From an uncultured Trueperaceae bacterium (GTDB lineage Bacteria; Deinococcota; Deinococci; Deinococcales; Trueperaceae): a DNA stretch of 64,000 nt. The position numbers and the translations under genes were made by a program. Shown here piece after piece: positions 1-64,000 of this stretch. The notes beneath the pieces were generated by a model. The model made no database searches. It worked only from the letters and a program-made list of their open reading frames with translations, and had not been told where the DNA came from. Within the stretch, counting starts at the first letter, position 1. Each line of letters starts with the position of its first letter. The stretch lies in contig CALMXZ010000011.1 in the NCBI GenBank assembly GCA_937873495.1, forward strand, positions 1 to 64,000. The letters are read 5' to 3'.

Positions 1-227
1 GGGGGGGGGTGGGGGGCGCCCGGGCGGGGCCCCTGGCGGGCGGTGCCGGCGGCAGCGCGGGGGTGGCGTGGGAGGGGCGCGGTTCCCGGGACAAACCCCG
101 GCGGGAGTCCCGGCCCGCGGGGGTGCGCGCCGCCGAGCCGCTGCCGCTGGCGATCGCTGGGAACGACCCGGCGATCCGGTCCCCCGCGATCCGCGTGCGG
201 CGCGCGACTTCCGAGCGCGAGAAGGGC
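1..227. other. G-rich window edge without a supported gene
   Basis: The first bases are runs of G, followed by very G+C-rich sequence. Open frames pass through it but show no protein-like composition, ribosome binding site or -10 box. It is most likely intergenic sequence or the 3' or 5' margin of something cut by the window. Confidence 0.4.
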
Positions 228-725
228 GTGGCCATCACCGAGCTGGGCCAGGACCCCGTCGCCACCCTGGAGGCTGCGGCGCGCGGCGGCCAGGAGATCG
301 TCCTGGCCCTCACGCCGGACGCCCTGCACGGGCTCGAGCGCGCGGCCAAGGAGTACCCGACCGTCGCCGAGCTGAGGCGCGGCTTGAGCGCGCTGATGCG
401 CGGAGCCCCCCTCCCCTTCCTCGAGCCGAAGGCGGGGCGCATCAGGACGGCGTTGAGCGAACTGGAACTGCTCGACGACCAGGGGCGCGCCGTCCGCCTG
501 GCGCCGGGCACGCGCGTGTCGCCGTACGGGTCCCCGAGCCTCATGGACGGCCTGGTACGCAGATACCGTCTACGCACGCTCGCTCACGCCTACCGGCACC
601 TCGACGACGCCGGGCTCTCGTTCACCGTCGCTCGCCTGTTCGGCCCGGAGGGCGCGGAGGCGACCGACATATACTTGCCCGATGTCGAGGCCGAGCAGCC
701 CGTGGAGAGCACCGGAAGCCGCTGA
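228..725 (+). CDS. hypothetical protein, about 165 residues
   Basis: I do not recognise the family. From the GTG at 228 the frame encodes a soluble, charged protein beginning MAITELGQDP, with no signal peptide or membrane segment. The part after residue 20 has normal protein composition, whereas the upstream extension of the frame is Gly/Arg/Pro-rich and looks non-coding, which is why I start here. A purine-rich GAGAAGGG lies almost directly against the GTG, too close for an ideal ribosome binding site, so the start is uncertain. The last 44 bases overlap the next gene, whose -10 box lies inside this one. Confidence 0.5.
   Translation: MAITELGQDPVATLEAAARGGQEIVLALTPDALHGLERAAKEYPTVAELRRGLSALMRGAPLPFLEPKAGRIRTALSELELLDDQGRAVRLAPGTRVSPYGSPSLMDGLVRRYRLRTLAHAYRHLDDAGLSFTVARLFGPEGAEATDIYLPDVEAEQPVESTGSR
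670..675 (+). promoter_or_regulatory. leaderless-type -10 box for the FAD/Fe-S dehydrogenase
   Basis: TATACT lies six bases before the ATG at 682 and inside the preceding coding frame. No -35 element is evident. The spacing matches the TANNNT-to-start pattern seen before many genes in this window. Confidence 0.6.
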
Positions 726-3645
726 CGGACGCCTTCGCGAACCCCTGGCGTCGCCGGGGGTCGAGAGCCCGAGCGCCGAGCTCGAGCGGCGCCTGAGGAC
801 CGTGGTCAAAGGCGAGGTGCGCTTCGACCCGCTCGCGCGGGCCCTGTACGCCACCGATGCCAGCCCCTACCGCATCTCCCCCGTCGGGGTCGTGGTACCG
901 CTGGACGAGGCTGACGTCAGGGCGGCGGTGCGCGTCGCTCACGAGCTGCGGGTCCCGGTCCTCCCACGCGGCGGCGGCACGAGCCTGGCCGGGCAGACCG
1001 TGGCGGCCGCCCTCGTCATCGACATGTCGAAGCACCTGACGGCACTCATAGAGTTGAACGTCGAGGAGCGGTGGGTCAGGGTCCAGCCCGGGCTCGTCCG
1101 CGATCAGCTCAACGCCAAGCTCGCCGAGCACGCCCTGCAGTTCACCCCGGACGTCGCGACGACCGACAGGGCCAACGTCGGCGGCATGGTCGCGAACAAC
1201 TCGGCCGGCACCCGCTCCATCAAGTACGGCAAGAGCGTCGACCAGGTGATCGAGGCCAGGGTCCTGCTGAGCGACGGCACGGAGCTGGAGCTAAAGCCCC
1301 TGACCGGGCCGGAGCTGACGGCCAAGTTGTCGGCGCCAGGCCGCGAAGGCGAGCTCTACCGCGCCGTACACGCGCTGGTCACCGAGAACGCCGACGAGAT
1401 CGCGGACCGTTACCCGAAGGTCATGCGGCGCGTCGGCGGCTACAACCTCGACGAGCTCACGAACGCCGGAGGGGCGGGCCAACGCCCGTTCAACCTCGCG
1501 AAGCTCGTGTCGGGCAGCGAGGGCACGCTCGCGCTGATCCTCGAGCTCAAGCTGGCGCTGCACCCGGTGCCACGGCGCCGCGTCGTCACCATGCTCCACT
1601 TCCGCACCCTCACGGCCGCGTTCGAGGCCGTGAAGTTCGTCAACCGGCACGGCCCCTCGGCCGTCGAGATCATCGACCGCGACCTCATCGTGCTCGGGCG
1701 CGAGAACCCGGCCATGGCCCCGCTGATGGGTTGGGTGTTGGGCGACCCCGAGGCCGTTCTGATGGTCGAGTTCGACGGCGAGGACCTGGCGGAGTGCCGC
1801 CTGGCCCTCGCGAGCCTCGAGGCCGACGCGGAGGTGGCCGCGCTGGCGTATGGCGCCTACCTCGCCGAGGACCCGAAGCAGCAGAAGGAGATCTCCGACT
1901 TCCGGCGCGACGGCCTCGGCATCTACGCCACCATGCCCGGCGCCGCCAAGCCGACGCCGTTCATCGAGGACGCCGCCATCCCCGTCGAACACCTCGCCGA
2001 GTACATCCCCGAGGTCATCGCGGTGTGCGAGCGCCACGGCACCAGGGCGGTGTTCTACGCGCACGCGTCCGTCGGCGTCATCCACGTGCGGCCGCTGCTC
2101 GACCTCAAGGACGAGGCGGGCATCGAGAAGTTCCAGGCCATCAGCGAGGAGGTCTTCGACCTGGTCGTCAAGTACGGCGGCTCCTGGAGCGGCGAGCACG
2201 GCGACGGCCTCATCCGCTCGTACCAGAACCGCCGCTTGTTCGGCGACAAGCTGTACGAGGCGTTCATCGAGGTGAAGCGCGCCTTCGACCCCGGCTGGCT
2301 GATGAACCCAGGCAAGATCGTCGAAGCTCCGGCCATGACGGAGAGCCTGCGCTACGGCGCCGACTACCCCGCGGTCGAGCTGCCTACGGTGTTCGACTTC
2401 TCCGAGCAGGGCGGTTTCCTCGGGGCCGTCGAGGCGTGCACGGGCGTCGGGGCGTGCCGCAAGGTCGGCGTCGGAACGATGTGCCCCTCCTACATGGGCA
2501 CGCGCGATGAGGACAACTCGACGCGCGGCCGCGCGAACGTGCTCCGCGAGGCCCTCACTGGCGGCCTGCCCGGCGGGCCGACGAGCGACGACGTCTACCA
2601 GGTCCTCGACCTGTGCCTCGAATGCAAGGCGTGCAAGTCGGAGTGCCCGAGCCGGGTCGACATGGCCAAGCTCAAGTACGAATGGCTGCAGCACTACTAC
2701 GACGTCAAGGGCACCCCGCTGCCCGCGCGCGCCATGGGCAACGTCGGGCGCCTGGCGCCGCTCGCGCAGGCGCTTGCCCCCGTCGCCAACTTCTTCCTGC
2801 CGCTCAAGCCGGTGCGCCGGCTACTCGAGAAGACCGTCGGCGTCGACGAGCGCCGCACGCTGCCCCTATACGCCGCGCAGCGCTTCGACACCTGGTTCCG
2901 GCGCCGCCCCAAGTCGAGCGCCGGGACGCTTGGCAAGGTGGCCCTCTTCGCCGACACCTGGACGATGTTCAACCAACCGGAAGTTGGCCGCGCCGCCGTT
3001 GCCGTGCTCGAGCGCATCGGCTACGACGTCGAGCTCGTGGCCTACGGCTGCTGCGGCCGGCCGCAGATCAGCAAGGGTCTGGCGCGCGAGGCGCAGCGCA
3101 TGGCGCGCGGCAACGTGGCGGCGCTGCACGAGTACGTGGCGCGTGGCGTGCCCGTGGTCGGCCTCGAACCGAGCTGCGTGGCCGCGTTCACGGACGATTA
3201 CCCCGACCTCGTCCCCGGCGAGGAGGCGCGCACCGTGGCCCGCCATGTGCGGATGCTGGAAGAGTTCCTCGCCAAGGAGTGGACCGCCGGGCGCTTCGAC
3301 CCCAAAGCCGTCTTCAAGAAGGAGGCCGGCCCCGTGCAGTTCCACGGCCACTGCCAGCAGAAGGCCGTGCTGCCTGCGAGCGCCGGCTCCACGAGGGCGC
3401 TGTTGGAGTGGATCAGCGACGAGGTGCGCGTGCTCGACGCCGGCTGTTGCGGCATGGCGGGCTCCTTCGGCTACTCGCACCACGACCTGAGCATGACCAT
3501 CGGCGAACAGCGCCTATTCCCCGCCGTGCGCGAGTTCGAGGGGACCACGGCCGCGCCGGGCTTCTCCTGCCGCCACCAGGTGAGCGACGGGACGGGCAAG
3601 ACGGCGCGTCATCCGGTGGAGCTGTTGGCCCTCAACCTCAGGTGA
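682..3645 (+). CDS. FAD-linked D-2-hydroxyacid dehydrogenase with C-terminal Fe-S (GlpC/CCG) domain
   Basis: A two-module flavoprotein of about 987 residues, the size and order of E. coli YdiJ (D-2-hydroxyglutarate dehydrogenase) and of Dld-II-type D-lactate dehydrogenases. The N-terminal half has the FAD-binding PRGGGTSLAGQ motif, NNSAGTRSIKYGK and GSEGTLALILE, then EHGDGLIRS of the FAD-oxidase C domain. Next come ferredoxin-like clusters (CTGVGACRKVGVGTMC and CLECKACKSECP), and then CCG motifs YGCCGRPQ and GCCGMAGSFGYSHHD. It probably oxidises a D-2-hydroxyacid and passes electrons to a quinone or cytochrome; the substrate cannot be told. The ATG at 682 is favoured because TATACT lies at 670-675, six bases upstream. 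The next gene is convergent. Confidence 0.88.
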   Translation: MSRPSSPWRAPEAADGRLREPLASPGVESPSAELERRLRTVVKGEVRFDPLARALYATDASPYRISPVGVVVPLDEADVRAAVRVAHELRVPVLPRGGGTSLAGQTVAAALVIDMSKHLTALIELNVEERWVRVQPGLVRDQLNAKLAEHALQFTPDVATTDRANVGGMVANNSAGTRSIKYGKSVDQVIEARVLLSDGTELELKPLTGPELTAKLSAPGREGELYRAVHALVTENADEIADRYPKVMRRVGGYNLDELTNAGGAGQRPFNLAKLVSGSEGTLALILELKLALHPVPRRRVVTMLHFRTLTAAFEAVKFVNRHGPSAVEIIDRDLIVLGRENPAMAPLMGWVLGDPEAVLMVEFDGEDLAECRLALASLEADAEVAALAYGAYLAEDPKQQKEISDFRRDGLGIYATMPGAAKPTPFIEDAAIPVEHLAEYIPEVIAVCERHGTRAVFYAHASVGVIHVRPLLDLKDEAGIEKFQAISEEVFDLVVKYGGSWSGEHGDGLIRSYQNRRLFGDKLYEAFIEVKRAFDPGWLMNPGKIVEAPAMTESLRYGADYPAVELPTVFDFSEQGGFLGAVEACTGVGACRKVGVGTMCPSYMGTRDEDNSTRGRANVLREALTGGLPGGPTSDDVYQVLDLCLECKACKSECPSRVDMAKLKYEWLQHYYDVKGTPLPARAMGNVGRLAPLAQALAPVANFFLPLKPVRRLLEKTVGVDERRTLPLYAAQRFDTWFRRRPKSSAGTLGKVALFADTWTMFNQPEVGRAAVAVLERIGYDVELVAYGCCGRPQISKGLAREAQRMARGNVAALHEYVARGVPVVGLEPSCVAAFTDDYPDLVPGEEARTVARHVRMLEEFLAKEWTAGRFDPKAVFKKEAGPVQFHGHCQQKAVLPASAGSTRALLEWISDEVRVLDAGCCGMAGSFGYSHHDLSMTIGEQRLFPAVREFEGTTAAPGFSCRHQVSDGTGKTARHPVELLALNLR

Positions 3646-3735
3646 GCGCGCGCAGCCCTGTGCAAGCGCGTCCCTGCGCGCACCCGGACCGGCGGGCACT
3701 CCGGCAGCCGCGCGACCGGCGCGGGCACGCCCAAG

Positions 3736-5592
3736 CTACATCTGCTCCGGCGCGCCGATCCCGAGCAGCTCGAGGGCCGCGGCGAGGGTGGCGCGCACCC
3801 GGTCGACCAGGAGCAGCCGCGCCTCGCGCAGGCCGGGCTCGGCGCGCATGACTTGCGTGTCGGGCCGGCCGTCCTCCCCCTTGTGGTTGTAGTAGCCGTT
3901 CCAGGCCGTCGCCAGGTCGAGGGCGTACTGGGCGACCTGGTGCGGAGCTAGGGCCGCGGCGGCGGCTTCAACGACTTCGGGGAAGCGCCGCACGACGCGG
4001 GCGAGCCGCACCTCGAGCTGGCCGAGGGCGGCGAAGTCGGCCGCGGCCTGGGCGGTCGGCTGGTCGATGCCGGCGGCCGCGGCCGCCCGGAGGATGCTGC
4101 ACGCGCGGGCGTGGGCGTACTGCACGTACGGGGCCGAATCGCCCTGCAGCGATAACGCCTGCTCCCACCGGAAGTCGATGACCTTCTTGGCCTCGCCTTT
4201 CAGCATGCCGAAGCGCAGGGCCCCGATGCCGACCTGCCTGGCGACCTGGTCGATGTCCGCGAGACCGGGGTTCTTCTCCTCGACGACGGCGCGTGCCCGG
4301 CGCGTGGCCTCCTCTGCGACCTCGTCGATGGACAGGGTGATGCCCCTGCGACCGCTCATCGCCTGGCCTTCGAGCGTGACGACCTCGTAGGCGAGGTGAT
4401 GCGAGTTCTCGAAAGCGTGTAGCCCTTCCGGCGTGCCGGACAGCGCGAGGGCCGTGCGCACGATGGTCTGCGGATGGCTCTGACGGACGTCGATCACGTT
4501 GATGATCTCGTCGGCGTGGGCGAACGATCGGCCGTCCGGGTGGAGCTCGCCGTGCTGGCTGGACGTGTAGAGCGGACGGCCGCTCGGCTGTTGCGCGAAG
4601 CGCTCGAACGTCAGCCCCTCGAACAGACCCGCCTTCCAGAACTGGTAGCCGATGTCCTTCGCCACGTACATGGCGTTGCCGTCGGACCTCACGAGGACCA
4701 CGAGCGGCTCCTCCAGCCCAGGCAGGAACTCGCTCACGTCCATGACGAGCGCCCCGGCGAACTTGCCCGAATCGGGAAGCGACACGTGGGGGCTCTTCTC
4801 CATCACGTCGAGCCCGCGCCGCAGCAACCCACCCTGGACGATGTCCGACTCCCAGACGAGCAGGTCGTACTCGACACCCAAGGAGTTGTAGGTCTCGAGC
4901 TGCGCCTTGAGCACGCGCTCGACCTCCCGCCGCAGTTCGCCCCGCTCCAGGCGGTGCATGACCTCGTTGACGCCGCGCTCGATGGCCTCGCCGTCGCGCT
5001 CTTTCGCGGCGGAGAGCCGCACGTACAGCTCACCGAGCCAATGGTCGTACTTGCGGTCCGTCTCGGGCGCGTAGCGGGCGTTGAAGTACGTGACGGCGAA
5101 GATGCTCTCCGCAGCTTGCCGGCCTGTGTCGTCGATGTAATTCTGGACCTCTACGGCGTGCCCGACGGCCGCCAGGATGCGCGCGCTCGCGTCGCCGAGG
5201 ACCGTGTTGCGCAGATGACCGACGTGCGCTTCCTTGTTGGGGTTGACGCTCGTGTGCTCCACGACGACCTTGAGCCGCGCGGCGCTTGGCCGGCGCGGCT
5301 CTAACGCCACCTGGCGGACGAACCCCGCCGGCTCGACGTTGAAGTTGATGTACGGTCCTACCGCCCGCGCCTCCGCCACGCCCGCCGGCAGGCTAAGGGC
5401 GGCCACGACCTCGGCGGCGATGGCCGCCGGGTTCTTGCCGAGCGCTTTGGCGAGCGCGAAGGCCACCGGGGTGCCGTAATCGCCGGGCCGCCCGTCCGGC
5501 ACTTCCTGCACCTGGACGTTCGTACCCGGAGCTCCGACGGCGGTGGCTGCTGCTTCAACGGCGCGCTGCAAGGCGATGACGACGTCGTCCAT
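3736..5592 (-). CDS. argS: arginine--tRNA ligase
   Basis: Class I aminoacyl-tRNA synthetase that charges tRNA-Arg. At 618 residues it has the usual ArgS length. An N-terminal add1-type domain precedes the HIGH-box equivalent HVGH (residues 123-126, within NKEAHVGHLRNT). The KMSK region appears as GQAMSGRRG, a normal ArgS variant. The C-terminal third is the all-helical DALR anticodon-binding domain, ending in LELLGIGAPEQM. Translation starts at the ATG at 5592; TAGCGT (5602-5607 on this strand) is nine bases upstream, so the mRNA leader is very short. It is divergent from lon, with about 330 bases between them. Confidence 0.96.
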   Translation of the reverse strand: MDDVVIALQRAVEAAATAVGAPGTNVQVQEVPDGRPGDYGTPVAFALAKALGKNPAAIAAEVVAALSLPAGVAEARAVGPYINFNVEPAGFVRQVALEPRRPSAARLKVVVEHTSVNPNKEAHVGHLRNTVLGDASARILAAVGHAVEVQNYIDDTGRQAAESIFAVTYFNARYAPETDRKYDHWLGELYVRLSAAKERDGEAIERGVNEVMHRLERGELRREVERVLKAQLETYNSLGVEYDLLVWESDIVQGGLLRRGLDVMEKSPHVSLPDSGKFAGALVMDVSEFLPGLEEPLVVLVRSDGNAMYVAKDIGYQFWKAGLFEGLTFERFAQQPSGRPLYTSSQHGELHPDGRSFAHADEIINVIDVRQSHPQTIVRTALALSGTPEGLHAFENSHHLAYEVVTLEGQAMSGRRGITLSIDEVAEEATRRARAVVEEKNPGLADIDQVARQVGIGALRFGMLKGEAKKVIDFRWEQALSLQGDSAPYVQYAHARACSILRAAAAAGIDQPTAQAAADFAALGQLEVRLARVVRRFPEVVEAAAAALAPHQVAQYALDLATAWNGYYNHKGEDGRPDTQVMRAEPGLREARLLLVDRVRATLAAALELLGIGAPEQM

Positions 5593-5755
5593 GACGGCGC
5601 CACGCTACCACGGCCACCTCGACACGCCCTGCCAGAGTGTAGAATCGAGCCCACGCGAACTCCGCCGGCGCGCCAGGCACCGGCACGGCGCCGGGCGGCG
5701 CGGCGGGGGTTCGGCGAGACGCTCGACGCTCGTGTGCTGGGAAACACATGAGTAG

Positions 5756-5772
5756 AGTTTACGCAGTAAACT
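5756..5772. promoter_or_regulatory. perfect palindrome next to the HAIR site upstream of lon
   Basis: AGTTTAC-GCA-GTAAACT is a 7-bp perfect inverted repeat with a 3-bp centre. It abuts and overlaps by two bases the HAIR element at 5771. It could be a second operator or could contain the -10 region; its binding protein is unknown. Confidence 0.5.
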
Positions 5773-5791
5773 TGAGCAATCTTGACTCAAG
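5771..5791 (+). promoter_or_regulatory. HAIR operator (HspR-type) upstream of lon
   Basis: CTTGAGC-N7-ACTCAAG matches the HspR-associated inverted repeat CTTGAGT-N7-ACTCAAG at 13 of 14 defined positions, with the exact 7-bp spacer. HspR is the MerR-like heat-shock repressor that controls dnaK, clpB and, in some actinobacteria, lon. The site is about 130 bases before the lon start. No hspR gene is in this window. The remainder of 5593-5919 is Pro/Gly-codon-rich sequence with no supported gene. Confidence 0.8.
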
Positions 5792-5919
5792 CCCCCCACC
5801 ACCCACGACCGCGCAGCGGCTCTTGCCGCCACGCAGACCACCGCAACCCCAACCCCAGCCGCCTGCGCACCGTCTACACCCCTTCGCTCACAAGCCGCGA
5901 CCGGCACTAGGAGACCAGC

Positions 5920-8397
5920 ATGTCAGAGGTCACCAACAGACCAGACTTCACGGCCCCCATCCCGGTATGCCCGGTGCGCGGGTCCGTGCTCTACCCCACC
6001 ATGGTCATGCCCATCGACGCGGGCAGGCCGGTGAGCATCCGCGCCATCAACGCCGCGCTCGACCGCGACCGCACCATCGTCATCGTCAGCCAGAAGGACC
6101 GCGACGTCGAGGAGCCCGCCCCAAAGGACCTCTACGAGGTCGGCACGGCCTGCAACATCATGCGCATGAAGAAGAACCCCGACGGCTCCATCCAGATGCT
6201 CGTCAGGGCCTTCGCCCGCGTCAAGGTGCTGGAGTACGTGGGTGGCGATCTCATCGAGGCCCGCGTCGAGCCCATCGAGGTCCCCGTCGGGGACGCGGTG
6301 GAGCTGGAAGCCGCCTTCCGTGAACTGCGCGAGAAGTTCCGCGAGCTCGTCGAGGGCGGCAGCCGCAACGTGCAGAACGAGGTGGCGCAGTTCGTCCTCA
6401 ACCTCGAGGACGCCGGCCAGTTCGCCGACTACGTCGCCTACCACCTCGACTTCCGCCTCGCCGACAAGCAGTCGGTCCTCGAAGCCCCCACCCTCGCCGA
6501 GCGCATCAAGCACGTGCTGCTCCTGATCGACACCGAGATCGAGCTCCAGGAGACGCAGCGCCGGCTCCAGCGCGAGGTCAAGGAGGAGATCGACCGGAAC
6601 CAGCGCGAATACTTCCTCCGCGAGCAGATCAAGGCCCTCCAGAAGGAGCTCTCCGGCTCCGACGACGAAGAGGACGAGGTCGAGGCCTTCCGCGAGAAGC
6701 TGCAGGCGCTCGAACTGCCAGAGGCCGTCATGAAGGAGGCACAGCGCGAGCTCAACCGACTCAGCCGCATGCACCCCGACTCGGCCGAGGCCTCCGTCAT
6801 CCGTACCTACCTCACGTCCATCGTCGAGCTGCCGTGGAACACGCGCAGCGAGGACCGCCTCGACATGCGCAAGGCCGAGGAGATCCTCGACGCCGACCAC
6901 TACGGCCTCGAGAAGGTCAAGGACCGCGTCCTCGAGTACCTCGCCGTCCGCAAGCTCAAGAGCGAGCGCGCCGCCAAGGGCGAGCTCGACGCCTTCGAGG
7001 TCAACAAGGGCCCCATCCTCGTGTTCGTCGGCCCTCCCGGGGTCGGCAAGACCTCGATCGCCCAGTCCATCGCCAAGGCGCTCGGACGCGAGTACGTGCG
7101 CATCAGCCTCGGCGGCGCGCGCGACGAGTCGGACATCCGCGGCCACCGCCGCACGTACATCGGCGCCATGCCCGGCCGCATCATCCAGGGCATCCGCCAG
7201 GCCGGCGCCAAGAACCCCGTGTTCCTCCTCGACGAGGTGGACAAGCTCGGCAGCTCCTACCAGGGCGACCCGTCCTCGGCGCTGCTCGAGGTCCTCGACC
7301 CGGCCCAGAACTCCAACTTCGTCGACCACTACCTTGGCGTGCCCTTCGACCTCTCCGAGGTGCTCTTCATCGCCACGGCCAACTACGTCCAGCAGATCCC
7401 AGAAGCGCTCCTCGACCGCATGGAGGCCATCGAGTTCTCCTCCTACATCGAGCAGGAGAAGCTCGAGATCGCCAAGCGCTACCTGGTGCCGCGGCAGCTC
7501 ATCGAGAACGGCCTCAAGCCCAAGCAGGTCGACCTGACCGACGGTGCGTTGGCGCGGGTCATCACGTCCTACACGCGCGAAGCCGGCGTGCGCAACCTCG
7601 AGAGGCTCATCGGCACGCTGTGCCGGAAGGCCGCCAGGCGCATCGCGGACGGCGAGGCGAAGCGCGTGAAGATCACGGAGCGCAGCCTCGAGCAGTACCT
7701 CGGCGCGCAGCGCTTCACGCCGGAGTCGGAGGCCGAGGACAACCTCGTCGGCGTCGCCACCGGCATGTACTACACCCCGGTCGGCGGCGACATCCTGTTC
7801 GTCGAGACCTCGGTCACGCCGGGCAAGGGCGGCCTCGTGCTCACGGGCCAGCTCGGCGACGTCATGAAGGAGTCGGCGCGCGCCGCCCTCACCTACGCCA
7901 AGACCAACGCGGAGCGGTTCGGCATCAAGCGCACGCTCTTGGATGACTCGGAGATCCACATCCACATCCCGGCCGGGGCCACACCGAAGGAGGGCCCGAG
8001 CGCCGGGGTCGCGCTCGCCACCTCGCTCATCAGCGCGCTGACGGGCATTCCGGTCCGCAAGGAGGTGGCGATGACGGGCGAGATCACCCTGCGCGGCCGC
8101 GTGCTGCCCATCGGCGGTCTGAAGGAGAAGGTCCTCGGCGCCAAGCGCGCGGGCATCAAGCACATCATCTACCCGTCCCAGAACGAGGCGGACATGAAGG
8201 ACATCGCGGCGCACCTCACGAAGACGCTGACCATGCACCCCGTCCAGGACCTCGACGCCGTGCTCGAGGTGACGCTCGTCGGCGGGCTCGCGGCGCTCGA
8301 GGCGCGGGCGGCGGAGTCGCGCTCCGGTACGAGCGGCGGGGCGCCGAAGCCGCGCCGTAAGCGCGAGGTGGCGCCGCCAAGCGGCGTGCGCGCCTGA
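5920..8397 (+). CDS. lon: ATP-dependent Lon protease
   Basis: AAA+ serine protease that degrades misfolded and regulatory proteins in the cytoplasm; 825 residues. The LON substrate-binding domain (from about residue 9, [12 protein letters not shown]) is followed by a coiled-coil linker, then the ATPase with Walker A GPPGVGKT (371-378) and Walker [10 protein letters not shown]. The C-terminal protease domain holds the Ser-Lys dyad at Ser694 (EGPSAGVA) and Lys737 (GGLKEK), which are 43 residues apart as in E. coli Lon. AGGAG at 5909-5913 sets the ATG. A HAIR element upstream suggests heat-shock control by HspR. The Lys/Arg-rich last 25 residues are a low-complexity tail. Confidence 0.97.
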
Positions 8398-8413
8398 ACA
8401 AGAGCTAGCCTCT

Positions 8414-8442
8414 CCGGCCGCCTCGCTCCGCGAGGCGGCCGG
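8414..8442 (+). terminator. hairpin terminator after lon
   Basis: A perfect 12-bp inverted repeat, CCGGCCGCCTCG / CGAGGCGGCCGG, with a 5-base loop lies 17 bases after the lon stop. There is no U-tract, as is common in very G+C-rich genomes. Confidence 0.75.
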
Positions 8443-8533
8443 AACGCTCGAAGGGGCGCTCTGAGCGCGTGTGCATCGTCGTCGGGCACGCGGCTCCAGC
8501 ACGCCGACGGGCGCCCCGACCCCGCTCCTACGG

Positions 8534-8539
8534 TATCCT
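8534..8539 (+). promoter_or_regulatory. leaderless-type -10 box for tpiA
   Basis: TATCCT lies seven bases before the tpiA ATG at 8547. No clear -35 box is present. Confidence 0.6.
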
Positions 8540-8546
8540 TGAGCGC

Positions 8547-9311
8547 ATGGCCCGCCCTAGGCAACTGATCGCCGGCAACTGGAAGATGAACCGGCTCCCA
8601 TCGGAAGCAGCCGCATGGACGCGCGAGCTGCTCGCCCGCGTGGGCGGCACGTCCGCCTTCGCGGGCGAGCTCGCCCTGATCGTCCCCTTCACGCACCTGC
8701 CTGCCCTTACCCAGCTCACCTTCGGGTCCGGCGTGGCCGTCGGGGCGCAGGACGTGAGCGCGCACGAGTCGGGCGCCTTCACCGGCGAGGTCTCCGCCGC
8801 CATGCTCGCGGACCTGGGCGTGCGCTACGTCGTCATCGGCCACTCCGAGCGGCGCTCCTACCACGGCGAGACGGACGAGCTCGTGAACGCCAAGACCCGC
8901 GCGGCGCTGGCCCACGGCCTCGTGCCCATCGTGTGCGTAGGCGAGAAGCAGGCCGAGCGCGACGCGGGCGACGCCGAACGGGTCGTCCTCGCCCAAGTGC
9001 GCGGAGCGCTGGAGGGCATCGCCATCGACGCTCCAGAGCGCCTGGTGGTGGCGTACGAACCCGTCTGGGCCATCGGCACGGGCCGCACCGCCACGGCGGC
9101 CGACGCCGCCGCGATGGGGGCGGCCGTGCGAGCGGAGCTGTCTCGCCTCTACCCCGCCGTCGGACAGGGCGTGCGCATCTTGTACGGCGGCAGCATGAAG
9201 CCGAGCAACGCCGCCGAACTGCTGTCGCAGGCGAACGTGGACGGTGGTCTCATCGGCGGCGCGAGCCTCGAGCTGGACGACTACCTGAGGATCGCCGAGG
9301 CGTCGCTGTGA
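8547..9311 (+). CDS. tpiA: triose-phosphate isomerase
   Basis: Glycolytic enzyme interconverting dihydroxyacetone phosphate and glyceraldehyde 3-phosphate; 254 residues, full length. Visible signatures are NWKMN (catalytic Lys13), IGHSERR (His99), the catalytic YEPVWAIGTG (Glu171) and the phosphate-binding YGGSMKPSNA near the C-terminus. The frame is open further upstream, but homology begins at the ATG at 8547, where a -10 box sits seven bases upstream. It is followed by an M24 peptidase whose GTG overlaps the tpiA stop in GTGA, so the two are translationally coupled. Confidence 0.96.
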   Translation: MARPRQLIAGNWKMNRLPSEAAAWTRELLARVGGTSAFAGELALIVPFTHLPALTQLTFGSGVAVGAQDVSAHESGAFTGEVSAAMLADLGVRYVVIGHSERRSYHGETDELVNAKTRAALAHGLVPIVCVGEKQAERDAGDAERVVLAQVRGALEGIAIDAPERLVVAYEPVWAIGTGRTATAADAAAMGAAVRAELSRLYPAVGQGVRILYGGSMKPSNAAELLSQANVDGGLIGGASLELDDYLRIAEASL

Positions 9312-10384
9312 CGGGCGCACCCGACCAGGAGCTGGCGCGGCGCCTGACGTCCCTGCGCGAGCGCATGCGCTCGGCGGGGGCCGACGCGCTGCTCGTGACG
9401 AACCCTCCCAACGTGCGCTACCTGTCCGCCTTCTCCTCGCCGGAGGACGGCGCCGTACTTCTGACGCATGACGCGGTGACCCTCTACACGGACGCGCGCT
9501 ACACGACGCAAGCCGGGCAGGAGGTCGTGATCCCCGTCGAGATCGTCCCGAGCGTCGACGAGGCCGTGGCGGACAAGCTCGCCGGGCGGCGCCTGGCGGT
9601 CGAGGGCGAACACATGACGCTCGGGCGCAACCGGGCCATCGCCCGGCGCCTTGGAAGCGAGCCGGTGGCCGTCGACGGCTTGTTCACCGCCCTGCGGACG
9701 GTCAAGTCGGAGCGCGAGATCGCGGCGCTGCAGGAAGCGGCGCGCGTCACCGACGCGGCGTTCTCGGCCGCTCTTGCGATGATGGGGCCGGGTGTCCGGG
9801 AGGTCGAGGTGGCCCTCTGCCTGGAAAGCGCCATGCGGCTGGCGGGGGCGGAAGGATCGGCGTTCGGCATCATCGTCGCCAGCGGCGTACGAGGCGCGAT
9901 GCCCCACGGGGCCGCGTCCCAGAAGGAGCTCGCGGCCGGCGAGCTGGTCACGCTCGACTTCGGCGCGGTCGTCGACGGCTACCACGCGGACATGACCCGC
10001 ACTGTGGCGATCGGCGCCGTCGGCGCTGAGGAGCGCAGGCTGTTCGATGCCGTCCTCGAGGCCCAGGAGGCCTCGCTGGCCGCCCTGGCGCCCGGCAGGA
10101 CGGGCCGCGAGATCGACGCCGTGGCGCGCACCGCCTTGGCACGGCACGGCCTGGAGGAGTACTTCACGCACTCGCTCGGCCATGGCACCGGCCTCGTCAT
10201 CCACGAGGAGCCGCGCCTGAGCAAGAAGAGCGACACGGTCCTCCAACCCGGCATGGTCGTCACCGTCGAGCCGGGGGTCTACCTACCGGGGTTCACGGGG
10301 CTGCGCATCGAGGACCTGGCCGTCATCACTGACGACGGTCACGAGGTCCTCTCCAAGAGCCCGAAAGGTTTCCGCTCAGTCTGA
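9308..10384 (+). CDS. Xaa-Pro aminopeptidase / prolidase-type M24 metallopeptidase
   Basis: Cytoplasmic dinuclear-metal aminopeptidase that removes N-terminal residues ahead of proline or cleaves X-Pro dipeptides; 358 residues. A creatinase-like N-terminal domain (LLVTNPPNVRYLSAFSS) precedes the pita-bread domain. Metal ligands are seen in LDFGAVVDGYHADMTRT (two Asp), HSLGHGTGLVIHE (His), TVEPGVY (Glu) and GLRIEDL (Glu). The GTG start overlaps the tpiA stop by four bases. Whether it acts as PepP or PepQ cannot be decided from sequence alone. The gene ends near the convergent phosphohexomutase gene. Confidence 0.9.
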   Translation: MTGAPDQELARRLTSLRERMRSAGADALLVTNPPNVRYLSAFSSPEDGAVLLTHDAVTLYTDARYTTQAGQEVVIPVEIVPSVDEAVADKLAGRRLAVEGEHMTLGRNRAIARRLGSEPVAVDGLFTALRTVKSEREIAALQEAARVTDAAFSAALAMMGPGVREVEVALCLESAMRLAGAEGSAFGIIVASGVRGAMPHGAASQKELAAGELVTLDFGAVVDGYHADMTRTVAIGAVGAEERRLFDAVLEAQEASLAALAPGRTGREIDAVARTALARHGLEEYFTHSLGHGTGLVIHEEPRLSKKSDTVLQPGMVVTVEPGVYLPGFTGLRIEDLAVITDDGHEVLSKSPKGFRSV

Positions 10385-10454
10385 CGGCCGCGGCCGTTCG
10401 GTCGTCGCAGCCGTTCGGTCGGACCGTCGCCTCGGCCCGGCGCCCACCGGCGGG

Positions 10455-11885
10455 TCAGCCGCGCACGAGCGCCGCCGTCGCCGCCAGCACGGCCCGGACT
10501 GTGGCGGCGTCAGCCGCCTCGCAGTACACGCGCACCAGGGGTTCGGTGCCGCTCGCACGCACGAGGACCCAGGCGTCATCCGACAGGTTCAGCTTCACCC
10601 CGTCGAGGCGCTCGACGCTCGTCACCGGCTTGCCTGCCAACTGGGAGGGCGGGTCGTCCAGGCTCCGCGCGGCGCGGATCAGGGCCTCGGCGCCGTCCAG
10701 GTGCAGGTCAAGGCGGTCGTAGGCGTGGCGCCACCCGGTCTCCCTCTCGAGCGCAGCGAAGCTTTCTGAGAGCGAGGCGCCCGTCGCGGCGACCGCCTCA
10801 AGGAGCAGCAACGCGTTGGCGAGCCCGTCGCGCTCGGGTAGATGGACGCTCACCCCTATGCCGCCTGACTCCTCGCCCCCGAGCAGCACGCCTCCGGCGA
10901 GCATCGCCTGGGCGACGTGCTTGAAGCCGACCGGCGTCTCGACGACCTCCAGCCCGCGCCGGCGGGCCAAACGTTCGACCAACCGGCTCACGGTGAAGGT
11001 CTTGACGACGGCCCCGCGCTCACCGCGCCTCAGCAAGGCGTCGAGGAGCACGGCGAAGATCTGATGGGAGTCGAAGAACTCGCCGCCGGGTAGCACGACG
11101 CCGATACGGTCGGCGTCGCCGTCCGTGGCGGCCGCGAACGCCACGTCGGGCGCGGCCGCGCGCATGTGGGCGCTGGTCGCGGCGAGGTTGGCGGCGATCG
11201 GTTCAGGGTTGACGCCGTAGAAGGTGGGGTCCGGCCTCCCGCGCACCTCCCCGATCCGATCGGCCAGGCCGTGCCTCGCGAAGTAGTCGACCAGCCAGCC
11301 GGCGCCGGAGCCGCCCATGGCGTCGTGCACGAACCGCACGCCCGAGCCCGCGATCGTCGCCATGTCGACGAGTCGGTCGAGCGCGGCGTAGTAGCCCTCG
11401 CGCGCGTCGAACGTGCCCGGCGCACCGGCGCGGCGCACGCCGACCGGCGCGATCCGCGCGGCGCGCTCGGCCACGTTACGGTAGGTGGCGTCGGAGGCCG
11501 AACCGCCGTAAGCGGCCTTCAGCTTGAACCCGGAGTACTCGGCGGGGTTGTGGGACGCCGTGATCATCACGCCGCCACAGGCGCCCACGCTCGCCACGGC
11601 GTGCGACAGGGCGGGGGTGGGCAAGTAGTCGGCGCTCATGAGCGCCTCGACGCCGTTGCCCGTCAGGACCTCGGCCACGAGGCGGGCGAAGCGGCGGCCG
11701 AGGAAGCGGGTGTCGTAGCCCACGAGCACCGTCCCCTTGCCCTGTTCGAGAACGTGCTCGGCGTACGCCTGGGCGACGCGGGCCAGGTTGGCCGCGGTGA
11801 AGCGTTCGGCGATGATGTCGCGCCAACCGTCCGTACCGAACTTGAGGTCGTCCAGTCGGTCTGCTCCCACTCGTTCCCGCTCCAC
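10455..11885 (-). CDS. phosphoglucomutase/phosphomannomutase family protein
   Basis: Alpha-D-phosphohexomutase, which moves phosphate between C1 and C6 of a hexose; 476 residues. Motifs in order: KFGTDGWRD at the N-terminus, the phosphoserine loop MITASHNPAEYSGFK (Ser111), the metal loop ATDGDADRIGV, the sugar loop GGEESGGIG, and the phosphate-binding RASGTEPLVRVY. The start is a GTG at 11885 with AAGGAG five bases upstream; the frame runs on upstream but loses homology. It is distinct from the glmM at 44684. Substrate choice (glucose or mannose) is not visible. Confidence 0.9.
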   Translation of the reverse strand: MERERVGADRLDDLKFGTDGWRDIIAERFTAANLARVAQAYAEHVLEQGKGTVLVGYDTRFLGRRFARLVAEVLTGNGVEALMSADYLPTPALSHAVASVGACGGVMITASHNPAEYSGFKLKAAYGGSASDATYRNVAERAARIAPVGVRRAGAPGTFDAREGYYAALDRLVDMATIAGSGVRFVHDAMGGSGAGWLVDYFARHGLADRIGEVRGRPDPTFYGVNPEPIAANLAATSAHMRAAAPDVAFAAATDGDADRIGVVLPGGEFFDSHQIFAVLLDALLRRGERGAVVKTFTVSRLVERLARRRGLEVVETPVGFKHVAQAMLAGGVLLGGEESGGIGVSVHLPERDGLANALLLLEAVAATGASLSESFAALERETGWRHAYDRLDLHLDGAEALIRAARSLDDPPSQLAGKPVTSVERLDGVKLNLSDDAWVLVRASGTEPLVRVYCEAADAATVRAVLAATAALVRG

Positions 11886-12092
11886 GCCGTCTCCTTCCGC
11901 GCCGCCTGCGCACCCCTCAGCGAGCGCCGGTGGTACGGCTCCGGCCGTGCACGGCGCCCGACACCGCCGGAGGGTAACACCCCGCCCACCGCGCGCAAGC
12001 CAACCCACGCGCCCGGCCGCCGCGGCCACCATAGCGGCGCCGTTCCGCGACGACCACCAGCCGAGCCGCTTACGGGAGCCCGGGCGGGAACG

Positions 12093-12098
12093 TACACT
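12093..12098 (+). promoter_or_regulatory. leaderless-type -10 box for argB
   Basis: TACACT lies seven bases before the argB GTG at 12106. A weak TTACGG sits 17 bp further upstream (12070-12075). Confidence 0.6.
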
Positions 12099-12105
12099 TG
12101 CGCCC

Positions 12106-12885
12106 GTGAGCATCGTCATCAAGTACGGCGGCAACGCCATGACGGACCCGGCCACACGCCGCGCGGTCGCCGCGGGCCTGCGGAACCTCGCCAACCAGGA
12201 CGGCGGTGGCGCGCGGCGGCCGGTCCCGCCCGTGGTCGTGCACGGTGGCGGACCGTACATCCAGGCCGCCCTCGACGAGGCCGGCCTCGAGCATCGCTTC
12301 GAGCGCGGGCTACGCGTCACCAGCCCCGAATCGGTCGTGGTCATCGAGCGGGTCCTGACCATGCTCTCCAAGGAGCTGGCCTTCGAGATCGGCCCCGCGG
12401 TCGGGATCACGGCGCGCGACGCCCGCTGCATGACCGCTGAGGTGCGCGACCCGGTGCTCGGCCGCGTCGGGCGCGTGACCAACGTCGATCCCAGCGTCCT
12501 GAGCGCGCTGCGCGGCGCCGGGCTCGTGCCGGTCCTCGCCTGCCTAGCGCTCGACGCGGCTGGGGGCGCCCTGAACGTGAACGGCGACGAGGCCGCCGGC
12601 GCGGTCGCGGGAGCGCTCGGCGAGGGCGTCGTGTTCCTCACGAACGTGCCCGGCGTGCTCGACGACCCCGCAGCGCCGGACTCCCTCCTGAGCAGCCTCA
12701 CGCGGTCGGAGGCCCTTCAGCGCATCGCCGATGGGCGCATAGCCGGCGGCATGATCCCCAAGGTCGAGGCGGCGCTTGACGCGCTGGCCATGGGCGCGCC
12801 GTTCGCAGTGGTCGCCGACGGACGCGATCCCCACGGCGTCGAGCGAGCGTTGGCGGGCGGCGGGACGCGCATCCTCGGGAGCTAA
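12106..12885 (+). CDS. argB: acetylglutamate kinase
   Basis: Amino-acid kinase catalysing the second step of arginine biosynthesis, N-acetylglutamate to N-acetylglutamyl phosphate; 259 residues. It starts IVIKYGGNAM, the ArgB Lys/Gly-Gly nucleotide loop, followed by VVVHGGGPYI for acetylglutamate binding. Later come the LNVNGDEAAGAVA segment, the FLTNVPGVLDD loop, and AGGMIPKVEAALDAL near the C-terminus. A LysW-linked aminoadipate/glutamate kinase (LysZ), which Thermus relatives also have, was considered. The VIKYGGNAM start and acetylglutamate loop favour ArgB. It stands alone, not in an arg cluster. Confidence 0.88.
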   Translation: MSIVIKYGGNAMTDPATRRAVAAGLRNLANQDGGGARRPVPPVVVHGGGPYIQAALDEAGLEHRFERGLRVTSPESVVVIERVLTMLSKELAFEIGPAVGITARDARCMTAEVRDPVLGRVGRVTNVDPSVLSALRGAGLVPVLACLALDAAGGALNVNGDEAAGAVAGALGEGVVFLTNVPGVLDDPAAPDSLLSSLTRSEALQRIADGRIAGGMIPKVEAALDALAMGAPFAVVADGRDPHGVERALAGGGTRILGS

Positions 12886-13037
12886 TCGCCGCCCAGCCTG
12901 CGGTCGGTCGGGAGCCCCGGAGCCCGCCGCGGCGGTGAGATTCCTGTAAGAGCGGCGGGGCTACCGTGGCGTCGGCTCCGCCCGGGAGAGCTCTTCGGAC
13001 GGGGCCGCGGAGACGTTAACGGCACTAGGAGCCCGAG

Positions 13038-13214
13038 ATGCATGACGACATCACATCGCTGCCCACGCTGGATCTGATCCGCGAGGCCACCGTGCTCGAG
13101 CTGAAGATCATCCACGACACCAGCTCTGCGATGGAGACCGAACGGTTCTGCCTGATCCAGGTCGAGCTCGGTGGTCGCCTCGCTCGGGACTTGGTGGTCG
13201 ATCCGCGAGACTGA
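13038..13214 (+). CDS. small acidic protein of 58 residues
   Basis: An ATG-to-TGA frame begins MHDDITSLPTLDLIREATVL, preceded by a well-placed AGGAG (13027-13031, six-base spacer) and followed by a hairpin. The predicted protein alternates hydrophobic and acidic residues, has a single Cys in its middle and no signal peptide. I recognise no family. The strong ribosome binding site, natural composition and own terminator argue that it is real. The bases between argB and this gene (12886-13037) hold only its presumed promoter. Confidence 0.6.
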   Translation: MHDDITSLPTLDLIREATVLELKIIHDTSSAMETERFCLIQVELGGRLARDLVVDPRD

Positions 13215-13221
13215 CGCGACA

Positions 13222-13261
13222 GGCACCCGCCCCCTCCTAAAGCAACGGCCCGGCGGGTGCC
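13222..13261 (+). terminator. hairpin after the small protein gene
   Basis: GGCACCCGCC and GGCGGGTGCC form a perfect 10-bp stem around a 20-base loop, starting eight bases after the stop codon. There is no U-run. Confidence 0.5.
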
Positions 13262-13355
13262 GTCCTTCAGCGCAGGTGATAGCGAGAAGACCTGCCGGGA
13301 ACGGCAGAACAGACCGCGCCTCACGTTCCGGTGTGCGATTGCCGGGTTTTTCCTG

Positions 13356-13383
13356 TTGCGCGGCGCGCCGGTTCTGGTACATT
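13356..13383 (+). promoter_or_regulatory. promoter of the LysM-M23 gene
   Basis: TTGCGC (13356-13361) and TACATT (13378-13383) are separated by 16 bp. The -10 box lies seven bases before the GTG at 13391, so the transcript is predicted to be leaderless. It is one of the few in the window with a recognisable -35. Confidence 0.65.
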
Positions 13384-13390
13384 TGACGGC

Positions 13391-14563
13391 GTGCGTTCCT
13401 CAAGCCTGGTCCGTTCCGTTCTCGCAGTGGTCGTCTTGGGGACCGCAGCGGCATCCGCCAAGACGATCACCGTGCAGCCGGGCGACAGCCTGTGGGCACT
13501 GGCACGCCGTTACGACACGACGGTGGCCGATCTACTCCAACTGAACGGCCTCTCCTCGGACGCCATCCGCCCCGGCCAGGTTATAACCGTGCCGGGCGAA
13601 GAAGAGGCAGCGGCGGCTCCAGCCACGACGGTCGTGGTGCGCGCCGGCGACACGCTGTACGACATCGCCTTGGCCAACGACCTCTCGGTCGCCGACCTCA
13701 TCGCGTTCAACGACCTCGACGGCACGCTCATCCACCCCGGCCAGGAGCTGCGGTTGGCCGCGGGCGACAAGGCCCCCGAGCCGCTCACGGTCACCGTGGC
13801 GGCAGGCGACTCCCTCTGGGCGTTGGCCCGCCGGTACGACTCGACGGTGGCCGCCATCGCCAGCGCGAACGGTCTGTCGGAAGCGGCCACCTTGCGTGTC
13901 GGAGCTCGGCTCTCCATCCCAGGTCAGTACGCGAGCGCGGCGGAGACCGACGTCGGCGGTCCCGTGCCGATGCAGATCGTCGTCGGCCCCGGTGAGACGC
14001 TGTGGTCGATAGCTCAGCGTTACGACAGCACCATCGCGGCGCTCAAGAGCGCCAACTCGCTCAAGGGCGACACGCTCTACGTCGGCCAACAACTGCGCAT
14101 CCTCCCCGGCACGGACATCGAGCCTACCAAGGCCGTCCTCGCCGTCCCGCCCGCGCCGGCTACCAGCGACGACACGCTCATGTGGCCGCTGATAGGCGCC
14201 ATCACCTCGCGCTTCGGCTACCGGCAGCTCCGGGTGAGCGGGAGCAACTTCCATACGGGGATAGACATCGACGGCGAGACGGGCGACCCGATCCGCGCCG
14301 CGCACGCCGGCACGGTGACGCTGTCCGGCTGGCACGGCGGGTACGGCAACCTCGTGATAGTCACCAACGGCGACACCGAGTACTATTACGGCCACGCCTC
14401 CGCGCTCAAGGTCGAGGTGGGCGACCAGGTCGCCGCCGGCGACGTCATCGCGCTCGTCGGCAGCACCGGGAACTCGACCGGATCGCACTTGCACTTCGAG
14501 ATCCGCGTAGACGGCCAGATGATCGACCCTCTGCCCCGCCTCGATACGTACGCCGGGCGTTGA
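13391..14563 (+). CDS. exported peptidoglycan hydrolase: four LysM domains plus M23 peptidase
   Basis: Envelope protein of 390 residues, likely a murein endopeptidase or amidase activator (NlpD/EnvC-like). A signal peptide (SSLVRSVLAVVVLGTAAASA) is followed by four LysM modules that each start with a TVxxGDxLW-type motif. The Zn-peptidase M23 domain includes ITSRFGYR, the metal ligands in FHTGIDI, YYYGHAS and the terminal SHLHFEIR. Both His of HLH and the His/Asp of HTGID are present, so it is probably catalytically active. The GTG start follows a leaderless-type promoter. A metallophosphoesterase gene follows 23 bases later and may be co-transcribed. Confidence 0.92.
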   Translation: MRSSSLVRSVLAVVVLGTAAASAKTITVQPGDSLWALARRYDTTVADLLQLNGLSSDAIRPGQVITVPGEEEAAAAPATTVVVRAGDTLYDIALANDLSVADLIAFNDLDGTLIHPGQELRLAAGDKAPEPLTVTVAAGDSLWALARRYDSTVAAIASANGLSEAATLRVGARLSIPGQYASAAETDVGGPVPMQIVVGPGETLWSIAQRYDSTIAALKSANSLKGDTLYVGQQLRILPGTDIEPTKAVLAVPPAPATSDDTLMWPLIGAITSRFGYRQLRVSGSNFHTGIDIDGETGDPIRAAHAGTVTLSGWHGGYGNLVIVTNGDTEYYYGHASALKVEVGDQVAAGDVIALVGSTGNSTGSHLHFEIRVDGQMIDPLPRLDTYAGR

Positions 14564-14586
14564 TCGATCGGAAGTGAGCTGACCGA

Positions 14587-15378
14587 GTGCGTATCGTCGT
14601 CATCGGCGACATCCACGTGCAACCTGACAAGCTGTGGCGAATGCTCCGCGAGGCAGGCCTCGCAGACGAGCAGAACCGGCCTACGGACGCCCTGCGCGGC
14701 AGCGACACGAAACTCGTGCTCCTTGGCGACCTCGTGCACGCCAAGAGCAGGCAGCGCTACGCCGACCTGATCAACGTGCGGCGCTACGACGAGTACAACC
14801 CGCGCCACCTCCAGCGGGCCGAGGCCATCCAGGTGCGCTTCCTACGCGAGGTCAAGGGCTTCCAGGACCGCGTGCCGAGCGGCAACATGGTCATACTCCT
14901 CGGTAACCACGACTTCAACGCCGCCACGGTCGAGCAAGGCCCGCTGCGCACGGACGACGTGTCGCACCTGGAGTGGAAGCCCGGCCACGGCGAGGACCTC
15001 GAGCCGGAGCTACGCGACTGGATCCTGGCTTGGCCGCGGGAGCTCGCGGTGGAGGGGCTGCACTTCGCCCACGTCGGTCCGCTGCCAGAGCACAACGTCT
15101 ACGACCAGGCCTTCTACCTCGAGAACCGGCGCCGGTGGCTGCAGGAGGACAAGGACTTCCTCGATGGCACCCCTTACCGCCTGGGCGTGTACGGGCACAC
15201 CCCAGTGCGCGGCGGGGTCAACGTCGCGTCGCAGGGGCGGGCGCTGCTGCTGGACACGAACGGTCACAAGGACGAGTACGCGTGGCTCGAGATCGACACG
15301 AGCAGCGCCGAGTACAGGCTGCGCCTGCACGGGCTGTTCTTCGACGAGACCGTACCGCGCCTGCCCGTCGCTACCTGA
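14587..15378 (+). CDS. calcineurin-like metallophosphoesterase
   Basis: 263 residues with the five binuclear-metal motifs of the family: GDIH (residues 7-10), LLGDLVH, LLGNHDFN, HFAHVG and YGHTPVRGG. These predict hydrolysis of a phosphomonoester or diester, but the substrate is not apparent; PrpE/ApaH-like serine/threonine phosphatases share the layout. It has no signal peptide, so it is cytoplasmic. The GTG start lies 23 bases after the LysM-M23 stop, with purine-rich GGAAGTGAG upstream. Convergent with the DUF3048 gene. Confidence 0.82.
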   Translation: MRIVVIGDIHVQPDKLWRMLREAGLADEQNRPTDALRGSDTKLVLLGDLVHAKSRQRYADLINVRRYDEYNPRHLQRAEAIQVRFLREVKGFQDRVPSGNMVILLGNHDFNAATVEQGPLRTDDVSHLEWKPGHGEDLEPELRDWILAWPRELAVEGLHFAHVGPLPEHNVYDQAFYLENRRRWLQEDKDFLDGTPYRLGVYGHTPVRGGVNVASQGRALLLDTNGHKDEYAWLEIDTSSAEYRLRLHGLFFDETVPRLPVAT

Positions 15379-15390
15379 AGCGGGGCCGGC

Positions 15391-17445
15391 TCACTGTTCC
15401 TGGCGGCTCTGGTACGTCGGGGTAAGCATCGCCCAGGTCCTGAACGGCGCCAGGTCGACGATCTCGCCGCCGAGCGTACGGAACTGCACGCCCTTACCCG
15501 TAGAGAGCACCCAGCGACCGGGTTCGGCGCGGCCCCTCAAATAGAGGGTGGCCTCCCCGCCTTCGAGCGGGATGTAGAGACGCCCTTCCGTGTCGCCCGG
15601 CAACACGCGCGCGGTGATCTCGCCCACCAGCACGGCGTCGTACAGCATGATCTGCCCGTCGGGGTGGGTGGCGGGCGTGCCGTCGCGCACCCAGCGGTAG
15701 GCGTTGAGTACGGCGTCGTAACGGAAGCCGGACGTGTAGGCACCGCTGTACCTGACGCTCACTTCGGTCACGGCCGCAGCCGCGTCCGTCGGCTGGAACA
15801 CCTGTCCGCTCACGATCTGCGACGTCTCGGGCACGAGGCGCAGCATCGCCGACCTGAGGTCGGACCCCGAGCCGTAGAGGTTGTACGGCGCGGAACGCTC
15901 CCCTTCGCGCGCGAAGAGCGGGCCGTTGTTATAGGCGTTCAAGGTCGGGAGGGCGGAGTTGGCGATGGCGATCATCGCCCCGGGTGAACCGCCGTCGTGC
16001 ACGAGCACGGCCTGGTTGGTCTGCGCCAGCTCGACGAAGTAGTCTCGGGCGCTCCTGACCGGCCCGACGCGGCGCGGGAAGTTGCGGTCGTACAGGGCCA
16101 TCAGCCTCGTGAGTCCGCCTTCCACCGGCATCTCGACGATCATGCTCGCCTCGCGCAGGCCGGTCTGCGGGTAGCCGCCGACGTTGTCGACCAGGACGGC
16201 GAGCGGTCGCTCGCGGGTGAACGAGAACGGCAGGCGCGCGGCCTGGGCAGGAGCGCCCGTCCCCTGTCCGACACCGTCCGGCCCCGCGTTGAGACCGCGA
16301 CCGTCCGCCGTGGCGTTCGGGTCGAGCGCCCCGGTCTGGCCGGCGGTCGAGGCGTTCCCTCCGGGCGTGCGGTTGTTCTGTACGGTCGCTGCCACGTCGG
16401 TATCGCCTGGGCGCGTGCCGTCGGCGCCGGGGGCCCCGACCGCGGTGGCGACCGAGATCACGTTCGCCCGGACGGCGGGTGCCGGGATCTCGGCGACCTG
16501 GGCGATGGCTACTTCGGGGACGATGCTCACGTCGCGCCGCGTGCCGACCTGGGCGGTGGCGACCGGTTCGGCGAGCGGGCGCGTGCCGGCGACACTGGCC
16601 GCCACGCCGGAGGTCGAGAGGGCGGTGCCGCTCGCTACCTGGGCCGAGACCGCGGGGGCGGCCAAAGCCGTGCTCGCCGCGACCGTCGCTTGGGTGACCG
16701 GAGCCGCGAGCCCGACGGACTGCGCGACTTGGGCGCTCGCCGCCGGAGCCGAGAGCGCCTGTGAAGCCGCGACGGCGGCACTCACCTGCGGGATGGCCAG
16801 CGCGGCCGCCTCACTGACGGTGGCGGTCGGCTGCGCCGCGATCGACCTTGCGGCCGTCACGTTGGCGCTCGCGGCCGGCGCGGCGATGATGACCGGGTCG
16901 ACGAGCGGACGGGGCGCGATCGCCACCGGGTCGATCTCCGGCAGAGGGGTGGCCGGCGCTTCGGCGAGAGGCAGCGACTCGGCGGGCGGCGCGGCCTCCA
17001 CCACCTGGGGGGTCGGCGCAGGGGCAAGCGGCGCGGGGGCCGCCGCCGTTTCGTCCGGCGCGGTCTCCTGCGGTTGGGCCGCTTGAGCCGGTGGCGCCTC
17101 AGGCGCAGGCGGCTGCAGCGTCAATGGCCGCTCTTCCGCGGCGGTCGTCTCGCGCTGCTCGGCCACCAAGTCGCGCGGCGTGCCGATCTGCTCAGACGCC
17201 ACTTGCGGCGAAGGGGCGGGAGGCGCCGGGCTCTCGGCCGTCGGGGCCAGTGTGGTCGCCTCTGCGTAGGCGGGGGTCCCGACATCGATGACGATGTACG
17301 GGGGGATCGGCTCGGGCCGCGGACGGAGCCCGTAGAGGAGGGCGACGAGCAGGACGAGCATGTGCAGTGTCACCGACACCGCCATGGCCCGACGCTTGTC
17401 GGGATCCTGCCACGGGCGCACCTCGCGGTGAACGTCGCTCGTCAT
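15391..17445 (-). CDS. TonB-like anchor with 15-residue repeats fused to a DUF3048 (YerB-type) domain
   Basis: 684 residues. Residues 20-40 form one membrane segment after a short cytoplasmic start, as in TonB. A Pro/Ala-rich stretch (45-175) follows, then about eight 15-residue Ala/Val/Ser repeats (180-330) and a Gly/Asn linker. Residues 412-680 match DUF3048, with ERPLAVLVDNVGGYPQTGL, VGPVRSARDYF and VHDGGSPGA, instead of a TonB C-terminal domain. It is the last gene of an exbB-exbD operon (gap 16 bases, GGAAGG ribosome binding site). Inference: the proton-driven ExbBD complex moves an envelope-facing DUF3048 domain whose function is unknown. Confidence 0.82.
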   Translation of the reverse strand: MTSDVHREVRPWQDPDKRRAMAVSVTLHMLVLLVALLYGLRPRPEPIPPYIVIDVGTPAYAEATTLAPTAESPAPPAPSPQVASEQIGTPRDLVAEQRETTAAEERPLTLQPPAPEAPPAQAAQPQETAPDETAAAPAPLAPAPTPQVVEAAPPAESLPLAEAPATPLPEIDPVAIAPRPLVDPVIIAAPAASANVTAARSIAAQPTATVSEAAALAIPQVSAAVAASQALSAPAASAQVAQSVGLAAPVTQATVAASTALAAPAVSAQVASGTALSTSGVAASVAGTRPLAEPVATAQVGTRRDVSIVPEVAIAQVAEIPAPAVRANVISVATAVGAPGADGTRPGDTDVAATVQNNRTPGGNASTAGQTGALDPNATADGRGLNAGPDGVGQGTGAPAQAARLPFSFTRERPLAVLVDNVGGYPQTGLREASMIVEMPVEGGLTRLMALYDRNFPRRVGPVRSARDYFVELAQTNQAVLVHDGGSPGAMIAIANSALPTLNAYNNGPLFAREGERSAPYNLYGSGSDLRSAMLRLVPETSQIVSGQVFQPTDAAAAVTEVSVRYSGAYTSGFRYDAVLNAYRWVRDGTPATHPDGQIMLYDAVLVGEITARVLPGDTEGRLYIPLEGGEATLYLRGRAEPGRWVLSTGKGVQFRTLGGEIVDLAPFRTWAMLTPTYQSRQEQ
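16456..16908 (-). repeat. tandem 45-bp (15-codon) degenerate coding repeats
   Basis: Within the fusion protein, units such as ALAIPQVSAAVAASQ, ALSAPAASAQVAQSV, GLAAPVTQATVAAST, ALAAPAVSAQVASGT and PLAEPVATAQVGTRR line up at exactly 15 residues, eight or so in a row. The pattern LAxPxVSAxVAxS suggests a regular extended or coiled spacer across the envelope. Confidence 0.75.
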
Positions 17446-17461
17446 GCGGGACCTTCCGCCA

Positions 17462-17875
17462 TCATCCGCCCGTCGAGATGGCTATGCGTTGGGCGCCGGC
17501 CTGCTTGATGAGGTCCATGATGCGCACGGCGGTGCCGTGCGGCAGCTCCCTGTCGGCGCGGAGGACGATGGTCGAGTTGCCCGAATTGTTTATCTCGGTC
17601 CGGACCAGTTCGACCAGCTCGGCCTCGCTCACCTGGGCGCCCGCGAAGTACACCGCCCCGTCCTTCAAGACCGTCACGGTCGGGAGGTTCGATGGCTCCG
17701 CGACGCTCATCTGAGCGTCAGGCAGGTCGACGGGCAGGCCCGTCTCCACGGTGATGAACGTGGTCGACACCATGAAGAAGATGATGAGCAGGAACACGAC
17801 ATCAACTATCGGGGTGAGGTCGAGTTCCGGGTCGATGGCGAGCCCCCGCCCGCGTCTGAGCCGCGCTCGTGACAC
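17462..17875 (-). CDS. exbD: ExbD/TolR-family biopolymer transport protein
   Basis: 137 residues with one N-terminal transmembrane helix, LTPIVDVVFLLIIFFMVSTTF, that includes the conserved membrane Asp thought to carry protons. A small periplasmic domain follows (LPTVTVLKDGAVYFAG, IVLRADRELPHGTAVRIMDL). It forms the proton-driven motor with ExbB, encoded three bases upstream, and would act on the downstream TonB-like/DUF3048 protein. The N-terminal SRARLRRGRGLAIDPE matches the cytoplasmic tail of the family. Confidence 0.92.
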   Translation of the reverse strand: MSRARLRRGRGLAIDPELDLTPIVDVVFLLIIFFMVSTTFITVETGLPVDLPDAQMSVAEPSNLPTVTVLKDGAVYFAGAQVSEAELVELVRTEINNSGNSTIVLRADRELPHGTAVRIMDLIKQAGAQRIAISTGG

Positions 17876-17878
17876 GGC

Positions 17879-18595
17879 TCAGGCCTGTGGGGCCGGACGC
17901 ACCCCACGCATGTCGACGTTGCGTTCGGTTTGCGGCTCGCCGCCCTGCCTGTAGGTCGTCGCTCCGGCTTCCTCACGCCTGTCGGCGACGGCTCGCACGA
18001 TGCTGCCCATCAGCTCCTCGCGACGCTTGTCGATGTCGCCGAGAAGCTTGGAAACGAGGCTGTTCAGGTAGCCGTGACCGACGAGGACGGGGATGGCCAC
18101 TATCAGGCCGGCGGCCGTCGTCACGAGCGCCTGGCCGATGCCGTAGGCGAGCTGCCCGGCGTCGCCCGAACCGTGCAAGGAGATCTCCGAGAACGAGATG
18201 ATCATGCCCGTGACGGTGCCGAGCAGGCCGAGCATGGGGAGGATCTTGGCCATGATCGCGAGCGGCGTCAGACCGCGCGTGAGGTTCTGCTCCTCGGTGA
18301 TGGTGGCTTCCTCGAACGCAGCTTCCACCGCCGGTCTGCCGTACGGTAGGCGTTCCAAGGCCGCCTTCAGGACGCGCGCCGTCGGGCCGCCGTGGCGCTC
18401 GCAAGCGTCCAGCGCGGAATCGAGATCGCGCTCGCGCACCGCCGCGTTGACCCGCAGCATGAGGCTCGACGTGTCCGAGCGCTCGCGGTTGAGCTTCAGC
18501 AGGCGCTCGACGAAAAGGTAGACGGCGTAGATCGATACCAGGATGATGATGACGAGGATCGGTCCGCCGCTTAGGAGTAGCTCAGTAACAGTCAT
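17879..18595 (-). CDS. exbB: MotA/TolQ/ExbB proton channel family protein
   Basis: 238 residues. The first transmembrane helix (ILVIIILVSIYAVYLFVERLL) is followed by a cytoplasmic loop. Two further helices lie around LTPLAIMAKILPMLGLLGTVTGMI and LVTTAAGLIVAIPVLVGHGYL, the classical ExbB signature. AGGAG precedes the ATG. First gene of the exbB-exbD-DUF3048 operon. The upstream strand carries a TAGCAT (18629-18634) that could be the -10 box. Confidence 0.92.
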   Translation of the reverse strand: MTVTELLLSGGPILVIIILVSIYAVYLFVERLLKLNRERSDTSSLMLRVNAAVRERDLDSALDACERHGGPTARVLKAALERLPYGRPAVEAAFEEATITEEQNLTRGLTPLAIMAKILPMLGLLGTVTGMIISFSEISLHGSGDAGQLAYGIGQALVTTAAGLIVAIPVLVGHGYLNSLVSKLLGDIDKRREELMGSIVRAVADRREEAGATTYRQGGEPQTERNVDMRGVRPAPQA

Positions 18596-18688
18596 TCCAC
18601 GCTCCTTGCGCGGTTTACAGCTTGCGCCATGCTAGCGCGCCGCACATGAGAAACGCGTAGCGCGGTGGTATTGGTCCGACCAGTGCGG

Positions 18689-21418
18689 TCAACCCGTGTT
18701 GCGCATGCCTGCGCTCACGCCCATCAGCGAGAGCATGACCCCGTACGAGAGCGCCTCGCGGTCCGGCCCCTCCGGCGGCTGCTGCCTTAGGCGCCGCAGG
18801 AGCTCTACCTGCAGCCGGCTGATGGGGTCGACGTACGGGTTGCGAAGCTGCAAGGCCCGCCCGAGCACCGGGTCCTGGGCGAGTAGCGGGGCGCCCGTGA
18901 TCTCCTCTACCAGCTGCGTCGTCTGGGCGTGATGGCGTTCGATGCGCTCACCGAAGTGCCTGAGCGGGGCGTCGACGAGACCAAGGTAGGCCTCGAAGAT
19001 GGGCATGTCGGCCTTCGCGATGCTCATCTGCGCGAAGTCGATCATCGTCGTGAAGAACGGCCACTCGCGGTACATCTCGCGCGCGAGGTCCGGTCCGATG
19101 GCCTCGAGGGCCGCTCCGAGGCCGTACCAACCCGGGAGGTTGGCCCGGCATTGGGTGAAGGCGAACACCCACGGGATGGCGCGCAGGTTGGCCATGCTCG
19201 GCGCCCCGGCGCGGCGCGTGGGGCGCGAACCGAGGTTGAGCTGAGCGAGTTCCTCGATGGGCGTGACCTGCTTGAAGAACTCCATGAAGCCCTCGCCCTG
19301 CACCAGCGACCGGTAGCGGGCCATGGCCGCCTCGGCGCCGGCGTCCATGGCGGCACGGTAGCGCTCGTCGACCTCAGGCAGCTCGCGCGCGTCGCGCGCG
19401 CTCGCCAGGATGAAGGCATGCATGACCTGCTCCAGGTGGCGATGGGCCAGGTCGGGGTCGGAGTAGCGGTCGGCCAGCGCCTCGCCCTGCTCCGTCAGGC
19501 GCATGCGGCCGGCCAGGCTGCCTGGCGGTTGGGCGAGGACGGCCGCCCCTGCCGGTCCGCCTCCCCTGCCGATGCTCGTGCCGCGGCCGTGGAAGATGCG
19601 CAGCGGCACGCCGACCTCCGCGCAGACTCGCGCCAGGCTCTCCTGCGCCACGTACAGCGCCCAGGAGGCCGACACGAAGCCGACGTCCTTGTTGGAGTCC
19701 GAGTAGCCGATCATGACCTCTTGCACGCCGCGGCGCCGCACGTGAGCGAGGTACTCCGGGATGGCGAAGAGTTGGCGCATGACGCCGGGAGCAGCACGCA
19801 GGTCCGCGAGCGTCTCGAAGAGCGGGGTGGCCTCGATCGCGCTCACCCCCGCCTCCTTGGCGAGCAGGAGGGCCTCCAGGACGTCCGACGCTCCCTCAGT
19901 CATGCTGACGATCGTGCTGCCGTGAGCTCCGGCGCCGTGCAGGTCGGCGGCGCGCCGGAACTCGGCCAGGAAAGCGAGCGCCCGCTCGGCTTCCGGCGCT
20001 ACCCGCACCCCTCGTCCAAGCAGGGGTCGCGGCGAGGCCAACTCCGCGGCGAGCACGGCGACGCGGTCAGCTTCCGGCAGCGCGAGGTAGTCGGGATGGG
20101 CGGCGCCGGCCGCCAGGATGCTCGCTACGGCCGCCTCGTGCACGCGGCTATGCTCGCGGATGTCGAGTGGCGCCAGCGGGAAGCCGAAGGCCGCTGCGCG
20201 CCGCATGGTGGGCCGCACGAAGGCGTCCGCCGGCCTGCCGCCATGCCCGAAGCGCAAGGCCGCCTCCAGGCGTCCGAGGTCCGCGCGGTAGCCCGGCTCC
20301 CCGCCGGGGTACGAGCCCGGCTCAGCGCCTTCTCTCACGAGCGCGTTGTACATGTGCTCGAGCCACCGGCGGTACGGCTCGCCCGCGAAGCGCGGGCTGC
20401 GGCCCTCGGAGTCGTCGCGCCTGGCCAACGCCGCACGGAACTCCTCGGTCAGCATGGTGCGACCCTCCCACTGCGACAGCCGCTGCACGAGCCCTTCCAC
20501 GTCCGCGACGTAAGCCTCGTTGGCCACCCCCGCCTGCAGGGCGAACGCCTCGCGCATGACCTCCGGGGTCACGTACGGGTTGCCGTCACGGTCGCCGCCG
20601 ATCCAGGACCGGAAACGCAGGACCGGCGCCGGCGCCTCGCCCGGTTGGCCGCGGTGATCGCCGCGCCCGGTGCCGCCCTCCGGGAAGTACACGTCGAGCG
20701 CCTCCTCCAGCTCGGCCATGAGGCGCGGCACGACGTCGAGCAGCGAGCGCCTGAAGTAGTAGAGCGCGCTCTTGACCTCGTCGAGGACGCTGGGGCGCTC
20801 CAACGCCACCTCGCGGGTGAGCCAGAGCGTCGCTATCTCGGCGTAGATGCTCTCGCGCAGCACTTCCCTGGCGCGCGGGGCCAGCTCGGTCTCGTGCAAG
20901 CGCCTCAGCGCCTCCCCGATGCGCTCGAGCTTGAGGCGCACGGTGTAGCGCTTAACCTCCGTCGGGTGCGCCGTGACGGTGAGCTGGAGGTCGAGGCCGC
21001 GCAAGAACGCCGCCGCCTCCTTGCGGGTCAGGCCCGAGTCGCGCAGCGCCTTCACGGCGGCCGCGAGGCTCTCGGCGCGCGGTTCGTCGACGCTGGCGCC
21101 CCGCTCGCGCTGGCGGTTGACGCGCACCCGGTGGATCTCCTCCGCGAGGTTGACGAGCTGGAAGTAGACCGTGAAGGCGCGCACCAGCCGCTCGGCCGTG
21201 GCCGTGTCGAGCGCGCCGAGGAGGTCGTCGAGCTCCGCCGCCACCCCCGCGTCGCCGGCCCGCAGCCGCTTCGTCAGGTGCCTGACGCGCTCGACGAGCC
21301 GGAAGAGGCGCTCGCCCTCCAGCTCGCGCAGCACGTCGCCGAGCGCCGTGGCGAGGAAGTCGACGTCGCCCGAGAGGAGCTTGAAGCTGCCGACTTCGAT
21401 GGGCGGCTGGTCGCTCAT
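18689..21418 (-). CDS. ppc: phosphoenolpyruvate carboxylase
   Basis: Anaplerotic enzyme making oxaloacetate from PEP and bicarbonate; 909 residues, normal length. Motifs: LTVTAHPTEVKR with the catalytic His, GGDRDGNPYVTP, MIGYSDSNKDVGF, HGRGTSIGRGGGP, GSRPTRR, AIPWVFAFTQCR and the invariant C-terminal MRNTG. The Gly-rich loop and the terminal NTG needed for activity are intact. It stands alone, about 70 bases downstream of ymdB on the same strand, so read-through from there is possible. Confidence 0.97.
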   Translation of the reverse strand: MSDQPPIEVGSFKLLSGDVDFLATALGDVLRELEGERLFRLVERVRHLTKRLRAGDAGVAAELDDLLGALDTATAERLVRAFTVYFQLVNLAEEIHRVRVNRQRERGASVDEPRAESLAAAVKALRDSGLTRKEAAAFLRGLDLQLTVTAHPTEVKRYTVRLKLERIGEALRRLHETELAPRAREVLRESIYAEIATLWLTREVALERPSVLDEVKSALYYFRRSLLDVVPRLMAELEEALDVYFPEGGTGRGDHRGQPGEAPAPVLRFRSWIGGDRDGNPYVTPEVMREAFALQAGVANEAYVADVEGLVQRLSQWEGRTMLTEEFRAALARRDDSEGRSPRFAGEPYRRWLEHMYNALVREGAEPGSYPGGEPGYRADLGRLEAALRFGHGGRPADAFVRPTMRRAAAFGFPLAPLDIREHSRVHEAAVASILAAGAAHPDYLALPEADRVAVLAAELASPRPLLGRGVRVAPEAERALAFLAEFRRAADLHGAGAHGSTIVSMTEGASDVLEALLLAKEAGVSAIEATPLFETLADLRAAPGVMRQLFAIPEYLAHVRRRGVQEVMIGYSDSNKDVGFVSASWALYVAQESLARVCAEVGVPLRIFHGRGTSIGRGGGPAGAAVLAQPPGSLAGRMRLTEQGEALADRYSDPDLAHRHLEQVMHAFILASARDARELPEVDERYRAAMDAGAEAAMARYRSLVQGEGFMEFFKQVTPIEELAQLNLGSRPTRRAGAPSMANLRAIPWVFAFTQCRANLPGWYGLGAALEAIGPDLAREMYREWPFFTTMIDFAQMSIAKADMPIFEAYLGLVDAPLRHFGERIERHHAQTTQLVEEITGAPLLAQDPVLGRALQLRNPYVDPISRLQVELLRRLRQQPPEGPDREALSYGVMLSLMGVSAGMRNTG

Positions 21419-21488
21419 CGCGCCGCCGTCCCGCCGCGCTCCCGGCGCAGCGCGGCCTTCCCGACCTCGCCGGCCGGGCGCCTGGCCA

Positions 21489-22268
21489 TCACTCCCCGCC
21501 CTTGTCGCCGTGCTCCCAGCGCAACCTGGTCAGCGCCACGGCGCGCGCGCCGTCGAGCTCGATGGCCACCGCGCTCACGCTGGCCGGACCGGTCGCGGGC
21601 CGGTACTTGGCAGGCAGCTTGGAGACGAAGCGCGCGTGGACCTCCTCGAACGCCATGCCGATCGAGGAGCCCTGCACGCCCGTCATGCCGACGTCCGTGA
21701 TGTAGGCGGTGCCCTTGAAGACCTGCTCGTCGGCGGTGGCGACGTGCGTGTGCGTGCCGAGCACGGCGCTCACACGCCCGGCGAGGTGGTAGCCCATGAC
21801 CTTCTTCTCGCTCGTCGCCTCGGCGTGGAAGTCGACGATGACGGGCACGCCGCCCGGCACCTCTTCGAGGATGGCGTCGGCCACCCGGTACGGATCGTCG
21901 AGCGGGTCCATGAAGACCCGGCCCATCAGTTGCACCACCACGATGCGACCGCCGCCCGGCACGTCGTACGCCGCCCACCCGAGCCCGGGCGTGCCGGGCG
22001 GGTAGTTGGCGGCGCGGAGCAGCCGCGGCGTCTCCTCGAGCAGCTGGACGACCTCGGACTGGTCGAAGGCGTGGTTGCCGAGCGTGACGACGTCGGCGCC
22101 GGCCGAGCGGAGCTGCTCGAAGTGGCGGCGCGTGATGCCGAAGCCGCCGGCCGCGTTCTCGCCGTTGACGATCACGAAGTCGTACTCGTGCCGCACCGCC
22201 GCCAGGTACGCCTGGGCGGCCCGCATGCCTGGGGTGGCGAACACGTCGCCGATGAACAGGACTCGCAC
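21489..22268 (-). CDS. YmdB-family (TIGR00282) metallophosphoesterase
   Basis: 259 residues. Binuclear-metal motifs are GDVFATPG at the start, NGENAAGGFG, TLGNHAFDQ, DFHAEATSEK and GTHTHVATADEQ. Bacillus YmdB hydrolyses 2',3'- and 3',5'-cyclic nucleotides and affects biofilm behaviour; D. radiodurans has a structurally known member. The GTG at 22268 gives the family start, VRVLFIGDVF. TATCCT (22274-22279 on this strand) is five bases upstream. It is divergent from an Lrp-type gene 46 bases away, so their promoters face each other in a very short spacer. Confidence 0.88.
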   Translation of the reverse strand: MRVLFIGDVFATPGMRAAQAYLAAVRHEYDFVIVNGENAAGGFGITRRHFEQLRSAGADVVTLGNHAFDQSEVVQLLEETPRLLRAANYPPGTPGLGWAAYDVPGGGRIVVVQLMGRVFMDPLDDPYRVADAILEEVPGGVPVIVDFHAEATSEKKVMGYHLAGRVSAVLGTHTHVATADEQVFKGTAYITDVGMTGVQGSSIGMAFEEVHARFVSKLPAKYRPATGPASVSAVAIELDGARAVALTRLRWEHGDKGGE

Positions 22269-22273
22269 ACGGC

Positions 22274-22304
22274 AGGATACCCCTGCGAGGACACGTGATA
22301 CATT
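22274..22304. promoter_or_regulatory. divergent -10 boxes of ymdB and the lrp gene
   Basis: On the minus strand, TATCCT (22274-22279) lies five bases before the ymdB GTG. On the plus strand, TACATT (22299-22304) lies ten bases before the lrp ATG. The regulator could control both from this 46-bp spacer. Confidence 0.5.
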
Positions 22305-22314
22305 CGTGCCCAGC

Positions 22315-22770
22315 ATGGAGTTCGATGCCGTCGACCGTCGCATCCTGGAGATCTTGCTAGTCGACGGTCGAGCGTCTCACGCTTCGGTGGCCAAGTCCGT
22401 CGGGCTGTCTGCCCCCGCCATCGGCGAGCGGGTCAAGAAGCTCGAGCAGGCCGGGGTCATCCGCGGCTACCACGCCGACATCGACCCCGTCGCCGTCGGT
22501 CTGACGATCACGGCGTACGTTGCCATAGCGCCGCAGCCGCGCAAGCCGGCCCAGCGGCTCGTCGAGCGGCTCCTGGAGTACCCGGAGATCGAGGAGTTGC
22601 ACGCCGTGGCCGGCACGTACTCGTTCATCGCCAAGGTGCGCCTCGCCTCGACCGTGGCCCTCGACGCCTTCCTGGATCGCCTCTTCACCACGGAGGGCGT
22701 CGAACGCACGGAGACGACGATGGTGCTGCGCACGAACCTGGAGCGCCAGACGCGCCTGCCGTTCGCCTGA
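22315..22770 (+). CDS. Lrp/AsnC-family transcriptional regulator
   Basis: 151 residues. The N-terminal helix-turn-helix reads LDAVDRRILEIL-type at residues 3-14, with VAKSVGLSAPAIGERVKKLEQAGVI as the recognition unit. The C-terminal RAM (alpha-beta ligand-binding) domain covers about 65-145, with a VAGTYSFIAKVRL core. The ligand, usually an amino acid, cannot be told. It is divergently arranged with ymdB and convergent with the helicase gene. Confidence 0.88.
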   Translation: MEFDAVDRRILEILLVDGRASHASVAKSVGLSAPAIGERVKKLEQAGVIRGYHADIDPVAVGLTITAYVAIAPQPRKPAQRLVERLLEYPEIEELHAVAGTYSFIAKVRLASTVALDAFLDRLFTTEGVERTETTMVLRTNLERQTRLPFA

Positions 22771-22787
22771 GGCGGCTAGAGCGCCTC
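22769..22787. terminator. short hairpin between lrp and the helicase gene
   Basis: GAGGCG and CGCCTC form a 6-bp stem around seven bases, starting inside the lrp stop codon and lying between two convergent genes. Confidence 0.35.
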
Positions 22788-22800
22788 CCGCCTGCCAGCC

Positions 22801-24393
22801 TCAGCTCTCGAGCGCCTCGACGAACCAGGGCGGCAGCCGCCGGTACTGGCGCCGCAGGAAGTTCGGGAAGTCGGCGTCGAGCAGGTACGTGACAGCCCGG
22901 TCCTCCTCGCTCCTGACGCTCCGCCCGTAGGCCTGGACCACGCTGAGCGCGGTGCGCCAGTCGTACCAGTCGCGGTCGCGGTCCATGCGGGCCGCCACCT
23001 GCTTGTCGCCGAGGTACGGGTACGGCACCTTGCAGAGCACCTGCCAGCGCGCCAGGTCGTCGGCCAGGTCGATGCCCTCCGTCATGCTCGGGGTGAGCAG
23101 GATGGTCGGCTCCGAGGCGGCCAGATGTTGCGCCAGGGCTGCCTCCCTGCCGCTCGCACCCTCGTGGGTGAGCACGCGCCAGCGGACCTCGGGGTCGAGG
23201 TTCTTGGCCAGGTAGCTCGCGATCTTGTAGGAGTGGGCGTGCACGACGCCCTTCTCGTCCTCGTGGCGGAGCGCGAGCTCGGTGACGGCCTTGGCGAGCA
23301 GGGGGAGGTCGCGGTCCTGGTAGTGGCGGGTGAGGCGCGCGACGGGCCACACGACGATGGGGCGGTGCTCGGGCGGGAAGGTGGACGGCACCGCGATGAC
23401 CTCCGCCTCCTCGAGGTCGATGCCGAGGCTGCGAAGGAACGTCGGTGCGTCGAGGATGGTGGCCGAGAGCATCAGGACCTTGTCGGCGTAGCCGAACAGG
23501 AAGTCGTTGGCGAGCGCCGCGACCTCGATGGGCTTGAAGACGATGCTGGCGCCGTCGCGGCCCATGCTCCGCTCCACCACCCACTCGACCTCGCCCGACT
23601 CGTGGCTGTTGAGGAGTAGTTCGATGCGGCCGGCCTGGCCGTCCAGCCACTGCTTGGTCCTGAGGTGCTGCAGCGCCGCCTCCTCGCCCGACTCGCTCTT
23701 GATCAACAGTTCGACGACCCTGGCGCGGTCGCGCAGTTCGGGCAGGAGCAGCTCGGCGAACTCGAAGGCGAGCTCGTCGCCGAGGTCGGGCGGCAGCGAG
23801 CGCTGGAGACCGGCGCGCATGAGCGCGGCCTCGCCGAGCACCACCTGGACGAAGTTCATGAGGGCGCCCTCGACGTTGTGGGCCTCGTCGAGGATCAGGA
23901 GCTCGCGGGGGGCGAAGCCGCCGGCGTAGTTGAGCTCCGCCAGGAAGTACGCGTAGTTGAGCGTGGCGACGTTCGCCTGCATGGCGATGTCCTTCGCCGT
24001 GAAGTAGGGGCAGTCGTCACACTGCGGGAAGCGCCTGCCGACGATGCACGGGGCCGCCGCCGCGTGCGTTGGCGCCACCAGGCAGTCGTAGTTGGCCCGC
24101 CCCTTCAGGAGGGCGAGGTCGGGGAAATCCCGCACGTACTGGTCCTGCAGGACCTTCTGGTTGGTGAGCACGAACGCCGAGCTCGCCTCGCGCGCGAGCG
24201 TGACGGCGACGGCGCTCTTCCCCGCCCCCGTTGGCGCCTCGATGACCACGAAGCGCTTGCCGGCGGCGAAGGCCGCGCGCGCCTGCTCCAGGGCCTCGCC
24301 CTGCCCCGGCCGGAAGCGCGGGAACGGGAAGCTCGCCGGCGGCTGCTCCGCGCCCCCGTGATCGGCTCCGAGGCGGCGCTTTACCAGAGGCAT
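22801..24393 (-). CDS. DinG/XPD-type ATP-dependent DNA helicase with Fe-S cluster
   Basis: 530 residues. Superfamily 2 helicase with Walker A EAPTGAGKSA (about 52-61), DEAH in LILDEAHNVE, SMTEGIDLADD, and motif VI VVQAYGRSVRSEED. Four cysteines (104, 116, 125, 128) are spaced like the Fe-S domain of XPD/DinG, predicting a 4Fe-4S cluster that wedges 5'-3' unwinding. Likely role: resolving R-loops or damage-associated DNA structures. The frame continues upstream, but homology starts near MPLVKRRLG. ATG at 24393 is chosen, with TAGCTT five bases before it. Confidence 0.87.
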   Translation of the reverse strand: MPLVKRRLGADHGGAEQPPASFPFPRFRPGQGEALEQARAAFAAGKRFVVIEAPTGAGKSAVAVTLAREASSAFVLTNQKVLQDQYVRDFPDLALLKGRANYDCLVAPTHAAAAPCIVGRRFPQCDDCPYFTAKDIAMQANVATLNYAYFLAELNYAGGFAPRELLILDEAHNVEGALMNFVQVVLGEAALMRAGLQRSLPPDLGDELAFEFAELLLPELRDRARVVELLIKSESGEEAALQHLRTKQWLDGQAGRIELLLNSHESGEVEWVVERSMGRDGASIVFKPIEVAALANDFLFGYADKVLMLSATILDAPTFLRSLGIDLEEAEVIAVPSTFPPEHRPIVVWPVARLTRHYQDRDLPLLAKAVTELALRHEDEKGVVHAHSYKIASYLAKNLDPEVRWRVLTHEGASGREAALAQHLAASEPTILLTPSMTEGIDLADDLARWQVLCKVPYPYLGDKQVAARMDRDRDWYDWRTALSVVQAYGRSVRSEEDRAVTYLLDADFPNFLRRQYRRLPPWFVEALES

Positions 24394-24567
24394 GGGCCAA
24401 GCTATCACGCGCTCGGGAGGCGCCCGGGCGCCGGATGGGCGGAAGCCGCGACGCGCGGCCCGGTTCATGGCCGGCTCTCGGTAAGGCCCGGATCCAGGGC
24501 ATCCGGCGGACGCGGTTTGGGCCGGAGGAAGGCCCACCGACCGCCGCGGAGTCGACTCGGTGAACGA

Positions 24568-24600
24568 AGTCGGGACCGACTAGTTTCGTCGGTCCCGACT
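24568..24600 (-). terminator. hairpin terminator of tRNA-Leu
   Basis: A perfect 13-bp stem, AGTCGGGACCGAC / GTCGGTCCCGACT, with a seven-base loop lies about 20 bases downstream of the tRNA 3' end. Read on the minus strand it is followed by TTCGTT. Confidence 0.75.
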
Positions 24601-24620
24601 AACGGCTTGCCGTCTTCTCG

Positions 24621-24707
24621 TGGTGCCGAGGAGGGGACTTGAACCCCTACAGCCTTGCGGCCACCAGCCCCTCAAGCTGGCGCGTCTACCTATTCCGCCA
24701 CCTCGGC
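24621..24707 (-). tRNA. tRNA-Leu (anticodon GAG)
   Basis: On the minus strand the 87-base gene starts GCCGAGGTGGCGGAAT and ends CTCGGCACCA, with CCA encoded. The 7-bp acceptor stem pairs GCCGAGG with CCTCGGC. The anticodon stem CCAGC/GCTGG encloses TTGAGGG, giving anticodon GAG, which reads CUC/CUU leucine codons. The long variable arm of class II tRNAs is present, and GGTTCAAGTCC forms the T-arm loop. There is no intron. Confidence 0.96.
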
Positions 24708-24778
24708 AAGGGTGCCGTGAACGCGTGCAACACCGTCCACAAGGCGAAAATCATGATATCGCCCACAGAGGCGGGGCG

Positions 24779-25663
24779 TCAAGCGCGCAGCGTAACCTCG
24801 ACCGGCGGCACGGGAGCGTACGGACGGAAGCTCAACACGGTCGCCGGGACACGGAAGGCGTCCATGGAGTAGAACCGCCGCCGCTCTTCGAGCGACTCGG
24901 CGGCGGCTACGCGGTCCAGAAGCGTCGCTCCGGCGGCGTTGACCTCTTCAGCATCTATGCCCCAGACGTCCCAGAGCACCATCTCATGGCGGTTCAGCGC
25001 CGCCAGGTCCTGCACCACGTTGTGCCAGAGGTACGGGATCCCTCGCAGGCTGGGTTCAGGGATCTCCGGAGCGACGACGAACGCCTCGGCGCGCAGCTCG
25101 CCGGCCCGGACCAGCCGCCAGGCGTCCGGCCCCGGCAGGAAGATGTCTCGCGACAGGTCGGTAGGGTTCACAGGCTGCCCGGAAGCCATCACCCACGGGC
25201 CGCGCAGCTCGGCGTCGACCAGGCGCCACCGCCGCTGGTCCTCGTCCCAGACCTCGGCCACCGTGTGATCGATCCACCAGCCAGCGGCGAAGTAGCTGGC
25301 GAACCCTACGCGGCTGCGCGCAGCGTAGCCATGGTGCCTGGCCAGCGACACCAGCAGCAGCGCCCAATCGCGGCAGCATCCGACCATGCGCTCATGCGGG
25401 AGCCGAACCGCCCCTGGCTCGATCGGCTTGTGGGAGGCGATGCAGGCCAGCATGTCCTCGGCATAGCGCAGGTTCACCTCCTCGATGCGCGCTTCGGCGA
25501 TGCCGTTTTCGGCGAACGGACCGTCACCCCGGTAGTGGAACACCAGCGGCAGGACCGCGGCCGCCATGTCCTCGATCGTGGGGTTCACAGTGTCCCATAC
25601 GGCTGCGAACCGGCCGGGGTCCGTCATGGCCGAGTGCTCACGGTAGAAGTCGAGCTCATTCAT
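24779..25663 (-). CDS. transglutaminase-like superfamily protein
   Basis: 294 residues, cytoplasmic. The Cys-His-Asp triad of the transglutaminase/protease fold is visible: Cys in ERMVGCCRDWALLLVSLARHHG, His in WWIDHTVAEVW and Asp in RWRLVDAEL. Bacterial members are often peptidases or amidases of unknown substrate. Its ATG overlaps the upstream acetyltransferase gene by eight bases, so the two are translated from one mRNA. The gene ends about 70 bases before the tRNA gene on the same strand. Confidence 0.8.
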   Translation of the reverse strand: MNELDFYREHSAMTDPGRFAAVWDTVNPTIEDMAAAVLPLVFHYRGDGPFAENGIAEARIEEVNLRYAEDMLACIASHKPIEPGAVRLPHERMVGCCRDWALLLVSLARHHGYAARSRVGFASYFAAGWWIDHTVAEVWDEDQRRWRLVDAELRGPWVMASGQPVNPTDLSRDIFLPGPDAWRLVRAGELRAEAFVVAPEIPEPSLRGIPYLWHNVVQDLAALNRHEMVLWDVWGIDAEEVNAAGATLLDRVAAAESLEERRRFYSMDAFRVPATVLSFRPYAPVPPVEVTLRA

Positions 25664-26234
25664 GGTTCGAGTGTGGGATCCGCGCCCCTCGCATCGTCAA
25701 GAGGTCTCGCCAACCGAAGGCCGCCTCGAAGTATGAGCCGTCACCCAGGACGAGGCCCTTCCGGCCTACCGGCTCGCCGCCGAGGTGAGCATAGAAGCCC
25801 GCGGTTGGATTGCCCTCCAGCACCCAGAGCCGCAACGACCGGAACCCTACCGCCACGGCCTCCTCACAGGCACGCAAGAAGAGTTCCCTGCCGATGCCGC
25901 GACCGTGGACCTCGGCCAGCAAGTAGACGGTGTAGAGCTCGGCGTCGAAGCCGGACTCGGGCTCGCGCTCGGGTCCGCAAGACGCGAAGCCGACGACGCC
26001 ACGGCCCTCGAGGGTGGCGACGACGACACGGTTGAGGTCGCCGGGCGCGCCGGATGCCGCTATCTGAGCCGCCCACTGGGCCTCCCGCCGCTCGACCGAC
26101 AGGTTCGCCAGCAGGTCGTCCGGCAACAGCCCGGCGTAGGTCTCTCGCCACGTCGCCACGTGCACACGGGCGATGGCGGGCGCGTCCGCCGGGCTGGCCC
26201 GTCGTATCTCGATCACGGCAGTGGTCTCCGTCAT
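25656..26234 (-). CDS. GNAT-family N-acetyltransferase
   Basis: 192 residues. IEIRRASPADAPAIARVHVATWRETYAG is the typical N-terminal strand and helix. The acetyl-CoA pyrophosphate loop is seen in LLAEVHGRGIGRELFLRACEEA, and GNPTAGFYAHLGGEPVGRK is the usual C-terminal segment. The substrate is unknown. The -10-like TAGGCT (26244-26249 on this strand) lies nine bases before the ATG. Overlaps the transglutaminase-like gene downstream. Confidence 0.88.
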   Translation of the reverse strand: MTETTAVIEIRRASPADAPAIARVHVATWRETYAGLLPDDLLANLSVERREAQWAAQIAASGAPGDLNRVVVATLEGRGVVGFASCGPEREPESGFDAELYTVYLLAEVHGRGIGRELFLRACEEAVAVGFRSLRLWVLEGNPTAGFYAHLGGEPVGRKGLVLGDGSYFEAAFGWRDLLTMRGARIPHSNHE

Positions 26235-26273
26235 ACGCCCACCAGCCTATGCGGGCCGGCCTTCGCGAGTGGC

Positions 26274-26492
26274 TCAGGTGTCATGGCGGTTGCTGGTCCG
26301 ATCACGCCGGTCACTACTAATTAGCGGGCATATGACGCTGAAGGACTGCGGTACAGGGAGCGTGCGTGGGTTCCGCTGTCCGCTCCTCACGGGAGGCCAG
26401 ATGACGGCCGTGGCACGCCCCGCGATCGCCACCGAGTCGACCGGTCCGAAGTAGCGCGAATCCTCGCTGCCGCCGTCAGACCGGTTGTCGCC
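26274..26492 (-). pseudogene. C-terminal remnant of a signal peptidase I
   Basis: The frame reads [20 protein letters not shown] and then [14 protein letters not shown], the box-E signature of signal peptidase I ([16 protein letters not shown]). The catalytic Ser and Lys boxes and the membrane anchor that should precede it are missing. Just upstream is the stop codon of the cupin remnant, in the same frame. There is no start codon or ribosome binding site. It is best read as a truncated leftover, with a read-through tail up to TGA at 26274. Confidence 0.6.
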
Positions 26493-26513
26493 CCGACAGC
26501 GACGCCGCTGGCG

Positions 26514-26739
26514 CTACTCCACGTCGATGGGAGAGCCGGTGACCTCCATGCCGTATGCGGCGAACAACGAACGGGCCGCCGCCGCGGTAAGCGTTCGCCT
26601 GCTCGATGACGAGCGCGGTTCCGTCGCTGTCATGCGATGAGACTTTGACGGTGAACGGCATGACGCCGAAGACCGAGCGGCTCCTGCCGAGCCTATCGCC
26701 GCCCAAAGGGATCTTTAGTCCTCTGGTCGCGTCTCTCAC
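26514..26739 (-). pseudogene. cupin-type protein with internal deletion and frameshift
   Basis: A GTG at 26739 has a proper GGAGG upstream. The first frame runs through VFGVMPFTVKVSSHDSDGTA and EQANAYRGGGP, like the start of quercetinase-type cupins. At a GGCGGCGGC run (about 26575-26586) the protein-like signal jumps to another frame: AARSLFAAYGMEVTGSPIDV then stop, like the C-terminus of the same family. The metal-binding barrel in between is gone. The two halves differ by one frame, so the deletion probably arose by recombination at the short GCGGC repeat. Function lost, if the assembly is right. Confidence 0.55.
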
Positions 26740-26944
26740 GGGAAACCTCCACGGTTTGTTCGGATCCGGAGAAGCATAGACGACCGCCAGAGAGCCGTCA
26801 GTGACTCTTGCGCGTTCGCAGGAAGCGATCGCGTTCGAGTGCCTCGGTCCAGTGCGTGGTTCTGACTGCGGTGCGTTCGCTCGAGGAAGCCTTGCCCGTG
26901 AACCGCCCCCGACACGGAAAGCACGTATGCTCCCTAGTCGGAAC

Positions 26945-27418
26945 ATGGTGACGTTCACGGCACGACAGGTAAGAGCGCTGCGGGCGGGCGCGACAGCGCA
27001 CTTCGTATGCACCCTGGTGTTGCTGTTCCTGAGCCTGCCGAGCTGGGCGTCCCATACGAACTTCCCTGGTCACCACCACCCGGAAGGCACCCCCGATCAC
27101 GTTCACGGTCTTCAGCAGGTAGGCCTTGTCAGTACGGCGATTCCCGCCGCGGCGGCCGACACCTTGCCTATGCCGTCGCCCGCATACTCGCTGCCTATGC
27201 CGGAAGAGCCGCGGCTCGCCACGTTCCTTTTCCAGCCGGCCTCGGCCCGAGCTCCACCGCGCCGGACACCACATGGCCCGACCAGACCCCGTTCGGTAAG
27301 GGCCGCGCATAGACGTACCCGGCACACGCTGCGTAGCCGTACCCGGCACAAGCTCAGTCCTTCGAGGCGCCCGCGGACCTTCGGCGCCCACCACACACGC
27401 TTTGGAGCCACCATATGA
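26945..27418 (+). CDS. exported His-rich small protein, first gene of a copper-type operon
   Basis: 157 residues from ATG at 26945. A hydrophobic signal segment (FVCTLVLLFLSLPSWAS) leads into HTNFPGHHHPEGTPDHVHG, a run with six His that could bind a metal. The C-terminal third is Arg/His/Thr-rich low complexity and contains a 13-bp direct repeat (27314, 27338). The stop overlaps the next start as ATGA, supporting translation. I know no named family; similar His-rich leaders sit beside copper proteins. Upstream, 26740-26944 holds only a candidate TATGCT (26926-26931). Confidence 0.55.
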   Translation: MVTFTARQVRALRAGATAHFVCTLVLLFLSLPSWASHTNFPGHHHPEGTPDHVHGLQQVGLVSTAIPAAAADTLPMPSPAYSLPMPEEPRLATFLFQPASARAPPRRTPHGPTRPRSVRAAHRRTRHTLRSRTRHKLSPSRRPRTFGAHHTRFGATI

Positions 27419-27861
27419 GAAGACATCGAATCGCCACCGCCCTAGCGAGCGCCCTCGCCGCCACGGTCCTGACCTGCGGCGCCTACGCTCACCAATCGAT
27501 CGCCGTCCTGGACAGTGCCTACACGGTCATCGTCGGCCTTCTCGTCAACCCCGCCTACAGCGGCCAGCTGAACGGCATCGACCTGGCGGTCAGGGACGCC
27601 GGCGGGCAGGCCGTTACGGGGCTCGAGAAGAGCCTGACGGCCGTGGTCATAGCGCCGGACGGCAGCGAACTCACCCTCACCTTGCGCGCCAACTCGGCCA
27701 AGGAGGGTTGGTACACGGGCAACTTCATCCCGTCCGTCCAGGGGAACTACACGTTCAGGGTGGGCGGCTTCATCGGTACCGAGAGCTTCGAGGCCTACTT
27801 CGACGAGCCGGCGCACAGCGATCCGGCGGTGCTTGACGCGTCCACCATCACCGTTCCATGA
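27415..27861 (+). CDS. exported protein of unknown function, linked to copC
   Basis: 148 residues. The signal peptide ATALASALAATVLTCGAYA is followed by HQSIAVLDSAYTVIVGLLVN. The mature part looks all-beta, with ITVP at the end. If cleaved after AYA the mature protein starts with His, as CopC does. It overlaps the gene before (ATGA) and copC after (four bases), so all three are one operon. Similar immunoglobulin-like exported proteins occur next to CopC/CopD. Function beyond periplasmic metal or redox context is not supported. Confidence 0.7.
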   Translation: MRRHRIATALASALAATVLTCGAYAHQSIAVLDSAYTVIVGLLVNPAYSGQLNGIDLAVRDAGGQAVTGLEKSLTAVVIAPDGSELTLTLRANSAKEGWYTGNFIPSVQGNYTFRVGGFIGTESFEAYFDEPAHSDPAVLDASTITVP

Positions 27862-28316
27862 GGCGCGTCGCGTTGGTTGTCGCCGGCGCGCTCCTCGCCT
27901 TCGCGCAGGCGCACGCCTACCTCGAGACGTCGACGCCCGTCGCCGGCGCGGTGCTTGGCACCGCGCCGGCGGAGCTGGTCCTCGAGTTCAGCGAGGAGCT
28001 GGAGGTCGGCTTCTCGACGTTCAAGCTGTTCAGGCTCGATCACACGCTCGACGCAGCCGACGCGGACTACGCCGCCAAGCTCAACGGCTTGGCAGCCCTG
28101 CTCGTTAACGAGGTCATCGGAGCCACGGGGCCGGACGACCGGTCAGTCGCGTTCGACCTGAAACCCGCTCAAGGCAGGTCGGCGCAGGTGGCGCTGACCC
28201 CCGAGGAGGCGCTGGCTCCCGGCAGTTACGTGCTCATGTGGCGGGTGCTCTCTGTCGACACGCACATGCTTCAGGACTACCTGACTTTCACCGTGCTGGA
28301 GCCGGCGCCCCGCTAG
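27858..28316 (+). CDS. copC: CopC-domain periplasmic copper-binding protein
   Basis: 152 residues. The signal peptide ends AQA and the mature chain would start HAYLETSTPV, providing the N-terminal His ligand of the CopC Cu(II) site. The cupredoxin-like fold is shown by LVLEFSEELEVGFSTFKL and the C-terminal GSYVLMWRVLSVDTHMLQ, where Asp-x-His supplies further ligands. CopC binds copper outside the cytoplasm and usually works with CopD, which is not in this operon here. Its ATG overlaps the preceding stop. Confidence 0.85.
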   Translation: MRRVALVVAGALLAFAQAHAYLETSTPVAGAVLGTAPAELVLEFSEELEVGFSTFKLFRLDHTLDAADADYAAKLNGLAALLVNEVIGATGPDDRSVAFDLKPAQGRSAQVALTPEEALAPGSYVLMWRVLSVDTHMLQDYLTFTVLEPAPR

Positions 28317-28353
28317 AGCGCCTGGAGAAGGGGACGGTCGCCGCGAGCGAACC

Positions 28354-28389
28354 GAGCGCGCGAGGTTCACGCAAGAGCCTCGCGCGCTC
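28354..28389. terminator. bidirectional hairpin between copC and ybaK
   Basis: GAGCGCGCGAGG and CCTCGCGCGCTC form a perfect 12-bp stem with a 12-base loop. The stem overlaps the ybaK stop codon, so one structure can end both convergent transcripts. Confidence 0.7.
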
Positions 28390-28897
28390 ACTCGGCCGTC
28401 TCTATGCCCGTGTCCTCACCGCGCCAACCGTTCGTGACCTCCACCCAGCCGAGCGCTCCTGAAGCCTGCTCCAGTTCGACCGGCGTGAACGGGACCGCCG
28501 ATGCCGGCGTGCCGGCGGCCGGGTAGACCACCTCGAAGCGCCGGAGCGACTCGTCTAGGTAGATCCGCACATCGGGCGGGTTGGCGAACGGACAGACGCC
28601 ACCCACCGGGTGACCGGTCAGCGCCTCCACGTCGTCGGCCGCCAGCATCTTCGGTTTCCCGCCGAAACGGCGCTTGAACGAGCCGTTGTGCAGCCTGGCG
28701 TCCCCTGCTGCGACCACGAGTAGCGCCCGCCCCTGGTCCTCCGGGTCGTAGAACGCCAGGGTCTTCGCGATCCGCGCGGGCTCCGTCCCGACCTTCTCGG
28801 CGGCCAACGCCACCGTGGCGCTCGACTCCGCGAACTCCAGGACCGCATCCGCCTTACCGAACCGCCTGAGGTGGTCTTTCACCGTCTGCAAGGACAT
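28388..28897 (-). CDS. YbaK/EbsC-family aminoacyl-tRNA deacylase
   Basis: 169 residues, single editing domain of the YbaK/ProX type, which hydrolyses mischarged Cys- or Ala-tRNA(Pro). Signatures are [19 protein letters not shown] with the conserved Lys, [11 protein letters not shown], and [10 protein letters not shown]-terminal [17 protein letters not shown] is a short tail. The ATG at 28897 has TAAGGT six bases upstream, a leaderless start. Divergent from trmH across 50 bp. Confidence 0.87.
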
Positions 28898-28903
28898 CCG
28901 CGT

Positions 28904-28941
28904 ACCTTACCCGGTCTTGCGTGCGTGCGCCCGGTTATCCT
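28904..28941. promoter_or_regulatory. back-to-back leaderless promoters of ybaK and trmH
   Basis: Minus strand: TAAGGT (28904-28909), six bases before the ybaK ATG. Plus strand: TATCCT (28936-28941), six bases before the trmH ATG. Both genes therefore start within a 50-bp spacer with almost no untranslated leader. Confidence 0.65.
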
Positions 28942-28947
28942 CCCTAC

Positions 28948-29580
28948 ATGACCTTGCGGCGCCGTGAGCGCATCCACGCCGTTCTCGCGAAACGCCAGAA
29001 GGACCTGACGGTGCTCGCCGAGGAGGTGCACAAGCCGCACAACCTCTCCGCCATCCTGCGGAGCTGCGACGCCGTCGGCATCGGCACGGTGCACGCCGTC
29101 AAACCAACGGGTGGCGTGGCCACCTTCAGCGCGACGAGCGCCAGCGCCGACAAATGGGTGGAGCTGGTCGTGCACCCCGGCGTGGCCGCCGCGGTAGCGA
29201 ACGTCAAAGCGACCGGCATGCGAGTCTACGCCGCGCACCTCTCGGACGAGGCCGTCGACTACCGGGCCGTGGACTACACCGTGCCGTGCGCCGTCCTCCT
29301 CGGCAACGAGAAGGACGGCGTGAGCGAGGAGGCGGCCGCGCTGGCCGACCAGCACGTCATCATCCCGATGCTCGGCATGGTGCAGTCGCTCAACGTGAGC
29401 GTGGCCGCGGCCGTGATCCTCTTCGAGGCTCAGCGCCAGCGCCTGGCGGCCGGCATGTACGACCGGCCAAGCCTGAGCGCGGCGGAGCTGCTGGGGCTCA
29501 CCCGCGAGTGGCTGCCGCGCTGGGCGGTCTCAGAGGAAGTTGAGCCTGCGCTCACGGGACTCACGGAGGATATCGACTAG
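28948..29580 (+). CDS. trmH: tRNA (guanosine-18-2'-O)-methyltransferase
   Basis: SPOUT methyltransferase that methylates G18 in the tRNA D-loop; 210 residues from ATG at 28948. Most of the chain resembles the Thermus enzyme: [39 protein letters not shown], the SAM-binding knot residues in [13 protein letters not shown] and [20 protein letters not shown]. An upstream GTG at 28921 is in frame, but the -10 box TATCCT and the family start favour 28948. Its stop codon forms part of the next gene's -10 box. Confidence 0.92.
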
Positions 29581-29583
29581 GCT
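29578..29583 (+). promoter_or_regulatory. -10 box built from the trmH stop codon
   Basis: TAGGCT starts with the TAG stop of trmH and lies six bases before the ATG at 29590. Confidence 0.5.
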
Positions 29584-29589
29584 CTAGGC

Positions 29590-30753
29590 ATGTCTGAGCA
29601 GTCCGTACTCCCGAAGTACCGGCGCGGCCTCGGCGGTTACGTCGGCGCGCTGACCGCCCTCGCCTTCACGCTGGCGCTGGCCGCCTGCACGCAGAACGTC
29701 GTCGCTCAACGCCTCGTGCCCGTCGCGGACGGGCTCCGGCAGCCCGTCGTCATCACCAACGCGGGCGATGACCGTCTGTTCGTTGCCGAGCAGAGCGGCG
29801 CCGTCCGCGTCATCCGCGGCGGCGAGCTGCTCCGCGAGCCGTTCCTCGACCTCTCCGGCGAGCTCAGCACGGGCGGCGAGCGCGGCCTGCTCGGCCTGGC
29901 CTTCCCCGCCGACTACCAGGCGAGCGGGCGCTTCTACGTCTACTACACGGGCGACGGGGGCCAGAGCGTCCTGTCGCGCTTCAGCGTCACCCCGGGGAAC
30001 CCCAACCGCGCCAACCCCGAGTCCGAAGAGGTCCTCCTCACGCAGGAGCAGCCGTACTCCAACCACAACGGCGGCCAGATCGCGTTCGGACCCGACGGCT
30101 ACCTCTACGTCGGCCTCGGCGACGGCGGTAGCGGCGGCGACCCGCAGGCGAACGGCCAGAACCTCGGCACGTTCCTCGGCAAGCTCCTGCGCCTAGACGT
30201 GTCCGGCGACGCCGGCTACACCGTGCCGTCCGACAACCCGTTCGTGGACCGGGACGGCGCGCGTGACGAGATCTGGGCGTACGGGCTGCGCAACCCCTGG
30301 CGCTTCTCGTTCGACCGCGACACCGGCGACCTGTACATCGCCGACGTCGGCCAGGACGCCTACGAGGAAGTGAACTTCACGCCGGCGGGCACGGGCGGCG
30401 GGCTCAACTACGGCTGGAAGGTCATGGAGGGCCTGCACTGCTACCAGGCCGCGAGTTGCGACCAAGCCGGTCTCACGCTGCCCGTCTTCGAGTACCCGCA
30501 CGGTCCGCAGTGGGGCACGTCGATCACGGGGGGTTACGTCTACCGCGGCACCGATGTCGCCGCGCTCCAGGGCAGCTACGTGTTCGCCGACTTCGTGTCC
30601 GGCCGCATCTGGAGCACCAGCGAGGCGGACGACTGGGCTCCCAAGCCCCTCTTCGAGACGGGCTTCAACGTGAGCACGTTCGGCGAGGACGCCGCCGGCG
30701 AGCTGTACGTCGCCGCGTACGACAGCGGCATGCTCTACCGGGTAGGGCGCTAG
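29590..30753 (+). CDS. PQQ-dependent sugar dehydrogenase-type lipoprotein (YliI/Asd family)
   Basis: 387 residues. A lipobox LAAC (Cys33) ends the signal segment, so the protein is membrane-anchored outside the cytoplasm. The six-bladed beta-propeller shows family motifs ADGLRQPVVITNAGDDRLFV, GGERGLLGLAFP, NHNGGQIAFGPDGYLYVGLGDGG with the catalytic His, EIWAYGLRNPWRFSFD and IADVGQDAYEEVN. Members oxidise aldose sugars with PQQ. Cofactor binding is predicted, but the substrate is unknown. Convergent with the P1 peptidase gene, only four bases apart. Confidence 0.88.
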   Translation: MSEQSVLPKYRRGLGGYVGALTALAFTLALAACTQNVVAQRLVPVADGLRQPVVITNAGDDRLFVAEQSGAVRVIRGGELLREPFLDLSGELSTGGERGLLGLAFPADYQASGRFYVYYTGDGGQSVLSRFSVTPGNPNRANPESEEVLLTQEQPYSNHNGGQIAFGPDGYLYVGLGDGGSGGDPQANGQNLGTFLGKLLRLDVSGDAGYTVPSDNPFVDRDGARDEIWAYGLRNPWRFSFDRDTGDLYIADVGQDAYEEVNFTPAGTGGGLNYGWKVMEGLHCYQAASCDQAGLTLPVFEYPHGPQWGTSITGGYVYRGTDVAALQGSYVFADFVSGRIWSTSEADDWAPKPLFETGFNVSTFGEDAAGELYVAAYDSGMLYRVGR

Positions 30754-30757
30754 AAGC

Positions 30758-31669
30758 TCAGCGGCCCGCCAGCACGCCCTTGATGAGGGCGGCAGCCACC
30801 ACTTCCTGAACCGCGACGGACAGGGCCGCGAGGGGCACCTCCGGCCCCGTGCCGGTCGAGAGCACGAAGGCGCTGTCGCCGTCGAACACGGTGTGCGACG
30901 GGCGCGTGACCCTGGCGATGCCGACGTGGGCACTCGTGGCGAGGGCGTTGGCCTGGGCCTTCGTGATGGGCGCGTCGGTCGCGACGAGCACGAGCGTCGT
31001 GTTGCTGCCCGGCATGGCGGCGAAGCCGGCCGCGGCCGCGAGGCCCAATGTCTCAGGCACCCCGGCGACGAGCTCGCCCGTGTCGGGGTCGACGACGTTG
31101 CCGGCGGCGTTGCTGATGCCGATGGCCGCCACGACCGCGCCGCCTACGAGCGCGGCGTAGCTGCCGAGACCGCTGCCGGTGGCGGTGCCCGGCCCGCGCA
31201 GCTTGCCGACGGTCGCGCCCGTGCCGGCGCCGACCCGCCCCTGCGCGACCGGCGCGTCCGTGGCGGCGGCGGCGGCGGCCCGGCCGGCGGCGGCGTCAGG
31301 GCGCACCTTGGCGGAGCCGACGGCGAGGTCGAAGAGGACCGCCGCCGGCACGATGGGCACCCGAGCCACACCGGTGTCGAAACCGCGGCCCTGCTCCTCG
31401 AGCCAGAGCATGACGCCGTCGGCCGAGGCAAGCCCGAAGGCGCTGCCGCCCGTCAGCACGACGGCGTCGACGGTCTGGACCGTCTTGTCGGGTTGCAGGA
31501 GGACGTACTCGCGCGAGCCGGGGGCCGGCCCGAGCGCCACGCCGGACGCGACGCAGCCGCCGTCGGGCGTGAGCACGACCGTGCAGCCGGTGCGGGCTTC
31601 GAGGTCCGTGTAGTGACCGACGCGCAGGCCGGCCACGGCGGTGAGGGTCTCGTTCTGGAGCGCGGTCAT
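30758..31669 (-). CDS. P1-family (S58, DmpA-type) peptidase
   Basis: 303 residues. An N-terminal-nucleophile-type aminopeptidase that self-cleaves. The family look is clear: ETLTAVAGLRVGHYTDLEARTGCTVVL, DAVVLTGGSAFGL, GLGSYAALVGGAVVAAIGISNAAG, and the processing region MPGSNTTLVLVATDA. Related enzymes act as beta-aminopeptidases or D-aminopeptidase/esterases. Starts at ATG 31669, overlapping the PBP stop as TGATG, so it is coupled to the upstream cell-wall synthase. Confidence 0.87.
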   Translation of the reverse strand: MTALQNETLTAVAGLRVGHYTDLEARTGCTVVLTPDGGCVASGVALGPAPGSREYVLLQPDKTVQTVDAVVLTGGSAFGLASADGVMLWLEEQGRGFDTGVARVPIVPAAVLFDLAVGSAKVRPDAAAGRAAAAAATDAPVAQGRVGAGTGATVGKLRGPGTATGSGLGSYAALVGGAVVAAIGISNAAGNVVDPDTGELVAGVPETLGLAAAAGFAAMPGSNTTLVLVATDAPITKAQANALATSAHVGIARVTRPSHTVFDGDSAFVLSTGTGPEVPLAALSVAVQEVVAAALIKGVLAGR

Positions 31670-33867
31670 CAGCCGGTCCCTTCGAGGTACTGCCCCACGT
31701 CGCGCGGGTCGACCTCGATGATCTCGATGCGGTCGGGGGGCGTGTCGACGGTCGCCCGCTTCCCCGTCGCGGTGTCTATCGGGAGGCTGAGCTTGATGGC
31801 GGCGTCGATGCCGCCGCCGGCGTCCTGGTCCGTCGAACGGAACGCCGCGCGCACCCCGCCGCCGCCGACGGACCCCGTCTTGAGGTCCATGTTCTTGAAC
31901 ACGATGCCCTCGGGCACCGGGAACCCCTCGCCCGTGGCCGGCCGGCCCCTCAGCGCCGCCGTGACGAAGTCGTTCCAGATGTAGATGGGCTGGCGGGAGC
32001 TGTTGACCTGATCGGTGTTGCCGTTGCTGAGCGTCATGCGGCTCGGCAGGCTCGTCGGGAGGTCGTTGCCGATCCACACGCTCGCGACCATGCCGGGCGT
32101 CATGCCTACGAACCAGATGTCGTTCTCGTCGTTCGTCGTGCCCGTCTTGCCTGCGATCCAGCGACCGGGGACGGCGGCGCGGTTCGAGAGCCCGAAGGCG
32201 GGCTCTCGGTCGACGACGTTGCCGTGCATCATGTCGAGCATGATGTAGGCCGTCTGCTCGCTCCATACGCGCGCGGAGCGGGGCTCGGCCTGGTAGAGGA
32301 CGTTGCCGTCGGAGTCCTCGACGCGCTCGATGAAGTACGGCTCGATGTACACGCCGCCGTTGGCGAAGGCGGCCATGGCCGCGGTGTGCTGCAGGGGCGT
32401 GACCTCGAAGGAGCCGAGCGCCATGGCGTAGTAGGGCATCACGTCGTAGCCGAGCTCGCGCGCCTTCTCCGCCACGGCGTCGACGCCGGCCGCCTCGAGG
32501 GCCTTGACGGCCGGGATGTTGCGGCTCCGGTTGAGGCTCGCCCTGATAGTCTGGAAGCCGTCGTAGGTGTGGTCGTGGTTGCCCGGTTCGTACGCCGCCT
32601 GACCGCGGATCTGGAACTTCGTCGGCTCGTCGACCAGGATGGTGGACTGGTTCATGGCGCCCTGCTCGACGGCGGTGGCGTAGACGATGGGCTTGAACGA
32701 GCTGCCAGGTTGCCGCCGCGCCTGCGTAGCGCGGTTGAACTCGCCCGGCGCGACGCCGTCGACGAGCTTCTGCCCAACCATGGCGAGGACGGCCCCCGTG
32801 CTCGGGTCGATGCCGACCAGCGCCATCTGGGCGCCGGGCGGGACCTCGCCGTTCAGGCTCGCCTGGTTGGCGGCCACCTGCGCCTGCACGTCGATGGTGG
32901 TCGTGACCCTTAGACCGCCGCTACTGAACACGACGCTCTCGCCGTAACGCTCGGTCAGCCAGTTGCGCACCGCGATGAGGACGGCGCGGGAGAGATCCGA
33001 GCTCACGCTCGACTGCACGACGACCTCGGCCCCCGTCCTGACGGCCGTGACGATGTTGCCTTCTGCGTCGTAGGTGACGTCCCAGCCCAGCGGCTCGAGC
33101 GGGTAGCGCCACGCCCGCTCGGCCATCTCCGAGCTGACCGTGCCCTGCCGCACCATCTTGTCGAGTACCTCGCGGATGCTGCGGCGGGTCGTGACGATGT
33201 CGTCGTGGCGCGCGTTCGGGGCCGGGATGAGCCGGGCGAGGTACAGCCCTTCCGCGAGGTTCAGCTCGATCGGGTCCTTGCCGAAGTACGTCTGGGCCGC
33301 GGCGCGGATGCCGTAGACGTTCCCGCCCCAGAACACCATGTTGATGTAGCGCTGCAAGATCTCGGGCTTGGTGAGGCGCCGCTCGAGCTCGAGGGCGAGC
33401 ATGATCTCCTTGATCTTGCGCTCCAGCGACCGTTCCGAGCGGATGTCGTGCAGGACGAGGTTCTTGATGACCTGCGTCGTGATGGTGGAGCCGCCGCGCG
33501 AGGCGTCGCCGAGGAACTCCTCGTAGACGGCCTTGAAGAAGCCTGGCGCATCGACCCCGTAATGGCGGTAGAACTGGTCGTCCTCGTAGGCGACGATGGC
33601 CTGGAGCGCGGCGGGCGACACCTCGTCGAGGCGCACCGGGATGCGGTTGGTGGACTCGCGCCCCTCGCCCGTGACAGGCACGATGGCCCCGATGGGCGTG
33701 ACGCCGTCGCGGGCGAACACCTGCGAGGTGGCGGAGAACTCCAGCGCGTCTAGCGACTCGAGCGACGGCAGCTCCTGGGCCCACTTCAACCCCGAGGAGG
33801 CCAACAGCGCACCGACAGACAGCACCGCCGTCAGGAGCAGCAGGAACAGGCCTTGGACGAGCTTCAC
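31669..33867 (-). CDS. class A penicillin-binding protein (PBP1A type)
   Basis: Bifunctional peptidoglycan synthase, 732 residues, anchored by an N-terminal helix (LVQGLFLLLLTAVLSVGALL). The GT51 glycosyltransferase has EDDQFYRHYGVD with the catalytic Glu, RGGSTITTQVIKNL and a second Glu in ERKIKEIMLALELE. The transpeptidase has the Ser nucleophile in QPGSSFKPIVYA, SLNRSRNIPAV (SxN), and KTGTTNDENDIWFVG. The GTG at 33867 is chosen over an ATG nine bases upstream, because TAGCAT (33875-33880) lies seven bases ahead of the GTG and overlaps that ATG. Confidence 0.92.
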   Translation of the reverse strand: MKLVQGLFLLLLTAVLSVGALLASSGLKWAQELPSLESLDALEFSATSQVFARDGVTPIGAIVPVTGEGRESTNRIPVRLDEVSPAALQAIVAYEDDQFYRHYGVDAPGFFKAVYEEFLGDASRGGSTITTQVIKNLVLHDIRSERSLERKIKEIMLALELERRLTKPEILQRYINMVFWGGNVYGIRAAAQTYFGKDPIELNLAEGLYLARLIPAPNARHDDIVTTRRSIREVLDKMVRQGTVSSEMAERAWRYPLEPLGWDVTYDAEGNIVTAVRTGAEVVVQSSVSSDLSRAVLIAVRNWLTERYGESVVFSSGGLRVTTTIDVQAQVAANQASLNGEVPPGAQMALVGIDPSTGAVLAMVGQKLVDGVAPGEFNRATQARRQPGSSFKPIVYATAVEQGAMNQSTILVDEPTKFQIRGQAAYEPGNHDHTYDGFQTIRASLNRSRNIPAVKALEAAGVDAVAEKARELGYDVMPYYAMALGSFEVTPLQHTAAMAAFANGGVYIEPYFIERVEDSDGNVLYQAEPRSARVWSEQTAYIMLDMMHGNVVDREPAFGLSNRAAVPGRWIAGKTGTTNDENDIWFVGMTPGMVASVWIGNDLPTSLPSRMTLSNGNTDQVNSSRQPIYIWNDFVTAALRGRPATGEGFPVPEGIVFKNMDLKTGSVGGGGVRAAFRSTDQDAGGGIDAAIKLSLPIDTATGKRATVDTPPDRIEIIEVDPRDVGQYLEGTG

Positions 33868-33874
33868 GCCCACC

Positions 33875-33880
33875 ATGCTA
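33875..33880 (-). promoter_or_regulatory. leaderless-type -10 box for the PBP gene
   Basis: TAGCAT on the minus strand lies seven bases before the GTG at 33867 and covers the alternative ATG. Confidence 0.5.
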
Positions 33881-33987
33881 GCAATCGCAGATGAGGCGTG
33901 CCGCCGACTCCGCGACCTCGCGCTCGACCCCGCGGAGCGCGCAGCCCGCGCTCCGCGTGAGCAGCGGCAAGTTCTGGCGGCGCGGTG

Positions 33988-35025
33988 TCAAGCCGCCGGG
34001 CGCCGCGCGAACCCGAGGTACTCCTCCAGCTTGGCGAGCGCCGCCCCGCTGTCCAGCGCTTCCGTGGCGAGCGCGACGCCTTCCGCCAACGTGCCGGCGC
34101 GCTCGGCGAGGTAGAGCGCGGCCCCGGCGTTGAAGAGCGTCACGTCGCGCATCCCCGCGCCGGCCTCGCCCGCGAGCACGGCCCGCAGGTGCCGGGCGTT
34201 CGTGGCCGGGTCGCCGCCCGCGAAGCTCGACAGCGGGTGCCGGCCGAGGCCGACCTCCTCGGGCGTGATCACGTAGGTCGTCAGGCTGCCGTCCTCGGCG
34301 AGCTCCGTCACCTTGCTCGGACCCGTAACGGTGAAGTCGTCGATGACGTCGCCATGCACGACGAGCGCGCGCTTCAACCCAAGGCCGCGCAGCACGGCCG
34401 CCAAGGTCTCGGTGAGACGCGGGTCGTACACGCCCATGAGCTGGCGGTCGGCGCCGGCCGGGTTGGTGAGCGGGCCGAGGTTATTGAAGATGGTGCGGGC
34501 CTGCAGGTCGGCACGGATGGGCGCGACGAACCCCATGGCCGGATGGAACCGCCGCGCGAAGATGAACGCCATGCCGGTGGCCGCGACCGACTCGGCCAGG
34601 CGCTCGGGGCTGGCGTCCAGGTCCGCGCCGAGCTCTGCCAGGACGTTGGCGGAACCCGACTTGCGCGTCACGCCGACGTTGCCGTGCTTGGCCAGGCGCG
34701 CGCCGCCCGCGGCGGCGACGAACATGGCCGTCGTGCTTATGTTGATCGTGTCGACGCCCGTGCCGCCGGTGCCGCAGGTGTCGACCAACGGTCCGTCGAC
34801 CTTCACCGGGATCCTGATGGCGCGCGCGCGCATGGCCTCCGCGAAGCCCGTGATCTCCTCGACGGTCTCGCCGCGCATGCGCAGCGCCGCCAACAGGGCC
34901 GACGCCTGCACCTGCGAGAGCTGCCCGTCCATGAGTCGGCCGAGGACGTCCCTCGCCATCTGCCTGTCGAGCGTCTCGCCGTCGAAGATCCGGTTGAGAA
35001 GCTCCCCGATCGGTAGTCCAGTCAT
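33988..35025 (-). CDS. trpD: anthranilate phosphoribosyltransferase
   Basis: Second step of tryptophan synthesis, joining anthranilate to PRPP; 345 residues. Motifs: the PRPP loop DTCGTGGTGVDTINIST, KHGNVGVTRKSGSANVLAELG, and the catalytic-site GPLTNPAG and HGDVIDDF region. ATG at 35025 overlaps the stop of the inserted glycosyltransferase gene by four bases, so trpD translation is coupled to it. It is the last gene of the trpL-E-G-GT-D operon; trpC, trpF, trpB and trpA are not in the window. Confidence 0.95.
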   Translation of the reverse strand: MTGLPIGELLNRIFDGETLDRQMARDVLGRLMDGQLSQVQASALLAALRMRGETVEEITGFAEAMRARAIRIPVKVDGPLVDTCGTGGTGVDTINISTTAMFVAAAGGARLAKHGNVGVTRKSGSANVLAELGADLDASPERLAESVAATGMAFIFARRFHPAMGFVAPIRADLQARTIFNNLGPLTNPAGADRQLMGVYDPRLTETLAAVLRGLGLKRALVVHGDVIDDFTVTGPSKVTELAEDGSLTTYVITPEEVGLGRHPLSSFAGGDPATNARHLRAVLAGEAGAGMRDVTLFNAGAALYLAERAGTLAEGVALATEALDSGAALAKLEEYLGFARRPAA

Positions 35026-35858
35026 CTCGTAGGTCCTGCTCCTTCCGCCAGCGCGCGCCGCGCGGCTTCGGCGTACGCTCGCTCGTACCGGTAATGGGCG
35101 TCGTCCCAGAACGGCCTGGCGGCCGCGGAGAGCAGCGCCCTCTTCAGGGCGAGCGACAGTGGGTGGACGCCGAGGGCAAGGGCGACGTCGCGCCGCGGGT
35201 GCTTGCGCCAGACGCGCACGTGCGCGGCCCCGGCCGAACCGGCCTTGGCCTCGAGGTCGTCCAGGAACCCTTCGTCCCAATGCTCGACGAGCACCTCCGG
35301 CAGCAGCTCGAACACAGCGCCCGCCGCCTTGAGGCGCAGCGCGAGGTCCGGGTCTTCGCCCCCGTAGGACGAGAAGGTCGTGTCGTAGCCGCCGACCTGC
35401 CAGAACAGGGCGGCGGGGACGCTAAGCGAGCGGCTCACGACGTTCCACCAGCCGCGCACGACCTTGAGCGTCCAGCCCCTGCTCAAGTGCTCGGGGAGCG
35501 CCTCGCGGCTCAAGCCCACCCGCAGCGGCGCCTTGTGGAGGGCGAGGTTGGCCGCCAGCCAGCCGGGGCGCGGGATGACGTCGTCGTCGCTGAAGAGCAG
35601 GATCGCGCCACGCGCAACGCGCGCGCCCTGGTTGCGGGCGAAGGCGGCGTGCCTGCCGGGCGTCGTCAGCCAGGAGAGGCCGTAGGGCGGCTGGTAACGG
35701 GCAAGGAACCGCTCCGTGCCGTCGCTGCAGCCGTCGGCGACCACGATCACCTCGAAGTCGACGCTCTCCCCCTCCAACGCGCGCAGCTTGCGTTCGAGCA
35801 GTGCGCGCCGGTCGTGGGTCGGAACGACCACGGAGACGGCTGGGACGGCTCCGCTCAC
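35022..35858 (-). CDS. family 2 glycosyltransferase located inside the trp operon
   Basis: 278 residues, GT-A fold. SVVVPTHDRRALLERKLRAL is the first strand-helix, VVADGCSDGTERFL binds the nucleotide, FSDDDVIPRPGWL carries the DxD-type metal site, and VGGYDTTFSSYGGEDPDLALRLKAAG gives the ED motif. There is no signal peptide or obvious membrane helix. It starts four bases after trpG and overlaps trpD by four, so it is a full member of the trp operon. No trp-related function is known for this family; the acceptor is unknown. Confidence 0.88.
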   Translation of the reverse strand: MSGAVPAVSVVVPTHDRRALLERKLRALEGESVDFEVIVVADGCSDGTERFLARYQPPYGLSWLTTPGRHAAFARNQGARVARGAILLFSDDDVIPRPGWLAANLALHKAPLRVGLSREALPEHLSRGWTLKVVRGWWNVVSRSLSVPAALFWQVGGYDTTFSSYGGEDPDLALRLKAAGAVFELLPEVLVEHWDEGFLDDLEAKAGSAGAAHVRVWRKHPRRDVALALGVHPLSLALKRALLSAAARPFWDDAHYRYERAYAEAARRALAEGAGPTR

Positions 35859-35861
35859 GCC

Positions 35862-36463
<602 letters not shown>

Positions 36464-36464
<1 letters not shown>

Positions 36465-37918
36465 CAGCCCAGCCCCCTCGTCGCCATCTCGACGGCGCGC
36501 CGCAACGCGGCCAGCTTGTTCATACACTCCTGCCACTCCGCGGCGGGGTCGGAGTCGGCGACGACGCCGGCGCCGGCTTGCAGGTGGATGCGCCCGTCCT
36601 TCACGACCATGGTGCGAAGCGTGAGGGCCATGTCCATGGCGCCGCCGGCGGCCAGGTAGCCGAAGGCGCCGGCGTACGGTCCGCGCCGCACCGTCTCGAG
36701 CTCGTCGATGATCTCCATGGCGCGCACCTTGGGGGCGCCGGAGGCGGTGCCCATCGGCAACGTGGCCGAGAGGGCGTCGAGGGGCGTACGGCCGGGCGCC
36801 AGCCGCCCCACGACCTCGGAGACGATGTGCATGACGTGGCTGTAGCGCTCGACGCGCATGAGGTCGACGACCTCGACGCTCCCCGGCGCGCTGACCCGGC
36901 CGAGGTCGTTGCGGCCCAGGTCGACGAGCATCACGTGTTCGGCGCGCTCCTTCTCGTCGGCCAGCAGCTCCGTGGCCAGCGCATCGTCGTGCGCGGCGTC
37001 GCGACCGCGCGGGCGCGTGCCGGCGATGGGCAGGGTCTCGACCCGCGTGCCGTCGGAGCGCACGAGGCTCTCGGGGCTGCTGGCCACGAGCGTCACGCCC
37101 CCGAGGTCGAGGTAGCCGAGGTAGGGGCTGGGGTTGATGGTGCGCAGCGCCCGGTAGATGGCGAACGGGTGGGCGCCGAGGTCCGCGGACAGGCGGACGC
37201 TCGGCACGACCTGGAAGACGTCGCCTGCGTGGATGTACTCGACGGCGCGCGTGACCGCCGCCATGTACTCCTCGCGCGACAGGCTGGGCTCGAACTCCAC
37301 GAGCCGCCCGGCGCGGTCGCCCGGTACACCAGGCAACGGCCCGCGCAGGCGGTCGTAGGCGGCGTCCACCAGCGCGGAGGCCCTGGCGGCGTCCGCGGCG
37401 TCGCCGACCTCGGCCGGCGCGACGATGAACAGCCGGCGCTTGAGGTGGTCGAACACGACCACGAGCTCCGGCTCGATGAAGAGCATGTCCGGCGCGCCGA
37501 TGACGTCGGGGTTGGCGTCAGGCAGGCGTTCGTACTGGCGCACGAGGTCGTAGCCGGCGTAGCCGACCGCGCCTGCCCAGAAGGGCGGCAGGTCGGGCGC
37601 CGGGCGCGTCTCGCGCACGACCTCGTCCCACATGATGCGCAGGGGGTCCGAGCTCGTGACGACGCTGGTGCCCGTCGGCCGCGTCAGGGTCACCTGATCG
37701 CCCCGCGCCTCCACGCGCAGTCGCTGGCCGGTGCCGATGAACGAGTAGCGCGCGACGCGCTCGCCCTGTTCGACGCTCTCGAGGAGGAAGGACGGGTGGC
37801 CTGCCAGCTTCAGGTAGGCGGTCAGGGGCGTCTCGAGGTCCGCCAGGACCTCGCGGTAGATGGGCTCGATGGGTGCGCGGCGGCTGAGCACAGCCTCACC
37901 CGCTTCAGGTAGGTGCAT
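36464..37918 (-). CDS. trpE: anthranilate synthase component I
   Basis: Chorismate-to-anthranilate subunit, 484 residues. The N-terminal domain contains FLLESVEQGERVARYSFIG, the Trp feedback-binding region. The chorismate-binding domain has IHAGDVFQVVPSVRLS, PIAGTRPRGRD, LVDLGRNDLGRV and PMGTASGAPKVRAMEII, plus YAGAFGYLA near the end. A short GGAG precedes the ATG. Expression is predicted to be controlled by the leader peptide and hairpins immediately upstream. Confidence 0.95.
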
Positions 37919-37950
37919 GGACGACTCCGTTCGTGGACGATCCTGGGGAG

Positions 37951-38009
37951 GCGCGCTGCCGGTCAGGGCCAGGGCAGTCGCGCGGTGGACGGCAGGTTCA
38001 GTGCTGCCG
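37951..38009 (-). promoter_or_regulatory. trp attenuator: mutually exclusive hairpins between trpL and trpE
   Basis: Read on the minus strand, four segments occur. Segment 1 is CGGCAG (38004-38009, leader codons 15-16) and segment 2 is CTGCCG (37990-37995). Segment 3 is GCGCG-A-CTGCC (37973-37983) and segment 4 is GGCAGCGCGC (37951-37960). Segments 3 and 4 form a 10-bp terminator stem with one bulge and a 12-base loop, without a U-run. Segment 2 can pair six bases with segment 1 or with CGGCAG of segment 4, so 2:4 pairing would block the terminator. A ribosome stalled at the Trp codons covers segment 1 and frees 2:4; a ribosome at the stop codon covers segment 2 and allows 3:4. Confidence 0.7.
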
Positions 38010-38051
38010 CCATCGCCAGGTGGTTCCCGTCCGACGGTGGAGTGGGGTCAT
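37998..38051 (-). CDS. trpL: trp operon leader peptide (17 residues, two Trp)
   Basis: The frame from ATG at 38051 encodes MTPLHRRTGTTWRWRQH and stops at 37998. Trp is the rarest residue, yet codons 12 and 14 are both TGG, directly upstream of trpE and of alternative hairpins. That is the layout of an attenuator sensing tRNA-Trp charging. TATACT lies seven bases before the ATG, so the transcript would begin at, or within a base or two of, the leader start codon. Confidence 0.7.
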   Translation of the reverse strand: MTPLHRRTGTTWRWRQH

Positions 38052-38058
38052 GCGCGTG

Positions 38059-38064
38059 AGTATA
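38059..38064 (-). promoter_or_regulatory. leaderless-type -10 box of the trp operon
   Basis: TATACT on the minus strand, seven bases before trpL and about 140 bases before trpE. No convincing -35 is seen. Confidence 0.6.
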
Positions 38065-38112
38065 GCCTCAAAGCCACGGTCTGGTGGGGCGGACGACCGG
38101 GGTGAGGCGCGC

Positions 38113-38910
38113 CTACTCCTTGCCTTGCGGGAGGAAGAGCCCGATGGCGTGGAAGCCGGCGTCGACGTACACGGTCTCGCCCGTGATGCCGCCGCCAAGG
38201 CGGTCGGCGAGCAGCGAGAAGCCGAGGCCGCCCACCTCCTCGTGGTCGATGTTGCGCTTCAGCATCGACATCTCCCCCGCCTGCGAGTAGAGGTCGCCGA
38301 AGCCGGCGATGGACCGCGCCGCGATGGTGCGCACCGGACCGGCGCTGATGGCGTTGACCCTGATGCCCTTGGGGCCCAGGTCGAACGCGAGGTAGCGCAC
38401 GCTCGCCTCCAACGCGGCCTTGGCAACGCCCATCATGTTGTAGTGCGGCACGACGCGTTCGGCCGCCAGGTAGGAGAGCGTGACCACGCTCCCGCCGTCG
38501 GTCATGAGGCGCGCGGCGCGGTTGGTCGTGGCGACGAGCGAGTAGGCGCTCACGTCCATGGCGGTGCGCCAGTCCTCACGCGTCGTCTCGACGAACGGAT
38601 GCTCGAAGGTGGCCGCGGGCGAGTAGGCCAGCGCATGCACGAGGTAGTCGAGCTTGCCGAACTCGCGGCCGACCTTCTCGAACATGGCGTCGATCTGCTC
38701 GTCGCTCCCGACGTCGCACTCGACCAGCAGCGGCGCGTTCAGCCCCTCGGTGAGCTTCTCGAGGGTGGGGCGCAGGCGGTCGGACTGATAGCTGAACGCG
38801 AGGCGCGCGCCGGCGTCGGCCAGTGGCTGCGCTATGGCCCATGCCAAGGAGCGCTGGTTGGCGACGCCCATGACTAGGCCCGTCTTGCCGCTTAGGTCGA
38901 TGGTGTACAT
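38113..38910 (-). CDS. fabI: enoyl-[acyl-carrier-protein] reductase (NADH)
   Basis: Last step of each fatty-acid elongation round; 265 residues. FabI-type SDR motifs: GLVMGVANQRSLAWAIAQPLA for the cofactor, the active-site YNMMGVAKAALE with Tyr-x6-Lys spacing, SYLAAERVVPHY, and ISAGPVRTIAARSI. AGGAG precedes the ATG. It follows the response-regulator gene after 36 bases on the same strand, so they may share a transcript. Confidence 0.95.
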   Translation of the reverse strand: MYTIDLSGKTGLVMGVANQRSLAWAIAQPLADAGARLAFSYQSDRLRPTLEKLTEGLNAPLLVECDVGSDEQIDAMFEKVGREFGKLDYLVHALAYSPAATFEHPFVETTREDWRTAMDVSAYSLVATTNRAARLMTDGGSVVTLSYLAAERVVPHYNMMGVAKAALEASVRYLAFDLGPKGIRVNAISAGPVRTIAARSIAGFGDLYSQAGEMSMLKRNIDHEEVGGLGFSLLADRLGGGITGETVYVDAGFHAIGLFLPQGKE

Positions 38911-38946
38911 GCTCTCTCCTTCGCGTCGGCGGTGGGGCCGAGCGCT

Positions 38947-39996
38947 TCAGCCTTCCATCATCAGTCGCTCGAAGCGTTCGCGCGCCTCGGCGGCGCGGGC
39001 GCGCTCCCCGCGTGACTCCCAGGCGTCGGCCAACCCTTCCCACGCCGTCTCGCTGTATGGCTCGTGCTCCGTCATGAGTTGGTAGAGCATCGTCGCCTGA
39101 GCGACGTCGTCGCTCGACACGGCCTTCGCGGCCGCGGTCTCGAGGAGCGTCAGGTGCGACGCCTGGAGGCTGAGCCTGACGTTGTCGACCCAGTTGGAGT
39201 CGAAGCCGGCCATGAAATGGCCCGTGTAGAGCCGGATGGCCGCGAGGAAGTCCCGCATGCTGCCCGTCTCGCGAGCCTGCCGCGCCAACTGCCGGTAGGA
39301 GTCGACGTCGTACCCGATCTGGAAGCTCTCCTGGAGGTAGTAGCGGCGGTTGGCGCTCTCGACCACGTCGCCGCCCATCACCTTGCGGAGCCGGTAGAGG
39401 GTCGTGTGGAAGCTGCTCGACGCCTTCGACTCGGTCTTGCCCGGCCAGAGAGCCTCGGCGACCTCGAAGGTCGTGACGCCGGACCGGTGCTCCAGCAGGT
39501 AGAAGAGGAACTCGAGCGCCTTGAGCGAGTCCCAGTCGAGCCTCTGCCCCTCGCGCACGACCATGGGGTGCCCGAAACCGTGAGCGGCCACGACGCCCGT
39601 GAGCGGGCGCCTCAACTCCTCGACGCGCCTGAGGCGCACCCCGACGGCCTCCAGGAGCTCCTCCTTCTTGACGGGCTTGGTGAGGTAGTCGTCGGCGCCG
39701 AGCGTCATGCCCTTGCGCATCGAGTTGCGGTCCTCGAGGGCGGTGAGGAAGAGGAACGGCACGCCGCGCAGCTCGGAGATCTCGCGCACATGGCCGTGGA
39801 ACTCGAAGCCGTCCATGGGCGGCATGGAGACGTCGGACACGATCACGTCCGGCCTCAGCCCGTCCCGGAGCTCCGCGAGAGCCTCGATCGGGTCGTCGAA
39901 AGCGATCACGTCGTACCCGGCGGAGGTCAGGGTCAACTCACTGACTTTGAGCATCGACGGCTCATCGTCGACGACTAGCACCAACGTTGTCGTCAC
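38947..39996 (-). CDS. response regulator: receiver domain fused to a SARP/BTAD-type DNA-binding module
   Basis: 349 residues. The receiver domain (1-120) has acidic Asp10/Asp11, phospho-acceptor Asp55 in VIVSDVSMPP, Thr in FLFLTALED and Lys in DYLTKPVKK. Residues about 150-225 form an OmpR-like winged helix (FEVAEALWPGKTESKASSS, TTLYRLRKVMGG), and the rest is a TPR-like bacterial transcriptional activation domain. It starts at GTG 39996, with TAAACT six bases upstream. No histidine kinase gene is nearby, so the phospho-donor is unknown. fabI follows directly and is a possible target. Confidence 0.85.
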   Translation of the reverse strand: MTTTLVLVVDDEPSMLKVSELTLTSAGYDVIAFDDPIEALAELRDGLRPDVIVSDVSMPPMDGFEFHGHVREISELRGVPFLFLTALEDRNSMRKGMTLGADDYLTKPVKKEELLEAVGVRLRRVEELRRPLTGVVAAHGFGHPMVVREGQRLDWDSLKALEFLFYLLEHRSGVTTFEVAEALWPGKTESKASSSFHTTLYRLRKVMGGDVVESANRRYYLQESFQIGYDVDSYRQLARQARETGSMRDFLAAIRLYTGHFMAGFDSNWVDNVRLSLQASHLTLLETAAAKAVSSDDVAQATMLYQLMTEHEPYSETAWEGLADAWESRGERARAAEARERFERLMMEG

Positions 39997-40002
39997 GCGT
40001 CG

Positions 40003-40008
40003 AGTTTA
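40003..40008 (-). promoter_or_regulatory. leaderless-type -10 box for the response regulator
   Basis: TAAACT on the minus strand lies six bases before the GTG at 39996. Confidence 0.6.
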
Positions 40009-40069
40009 CCAGCGCCCCGGGGCGCGGCCTCTATGAAGTACACGACGATGCGGCGGGGCGCGCGCGGCA

Positions 40070-40261
40070 TCAGTCGAGCCACTGCTCCGTCGTCTGGTAG
40101 TGCACCAGCGCGCTGTACTCCACGCCGGACCCGGTAGGCGCGGTCGAGAACTTGATGTCGACCACGATGTCGTCGCGAGCGAGGCCGGCTATGAACTCGT
40201 CCAGCTGGCGCTCGAAGTTCTCGACGCTGCGCGAGGTAACCAACTTGAACTTGACGTCCAT
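40070..40261 (-). CDS. small conserved-looking protein, 63 residues
   Basis: Begins MDVKFKLVTSRSVENFERQL and continues as an alternating strand-helix-strand pattern (DIVVDIKFST, VEYSALVHYQT). This resembles small Cse60-like or dodecin-sized proteins, but I cannot name it. A strong AGGAGG seven bases before the ATG at 40261 fixes the start; the longer open frame upstream is low complexity. It lies upstream of the response regulator on the same strand. Confidence 0.7.
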   Translation of the reverse strand: MDVKFKLVTSRSVENFERQLDEFIAGLARDDIVVDIKFSTAPTGSGVEYSALVHYQTTEQWLD

Positions 40262-40374
40262 GCGTTCACCCTCCTCTTGCCGCGGCAGGCGCCGACCGGT
40301 CGCCACGCGACGACCCGCCCCACCGCGGGCGAAACAGATGATAACCGTCGGCGCCGCCGCGACCCGACCCCTGT

Positions 40375-40380
40375 TAGCCT
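40375..40380 (+). promoter_or_regulatory. leaderless-type -10 box for the CDP-alcohol transferase
   Basis: TAGCCT lies six bases before the GTG at 40387. A second in-frame GTG directly abuts it and is therefore less likely to be the start. Confidence 0.5.
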
Positions 40381-40386
40381 GTGGCC

Positions 40387-41238
40387 GTGCCGGCAGCAGC
40401 CAAGCCTCGCCCCAGACGAGAGGTCGTGATGGTGGCCGTGCAGCCGGCGGCGAACGCCATCGTGCGGCTGCTCGCGCGTACGAGCCTGGAGCCGTGGCAC
40501 GTGGTGGCCTGTCACACGGTCCTCGGCTTCCTCGCCGCCGGCCTGGTGGCGACCAGGCAGCCGGGCAACTGGCTCGCCGCGGCGGCACTGCTGCAGGTGA
40601 AGACCGTGCTCGACAACGCCGATGGCGGCCTGGCCAGGGCCACCGGGCGCGTCACGGAGTTCGGGCGCTACCTCGACACCGTCTGCGACCTCGCCGTCAA
40701 CGTGGCGCTCTTCGCGGCGCTGGCCTCGCACGGCGCGGCCGGCGGCGGCGGGCTGGGCGCAGCAGCCGCGGCCCTGGGCAGCGCCACCGCCCTCGTGATC
40801 GTCACCCTCGCCTTGAGCGCCGATTTCGGCGCCCAGAAGCGTTACGAGGAGGCGCGGGGGCTCGGGGCTCGCCCGACGCCGGTAGCGCCGGCCCGGCGCG
40901 ACCCCTGGTACCTAGCGTTCGTGCGCGGCGTCTACCGGACCGTGTTGGCGCCACAGGACCGCGCCTACCAGGCCATGGACGGCGCCCTGTTCCGCCTCGC
41001 CGGCGGGACGGCGTGGGACGCCGCCACGGCGGGGCAGCGGCAGCGCTGGGCCGACCTCTTCTCCACCGGCGCGCTCGTCAACCTCGGCCTGAGCACCCAG
41101 TACCTGGCCCTCGGGGTGGCCCTGGCGCTCGGCATGCCCTACGCTTACGTCGTGATCTGCTGGTGTCAGTTGCCGTACCTGCTGGCCGTCCAGGCCCTGA
41201 GGGTCGCTCGCTACCGCGCGGCCGAGGGCCGGCGGTGA
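40387..41238 (+). CDS. CDP-alcohol phosphatidyltransferase family protein
   Basis: 283 residues, multi-spanning membrane enzyme that transfers a phosphatidyl or phospho-alcohol group from a CDP-alcohol. The family signature DGxxAR-x8-GxxxDxxxD is intact in NADGGLARATGRVTEFGRYL and the following DTVCD. Several hydrophobic helices follow. The product (phosphatidylglycerol phosphate, inositol phosphate or an unusual lipid) is not visible. Its stop overlaps the next gene as GTGA. Confidence 0.85.
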   Translation: MPAAAKPRPRREVVMVAVQPAANAIVRLLARTSLEPWHVVACHTVLGFLAAGLVATRQPGNWLAAAALLQVKTVLDNADGGLARATGRVTEFGRYLDTVCDLAVNVALFAALASHGAAGGGGLGAAAAALGSATALVIVTLALSADFGAQKRYEEARGLGARPTPVAPARRDPWYLAFVRGVYRTVLAPQDRAYQAMDGALFRLAGGTAWDAATAGQRQRWADLFSTGALVNLGLSTQYLALGVALALGMPYAYVVICWCQLPYLLAVQALRVARYRAAEGRR

Positions 41239-41999
41239 GCAAGCCTCGCTCCACGGGGGCCGCCGGGAGCGGCCCGGCGCGCGGACGCCCCGCCGCGCTC
41301 GTCACGGGCTCCGCCAAGGGGATCGGTAAGGCGATCGCGCTGGCGCTGGCGGCGGACGGCTACGACGTGATGGTTCACTACCGTAGGAGCCGCGCGGAGG
41401 CCGAAGCCGTGGTCGCCGCCGCCGGAGCCTTCGGGGCGCACGCCGTGGCGGCGCCCGCGGACGTGACGGACGAAGCCGAGGCCCGGGGGCTCGTCGACGC
41501 CACCTACTCCCTCTTCGGGCGGCTCGACGCGCTGGTCAACAACGTCGGCAACTACCACCAGGGCCCGCTCGCCGACCTCTCCGGCGAGGTGTGGCGCGAG
41601 ATGTTCGCGAGCAACCTCGACGCCACGTTCTACACGTGCCAGCGCGCCGTGCCGTACTTGCGGCTCGCACCGGGCGGCGGCAGGATCGTGAACCTGGGCT
41701 TCGCCGGGGCCGAACTCATCAAGGCTCGCCCGAGCATCGTGGCCTACGGGATAGCCAAGACGGGCGTCATCCTCTACTCGAAGGCCCTCGCACTCGCGGA
41801 GGCGAAGAACGGCATCACCGTCAACGTGGTGAGCCCGGGCGTCATCGAGAACAGCGTCACCAAACCGCTCAACGAGCTGCCGATGGACAGGGTCGGCCGG
41901 CTCGACGAGGTGGTCGGCGCCGTCAGGTACTTCCTCAGCCCGGCGGCCGACTACGTGACCGGGACGACGCTCGAGGTCGCCGGGGCCTGGAACGTGTGA
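41235..41999 (+). CDS. SDR-family oxidoreductase (FabG-like)
   Basis: 254 residues. Rossmann motif TGSAKGIGKAIA, NNVGNYH at strand 4, and the catalytic Tyr-x3-Lys in VAYGIAKTGVILYSKALA; PGVIENS follows the active site. The catalytic Ser position reads NLGFAGAE rather than the usual Ile-Ser-Ser, so activity is uncertain. It could act as a 3-oxoacyl or pteridine-type reductase. GTG start overlaps the CDP-alcohol transferase stop, and polA begins two bases after this gene, so the three form one operon. Confidence 0.85.
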   Translation: MSKPRSTGAAGSGPARGRPAALVTGSAKGIGKAIALALAADGYDVMVHYRRSRAEAEAVVAAAGAFGAHAVAAPADVTDEAEARGLVDATYSLFGRLDALVNNVGNYHQGPLADLSGEVWREMFASNLDATFYTCQRAVPYLRLAPGGGRIVNLGFAGAELIKARPSIVAYGIAKTGVILYSKALALAEAKNGITVNVVSPGVIENSVTKPLNELPMDRVGRLDEVVGAVRYFLSPAADYVTGTTLEVAGAWNV

Positions 42000-42000
42000 C

Positions 42001-44628
42001 GTGAGCGCCAAGAAGCGGACCGACCCACAGCAACCGTCGCTCTTCGGGGCGGAGGTCGGAACAGGCGTGCCGGCGGACGAGGGCGCGCCGGCCAGGGTCG
42101 GCGGGGCGCGCGGGGCCAACCGCCCCCGCCTGGTCCTGGTCGACGGCCACGGCCTCGCCTACCGCGCCTACTTCGCCATCCGCCAGCTCTCGACGGCGGG
42201 AGGCATGCCCACCAACGCCGTCTACGGCTTCATACGGGCCATTCTCGACCTTCTCAAGGCGCAAGGCCCGGAGGACGGGTTGGTCGTGGCGTTCGACGCG
42301 GCCGCCCCCACCTTCCGCAAGGAGCGTTACGAGGAGTACAAGGCGCATCGCCCGAAGGCGCCGGACGACTTCCCCCTGCAACTCAACGCCATCAAGTCGC
42401 TTCTCGACCTCATGGGCGTGCAGCGGGTGGAGACGCCGGGGCTCGAGGCCGACGACCTCATCGGCTCCCTCGCGGTCCGCGCCGCCGACGACGGCTGGCT
42501 CGTCGAGATAGTCACGAGCGACCGCGACGCCATGCAGCTCGTCTCGGACCTGATCACCGTCGTCAGCCCCGACGGCAAGCAGCGCATGGACCCGCAGGCG
42601 GTCGCGGACAAGTACGGCGTGACCCCCGCCCAATGGGTCGACTACCGGGCCCTGACGGGCGACTCGTCGGACAACATCCCGGGCGTGAAAGGCATCGGCC
42701 CGAGCGCCGCGCGCAAGCTCCTCGAACTCTACGGCGACCTCGACGCCCTGCTCGCGAACCTCGACGCGGTGCCGAGCAAGTCCCAGGCGACCGCCATCGG
42801 CGACGGTCTGGAAGCGCTGGAACTCTCGCGCGAGCTCTCGCGCATCGTGACGGACGCTGAGGTCGCGCTGACCGTCCAACCCGCCGGGGAGCGGCGCATG
42901 CGGCGCCAGGAACTCACCGCCGCCCTGCAGCAGTTGGAGTTCGGGAGCGTCCTCTTCGAGCTCGGCCTCACCGAGCGGACCGCCTACGAGCGCGCGGCCT
43001 GGGACGACGTCGCCGGCGCCGTCGGTCAGGACGGACCGTGGTCGTACGGTTACGTGCTCAGCGACGTCAGGCCGACGGCCGCGCTGGTGACGGAGCTCGC
43101 GCTCGCGGCGGGCGGCAAGGTCGCCGAGGCGGCCGCCGGCGAGGGCGCCGCGGAGCGCGCCGGGCGCCTAGGGGTCGTCAACGCGCCGGACGCCAAGGCG
43201 CTGGTCGTGGCCGCCCGCCTGGCGGGGGCGGCCGACGCCGCGGCGGGTGACGACCCGCTCCTGATGGCCTACCTCCTCGACTCGGCCGGCGCCAGTGCCG
43301 AGACCTTGGCGCGGCGCCTCGGAGTGGGCGAGTGGGGCGCGAGCGCCCGCGAACACGCCGCGGTCGGCGCGGAGCTGATCAAGGCGCTCGGGCCGCGCCT
43401 GCAAGGCAGGCAGCGCGAGGTGTACGAGCGGATCGAACGCCCGCTCCAGAACGTCCTGGCCGACATGGAGGTGGCCGGCATCCTCCTCGACACGCGGCTG
43501 CTGGCCGAGCTGTCCGCGGAGGCCGCGTCGGAGCTGGCCGTCCTCGAGGCGCGGCTCGGGGCTATCGCGGGGACCGGCGGCTTCAACGTCGCCTCGCGCG
43601 ACCAGGTGGCGTGGCTCCTCTTCGAGAAGCTCGGCCTCCGCGCCGGCCACCGCACGGCCACCGGCAAGCAGAGCACGGCCGTGGGCGCGCTCGAACCCCT
43701 CCGGGGTCAGCACGAGGCCGTCGACCTCATCCTCGAGCACCGCGAGATCGCCAAGCTGAAGGGGACGTACCTAGACCCCCTGCCCGCCCTGGCGGACGCC
43801 GCCGGGCGCGTCCACACGACCTTCGAGCAGGCCGTCGTCGCCACCGGCCGGCTCTCGAGCGTCAACCCCAACCTCCAGAACGTGCCAGTGCGCACGGCGC
43901 GCGGCCGCGAGGTGCGCCGTGCCTTCATCGCCGGCGCGGGGCTGACGCTGCTGGTAGCCGACTACTCGCAGATCGAGCTGCGGATGCTCGCGCACATCGC
44001 CGAGGAGCCCGCGCTCATGGCGGCGTTCGCCTCGGGCGCCGACATCCACCGCGCCACGGCGGCGAACGTCTACGGGATCGAGCCGGACGCCGTCACGTCC
44101 GACATGCGCCGCGTCGCCAAGATCATCAACTTCGGCGTCCTGTACGGCATGTCCGCGCAGCGCCTCAGCCGGGAACTCGAGATCGCCTACGACCGGGCGG
44201 AGGCCTTCATCGCGACCTACTTCCAGCGCTACCCGCGCGTGCGCGCCTACATCGACGACACGCTCGCCGCCGCCAGAGCCACGGGCTACGTCGAGACCCT
44301 CATGGGCCGCAGGCGCGCCGTGCCGGACCTCCTGAGCCCCAACCGCAGCGTGCGCGAGGGGGCGGAGCGTGTGGCCTACAACATGCCCATCCAGGGCAGC
44401 GCGGCGGACGTCATGAAGCTGGCGATGCTGGAGCTGGCGCCGGCGCTGGCGCGCCTCGGGGGCCGCCTGCTGCTGCAGGTGCACGACGAGATCGTGGCCG
44501 AGGTGCCGTCAGAGCGCGCCGCGGAGGCCGCGCCGATCGTGCGCGACATCATGGCGGGCGTCATCCACCTGAAGGTCCCGCTCGTCGCCGACGTCGGCGT
44601 CGGCACGAACTGGCTCGACGCCAAGTGA
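42001..44628 (+). CDS. polA: DNA polymerase I with inactive proofreading domain
   Basis: 875 residues. The 5' nuclease domain (about 38-330) starts LVLVDGHGLAYRAYFAI and carries EADDLIGSLA and GDSSDNIPGVKGIGPSAARKLL. The middle exonuclease-fold region lacks the DxE and other metal-binding motifs and is Ala-rich, as in Taq. The polymerase domain has TGRLSSVNPNLQNVPVR, motif A DYSQIELRMLAHI, motif B RRVAKIINFGVLYGMS and motif C LQVHDEIVAEVP. It should replicate and repair DNA with 5' nuclease but no proofreading. GTG start. Confidence 0.94.
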   Translation: MSAKKRTDPQQPSLFGAEVGTGVPADEGAPARVGGARGANRPRLVLVDGHGLAYRAYFAIRQLSTAGGMPTNAVYGFIRAILDLLKAQGPEDGLVVAFDAAAPTFRKERYEEYKAHRPKAPDDFPLQLNAIKSLLDLMGVQRVETPGLEADDLIGSLAVRAADDGWLVEIVTSDRDAMQLVSDLITVVSPDGKQRMDPQAVADKYGVTPAQWVDYRALTGDSSDNIPGVKGIGPSAARKLLELYGDLDALLANLDAVPSKSQATAIGDGLEALELSRELSRIVTDAEVALTVQPAGERRMRRQELTAALQQLEFGSVLFELGLTERTAYERAAWDDVAGAVGQDGPWSYGYVLSDVRPTAALVTELALAAGGKVAEAAAGEGAAERAGRLGVVNAPDAKALVVAARLAGAADAAAGDDPLLMAYLLDSAGASAETLARRLGVGEWGASAREHAAVGAELIKALGPRLQGRQREVYERIERPLQNVLADMEVAGILLDTRLLAELSAEAASELAVLEARLGAIAGTGGFNVASRDQVAWLLFEKLGLRAGHRTATGKQSTAVGALEPLRGQHEAVDLILEHREIAKLKGTYLDPLPALADAAGRVHTTFEQAVVATGRLSSVNPNLQNVPVRTARGREVRRAFIAGAGLTLLVADYSQIELRMLAHIAEEPALMAAFASGADIHRATAANVYGIEPDAVTSDMRRVAKIINFGVLYGMSAQRLSRELEIAYDRAEAFIATYFQRYPRVRAYIDDTLAAARATGYVETLMGRRRAVPDLLSPNRSVREGAERVAYNMPIQGSAADVMKLAMLELAPALARLGGRLLLQVHDEIVAEVPSERAAEAAPIVRDIMAGVIHLKVPLVADVGVGTNWLDAK

Positions 44629-44670
44629 GGCCTTGAAGGACCGAGAAAGAGCGCCGTGATAGTGACTGGG

Positions 44671-44676
44671 TATCAT
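44671..44676 (+). promoter_or_regulatory. leaderless-type -10 box for glmM
   Basis: TATCAT lies seven bases before the glmM ATG at 44684. The spacing indicates a separate promoter from polA. Confidence 0.6.
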
Positions 44677-44683
44677 CGCTGCC

Positions 44684-46102
44684 ATGTCTGACCGGCGTTA
44701 CTTCGGCACTGACGGCGTTCGCGGGGTCGCCGGCATCCACCCCATGACCGCCACCTTCGCGCTGCGCCTCGGGATGGCCGTGGCGGAGACGGTTCGCGCG
44801 CGAACCGGTAGCAAGCCGCACTTACTGATCGGCATGGACACGCGCCGCTCTGGCCTCATGCTGGCTCACGCAGCCGCGGCCGGCATGACGGCCCGAGGCG
44901 CCGAGGTCACGTGGCTAGGCGTGTTGCCGACGCCCGGCGTGTCGTTCCTGACGCGAGCCCTCGGAGCCGACGCCGGCCTGATGGTGTCCGCGAGCCACAA
45001 CCCGTTCGACGACAACGGCCTGAAGCTCTTCAACCGCGACGGCGAGAAGCTCTCCGACGAGGTGGAGGCGCGCCTCGAGGAGCTGATCGAGAGCCTCGCC
45101 GAGGACGACGGGGCGGCGCTGGAGCGGGTCGTCGGCGACGGCGTCGGCAGCGTGAGCGTGGCCAAGCCGTGGGACGGCCACAACGGCTCCGGCGGCCAGG
45201 CGAGCGCTCTCGACCTCTACGTCAAGCACCTGCTCGACAACGCCCCGTACCTCGACGGCATGCGCCTCGTGGTGGACTGCGCCAACGGGGCCAGCCACCT
45301 GATCGCCCCGCAGCTCTTCGCCAAGCTCGGCGCGCGCCTGGAAGTGATCAACGCCGGGCCGGACGGGCTGAACATCAACGTCGGGTGCGGCTCGACCCAC
45401 CCGGAGACGCTCGCGAAGTACGTCAAGGCCGGCGGGTTCGAGGTCGGCGTCACCTTCGACGGCGACGCGGACCGCGCCCTGCTGATCGATTCCAAGGGTC
45501 GCGTCGTCACCGGCGATCACATGCTCGCCATCACGGCCCTGTCGCGCGGCGAGACCGGGCTCGTGGCCACCCAGATGAGCAACCTCGGCGCGGAGACGTA
45601 CCTTCGTGAGCGCGGCGTCGTCATGCACCGCGCCAAGGTGGGCGACCGCTACGTCTTCGAAGAGCTCAAGAAGCACGGCCTCACGCTGGGCGGGGAGCAG
45701 TCCGGCCACCTCCTGTTCCTCGACAAGGCGCCCACCGGCGACGGCATCCTGACCGCCCTGATGACGCTGGCCGCGGTGCGCAAGTCGGGCAAGCCACTGG
45801 AGGCGTGGATGGACGAGATACCCGTGTTCCCGCAGGTGCTGAAGAACGTGACCGTCACGCCGGGCACCAGGGACCGCGTGGCGGCCGACGGCGGCGTTGC
45901 CAAGGCCGTGGCGGCCGTCGAGGCCGAACTCGGTGCCGGCGGGCGCGTCCTGCTCAGACCGAGCGGCACCGAGCCACTCGTGCGCGTGATGATCGAGGGT
46001 TCCGACCTGGCCCAGGTAGAGCGCCTGACAGACCAGGTCGTCGCGGCTGTAAGGGCCGCCGCGTCCGGCGGCTCGCATCTCTCACCCGTCGGCGATGGTT
46101 AA
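44684..46102 (+). CDS. glmM: phosphoglucosamine mutase
   Basis: Makes glucosamine-1-phosphate for UDP-GlcNAc and peptidoglycan; 472 residues. It begins RRYFGTDGVRGVAG, diagnostic of GlmM. The phosphoserine loop is MVSASHNPFDDNGLKLF (Ser104), the metal loop FDGDADRALLID, the sugar loop LGGEQSGHLLF, and the phosphate site RPSGTEPLVRVMIEG. It follows polA by 55 bases but has its own -10 box. Confidence 0.96.
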   Translation: MSDRRYFGTDGVRGVAGIHPMTATFALRLGMAVAETVRARTGSKPHLLIGMDTRRSGLMLAHAAAAGMTARGAEVTWLGVLPTPGVSFLTRALGADAGLMVSASHNPFDDNGLKLFNRDGEKLSDEVEARLEELIESLAEDDGAALERVVGDGVGSVSVAKPWDGHNGSGGQASALDLYVKHLLDNAPYLDGMRLVVDCANGASHLIAPQLFAKLGARLEVINAGPDGLNINVGCGSTHPETLAKYVKAGGFEVGVTFDGDADRALLIDSKGRVVTGDHMLAITALSRGETGLVATQMSNLGAETYLRERGVVMHRAKVGDRYVFEELKKHGLTLGGEQSGHLLFLDKAPTGDGILTALMTLAAVRKSGKPLEAWMDEIPVFPQVLKNVTVTPGTRDRVAADGGVAKAVAAVEAELGAGGRVLLRPSGTEPLVRVMIEGSDLAQVERLTDQVVAAVRAAASGGSHLSPVGDG

Positions 46103-46250
46103 GACAGCCTAGCCACACCGCACCGGGTAACTCACTCCCATCTCGGTGACCGCTCACACCCGTGGCCCATCCTCGGTTCAGCGGCGCACGGACCGCTCCG
46201 GACAGCCGGGTTTCGAGGCCGGAGCGCCGCACGAGGAAGGGAGAACCAGG

Positions 46251-46769
46251 ATGAAGGAAACGCCGGCAAGCCTCGGCCCAGCCAACCGCCTCATTCGACT
46301 GACCGCCGGAGCCCTGCTGTTCGGGGCCTTGACCCTCGCGGCCCTGGCGCTGGCCCAAGCGGTCGCGCCGACGAGCCTGGCCGTCGCGACCGCAGCCGAC
46401 GGCACGGTCCACGTGGTGGACGCCGACGGCAACTCGCTCTACCTCTTCCTGAAGGACACGAACGGCGTGAGCAACTGCGCCGCCGACTGCGCGGCGAACT
46501 GGCCGCCCGTCGTGCTGGCGGACGCGCAGACGCTCCCCGAGGTCTCCGACGAGTTCGATGCCGCCCTGCTCGGCACCACTGAGCGCGCCGACGGCACCGT
46601 CCAGCTCACCTACAACGGCTGGCCGCTCTACTACTTCGTCGGCGACGGACGGCCCGGCGACACGACCGGCCAGGGCGTCAACGACGTGTGGTTCCTCGTT
46701 ACCCCCGAGGGCACGGGCGTCGGCCTCGCGGCGGACGCGCTCGGCGGTGGCGCGGCACCGCAGCAGTAG
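46251..46769 (+). CDS. secreted Yx(F/W/Y)xxD-repeat protein (COG4315 type)
   Basis: 172 residues. The signal peptide spans LIRLTAGALLFGALTLAALA-LAQA. Two copies of the family repeat are visible, DADGNSLYLFLKDTNGVSNC and TYNGWPLYYFVGDGRPGDTT, around a CAADCAANWPPVV segment with paired Cys. Function is unknown; such proteins are periplasmic or lipid-linked and often associated with metal or redox genes. GGAAGGGAG precedes the ATG. Confidence 0.8.
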   Translation: MKETPASLGPANRLIRLTAGALLFGALTLAALALAQAVAPTSLAVATAADGTVHVVDADGNSLYLFLKDTNGVSNCAADCAANWPPVVLADAQTLPEVSDEFDAALLGTTERADGTVQLTYNGWPLYYFVGDGRPGDTTGQGVNDVWFLVTPEGTGVGLAADALGGGAAPQQ

Positions 46770-46814
46770 GCGGCTCTCCCGGCAGGAGACGGTCTACGAC
46801 GTGACGGCATGACA

Positions 46815-46842
46815 GAGGCGCCCGGCGTATCCCGGGCGCCTC
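46815..46842 (+). terminator. hairpin after the secreted repeat protein gene
   Basis: GAGGCGCCCGG and CCGGGCGCCTC form a perfect 11-bp stem with a 6-base loop, 45 bases after the stop. There is no U-run. Confidence 0.7.
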
Positions 46843-46877
46843 ACTCATGCTCCGAACTCGGGCGGCGTGCCGGTCAC

Positions 46878-46919
46878 CGTAGGCCGGCCCGGCGCACTAC
46901 GGAACCGGTCCGGCCTACG
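46878..46919 (-). terminator. hairpin at the end of the BON-LysM gene
   Basis: CGTAGGCCGG and CCGGCCTACG form a 10-bp stem. It includes the BON-LysM stop codon and encloses 22 bases. Confidence 0.55.
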
Positions 46920-47670
46920 CCAGGACTTGGTCCGGACCTTGCGTGGTGCCGGGGATCTTGAGGACCTGGCCGACGCGGATCTTGTTCGGGTCGGAGATGC
47001 CGTTGGCCTCGGCGATCTTCATGTAGCTCGTGCGGCCCGCGCTGCCGTAGTACTTGAGCGCGATGTGTGAGAGGGTGTCGCCCGACTTGACCGTGTAGAC
47101 GATGTCGCCGTCCTTGTCCGTGACGTTGAGTGCGGAGGCGTTCGCGATCACCTGCAGGCCTGTGACGTCGACGCCGGTCACTCCTGGCACGGCGAGGGCG
47201 ATGGCACGAGCCTTGTCGAACTCGCCCTGATCGTCGACGGCGCCGCGCAGCACGACGGTGCTGCCCTTCTGGAGGACGTCGAGGGGATTGTTCTGGAGGC
47301 TGGGCTCCTGCTTGATGCCGGCCAGCGCGGCCTTGGCGAGGGCGCTTGGATCCGCCGCGACCGGTTGGGCAACCGATTGGGCGCCCGCTTGGGTGCCGAT
47401 GGGAACGGGAGCGGCCATGGTGCCGGTCTGCGCCGCGGCGCCCTGGCCTTCCTCCGCGACCGTGATGCCGCTGAGATCGACGTCGTCTATGCCGTTGATG
47501 CCAGTCGCCAGGGCCTTGAGGAGGTTCTTGTAGCGCTCGTTCGGGACCTGGCCCGAGATGGCGGCGACCTTGTCCTTGACGCTCACCTTGAGACCGAGCT
47601 TGGCGGTGAGCTCCTGGTCCTTGAGGGCGTCCTCCAGCCGGCCTTGCGCGTTCTTACCGAATGGCCACAT
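46915..47670 (-). CDS. BON- and LysM-domain protein
   Basis: 251 residues without a signal peptide. It starts [18 protein letters not shown]. The first BON domain (about 12-70, [19 protein letters not shown]) and a second (about 108-175, [19 protein letters not shown]) bracket an Ala/Pro-rich linker. A C-terminal LysM (190-243) reads [18 protein letters not shown] and [12 protein letters not shown]. coli YgaU (Kbp) has the same BON-LysM plan and binds potassium. GGAAAGGGAACG precedes the ATG. Confidence 0.85.
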
Positions 47671-47852
47671 GTCGTTCCCTTTCCGTTCGCGCCGGGAGCC
47701 CGAGCCCTATGCCCGGTGCCGCGGCGTCGGCGAATCAAACACTCGACTCTAGCAAGGTGGGGAGCAGGTGGGCGCGCCGGTCGACACGGCGCGGCGGTCG
47801 ACACGGCGAGCGCGGCGCCGGCCGCGCCGGGAACGTACGGGCGGGGGTCCTG

Positions 47853-48524
47853 TCACACCGGCTTCGGTAGATGATCGGGGCAGTCGACGCGCAGGTCGTC
47901 GTTCTCCAGTGGGATCTCGAGCAGCGCGCACCAGTACGGGGCCGAACCGACCCGGGCACCGGCGGGCGCCTCCACGGCGGGTACACCGCCGAGCGCGGCC
48001 TCTGCCTGAGGCCCGCTTCCCCGGCGCAGGAAGCGGCAGGTCCGGCACATGCGCGCCACCGTCACGACGCCGTCGTCCTGCAGCCGCTCGATCAACGCCG
48101 TCAGCCCATCGAAGGCGGCGTACCGCACCTCCAGAGGCAAGCCCGCCACGTGCCTCGTCACACCGTCGGCCCACCCTTCGGCGGCGCGCTTCACGTCCTC
48201 GCCCCGCTCCGTGAGGGCGAGCAGCACGTTGCGGCGATCCCGGCCGGCGCGGCGCTCCACGAGCCCCTTGGCCGCCAAGGACGCGACGGCGTCGCTCACC
48301 GTAGGCGGGGTGACGTCGAAGCGCGCGGCCAACGCGCCGACTTGCTCGTCGGAGGCGCGTTGGCCGATCTGGATGAGTATCTGCAACTGGATGGGGCTGA
48401 GGCCGTGCTTCCTGGCCTCGGCGCGGAGCAGGCCGCGCAGGGCCGCGCCGAGGCGCTCGAGGGCCGCTACGACCTTGGCGTTCAGGTCGGCGTGCTGTTC
48501 ATCCAGGTCGAAGGTTCCGGGCAC
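47853..48524 (-). CDS. MarR-family regulator with a four-cysteine C-terminal tail
   Basis: 223 residues, longer than usual MarR. The winged helix (about 35-105) includes LSPIQLQILIQIG, DVTPPTVSDAVASLAAKGL and RRAGRDRRNVLLALTERG. The C-terminal extension holds Cys160 and Cys163 (MCRTC), Cys199 and Cys215 (DCPDH). These could bind a metal or sense redox state; related MarR proteins share this tail. It is 42 bases downstream of the exported-protein gene on the same strand, so the perfect palindrome before that gene is the likely operator. Confidence 0.85.
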   Translation of the reverse strand: MPGTFDLDEQHADLNAKVVAALERLGAALRGLLRAEARKHGLSPIQLQILIQIGQRASDEQVGALAARFDVTPPTVSDAVASLAAKGLVERRAGRDRRNVLLALTERGEDVKRAAEGWADGVTRHVAGLPLEVRYAAFDGLTALIERLQDDGVVTVARMCRTCRFLRRGSGPQAEAALGGVPAVEAPAGARVGSAPYWCALLEIPLENDDLRVDCPDHLPKPV

Positions 48525-48566
48525 CGTCGCCGTGATGGTACCTCGCCCCTCGGCCCGGACCGGCCG

Positions 48567-49319
48567 TCACCGGCCCGTGACCGAGTACGGCAGGCTGAGG
48601 TCGCCGGAGAGCACGTCGTACGCGGCGTAAACGCCGAGCATGGGGCGCGCGGCGTCGCTCGTGTTGACCTGCAGGTAGGCCGCCACGGCGTCGAAGCCGA
48701 ACTCGATCTGGCCGCGCACTCGTTGCGCCGGCACGAGCACGCGCAGGCGCGAGCCGTCCGTGACGACCGAGAAGCCGGGCGAGTCGAGGTACATCGGCAT
48801 GCCCGCGTTCGTCGGCGGCAGCGTGGCTCCGGAGTCGGCGGCGAACTCTACGGCCGACAGTCCGCCCGCCACGCGGTCGTCCGGGGCGAGCACGACCCAG
48901 TGGGTGTGGAAGACCCAACCGTCGTTAGCGTAGTCGGTATCGCCGTCCTCGTCCCACAACGGCGTGTCGTCGAAGTCCGGATGGACGGTGACGGCCAACG
49001 TCAGGACGCCGGCGACGTCCCCGAAGCCGACGGCGCTGGCCGGGAGGGTGGTCGGGAAGGCGTAAGCGAGGACGGGCGCGCCGTCCACCTGACCGCGGGC
49101 GCTCGGCACGGTGCCCCCCGCCGCTCCGGCCACCTCGACCTCGAACACGAGCAGGTCGAGGTCCGCCAGGTAGCTCACCGAGGCTCCCACCAGGTCGAGG
49201 TCCGGGGTCATGGCGAGGGGCTCCGGGGCGACCTGGGCGCTCGCGAAGCAGGCGAGCGCCGCCAGGGGGGCCAGCAGGAACGGCTTGAGGGTTCGGGGCC
49301 AACGAGCGGAGTGGATCAT
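48567..49319 (-). CDS. exported protein of unknown function, co-transcribed with marR
   Basis: 250 residues. A signal peptide (FLLAPLAALACFASAQ) is followed by a beta-rich mature chain with DLDLVGASVSYLADLDLLVF and an acidic PLWDEDGDTDYANDG segment that could bind Ca2+. FHTHWVVLAPDDR and FEFGFDAVA-like strands follow. I recognise no family. AGGAGGACTTC sits before the ATG. It shares a promoter and palindrome with the downstream MarR gene. Confidence 0.7.
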   Translation of the reverse strand: MIHSARWPRTLKPFLLAPLAALACFASAQVAPEPLAMTPDLDLVGASVSYLADLDLLVFEVEVAGAAGGTVPSARGQVDGAPVLAYAFPTTLPASAVGFGDVAGVLTLAVTVHPDFDDTPLWDEDGDTDYANDGWVFHTHWVVLAPDDRVAGGLSAVEFAADSGATLPPTNAGMPMYLDSPGFSVVTDGSRLRVLVPAQRVRGQIEFGFDAVAAYLQVNTSDAARPMLGVYAAYDVLSGDLSLPYSVTGR

Positions 49320-49333
49320 GAAGTCCTCCTATC

Positions 49334-49353
49334 AGTTAGGACTCCTAACTATA
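49334..49353 (-). promoter_or_regulatory. palindromic operator overlapping the -10 of the exported-protein/marR operon
   Basis: AGTTAGGA-C-TCCTAACT (49334-49350) is perfect, 8-bp arms around one base. On the minus strand TATAGT (49348-49353) overlaps its upstream edge and is the candidate -10. A repressor bound here would block transcription. The downstream MarR is the obvious candidate. Confidence 0.65.
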
Positions 49354-49400
49354 ACCGACCCGGGAACGCCCTGGTGTCGTGCGCTACCTAGGCCGGCCGC

Positions 49401-50753
49401 CTAAGCCGGCTCGGCCGTTTCAGGGCCAGCGTCTTCAGGGTGCGTGCCTTCAGGCTCCTTGTCCAGAACGTGCGTGCCTTCAGGGTGCGTGTCGTGAACC
49501 GGATGCGCCAACTCGTCGCGTGGCAGGCGCGCCGCGAAGAGGGCTACGAGCGCCAGCACGGGCGGCACGAGCGCGGCGACGGCGAACGTCGTCGTCATGC
49601 CGAGGCGTTCGCCGACCGGCCCGGCGAGCGCCATCGAGACGGGCATCAGCGCCAGTGAGACGAAGAAGTCGAGGCTCGAGACGCGCCCGAGCAGCTCCGG
49701 CGGCACCCGCCGCTGCAGGAGCGTGCCCCAGATGACGTTCGCGCCGGACGTGACGGCGCCGATCACGAACATGGTCACCAGCAGCGGCCACAGGCTCGTC
49801 GCGACGCCGACCACGAGTAGCGGCAGGCAGCCGAACCCCCACAGGAGGAGCATGACAGTGAGGTAGCGGCGCGGTAACCGCCATGACGCGACGAGGAACG
49901 AGCCGACACCCCCGCCCAGACCGAAAGAGGCCAGGGTGGCTGCGAACGCCCCAGCGTCGCCACCGAGGCGATCGCGCACGATGAACGGCAGCAGCACCTG
50001 GATCGGCCCCATGATCACCAGGAGCATGGCGCAGGCGAATAGCAGGGTCGCCAGGATCCATGGGGTCCTGACCATGTACACGAGGCCGTCGCGGATGTCC
50101 ACCAGGGCCGCGACCAGCGGGTTGCCGCCCGAGACGACGTCGCGCCGGACGGACGTCTGCTTGAGGAAGAGGAGCCCGGCGGCGGCCACGAGCTGGAAGA
50201 GCGCGACGCAGAGGAGCGCGTGGGCCGGTGAGCTGGCGGCGATGAGGATGCCGGCGAGCGCCGGGCCGCCGGCCGCTTGCACCGCCGGGCGCAACATGCC
50301 CTCCAACCCGTTGGCCGCCAGTAGTTGCTGCGGCGGCAGAATGGCGGGCAGGAGCGCGGAGTAGGCCGGGTAGAAGAACGCGTCGGCCACGCCAAGGACG
50401 AGCGCGGCCACCACGAGGTGGCGGACCTCGAGGTGGCCCGTCAGCGCCAGGATCGCCACCGTGCCTACCACCAGCGACTTGCAGAACTCGACGGCGAACA
50501 GGATGCGCTTCTGCGGCACCCGGTCGGCGACGGCCCCGCCGAGGAGCACGGCGCCGAGGATACCGATCGCCCCCGCCGCGGCCACGGCGGAGAGCTGGCT
50601 TGGGCCGCCGCCCAAGGCGATGACCTCCCACACCATCGCGACCGCCCACACGCCGGAGCCGAAGAGCGACGCCAGCAGCGCCCCGGCCAGCAGCCGGTAC
50701 TGACCCGTCTCGAACGGGCGCAGCGCCCGCGGGAGTGTACGCGACCTGACCAC
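49401..50753 (-). CDS. MFS transporter (MFS_3, enterobactin-exporter-like)
   Basis: 450 residues with about 12 membrane helices. MFS signatures include GGAVADRVPQKRILFAVE after helix 2, AALVLGVADAFFYPAYSALLPAIL, and TLLQRRVPPELLGRVSSLDFF, typical of drug/siderophore exporters. The Glu/His/Pro-rich cytoplasmic tail carries two EGTHxxD-like units from a 15-bp repeat (49440, 49470). GTG at 50753 is preferred to a TTG two codons upstream, because TACACT (50762-50767 on this strand) lies eight bases before it. Confidence 0.87.
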   Translation of the reverse strand: MVRSRTLPRALRPFETGQYRLLAGALLASLFGSGVWAVAMVWEVIALGGGPSQLSAVAAAGAIGILGAVLLGGAVADRVPQKRILFAVEFCKSLVVGTVAILALTGHLEVRHLVVAALVLGVADAFFYPAYSALLPAILPPQQLLAANGLEGMLRPAVQAAGGPALAGILIAASSPAHALLCVALFQLVAAAGLLFLKQTSVRRDVVSGGNPLVAALVDIRDGLVYMVRTPWILATLLFACAMLLVIMGPIQVLLPFIVRDRLGGDAGAFAATLASFGLGGGVGSFLVASWRLPRRYLTVMLLLWGFGCLPLLVVGVATSLWPLLVTMFVIGAVTSGANVIWGTLLQRRVPPELLGRVSSLDFFVSLALMPVSMALAGPVGERLGMTTTFAVAALVPPVLALVALFAARLPRDELAHPVHDTHPEGTHVLDKEPEGTHPEDAGPETAEPA

Positions 50754-50847
50754 GTCCAACCAGTGTAGTGGACGAGGAGGGGGCGGTTCTCCGCCCCGGC
50801 GCGAGCAGCCGGCCGGCAGCGGGGCCCTGACGGCCAGGGAGCCGCGT

Positions 50848-50853
50848 TAGGCT
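50848..50853 (+). promoter_or_regulatory. leaderless-type -10 box for the YcaQ-family gene
   Basis: TAGGCT lies six bases before the GTG at 50860. Confidence 0.55.
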
Positions 50854-50859
50854 GGGCGC

Positions 50860-52083
50860 GTGACGGAGAAGCTGACAGCAGCCGAGGCGAGGCGGATCTT
50901 CCTCGCAGCGCAGGGCCTGGCGCGTAAGCGCTCCGGCTCGGCCAACCGGAAGCGCATGCGCGACTACCTGAACCGCCAGGGCGTCCTACAGCTCGACAGC
51001 GTCAACGTGCTCGCGCGCGCCCACTACCTCCCCCTGTACTCCCGGCACGGCGCCTACGACACGGCCGACCTGGACGACTACCTGTGGTCGTCAGGCGAGA
51101 CCTTCGAGCATTGGGGCCACGAGGCGTCCGTCATGCCGCGCGAGCTCCTGCCGGCGCTCCGCTACCGCATGGAGCACTGGGAGGAGCGCTGGCAGAAGCA
51201 TTTCGAGAAGGTGCCGCGCGCAGGCCGCCGGGAGCTGATCGCGGCGGTCGAGCGCGAGCTGCACGAGAACGGGCCCCTCACGAGCGCCGACCTCGAGCAC
51301 CTCGAGGAGGAGCCGCGACGCAACCGCGGGAGCTGGTGGGACTGGAGCGCCACCAAGGACGCCCTCGAGTACCTGTTCATGACGGGTCGGGCGGCGGTGG
51401 CCGGGCGGCCGAACTTCCAGCGCCTCTACGCCGCTCCTGCGCACGTGTGGGGAGACCTGGCCCACGCACCGGGCCTGCCCAAGGCCCAAGCCCAGCAGGA
51501 GCTCTTCGACCGCGCGCTCCGCGCCGATTGGATCGGCACCGTCGGCGACCTCGGCGATCACTTCCGCATCAAACCGACGGTGGCCAAGCCGCTGGCCGCG
51601 TCGGCGGTGGAGCGCGGCCTGGCGCGGTGGGTGAACGTGGAGGGTTGGAAGGAGCCGGCGCTCCTCTCCTCGGAGGCGCAGGACCCCGGCCGCGCGACGG
51701 GCGCAGCGCTCCTCTCCCCCTTCGACCCGGCCTGCTGGTACCGCGACCGGCTCGAGCGGATGTTCGGCATGGAGTACCGCATCGAGATCTACACCCCTGC
51801 CCCGAAGCGCAAGTACGGCTACTACACGCTCCCCTTCCTGCTCGGCGATCAGATGGCCGGCCGCGTCGACCTCAAGGCCGAGCGCAAGGGGGGAACCCTC
51901 GTCGTGAAGGCGGCCTGGGTCGAGGAGGCGCCGGCGCCGGGCGCCAAGCGGCGCGCCCCCGGGGCGGTCGCCGAGGCGCTGGCGAGCGAGCTGCGGACCA
52001 TGGCCGCTTGGCTTGGGCTCTCCGACGTGGTCGTCGAGCCCGTCGGAACGCTGGCGGGCGAACTGGCCTCGGCCAACGGCTGA
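50860..52083 (+). CDS. YcaQ/AlkX-type winged-helix DNA glycosylase (HTH_42)
   Basis: 407 residues, one of the proteins that unhook interstrand crosslinks and remove bulky alkyl lesions. The catalytic Gln-x-Asp motif is present at residues 44-46 in GVLQLDSVNVLARAHYLPL. Further signatures are FEHWGHEASVMP, ALLSPFDPACWYRDRLERMF, IEIYTPAPKRKYGYYTLPFL and MAGRVDLKAERK. Starts at GTG 50860 downstream of a leaderless-type -10 box. It fits a lineage known for DNA-damage tolerance, though the family is widespread. Confidence 0.9.
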   Translation: MTEKLTAAEARRIFLAAQGLARKRSGSANRKRMRDYLNRQGVLQLDSVNVLARAHYLPLYSRHGAYDTADLDDYLWSSGETFEHWGHEASVMPRELLPALRYRMEHWEERWQKHFEKVPRAGRRELIAAVERELHENGPLTSADLEHLEEEPRRNRGSWWDWSATKDALEYLFMTGRAAVAGRPNFQRLYAAPAHVWGDLAHAPGLPKAQAQQELFDRALRADWIGTVGDLGDHFRIKPTVAKPLAASAVERGLARWVNVEGWKEPALLSSEAQDPGRATGAALLSPFDPACWYRDRLERMFGMEYRIEIYTPAPKRKYGYYTLPFLLGDQMAGRVDLKAERKGGTLVVKAAWVEEAPAPGAKRRAPGAVAEALASELRTMAAWLGLSDVVVEPVGTLAGELASANG

Positions 52084-52150
52084 GCCATCGCGGAGCGGCC
52101 CACTCGGGCCCGGCGGCATGGACCTCGCCAACGGGAGCGTGGGCGGTCGC

Positions 52151-52855
52151 TCAGGGCCTGCCGGCCCGCCACGGTGCCTCCGCCAGCCACGCCCCCGCCG
52201 TCCGCAGGTCCTGGAGCGTGAGCTCGTGGCCGGCCTCGACGACTTCCTCTACGACGGTGACTCCGAGGCTCCGCAGGTAGGGCGCGACCGGCTCGGAGAG
52301 GGGCCCGTACGGATCGCGCCGCCCCCGCGTCACGAGCACGGGAACGCCGGTCAGGTCGGCTCGCGGCGGCGACTCGAAAGGCATGGCGGGCCTGAGCAGG
52401 ATCGCTCCGGCCAGCGCTCCCGGGCGCAAAGCCAAGGTCGCGATGGCGATGTTCGCTCCGTTCGAGTAACCCAACGCGACGAGTTCGCCGGGCGCGAAGC
52501 CGTAACGCTCCCCGGCCGCCCCGGCGAAGTCGGCCAACGCCTCGGCCTCGGAGGCGAGGTGCGCCTGGTCGAAGCGTGTCGCGCTGAAGCGGCGGAAGAA
52601 CCGTGGAGCGCCTTCCTCCAGCGATCGGCCCCGCACGCTCAGCAGGTCCGCCGCCGGGGCGACCTCGCGGCCGAGCTCGAGCAGCGAGGTCTCGTCGCCA
52701 CCCGTGCCGTGCAGGAGCAGGAGCGTGAGGCCGTTGGTCGCTGCCGGAGCGCCGGTCGGCACCACGGCGCCGCTCGGTGCGCGGCTGTCGTCCGGCGCGT
52801 GAGCGCCGGCCGGAACGAAGCGGTGGACCCAACCGAGCCCGTCCGCCGCGGCCAT
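52151..52855 (-). CDS. phospholipase/carboxylesterase (MhqD-like serine hydrolase)
   Basis: 234 residues, alpha/beta-hydrolase. LTLLLLHGTGGDETSLL gives the oxyanion strand, GYSNGANIAIATLAL the nucleophile Ser, and LVTRGRRDPYGPL plus EEVVEAGHELTLQD the Asp and His. It resembles Bacillus MhqD. Its ATG overlaps the dioxygenase stop by one base, so it is the third gene of the marR-dioxygenase-esterase operon. Confidence 0.87.
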   Translation of the reverse strand: MAAADGLGWVHRFVPAGAHAPDDSRAPSGAVVPTGAPAATNGLTLLLLHGTGGDETSLLELGREVAPAADLLSVRGRSLEEGAPRFFRRFSATRFDQAHLASEAEALADFAGAAGERYGFAPGELVALGYSNGANIAIATLALRPGALAGAILLRPAMPFESPPRADLTGVPVLVTRGRRDPYGPLSEPVAPYLRSLGVTVVEEVVEAGHELTLQDLRTAGAWLAEAPWRAGRP

Positions 52856-53820
52856 CAGTCGAGGGCTTTCAGGCGGGCGACGATCTCGTGGCGGCGGGGT
52901 TCGAGGAACGGCGCCAGTACGACCTTGTCGCCGAGGGTGGTCAGGTCCTCGTCGACGCCGAAGCCCGGGCCGTCCGTCGCGATCTCGAACAGCACGCCGC
53001 CCGGCTCCCTGAAGTAGAGGCTGCGGAACCAGAACCGGTCCACGGGGCCGCTGTTGGGAACGCCGGACTCGTCGAGCCGTTCGGCCCAGGCGCCGTACTC
53101 GGCGTCGGTCGGCGTGCGGAAGGCGACGTGGTGAACCCCGCCGGCCCCCTGGCGGCCCAGCGCGAGGTCCGGCCTCTCGGTGACGTGGAGTTCGGCGTGC
53201 GGGCCGCCCTCCCCCATCTCGTAGACGTGCACCGTGTGCCGCGGGCTCTCGGGGTCCGGGTACGTGCGCACCGGACGCATGCGCATGACCTCGCGCAGGA
53301 CGGCGTCGGTCGGGGCGATGACCGGTACCGTCAGCGTGATGGGGCCGAGGCCGCGGAGCTGGTGCTCGGCCGGTACCGGGCTGCCGTCCCAGACGACGGG
53401 CGCGTCGCCCAGGCCGTCGTCCGTCACGAGGGCCAAGCGCTGGCCCTCGCGGTCCTCGAAGTCGACCCGCAGGCGCCCGTCGACCTCCAAGACCGGGCCG
53501 TGCGCCACGCCCAGCCCGGCGAAGCGTCCGGTCCAGTAACCGAGGTCGGCCTCGCCTCTCACACGTAGGGCGGTGCGGGTGACGCTCCTGTTGCCCCTGC
53601 GCTCGCGTGTCATGGGCCAGTCGAAGAAGGTCAGGTCCGTGCCAGGCGACCCCGCGCCGTCCGCGTAGAAGAGGTGGTAGGCGCTCGTGTCGTCCTGGTT
53701 GACGGTGCGCTTGACGAGCCGCAGCCCGAGGTCCTCCGTGTAGAACCGCTTGTTCTCGCGGATGTCCGCAGAGATGGCTGTCAGGTGGTGGATACCGGTG
53801 AGGTCGAGGTCCGTCTTCAT
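52855..53820 (-). CDS. ring-cleaving dioxygenase (MhqE/MhqO-like, VOC superfamily)
   Basis: 321 residues with two vicinal-oxygen-chelate modules. [38 protein letters not shown] begins the first, with its His ligand; [21 protein letters not shown] carries another, and a Glu occurs in the end strand. Bacillus MhqE/MhqO degrade hydroquinone-type compounds under MhqR control, and gene order here is the same. ATG overlaps the MarR stop by four bases. Substrate is inferred from family only. Confidence 0.88.
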
Positions 53821-54269
53821 CCGAGAGCTCCTTGCGTCGTCAGAAGTTTGTCCCAGATCGCTGCCAAGGCGGCTTGCTCGCCCGGCGTGAGCTTGTCGAG
53901 GAACAGGGCGCGGACGGCCTCCAAGTGCTTGACGTGCACGCGCCGCAAGTGGCGCCGTCCGGCCGCCGTCAGGTGGACGTCGAAGCCGCGGCCATCCGCC
54001 TCGCACTTGCGGCGCTCGGTGAACCCCGCGTCCTGGAGCTTGTCGACGAGCCGCGTGAGGCCGCCTGCCGAGAAGCGCAGGCGCTTGGCGAGCTCGGCCA
54101 TCCGCACGCCGCGCTCCCCAGCCTCCTCCAGCGCGAGCAACAGCTCGTAACCAGGGAGGCTCAAGCCGAAGTCGTGCGCCAACCGGGCATCAAGCGCCTT
54201 CCAGAGGTCGTCGTGGGTGTGCAGGAAGCCGCGCCAAGCGCGTAGTTCCGTGTTCGAGAGCTTGGACAC
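53817..54269 (-). CDS. MarR-family regulator (MhqR-like) of the quinone-response operon
   Basis: 150 residues. [30 protein letters not shown] leads to the winged helix [52 protein letters not shown] Cys is found at the wing (RRKCEAD), a possible redox switch. First gene of the operon, with the perfect palindrome 54326-54341 across its own promoter, so it is predicted to repress itself and release on quinone or electrophile stress. GTG start after GGGAGAGAGG. Confidence 0.85.
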
Positions 54270-54312
54270 CCTCTCTCCCTTCGTGGCGCGCCGTCAGCCC
54301 GCCACGCCGCAG

Positions 54313-54341
54313 ATCTTATTACTATTTGCTTTGCAAAGCAA
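54313..54341 (-). promoter_or_regulatory. mhq-like promoter with overlapping 16-bp palindromic operator
   Basis: TTGCTTTG-CAAAGCAA (54326-54341) is a perfect palindrome. On the minus strand TTGCTT (54336-54341) and TAAGAT (54313-54318), 17 bp apart, form a good sigma-70-type promoter that the palindrome overlays. This is the strongest -35/-10 pair in the window and the best-supported operator. Confidence 0.8.
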
Positions 54342-54455
54342 CTATCTATCGGCGGTGTAGCCGCTTTCGTAGCCGGCCCAGCCGGCGTCGGCCAAGGACC
54401 ACCACGGCAGCGGCGCACCACCGCCCCACGCACCCGGAGCCGCACGGACCCGCGG

Positions 54456-54461
54456 TAGCCT
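54456..54461 (+). promoter_or_regulatory. leaderless-type -10 box for dapB
   Basis: TAGCCT lies seven bases before the ATG at 54469. Confidence 0.55.
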
Positions 54462-54468
54462 GACGGGC

Positions 54469-55275
54469 ATGACCAGACTGAGGGTATGCATCGCAGGGGC
54501 GACCGGTTGGGCCGGGTCCGCCCTCGCACGGGGCGTGGCCGCGGCCACGGACCTGGAACTCGTCGCCGCCGTGTCGCGCTCCGCGGCGGGCGGGCCGTTG
54601 GGAGCGGCGCTCGGCGACCAGGCGCTCACCGCGCCGGTGTTCGCGACAGCCGAGGAGGCCCTCGTCGCGGCGCCGTGCGACGTGTTCGTCGAGTACACGA
54701 AGCCGCAGATCGCCAAGGCCAACGTCCTCGCCGCGCTACGCCACGGCGCCTACGTGGTGGTCGGCACTTCGGGGCTGACGGACGACGACTATTCGGAGCT
54801 CGACACGGCGGCCAGGCAGGCGGGCAGGGGCGTGCTCGCGTGCGGCAACTTCGCGCTCACTGTCGTCCTGCTCCTCAAGTTCGCCGAAGCGGCGGCCAAG
54901 CACATTCCGCACTGGGAGATCATCGACTACGCGAGTGCCGGCAAGCCGGACGCGCCGAGCGGCACGGCCAGGGAGCTCGCCGACCGCCTGGGTCGGGTGG
55001 CAACGCCGCAGCTCGAGACCCCCATCTCGGCCACCCTCGGCGAACGAGCCGCACGCGGAGCGACCCTGGGTGGCGCGCAAGTGCACTCGGTGCGCCTGCC
55101 CGGCTACACGATCGGCGTCGAGGCCATCTTCGGTCTGCCCGACCAACGGCTGAGCATCCGCCACGACGCGGGGCCGTCCTCCGAACCGTACGTAGACGGG
55201 GCACTATTGGCGATCCGCAAGGTCGGCGCGCTGACCGGCTTACATAGGGGGCTCGACACCGTCCTGGAGCTATGA
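54469..55275 (+). CDS. dapB: 4-hydroxy-tetrahydrodipicolinate reductase (DapB), variant active site
   Basis: 268 residues. NAD(P)H-binding VCIAGATGWAGSALARGVA, VEYTKPQIAKANVLAALR, GTSGLTDDDY, GNFALTVVLLLKFAE, and the substrate loop GKPDAPSGTARELA with the conserved Lys. Where E. coli DapB has the catalytic His-His pair (EAHHRHK), this protein has DYASAGK, so both His are replaced. A known DapB-like subgroup shares this, and activity is uncertain. Whether this lineage uses DAP or the aminoadipate route to lysine is not shown here; DAP is still needed in many cell walls. Confidence 0.8.
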   Translation: MTRLRVCIAGATGWAGSALARGVAAATDLELVAAVSRSAAGGPLGAALGDQALTAPVFATAEEALVAAPCDVFVEYTKPQIAKANVLAALRHGAYVVVGTSGLTDDDYSELDTAARQAGRGVLACGNFALTVVLLLKFAEAAAKHIPHWEIIDYASAGKPDAPSGTARELADRLGRVATPQLETPISATLGERAARGATLGGAQVHSVRLPGYTIGVEAIFGLPDQRLSIRHDAGPSSEPYVDGALLAIRKVGALTGLHRGLDTVLEL

Positions 55276-55283
55276 CAGCGCTA

Positions 55284-58200
55284 TCAACGCGCGAGCAGGT
55301 CCCGGTACTGCCGTTCCGTCTCGGCGGTCGGCTGCACCCCCAGCTCGGACCTGAGCAGTTCGACCAACCGTCGGTACGTCTGCTCCACACCGACCAGGTC
55401 GCCTAACGCCTTCTGCGCGCGCATGGAGAGCAGGTGGGCGCGCTCGTCGAGCGGGTCGAACTGCACGTAGCGCACGGCCACGCCGCGCGCCTCCTGCGGC
55501 TGCCCCGTCGCGAGGAGGAGCTCGCCGAGCCGGTGCAGTGCGTTGGCGACCGACTCCGTCAGACGCATGCGCAGGGGTGCTACCCAGGCGTAGTCGAGGC
55601 CGGCCAGCACCTCGCCTCGCACCATGGCGACGGCCTGGGTGAGCAGGTCGACCTGCCTCGCCACCGGCGCCTCGCGGGCCTGGGATGTGAGGCTCTCGAA
55701 GCGGTCGACGTCGACGTCGAAGCGCGCCGTGTCGAGGCGGTAGCGCCCCGCCTCGACGAGCACGAAGCGCGTCGTGTCGTCCGGCCCGCGCTGGAGCGCC
55801 TTCCTCAGGCGGTAGAGGGCTGTGTGCAGCGCGGTCTTCGCCCTGGCCGGCTCGTCGGGCCACAGGTCGGTCAGCGCCCCTTCCAGCGTGACCGTCTCGT
55901 CCCTGCGCGCCACCAGGTACGCGAGGAGGTCGCGCGCCTTGCTCGACGTGAAGGCCCGAGCCGGCAGCACCTCGCCGTCGACGAGCACGCGCAGTTCGCC
56001 GAGGAACTGGACCTCAACGTCGGCATGGCCGGTCTCGTCGCCGCCGGCGTGCGCCGTCGCGGTAGCGTCCTCGCCGCGCCGCCGCGCCAGCGCGGCCGTC
56101 ACCCGCTCGACGAAGGGGTCGAACGGCCGCACGGGCCTGACGGCCGCCAGCACGCGCTCCGCCCGCTGCCCCTGGTCGACCACCAGGCGCCACGCGTGGC
56201 TCGGCGCCAGCATGTCGAACGCGCGCTCCGCGAGCCCGACGCCGCCGGCCTCGCCCCGCTCGAGCGCGATGTACGCGAGGCCGAAGTAGGCGAGCGCGAG
56301 CGGGATGCGGTACTGCCGCTCCTCGCCGATCTCGACCAGCTCCCCGTAGATGCGCTTCGCCTCGTCGAGCCGCCCCGCGCTCAGGTGCGTGTCCGCCAAC
56401 ACGCTGCGGCAGACGTAGACCTCGTAACCGACGGGCCCGCCGTCGAACGCCCACAGCGCCTCGCTCGCCACCTGCGCGGACTCCGCCAGGCGCCCTTGAA
56501 GCTCAAGGACGTGCGCCAGGTAGCCGGCGGCCATGACGCGGTCGTAGCTGGCGCCGTCGATCTCGTCGGCCAGGGCGATGGCCGAGCGCAGCAGAGCCTC
56601 GGCGCGGTCCAGCTCGCCGGCGCGCGTGTAGACGTTGCCGAGCACCGCGTAGGCGGCCGGGATGCGCTCCTTGGCCTCGTGCCGCTGGAAGGTGGCGAGC
56701 GCCTGCTCGGCGTGGCGCCGCGCCGCCCGGTGGTCGTGCGTGTAGAGGGTCGGGCTGGCGAGCGCGAGGCGCACTTCCGCGGCGCGCAGGCCGTCGGCGG
56801 CGCGCAGGCCCCCTACGTCGTCGAGGTCGGCCAACGCCTCCTCCAAGTACCCGACGGCGGCGTCGACGTCGCCCTGCCACCAGCAGATCTGCCCGAGCGA
56901 GCCGAGCATGGCCGCCCTGAGCCGCCTGTCGACCCCCGGTTGCGAAGCCGACGCCAGCTCCTCCACGGCCGCCTCGGCCACCTGGCGCCCCACGAGCATC
57001 CCCTCCACGTGGCACCGGCAGCGCGCGAGCTCCATCAACGCGGCCGCCCGCGCCTCCGTCGCCGCCGGGGCCCCGTCACCGGCCGCCTCCACCGCCTGCC
57101 GCGCCCAGTCGGCGCCGCGGCGGTAGTCGCCCTGCGACCGCGCGATGCTGGCCAGCTCCGTCAGCGCCGCGCCGGCGGAGCGCGTGGCGCGCGCCTCCCC
57201 GACGCGCCTCAGCACCGCGCTCGCCTCATGCAGCTTCCCGCGCCGCGCGAGCACGCGCCCGAGCAGCAGGCGCAGCTCCGGGGAGGCGTCCACCTCCTCG
57301 CCCAACCGGAGCAGCCAGCGGTGCAGGGCTTCCCCGCGCCCTTGCGCGAGCATCGCCGTGCCGCGCTCCTCGAGGAGCCGCGCCGCCTCCGGGCGCGCGC
57401 CGGCGTCCAGGTAGAAGCCGACCGCCGAGGTGAGGTCGCCCTCCCCTTCCGCGGCGCGCCCGGCGGCCGACCGCAGCCGGGCGGCTAGGTCGCCGTCGTG
57501 CCGAACCAGGCGCTCGAGCAGGAACTCTCGGAAGAGCGGGTGGTAGCGGTACCACCGCCCTGCGGCGTCGAGCGGCTGGAGGAACGTCTGCTCGCGCGTC
57601 AGGAGTTCGATGCGCCTCTCGCATTCGGCGCGGGCGAGCCCGAGCATTCGCGCGCACGAAGCGGCGTCGAACTGCGGCAACACCGCGCTGGACAGGAGGA
57701 AGCGGCGCAGCTCCAAGCTCTGGCGCTCGAACACCTCGTCCATGAGGTAACCGCCCACGGCGGGGTTGGAGCCGCTCAGCCGCTCGGCCAGGGCGGTCGC
57801 GTCGGTGCCGCCGGAGAGGAGGCCGCTAGCCAGGTAGAGCCCGGCGCCCCACCCTTCCGTGCGCTCCACCAGGCGGGCGACGACCTGGGTGTCGAGTCCG
57901 GGCAGGTCGCGCCGCAGCCAGGCGTCCGCCTCGGCCTGGGTGAAGCGCAGGTCGTCTACGTCGACGAGCTTGACGACGCCGCGGGCCAACCAGCGGTTGA
58001 GGGGCAGCGCGGGGCGCGTGCGCGACGCAACGAGCATGGCCATCCCCGGCGGCGGGAACTCGACGAGGCGGGCCACCAAGGCCAGCACCCGCGGGTTGGC
58101 GACCAAGTGCAGGTCGTCGACCACGAGGGTCCACTCCTCTAGCAGGGCGTCGGCGAACGCGTTGACGACCACGGCCAGCAGGCGCTCCTCGCGACCACCG

Positions 58201-58505
58201 GGGTCGCTCAGGTCGAGCGCCGCCAGGCGTTCCGCCAGGGCCGGGAAGCTATGCCGCGCGCCCTCTGCCAGCGCGCCGACGAACGCCACCGGGTCGTTGT
58301 CGCCTTCGTCCAGTTGCAGCCATAGGAGCGGCCGCGCGAGCGTCTCGGCGACCTCGGCGAGCAGGACGGTCTTGCCGTAGCCCGGCGGCGCCACGATCAT
58401 GGCCGCCGCCTGACGCGCCTGCCTGGCCACCGCCTCGGACAGCCGCGGCCGCGGCACGCGCGCCTCCGTGTAGCGTGGCACCACGTACTTCGTGTAGAGC
58501 ACCAC
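55284..58505 (-). CDS. large MalT-like ATPase/TPR transcriptional activator with C-terminal BTAD domain
   Basis: 1073 residues from GTG at 58505. The N-terminal STAND/AAA ATPase has Walker A IVAPPGYGKTVLLAEVAET and Walker B WTLVVDDLHLVAN. The middle is a TPR-like solenoid (roughly 370-800). Near residue 835 an OmpR-like winged helix begins (VQFLGELRVLVDGEVLPARAF, LTDLWPDEPARAKTALHTALYRLRKALQ), followed by a BTAD helical domain to the end. It should bind an inducer, hydrolyse ATP and activate genes. TACAGT (58513-58518) lies seven bases upstream. Divergent from the ABC importer, which is the likely target. Confidence 0.85.
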   Translation of the reverse strand: MVLYTKYVVPRYTEARVPRPRLSEAVARQARQAAAMIVAPPGYGKTVLLAEVAETLARPLLWLQLDEGDNDPVAFVGALAEGARHSFPALAERLAALDLSDPGGREERLLAVVVNAFADALLEEWTLVVDDLHLVANPRVLALVARLVEFPPPGMAMLVASRTRPALPLNRWLARGVVKLVDVDDLRFTQAEADAWLRRDLPGLDTQVVARLVERTEGWGAGLYLASGLLSGGTDATALAERLSGSNPAVGGYLMDEVFERQSLELRRFLLSSAVLPQFDAASCARMLGLARAECERRIELLTREQTFLQPLDAAGRWYRYHPLFREFLLERLVRHDGDLAARLRSAAGRAAEGEGDLTSAVGFYLDAGARPEAARLLEERGTAMLAQGRGEALHRWLLRLGEEVDASPELRLLLGRVLARRGKLHEASAVLRRVGEARATRSAGAALTELASIARSQGDYRRGADWARQAVEAAGDGAPAATEARAAALMELARCRCHVEGMLVGRQVAEAAVEELASASQPGVDRRLRAAMLGSLGQICWWQGDVDAAVGYLEEALADLDDVGGLRAADGLRAAEVRLALASPTLYTHDHRAARRHAEQALATFQRHEAKERIPAAYAVLGNVYTRAGELDRAEALLRSAIALADEIDGASYDRVMAAGYLAHVLELQGRLAESAQVASEALWAFDGGPVGYEVYVCRSVLADTHLSAGRLDEAKRIYGELVEIGEERQYRIPLALAYFGLAYIALERGEAGGVGLAERAFDMLAPSHAWRLVVDQGQRAERVLAAVRPVRPFDPFVERVTAALARRRGEDATATAHAGGDETGHADVEVQFLGELRVLVDGEVLPARAFTSSKARDLLAYLVARRDETVTLEGALTDLWPDEPARAKTALHTALYRLRKALQRGPDDTTRFVLVEAGRYRLDTARFDVDVDRFESLTSQAREAPVARQVDLLTQAVAMVRGEVLAGLDYAWVAPLRMRLTESVANALHRLGELLLATGQPQEARGVAVRYVQFDPLDERAHLLSMRAQKALGDLVGVEQTYRRLVELLRSELGVQPTAETERQYRDLLAR

Positions 58506-58512
58506 GTCAAGG

Positions 58513-58518
58513 ACTGTA
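58513..58518 (-). promoter_or_regulatory. leaderless-type -10 box for the MalT/BTAD activator
   Basis: TACAGT on the minus strand lies seven bases before the GTG at 58505. Confidence 0.6.
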
Positions 58519-58547
58519 CCAACTGACCTTCGACGACCTCGAGCGGC

Positions 58548-58567
58548 CTGCCAACGTTCTGCCAACG
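58548..58567. promoter_or_regulatory. 11-bp-spaced direct repeats in the activator/ABC intergenic region
   Basis: CTGCCAACG occurs twice, at 58548-58556 and 58559-58567, exactly 11 bp apart, so both copies lie on one face of the DNA. SARP/BTAD regulators typically bind such repeats. Between the divergent genes, it could serve either promoter. Confidence 0.5.
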
Positions 58568-58664
58568 GCGGAACGTAGACTCGGAGCAGAACCGTGATAG
58601 CGAGTCCTGCCCGGCCGGCCTGCTCACCGGCGACCGGTCACCACGTGGGACGTAGGAGGGAAAG

Positions 58665-60233
58665 ATGACGAAAGCACCGTCGTTCGTCCGCTTCGCAACG
58701 CTAGCCTTGGTGCTGGCGCTCCTGGGGGTCGTGTCGGCACAGTCGACCACCGCCCTGAGGGTGGCCAGCACGGCCAGCGTCACGACCTGGGACCCGAGCC
58801 TGTCGTTCTCGACCGAGGCCGTCTACATGGCCAACATCTACGAGCCGCTCCTGTGGGCCAACGCAACCGGCTCGACCGAGAAGTTCACGCCGGCTCTCGC
58901 CACCTCGTGGGAGACGTCGGCCGACGGCCTGGCCTGGACCTTCCACCTGCGCGAGGGCGTCAAGTTCCACGACGGCGAGTCGCTCGACGCCGACGCCGTG
59001 GTGCGCTCGATCGACCGCCACCGGACCATCGGCGGCGCGGCGTTCATCTGGGCGCCCGTCTCCGACGTGGTAGCCGTCGACGACATGACGGTGCGCTTCG
59101 ACCTCGCCTACCCCGCCCCGCTCGACCTCATCGCCGCCTCGCTCTACGGCGCCTGGATCGTCAGCCCGGCGGCGCTGGACGCCGCGGAGGCCGACGAGGG
59201 TTACTTCGAGGCCGGCATAGGCGCCGGCACCGGCCCTTACACCCTCGCGGAGTACCAGCCGGACGCCGAGGTCGTGCTCAGCGCCTTCGGCGACTACTGG
59301 GGCGGCTGGGCCGACGCCGGTCACTTCCAGAACGTCGTCGTGAGCATCGTCTCCGACCAGGTCCTGCAGGAGCAGATGCTGCTCGCCGGCGAGGTCGACC
59401 TCGCCCTTAGCCTGCCCCCGACCTCGTACGCCAGCATCTCGGCCGACCCCCGCTACGCGGTGCAGACGGTCGTGACCCCCTTCAACTACGTCGGGTTCCT
59501 CAACACCGTCCGCGCGCCGCTCGACGACGTGCGCGTGCGCCAGGCGATCTCCTACGCCGTGCCGTACGACGACATCATCGCCGTCGGCGCGGAAGGCCTC
59601 GGCACGCAGGGCCGCGGTCCGGTGCCGCAGGGCATCTACCCGTGGTCCGAGGAGGTCCCGCAGTACCACCAGGACCTCGACAAGGCCAGGCAGCTGCTGG
59701 CCGAGGCGGGCCATGAGGGCGGCGGCTTCACGCTGCGCCTGACCTACGCCGCCGAGAACGCCATCGAACGCGCCTTCGCCCCCGTCCTCGCCGACGCGCT
59801 CGGCGAGATCGGCATCCAGGTCGAGATCGAGCCCCTCCTCTTCAACCAGCAGTGGGCCATCGCCAAGGCCGATCCGGCCGAGGCGCAGGACATCTTCCTC
59901 CTCCTGTACTGGCCGACCTACTCCGACGCCGGCTCGGACAACCTGTGGTCGATGTTCCACAGCAGCGACGTGCCCTTCTTCAACCTGAGCTACTGGCGCA
60001 ACTCCGTCTTCGACGACCTCGTCGACCGCGCCATCGAGCTGACGGGCACCGACCGCGCCACCGCGCAGGCGCTCTACGTCGACGCCATGACCCTCCTGGT
60101 CAACGACGCCGCCGGTCTGTACTTCCTCGACGCCGGCGCCTGGTACGCCATCCCGACCTACCTCAGCGGCTTCGAGTACAACATCAACTACCCGTTCGCG
60201 ACGTTCTTCTACCCCATCCGTCTCGCGAACTGA
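58665..60233 (+). CDS. ABC transporter substrate-binding protein, peptide/nickel (SBP_bac_5) family
   Basis: 522 residues. A signal peptide (RFATLALVLALLGVVSAQS) precedes STTALRVASTASVTTWDPSL, the family's first strand. LATSWETSADGLAWTFHLREGVKFHDGESLDADAVV is the hallmark block. GTGPYTLAEYQPDAEVVL and VRQAISYAVPYDDI follow. No lipobox Cys is seen, so it may be soluble. GGAGGGAAAG precedes the ATG. First gene of the importer operon. Ligand unknown; the downstream amidohydrolase hints at amide- or nitrile-containing compounds. Confidence 0.92.
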   Translation: MTKAPSFVRFATLALVLALLGVVSAQSTTALRVASTASVTTWDPSLSFSTEAVYMANIYEPLLWANATGSTEKFTPALATSWETSADGLAWTFHLREGVKFHDGESLDADAVVRSIDRHRTIGGAAFIWAPVSDVVAVDDMTVRFDLAYPAPLDLIAASLYGAWIVSPAALDAAEADEGYFEAGIGAGTGPYTLAEYQPDAEVVLSAFGDYWGGWADAGHFQNVVVSIVSDQVLQEQMLLAGEVDLALSLPPTSYASISADPRYAVQTVVTPFNYVGFLNTVRAPLDDVRVRQAISYAVPYDDIIAVGAEGLGTQGRGPVPQGIYPWSEEVPQYHQDLDKARQLLAEAGHEGGGFTLRLTYAAENAIERAFAPVLADALGEIGIQVEIEPLLFNQQWAIAKADPAEAQDIFLLLYWPTYSDAGSDNLWSMFHSSDVPFFNLSYWRNSVFDDLVDRAIELTGTDRATAQALYVDAMTLLVNDAAGLYFLDAGAWYAIPTYLSGFEYNINYPFATFFYPIRLAN

Positions 60234-60251
60234 GGCACTCGGCCCCCGCTA

Positions 60252-60290
60252 TCGGTTCCTACCGCCTCGGCATGAGGCGGTAGGAACCGA
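60252..60290 (+). terminator. strong intercistronic hairpin between binding protein and permease
   Basis: A perfect 17-bp inverted repeat (TCGGTTCCTACCGCCTC / GAGGCGGTAGGAACCGA) with a 5-base loop sits between the binding protein and the permease. It could partly terminate transcription or protect the upstream mRNA, giving more binding protein than permease. Confidence 0.75.
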
Positions 60291-60312
60291 AGTCGACCGC
60301 TGACCCGACCTC

Positions 60313-61335
60313 GTGGACCTGCTCAAGTTCATCACCCGCCGCCTCGCGCTCTCCATCCTCGTGCTCGTCGGGGTGGCGACGATCGTCTTCACCCTGACGC
60401 GGATCATCCCGTCGGACCCGGCCTCCTTGTACTTGGGGCCACGCGCGCGTCCGGCCGAGATCGCAGACATCCAGAAGCGGTTCGGCTTCGACCGGCCGCT
60501 CATCGAGCAGTACGGTCAGTACATGCGCGGGCTCGCCAGGGGCGACCTTGGCAACTCGCTCGCCACCAAGCGGCCCGTCACGCAGGAGCTCGGCTCGCGC
60601 ATCGCCGCCACGCTCGAGCTGATGCTGGCCGCCATGCTCCTCGCCGTCGGCATCGGCATCCCGCTTGGAGTCGCCTCGACCCGGTTGCGGGGGAGCCTCG
60701 GGGAGGCCATCGTGCGCATCACCTCCGTGATCGGCGTGTCCTTGCCTGCCTTCTGGCTCGGTCTGCTCCTCCAACTCGTGTTCGTGCACGTGCTCGGCTG
60801 GTTCCCGTCTGCCGGGCGCGTCGACTCCGGCCTGCGCTTCGTGGCGCCCATCACGGGCATCACCGGGCTCAACCTCCTCGACACGCTGCTGACGGGCAAC
60901 CTCACCGCGTTCCGCGACGCGCTGGCGCACATCGTGCTGCCGGCAGTGACGTTGGCCGCCTACCCCATCGGGCTGGTGACGCGCATGACGCGCGCGGCCA
61001 TGCTCGAGGTGCTGTCGCAGGACTACATCCGCACGGCGCGAGCCTACGGGGTGGCCGAGAGGCGCGTGCTCGGGCGTTTCGCGCTGCGCAACGCCATCGG
61101 GCCGACGCTCACCGTCATCGGGCTGACGATGGCGTTCATGCTCACAGGGACCTTCTACGTCGAGGTCATCTACGCCTGGCCCGGCCTCGGCTCCTTCACC
61201 GTGCGCTCCTTCCTCAACGTCGACTACCCCGCCATCCTCGGCATGACGCTCTTCGGTGCCGCCGGCTACGTCCTGGTCAATCTTGTCGTCGACGCCAGCC
61301 AGGCGTTACTCGACCCGCGCGTGAGGGTGGCGTGA
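60313..61335 (+). CDS. ABC transporter permease (DppB/OppB type)
   Basis: 340 residues with six membrane helices. It starts at GTG with FITRRLALSILVLVGVATIVFTLTRIIPSDPA, the DppB hallmark. The coupling-helix EAA motif reads TARAYGVAERRVLGRFALRNAIGP. PAFWLGLLLQLVF and YAWPGLGSFTVRSFLNVDYP are also typical. Its stop overlaps the second permease gene by four bases. Confidence 0.92.
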   Translation: MDLLKFITRRLALSILVLVGVATIVFTLTRIIPSDPASLYLGPRARPAEIADIQKRFGFDRPLIEQYGQYMRGLARGDLGNSLATKRPVTQELGSRIAATLELMLAAMLLAVGIGIPLGVASTRLRGSLGEAIVRITSVIGVSLPAFWLGLLLQLVFVHVLGWFPSAGRVDSGLRFVAPITGITGLNLLDTLLTGNLTAFRDALAHIVLPAVTLAAYPIGLVTRMTRAAMLEVLSQDYIRTARAYGVAERRVLGRFALRNAIGPTLTVIGLTMAFMLTGTFYVEVIYAWPGLGSFTVRSFLNVDYPAILGMTLFGAAGYVLVNLVVDASQALLDPRVRVA

Positions 61336-62315
61336 GGCGCGGCGGCTCCGGGGTGACCGGTGCCGGCTGGCGCATGTTCGTCGGCGGCCTGGCCGTCGGC
61401 CACACCGGCGACCGCGAGCCGACCGGGCGTGAGGGGCGTGAGGGGCAAGACGACCTCGCGCCGCCGCGCAGCACGTGGCAGCGGGCCCTCTCCGTTCTCA
61501 AGCGCGACCCCCTCGCGCTCTTCGGCATCTGCTGCGTCGTCCTGCTCATCGTCGTGGCGGCGTTCGCGCCCAAGCTGGCGCCCTACCCGGCCATGGGTGA
61601 GGGGCGGTCGTCGGTCTCGACTCGCGTCTCGGCCCCGTCGAAGGAGTTCGTGCTCGGCACGGACCGGCTCGGGCGCGACGTGCTCAGCCGCATCATCTAC
61701 GGGGCCCGGCCCGCGTTGATCGCGCCGCTCATCGTCGTGCTCCTGGCCGTCGCCATCGGGGCGCCGCTCGGCGCCATCGCCGGACTGATGGGCGGGTGGG
61801 TCGACGAGGCGATCATGCGCGTCTGCGATCTCTTCCTCGCCTTCCCCTCGCTCCTCCTGGCCATGGCCATAGTCGCGCTGCAAGGCCCGAGCCTCACGAA
61901 CGCCGTCATAGCCCTGGCCGTCTCCTGGTGGCCCTGGTACACGCGCCTCGTGCGCGGCGTGGCGCTCTCGCTGCGCCATCAGGCGTTCGTCGAGGCGGCT
62001 AGGGCCCTCGGCGCGAGCACGCCGAAGATCATGCTGCGCCACATCCTCCCGAACTCCATCACCCCGATCCTCGTGCAGGCCTCCCTCGACGTCGGCACCG
62101 TGATCCTCGCCACGACCGGCCTCGCCTTCATCGGGCTCGGCAGTCAACCGCCGGCGGCGGACTGGGGCCTGATGATCGAGGACGGGCGCGCCCTCCTGCG
62201 CACGGCCTGGTGGACGAGCACCTTCCCCGGCCTCGCCATCTTCCTGGCGGTGCTGAGCTTCAACCTCGTCGGAGACGCGCTACGCGACCTCTTCGACCCC
62301 AAGGAGTACAGATGA
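61332..62315 (+). CDS. ABC transporter permease (DppC/OppC type)
   Basis: 327 residues, six membrane helices after a Gly/Arg-rich cytoplasmic start. FVLGTDRLGRDVLSRIIYGARPAL is the DppC signature, EAARALGASTPKIMLRHILPN the EAA loop, and GLAFIGLGSQPPAADWGLMIEDGR the last block. GTG start overlaps the preceding permease (GTGA). No ATPase gene follows; the ATP-binding subunits must be encoded elsewhere. Confidence 0.92.
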   Translation: MRRGGSGVTGAGWRMFVGGLAVGHTGDREPTGREGREGQDDLAPPRSTWQRALSVLKRDPLALFGICCVVLLIVVAAFAPKLAPYPAMGEGRSSVSTRVSAPSKEFVLGTDRLGRDVLSRIIYGARPALIAPLIVVLLAVAIGAPLGAIAGLMGGWVDEAIMRVCDLFLAFPSLLLAMAIVALQGPSLTNAVIALAVSWWPWYTRLVRGVALSLRHQAFVEAARALGASTPKIMLRHILPNSITPILVQASLDVGTVILATTGLAFIGLGSQPPAADWGLMIEDGRALLRTAWWTSTFPGLAIFLAVLSFNLVGDALRDLFDPKEYR

Positions 62316-62340
62316 GACCTCTAGTGAGCGAGGCCGCCTC

Positions 62341-63234
62341 GTGAGCCGGCCGTTCGGGTTGGCCGCCGTGCAGATGGCCGTAGAGCCGTGGGACCCGCCT
62401 GCCACCGTCGCCAAGATGACGGGCGTGGCGCAGCGCATCGTGCACTCCTTCCCGTGGGTGGACATGCTCGTCTTCCCGGAGCTGGCCGCCTCCGGGGTCG
62501 CGCAGTTCGGGCGCCTGCCCAGCCGCGAGGAGTACGCGCTCTGCCGCGCGCCCATCCCAGGACCGCTCACCGACGAGCTGTGCGCGCTCGCCAAGCGCCT
62601 GGGCCGCTGGCTCGTGCCGGGGTCGCTCTACGAGCTGGAGGGCGACGCCTGCTACAACACCGCCATCGCCATCTCGCCCGCCGGCGAGATCGTGGCGCGC
62701 TACCGCAAGGTCTTCCCCTGGTACCCGTTCGAGGCGGAGGCCAAGGCCGGCACCGAGTACGGCGTCTTCGACGTACCCGGCGTGGGCCGGTTCGGCCTCT
62801 CGATCTGCTACGACATGTGGTTCCCTGAGACGGTGCGAACGCTCGCCTGGATGGGCGCCGAGGTGATCCTCCACCCCACCCTGACGACGACGCAGGACCG
62901 CGAGCTCGAGACGGTGCTCAGCCGCGCGCACGCCATCACGAACCAGGTGTACTTCCTCGACGTCAACGCGGTCGGCGCGTGGGGCGGCGGACGCTCGCTG
63001 CTCGTCGGTCCTGAGGGGCTCGTCTTGCACCAGGCCGGTGAGCGTGAGGCGTTCTTCGTGCAGCGCATCGACCTCGACGAGGTCAGCCGGGCCCGGGAGA
63101 CGGGCACCTTGGGCATCGCCCAGACGTGGAAGCAGCTCCGCGATTACGGCATGCGCTTCCCGCCGTACCAGGAAGGGTTCGAGCGCGGCGAGGTCTTCAA
63201 GGGCCTCGGCGAGTTGAAGCTGACCGGGCGCTGA
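62341..63234 (+). CDS. carbon-nitrogen hydrolase (nitrilase superfamily)
   Basis: 297 residues. The Glu-Lys-Cys triad is complete: Glu in MLVFPELAASG, Lys in ARYRKVFPWYP and Cys in SICYDMWFPETV. FGLAAVQMAVEPWDPP starts the chain. Such enzymes hydrolyse amides, carbamoyl groups or nitriles; this one is more amidase-like. It begins 25 bases after the permease, so it is the last gene of the importer operon and may act on the imported compound. Substrate unknown. Confidence 0.9.
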   Translation: MSRPFGLAAVQMAVEPWDPPATVAKMTGVAQRIVHSFPWVDMLVFPELAASGVAQFGRLPSREEYALCRAPIPGPLTDELCALAKRLGRWLVPGSLYELEGDACYNTAIAISPAGEIVARYRKVFPWYPFEAEAKAGTEYGVFDVPGVGRFGLSICYDMWFPETVRTLAWMGAEVILHPTLTTTQDRELETVLSRAHAITNQVYFLDVNAVGAWGGGRSLLVGPEGLVLHQAGEREAFFVQRIDLDEVSRARETGTLGIAQTWKQLRDYGMRFPPYQEGFERGEVFKGLGELKLTGR

Positions 63235-63357
63235 CGGCGGCTCGGCCACCTGGGGGGTCGTACGGTCGGCCGGCTGTGCCGCATCCGCCGTTCCGAAGGT
63301 CACTACGCTCTACTATCGCCTCGGGCAGGACATCCCACGAGGCCTTAGGAGCCGAGC

Positions 63358-64000
63358 ATGACCAACGAGACGGTCCCCTCCCAGCGCCGCCGCCGACCCG
63401 GTCGGCGGTTCGCAGGCGCGGCGTCGATCGCCGTCCTCCTGGCGGTGTGCGGCACGCTTACGGCGTGCAGCACGCCCACACCACCCCCGAGCGACGACGC
63501 CAACGTCTTCCTCCTCATCGCCAACTACTCGGGGCACCACATCGAGGTGCTGAGCGCGGTGGACGACCCGGCCGCGCTACAACACGACACGGGCGCCGGC
63601 TTCACGACGGAGGACGACGCCTCCGTGGCCATGGCCGTCTTCGGGCCCGACGGCCGCATCTACGTAGCCGACCACGGCGTCGGGCGGATCCTCGTCTACG
63701 ACGCCGATGCGGCCTTCGCCGCCTCCGCCCCTGCTCCGGTGGCCGTCATCACGAGCGCGGACATCATCGAGCCCGTGGCACTGGCCTTCAACGCGGCGGG
63801 CGAGCTCTGGGTGGTGGACCGCAGGCGCTCGTCGGAAGGCGATCCGCACGCCAACCGTCTGGTCAAGCTGCATAGCGCCGGCACGGCCGTTGGGCCAACG
63901 GACCTGGACGGTACGACCGTCGTCGAGTTCGACGACGCCGCCTCGCCGGACTTCAAGTACGACCAGCTCGGTGGGCTGTTCATAGACCAGACGGGCAACA
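63358..64000 (+). CDS. lipoprotein with NHL/beta-propeller-like repeats (3' end missing)
   Basis: 214 codons are present before the window ends. The signal peptide SIAVLLAVCGTLTAC ends in a Cys that fits a lipobox (LTAC). The mature part has DGRIYVADHGVGRILVYDAD and PVALAFNAAGELWVVDRRRS, units typical of propeller blades found in NHL and SMP-30-like proteins. TTAGGAG lies six bases before the ATG. TACTAT at 63311-63316 could be the -10. I cannot name a function. Confidence 0.75.
   Translation, partial: MTNETVPSQRRRRPGRRFAGAASIAVLLAVCGTLTACSTPTPPPSDDANVFLLIANYSGHHIEVLSAVDDPAALQHDTGAGFTTEDDASVAMAVFGPDGRIYVADHGVGRILVYDADAAFAASAPAPVAVITSADIIEPVALAFNAAGELWVVDRRRSSEGDPHANRLVKLHSAGTAVGPTDLDGTTVVEFDDAASPDFKYDQLGGLFIDQTGN

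Follow-up and report, generated by a model that had tools for sequence, protein, structure and literature searches.

A candidate leaderless tryptophan-sensing leader peptide that may control trpE translation in Trueperaceae

The 64,000 nt stretch of DNA analyzed here (hereafter the window) comes from the genome of a member of the Trueperaceae (Deinococcota), and the closest named relatives of its TrpE belong to a Deinococcales MAG of the same genus and to a Trueperaceae MAG. On the minus strand, an enoyl-ACP-reductase-like (fabI-like) gene is followed by a short leader, trpE, trpG, a family-2 glycosyltransferase gene and trpD (Table 1); the glycosyltransferase gene thus sits between trpG and trpD within the trp operon. 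A sequence-only reading of this locus had described a complete trp attenuator, consisting of a 17-codon frame with Trp at codons 12 and 14, a TATACT seven bases before its ATG, four mutually exclusive pairing segments and trpE about 80 bases on. Sequence and translation of the frame agree with this description (M-T-P-L-H-R-R-T-G-T-T-W-R-W-R-Q-H-stop), the TATACT box is present at the described distance and trpE begins 79 bases past the leader stop. As in a classical attenuator, a short ORF with clustered Trp codons lies upstream of a trp gene. Rfam gave no match in the whole window, nor in the leader at a relaxed threshold, and the leader peptides matched no NCBIfam or Pfam family. All claims made below on the Trueperaceae leader are computational.

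Table 1. Features of the trp leader region and of the adjoining genes in the window.
Feature	Position	Strand	Remarks
Enoyl-ACP-reductase-like (fabI-like) gene	38910..38113	-	precedes the leader
-10 box TATACT	38064..38059	-	7 nt upstream of the leader ATG
Leader peptide ORF MTPLHRRTGTTWRWRQH	37998..38051	-	17 codons, Trp codons 12 and 14
Leader head (RNA nt 3-36)	38016..38049	-	predicted pairing with the trpE SD region
Anti-SD ACUCC	38043..38039	-	leader nt 9-13
Core CGA-TGG-CGG	38007..38015	-	Arg-Trp-Arg
Segment 1 UGGCGGCAG	38004..38012	-	5' arm of hairpin 1:2
Segment 2 CUGCCGUCCA	37986..37995	-	3' arm of hairpin 1:2
Hairpin 3:4 GCGCGACUGCC...GGCAGCGCGC	37951..37983	-	without U-tract
Head partner AGGAUCGUCCACGAACGGAGUCGU	37921..37944	-	contains the trpE Shine-Dalgarno (SD)
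trpE SD ACGGAGU	37930..37924	-	
trpE, anthranilate synthase component I	36464..37918	-	start at 37918; Pfam PF04715 and PF00425 (Anth_synt_I_N and Chorismate_bind)
trpG (GATase)	35862..36464	-	Pfam PF00117; start overlaps the trpE stop (ATGA)
Family-2 glycosyltransferase gene	35022..35858	-	between trpG and trpD
trpD, anthranilate phosphoribosyltransferase	33988..35025	-	Pfam PF00591 and PF02885

The leader is not a chance frame, since about 15 Trueperaceae species share the -10 box, the ATG and a Trp-bearing frame before trpE. TATACT followed by ATG after 5 to 8 nt was kept upstream of trpE across Trueperaceae genera with unrelated surroundings, with TAGACT in place of TATACT in two leaders, and the position of this conserved box implies that transcription very probably starts on the A of the leader ATG or directly beside it. 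In the window's genome, TATACT with an ATG within 25 nt had a spacer of 5-9 nt in 30 of 48 instances. Such a peak would follow from frequent leaderless transcription, which in Deinococcus deserti concerns about 60% of genes (PMC9031893). Conserved box and genome-wide peak together support the earlier proposal of a transcript starting at the leader AUG. The view that leaderless attenuation would be unusual did not hold up, given precedents in Sinorhizobium meliloti, where rnTrpL begins with the trpL ATG (PMC7298713), in mycobacteria with their leaderless Cys leaders (PMC4633059, PMC9031893) and in C. glutamicum, where the ilvB leader peptide lacks a ribosome binding site according to a reference cited in PMC4046766. 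Leaderlessness alone is not new.

The 133-nt leader folds with -58.1 kcal/mol (z -2.78), beating 200 of 200 shuffles, and whole Trueperaceae leaders reached a mean fold z of -1.8 (18 species). Classical transcription attenuation, the logic that the four segments had been taken to follow, demands that a ribosome at the Trp codons favors pairing 2:4 and a ribosome at the stop favors a 3:4 terminator. Hairpins 1:2 and 3:4 do exist, but the 2:4 pairing comprises 5 bp only (CUGCC:GGCAG), and hairpin 3:4 is followed by CUCCCCAG with no U-tract and is probably not an intrinsic terminator. In simulations, hairpin 3:4 had a probability of 0.97-0.98 in the window at every ribosome position, Trp or stop, so that a 2:4 antiterminator would never compete with it; in the window's two nearest relatives the probability was 0.90-0.94. 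A terminator disfavored with the ribosome at Trp and favored at the stop was thus not seen in the window leader (0.98 versus 0.98). Searching for a stem plus U-tract between leader and trpE, we found no convincing intrinsic terminator among Trueperaceae leaders: weak or odd candidates occurred in L006, L011, L020 and L031, and the window species and its close relatives L003-L005 yielded none.

Outgroup leaders from Thermaceae and other families of the order (L142-L167) precede the same gene and have a similar promoter-to-ATG spacing, their -10 boxes mostly lying close to the ATG. They are Trp leaders too, ending in tandem Trp codons (WW(W)PG-stop) and carrying strong intrinsic terminators. A terminator-like hairpin was present in 19 of 19 examined. 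When true terminators were used and the RNA under the ribosome was masked, the mean terminator probability was 0.54 with the ribosome at the first Trp codon versus 0.90 at the stop, and switching was strong in several of the 18 simulated leaders. The Thermaceae-type classical attenuator is apparently the ancestral form, a point in favor of the same mechanism in the window. Given the constant 3:4 hairpin without a U-tract and the lack of convincing terminators in the family, we nevertheless consider classical attenuation unlikely here. Of the complete attenuator proposed before, the Trp-codon leader peptide ahead of trpE and two of the hairpins stand, but the terminator is missing and the four-segment logic fails. 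Termination might instead depend on Rho, with a stalled ribosome covering a rut site behind the leader, as has been suggested for mycobacterial cys leaders and as happens in tna. The lack of an intrinsic terminator and C-rich stretches after the leader stop would suit this explanation, but the post-leader region is unconserved and rich in strong hairpins, which makes it a poor Rho-loading site, and we regard Rho-dependent attenuation as quite improbable.

Trueperaceae leaders share a core, W-T-G-x-L-G-R-W-R, that is conserved at the amino-acid level. Among 12 leaders of this WTG class, the T-G-x-L-G codons between the two Trp codons gave pN 0.13 and pS 0.74, and the resulting pN/pS of 0.18 has to be read knowing that selecting for the WTG class itself favors a low ratio. 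Flanking codons gave 0.99 (after the core) and 0.81 (codons 2-5). In 15 leaders chosen by -10 box, ATG and core without the WTG criterion, pN/pS was 0.47, with a bootstrap difference from the post-core codons of -0.81 to -0.26. Unlike the Trueperaceae leaders, the outgroup leaders displayed no amino-acid conservation beyond their Trp codons (pN 0.71 and pS 0.70 before them, ratio about 1.0). Amino-acid conservation alongside synonymous drift is the pattern of an arrest peptide, and the leader peptide is possibly stall-prone.

The core includes CGA-TGG in every retained leader, a set that was itself found by CGATGGC; under an independent pattern permitting any CGN, CGA was present in 11 of 11 trpE leaders, and CGA makes up 4% of the Arg codons in the same trpE genes. 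The tRNA-Arg anticodons of the genome are ACG, CCG, CCT and TCT. No TCG anticodon was found among the tRNAs examined, the remaining tRNAs being of class II length, and CGA is therefore presumably read through inosine wobble by tRNA-Arg(ACG). Such reading of CGA is slow, and Arg-X-Arg resembles known hard-to-translate motifs. In a phylum-wide search for W-T-G-x-x-G-R-W, the in-family matches in leader context were trpE leaders only. Two further in-family matches lay in other sequence, one of them within a long coding frame, and the out-of-family matches, mostly without CGA, look like chance and were set aside.

These features raise the alternative of an arrest peptide of the TnaC kind, in which the nascent W-T-G-x-L-G-R-W-R would stall the ribosome on free Trp or on a state of the peptidyl transferase centre. 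Scarcity at the Trp codons would then be secondary. Between the two Trp codons, the amino acids are conserved even though synonymous change is saturated; this, the invariant CGA-TGG and the Arg-X-Arg likeness all fit. But the window lineage altered W7, L11 and G12, and in the leaders of g15, g8 and g16 nothing but the RWR core remains, which makes the full peptide dispensable. TnaC of the E. coli tna operon likewise exerts peptide-sequence-dependent control tied to tryptophan, but it belongs to a catabolic operon, is Rho-dependent, relies on W12...P24 and has no sequence similarity to the Trueperaceae leader.

A second feature absent, like the peptide conservation, from the earlier reading is a pairing between the head of the leader and the trpE ribosome binding site. 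Minimum-energy folding of many leaders of the family placed their first codons in a helix with this site, for example in L007 (CACUCCUGG with CCAGGAGUG) and also in L008, L009 and L010. Co-variation was tested without an alignment: duplex energies were computed for every leader head and the SD region of the same species and compared with those of all species-swapped combinations, a design that takes account of composition as well as of the SD:anti-SD complementarity common to all species. Own pairs of head (nt 1-30) and SD region averaged -19.6 kcal/mol and swapped pairs -15.8 kcal/mol (permutation P 5e-5). The P value was again 5e-5 with one species per genus, 4e-4 in GC-rich species and 0.003 in the remaining species. 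No signal came from mid-leader regions, from promoter DNA that is not transcribed, from reversed heads or from the head paired with the neighboring 30 nt. With the partner limited to the last 20 nt, the signal weakened to P 0.05, as the SD core varies little between species and the co-varying part reaches to about -30. Head pairing was weak in L011, L017 and L020, and the outgroups displayed a weak head signal too (P 0.03). A conserved pairing of a downstream SD with the leader, as expected of a translational attenuator, is thus found in Trueperaceae.

We simulated the accessibility of the trpE SD per ribosome position across species. Mean accessibility was 0.28 on ribosome-free RNA, 0.39 when a ribosome stood at the first Trp codon and 0.28 with one at the stop; a ribosome at the core only gave 0.27, and core plus a queued ribosome gave 0.40. 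The rise with a ribosome-covered head is modest (P about 0.01 across species). The first Trp is codon 7 in most species, whereas codon 7 encodes Arg in the window species, with Trp at 12 and 14. Here the SD was not predicted to open without a queued ribosome (0.29 to 0.31), and with a queue accessibility was 0.56. A ribosome at codons 12/14 leaves the anti-SD at nt 9-13 free, which is why a queue is needed in the window species.

Taken together, these results lead us to propose that trpE is controlled by translational attenuation through a leaderless Trp-sensing leader peptide and not by transcription termination, a model to which we give an even chance. Transcription would begin at the leader AUG, as the conserved -10 box implies, and a 70S ribosome would load on this 5'-terminal AUG. 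The ribosome would slow down at the core CGA-UGG and stall when Trp-tRNA is scarce, with help from the inefficient wobble reading of CGA and from the nascent chain W-T-G-x-L-G-R, on which the computed selection acts. On a ribosome-free leader, base pairing of the first 30 nt would close the trpE SD region, as the co-variation suggests. A ribosome parked on the leader would cover the head and thereby open the SD, through a stall at codon 7 or through ribosomes queued behind the core; in the window species a second ribosome would probably queue behind the first. A shortage of Trp would thus lead to the production of anthranilate synthase. The queue that the model requires in the window species is its weakest step. 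The same simulated numbers also fit a core stall that keeps trpE closed at high Trp, as the arrest peptide alternative has it: the stall would leave the head free to pair, and the core-only state indeed kept the SD closed (0.27 versus 0.28 for free RNA). Weighed against the altered and reduced cores mentioned above, we rate the TnaC-like reading as somewhat unlikely.

A search of open-licence papers revealed no description of Trueperaceae leaders, and related systems differ in several respects. S. meliloti trpL is also a leaderless Trp leader ORF before trpE whose transcript starts at the AUG, but it has consecutive Trp codons and acts through a transcription terminator, at which the sRNA rnTrpL is released (PMC7298713), whereas the Trueperaceae leader has spaced Trp codons, no terminator and a peptide conserved between them. 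A 2005 prediction already listed terminator-less candidate leader peptides of mycobacterial cys operons (PMC1262725). As far as described in PMC4633059 and in PMC9031893, which cites Canestrari et al., 2020, mycobacterial polycysteine sORFs are leaderless, carry codons for the pathway product, lack an obvious terminator and control downstream translation; they use a run of cysteine codons rather than tryptophan. In erm/cat-type translational attenuators, a stall in the leader ORF also exposes a sequestered SD, but induction is by drugs and the anti-SD normally lies in a local hairpin, whereas the Trueperaceae anti-SD would lie in the leader's own first codons, about 100 nt away. What is new is that a leaderless start occurs together with conservation in the core of the peptide, with CGA-UGG and with a predicted second role of the head as anti-SD.

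Among the genomes compared, this predicted leader type was found only in Trueperaceae, and comparison with related families suggests that the Trueperaceae leader changed its kind. In the TrpE tree, leaders of the WTG type are scattered across the crown branches with the window lineage nested inside, and the WTG class is therefore probably ancestral in these branches. The window copy is derived, having lost W7 and gained W12. That the lineage merely inherited the element and no longer regulates with it appears barely plausible to us. W7 was lost, and other lineages lost the leader or all of its Trp codons, but position 12 acquired a Trp codon, CGA-TGG-CGN was retained, and three species with differing upstream sequence have almost the same leader and promoter. 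Control by codon counting has its textbook example in Trp attenuation, and the family comparison suggests that one lineage retained the leader while changing how it works, with SD sequestration replacing the terminator and a selected peptide replacing bare Trp codons. The conversion of one attenuator type into another thereby becomes testable, as does the question whether leaderless initiation and a rare inosine-read codon can be parts of a metabolite sensor. The further-reaching idea, that Trueperaceae swapped a terminator attenuator for a leaderless arrest-peptide switch, stalling at an inosine-decoded CGA and then UGG and using its first codons as trpE anti-SD, is conceivable but doubtful.

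Several lineages depart from the common arrangement, and those of g4, g8 and g15 described next count against the proposed model. The leader seems to have been lost in g4 (L018, L023-L027, L030) and in part of g8 (L015, L019), where no leader was found and trpE directly follows the fabI-like gene. In L013 (G038, a 2.1 Mb genome), a TATACT-N7-ATG leader, MCSRSFCTGFLHS, lies 320 nt upstream of trpE and has no Trp codon; it is probably a decayed WTG leader (W to C). At the g15 loci L029, L172 and L173, a leader-like ORF carries a single Trp within an E-R-W-R-R core. Its start codon and the stop of the fabI-like gene before it overlap (GTGA/ATGA), which would make its translation coupled and not leaderless. 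Outside the phylum, two Rhodocyclales peptides upstream of trpE (L103, MTPLHHWNIELRWRRWRP, and L107, MTTSRLWNEWQGWRRWRP; W...WRRWRP) have a Trp spacing like that of the Trueperaceae peptide. We discarded these betaproteobacterial leaders as relatives, as they have no -10 box beside the ATG and no CGA-TGG, and their likeness is probably due to convergence.
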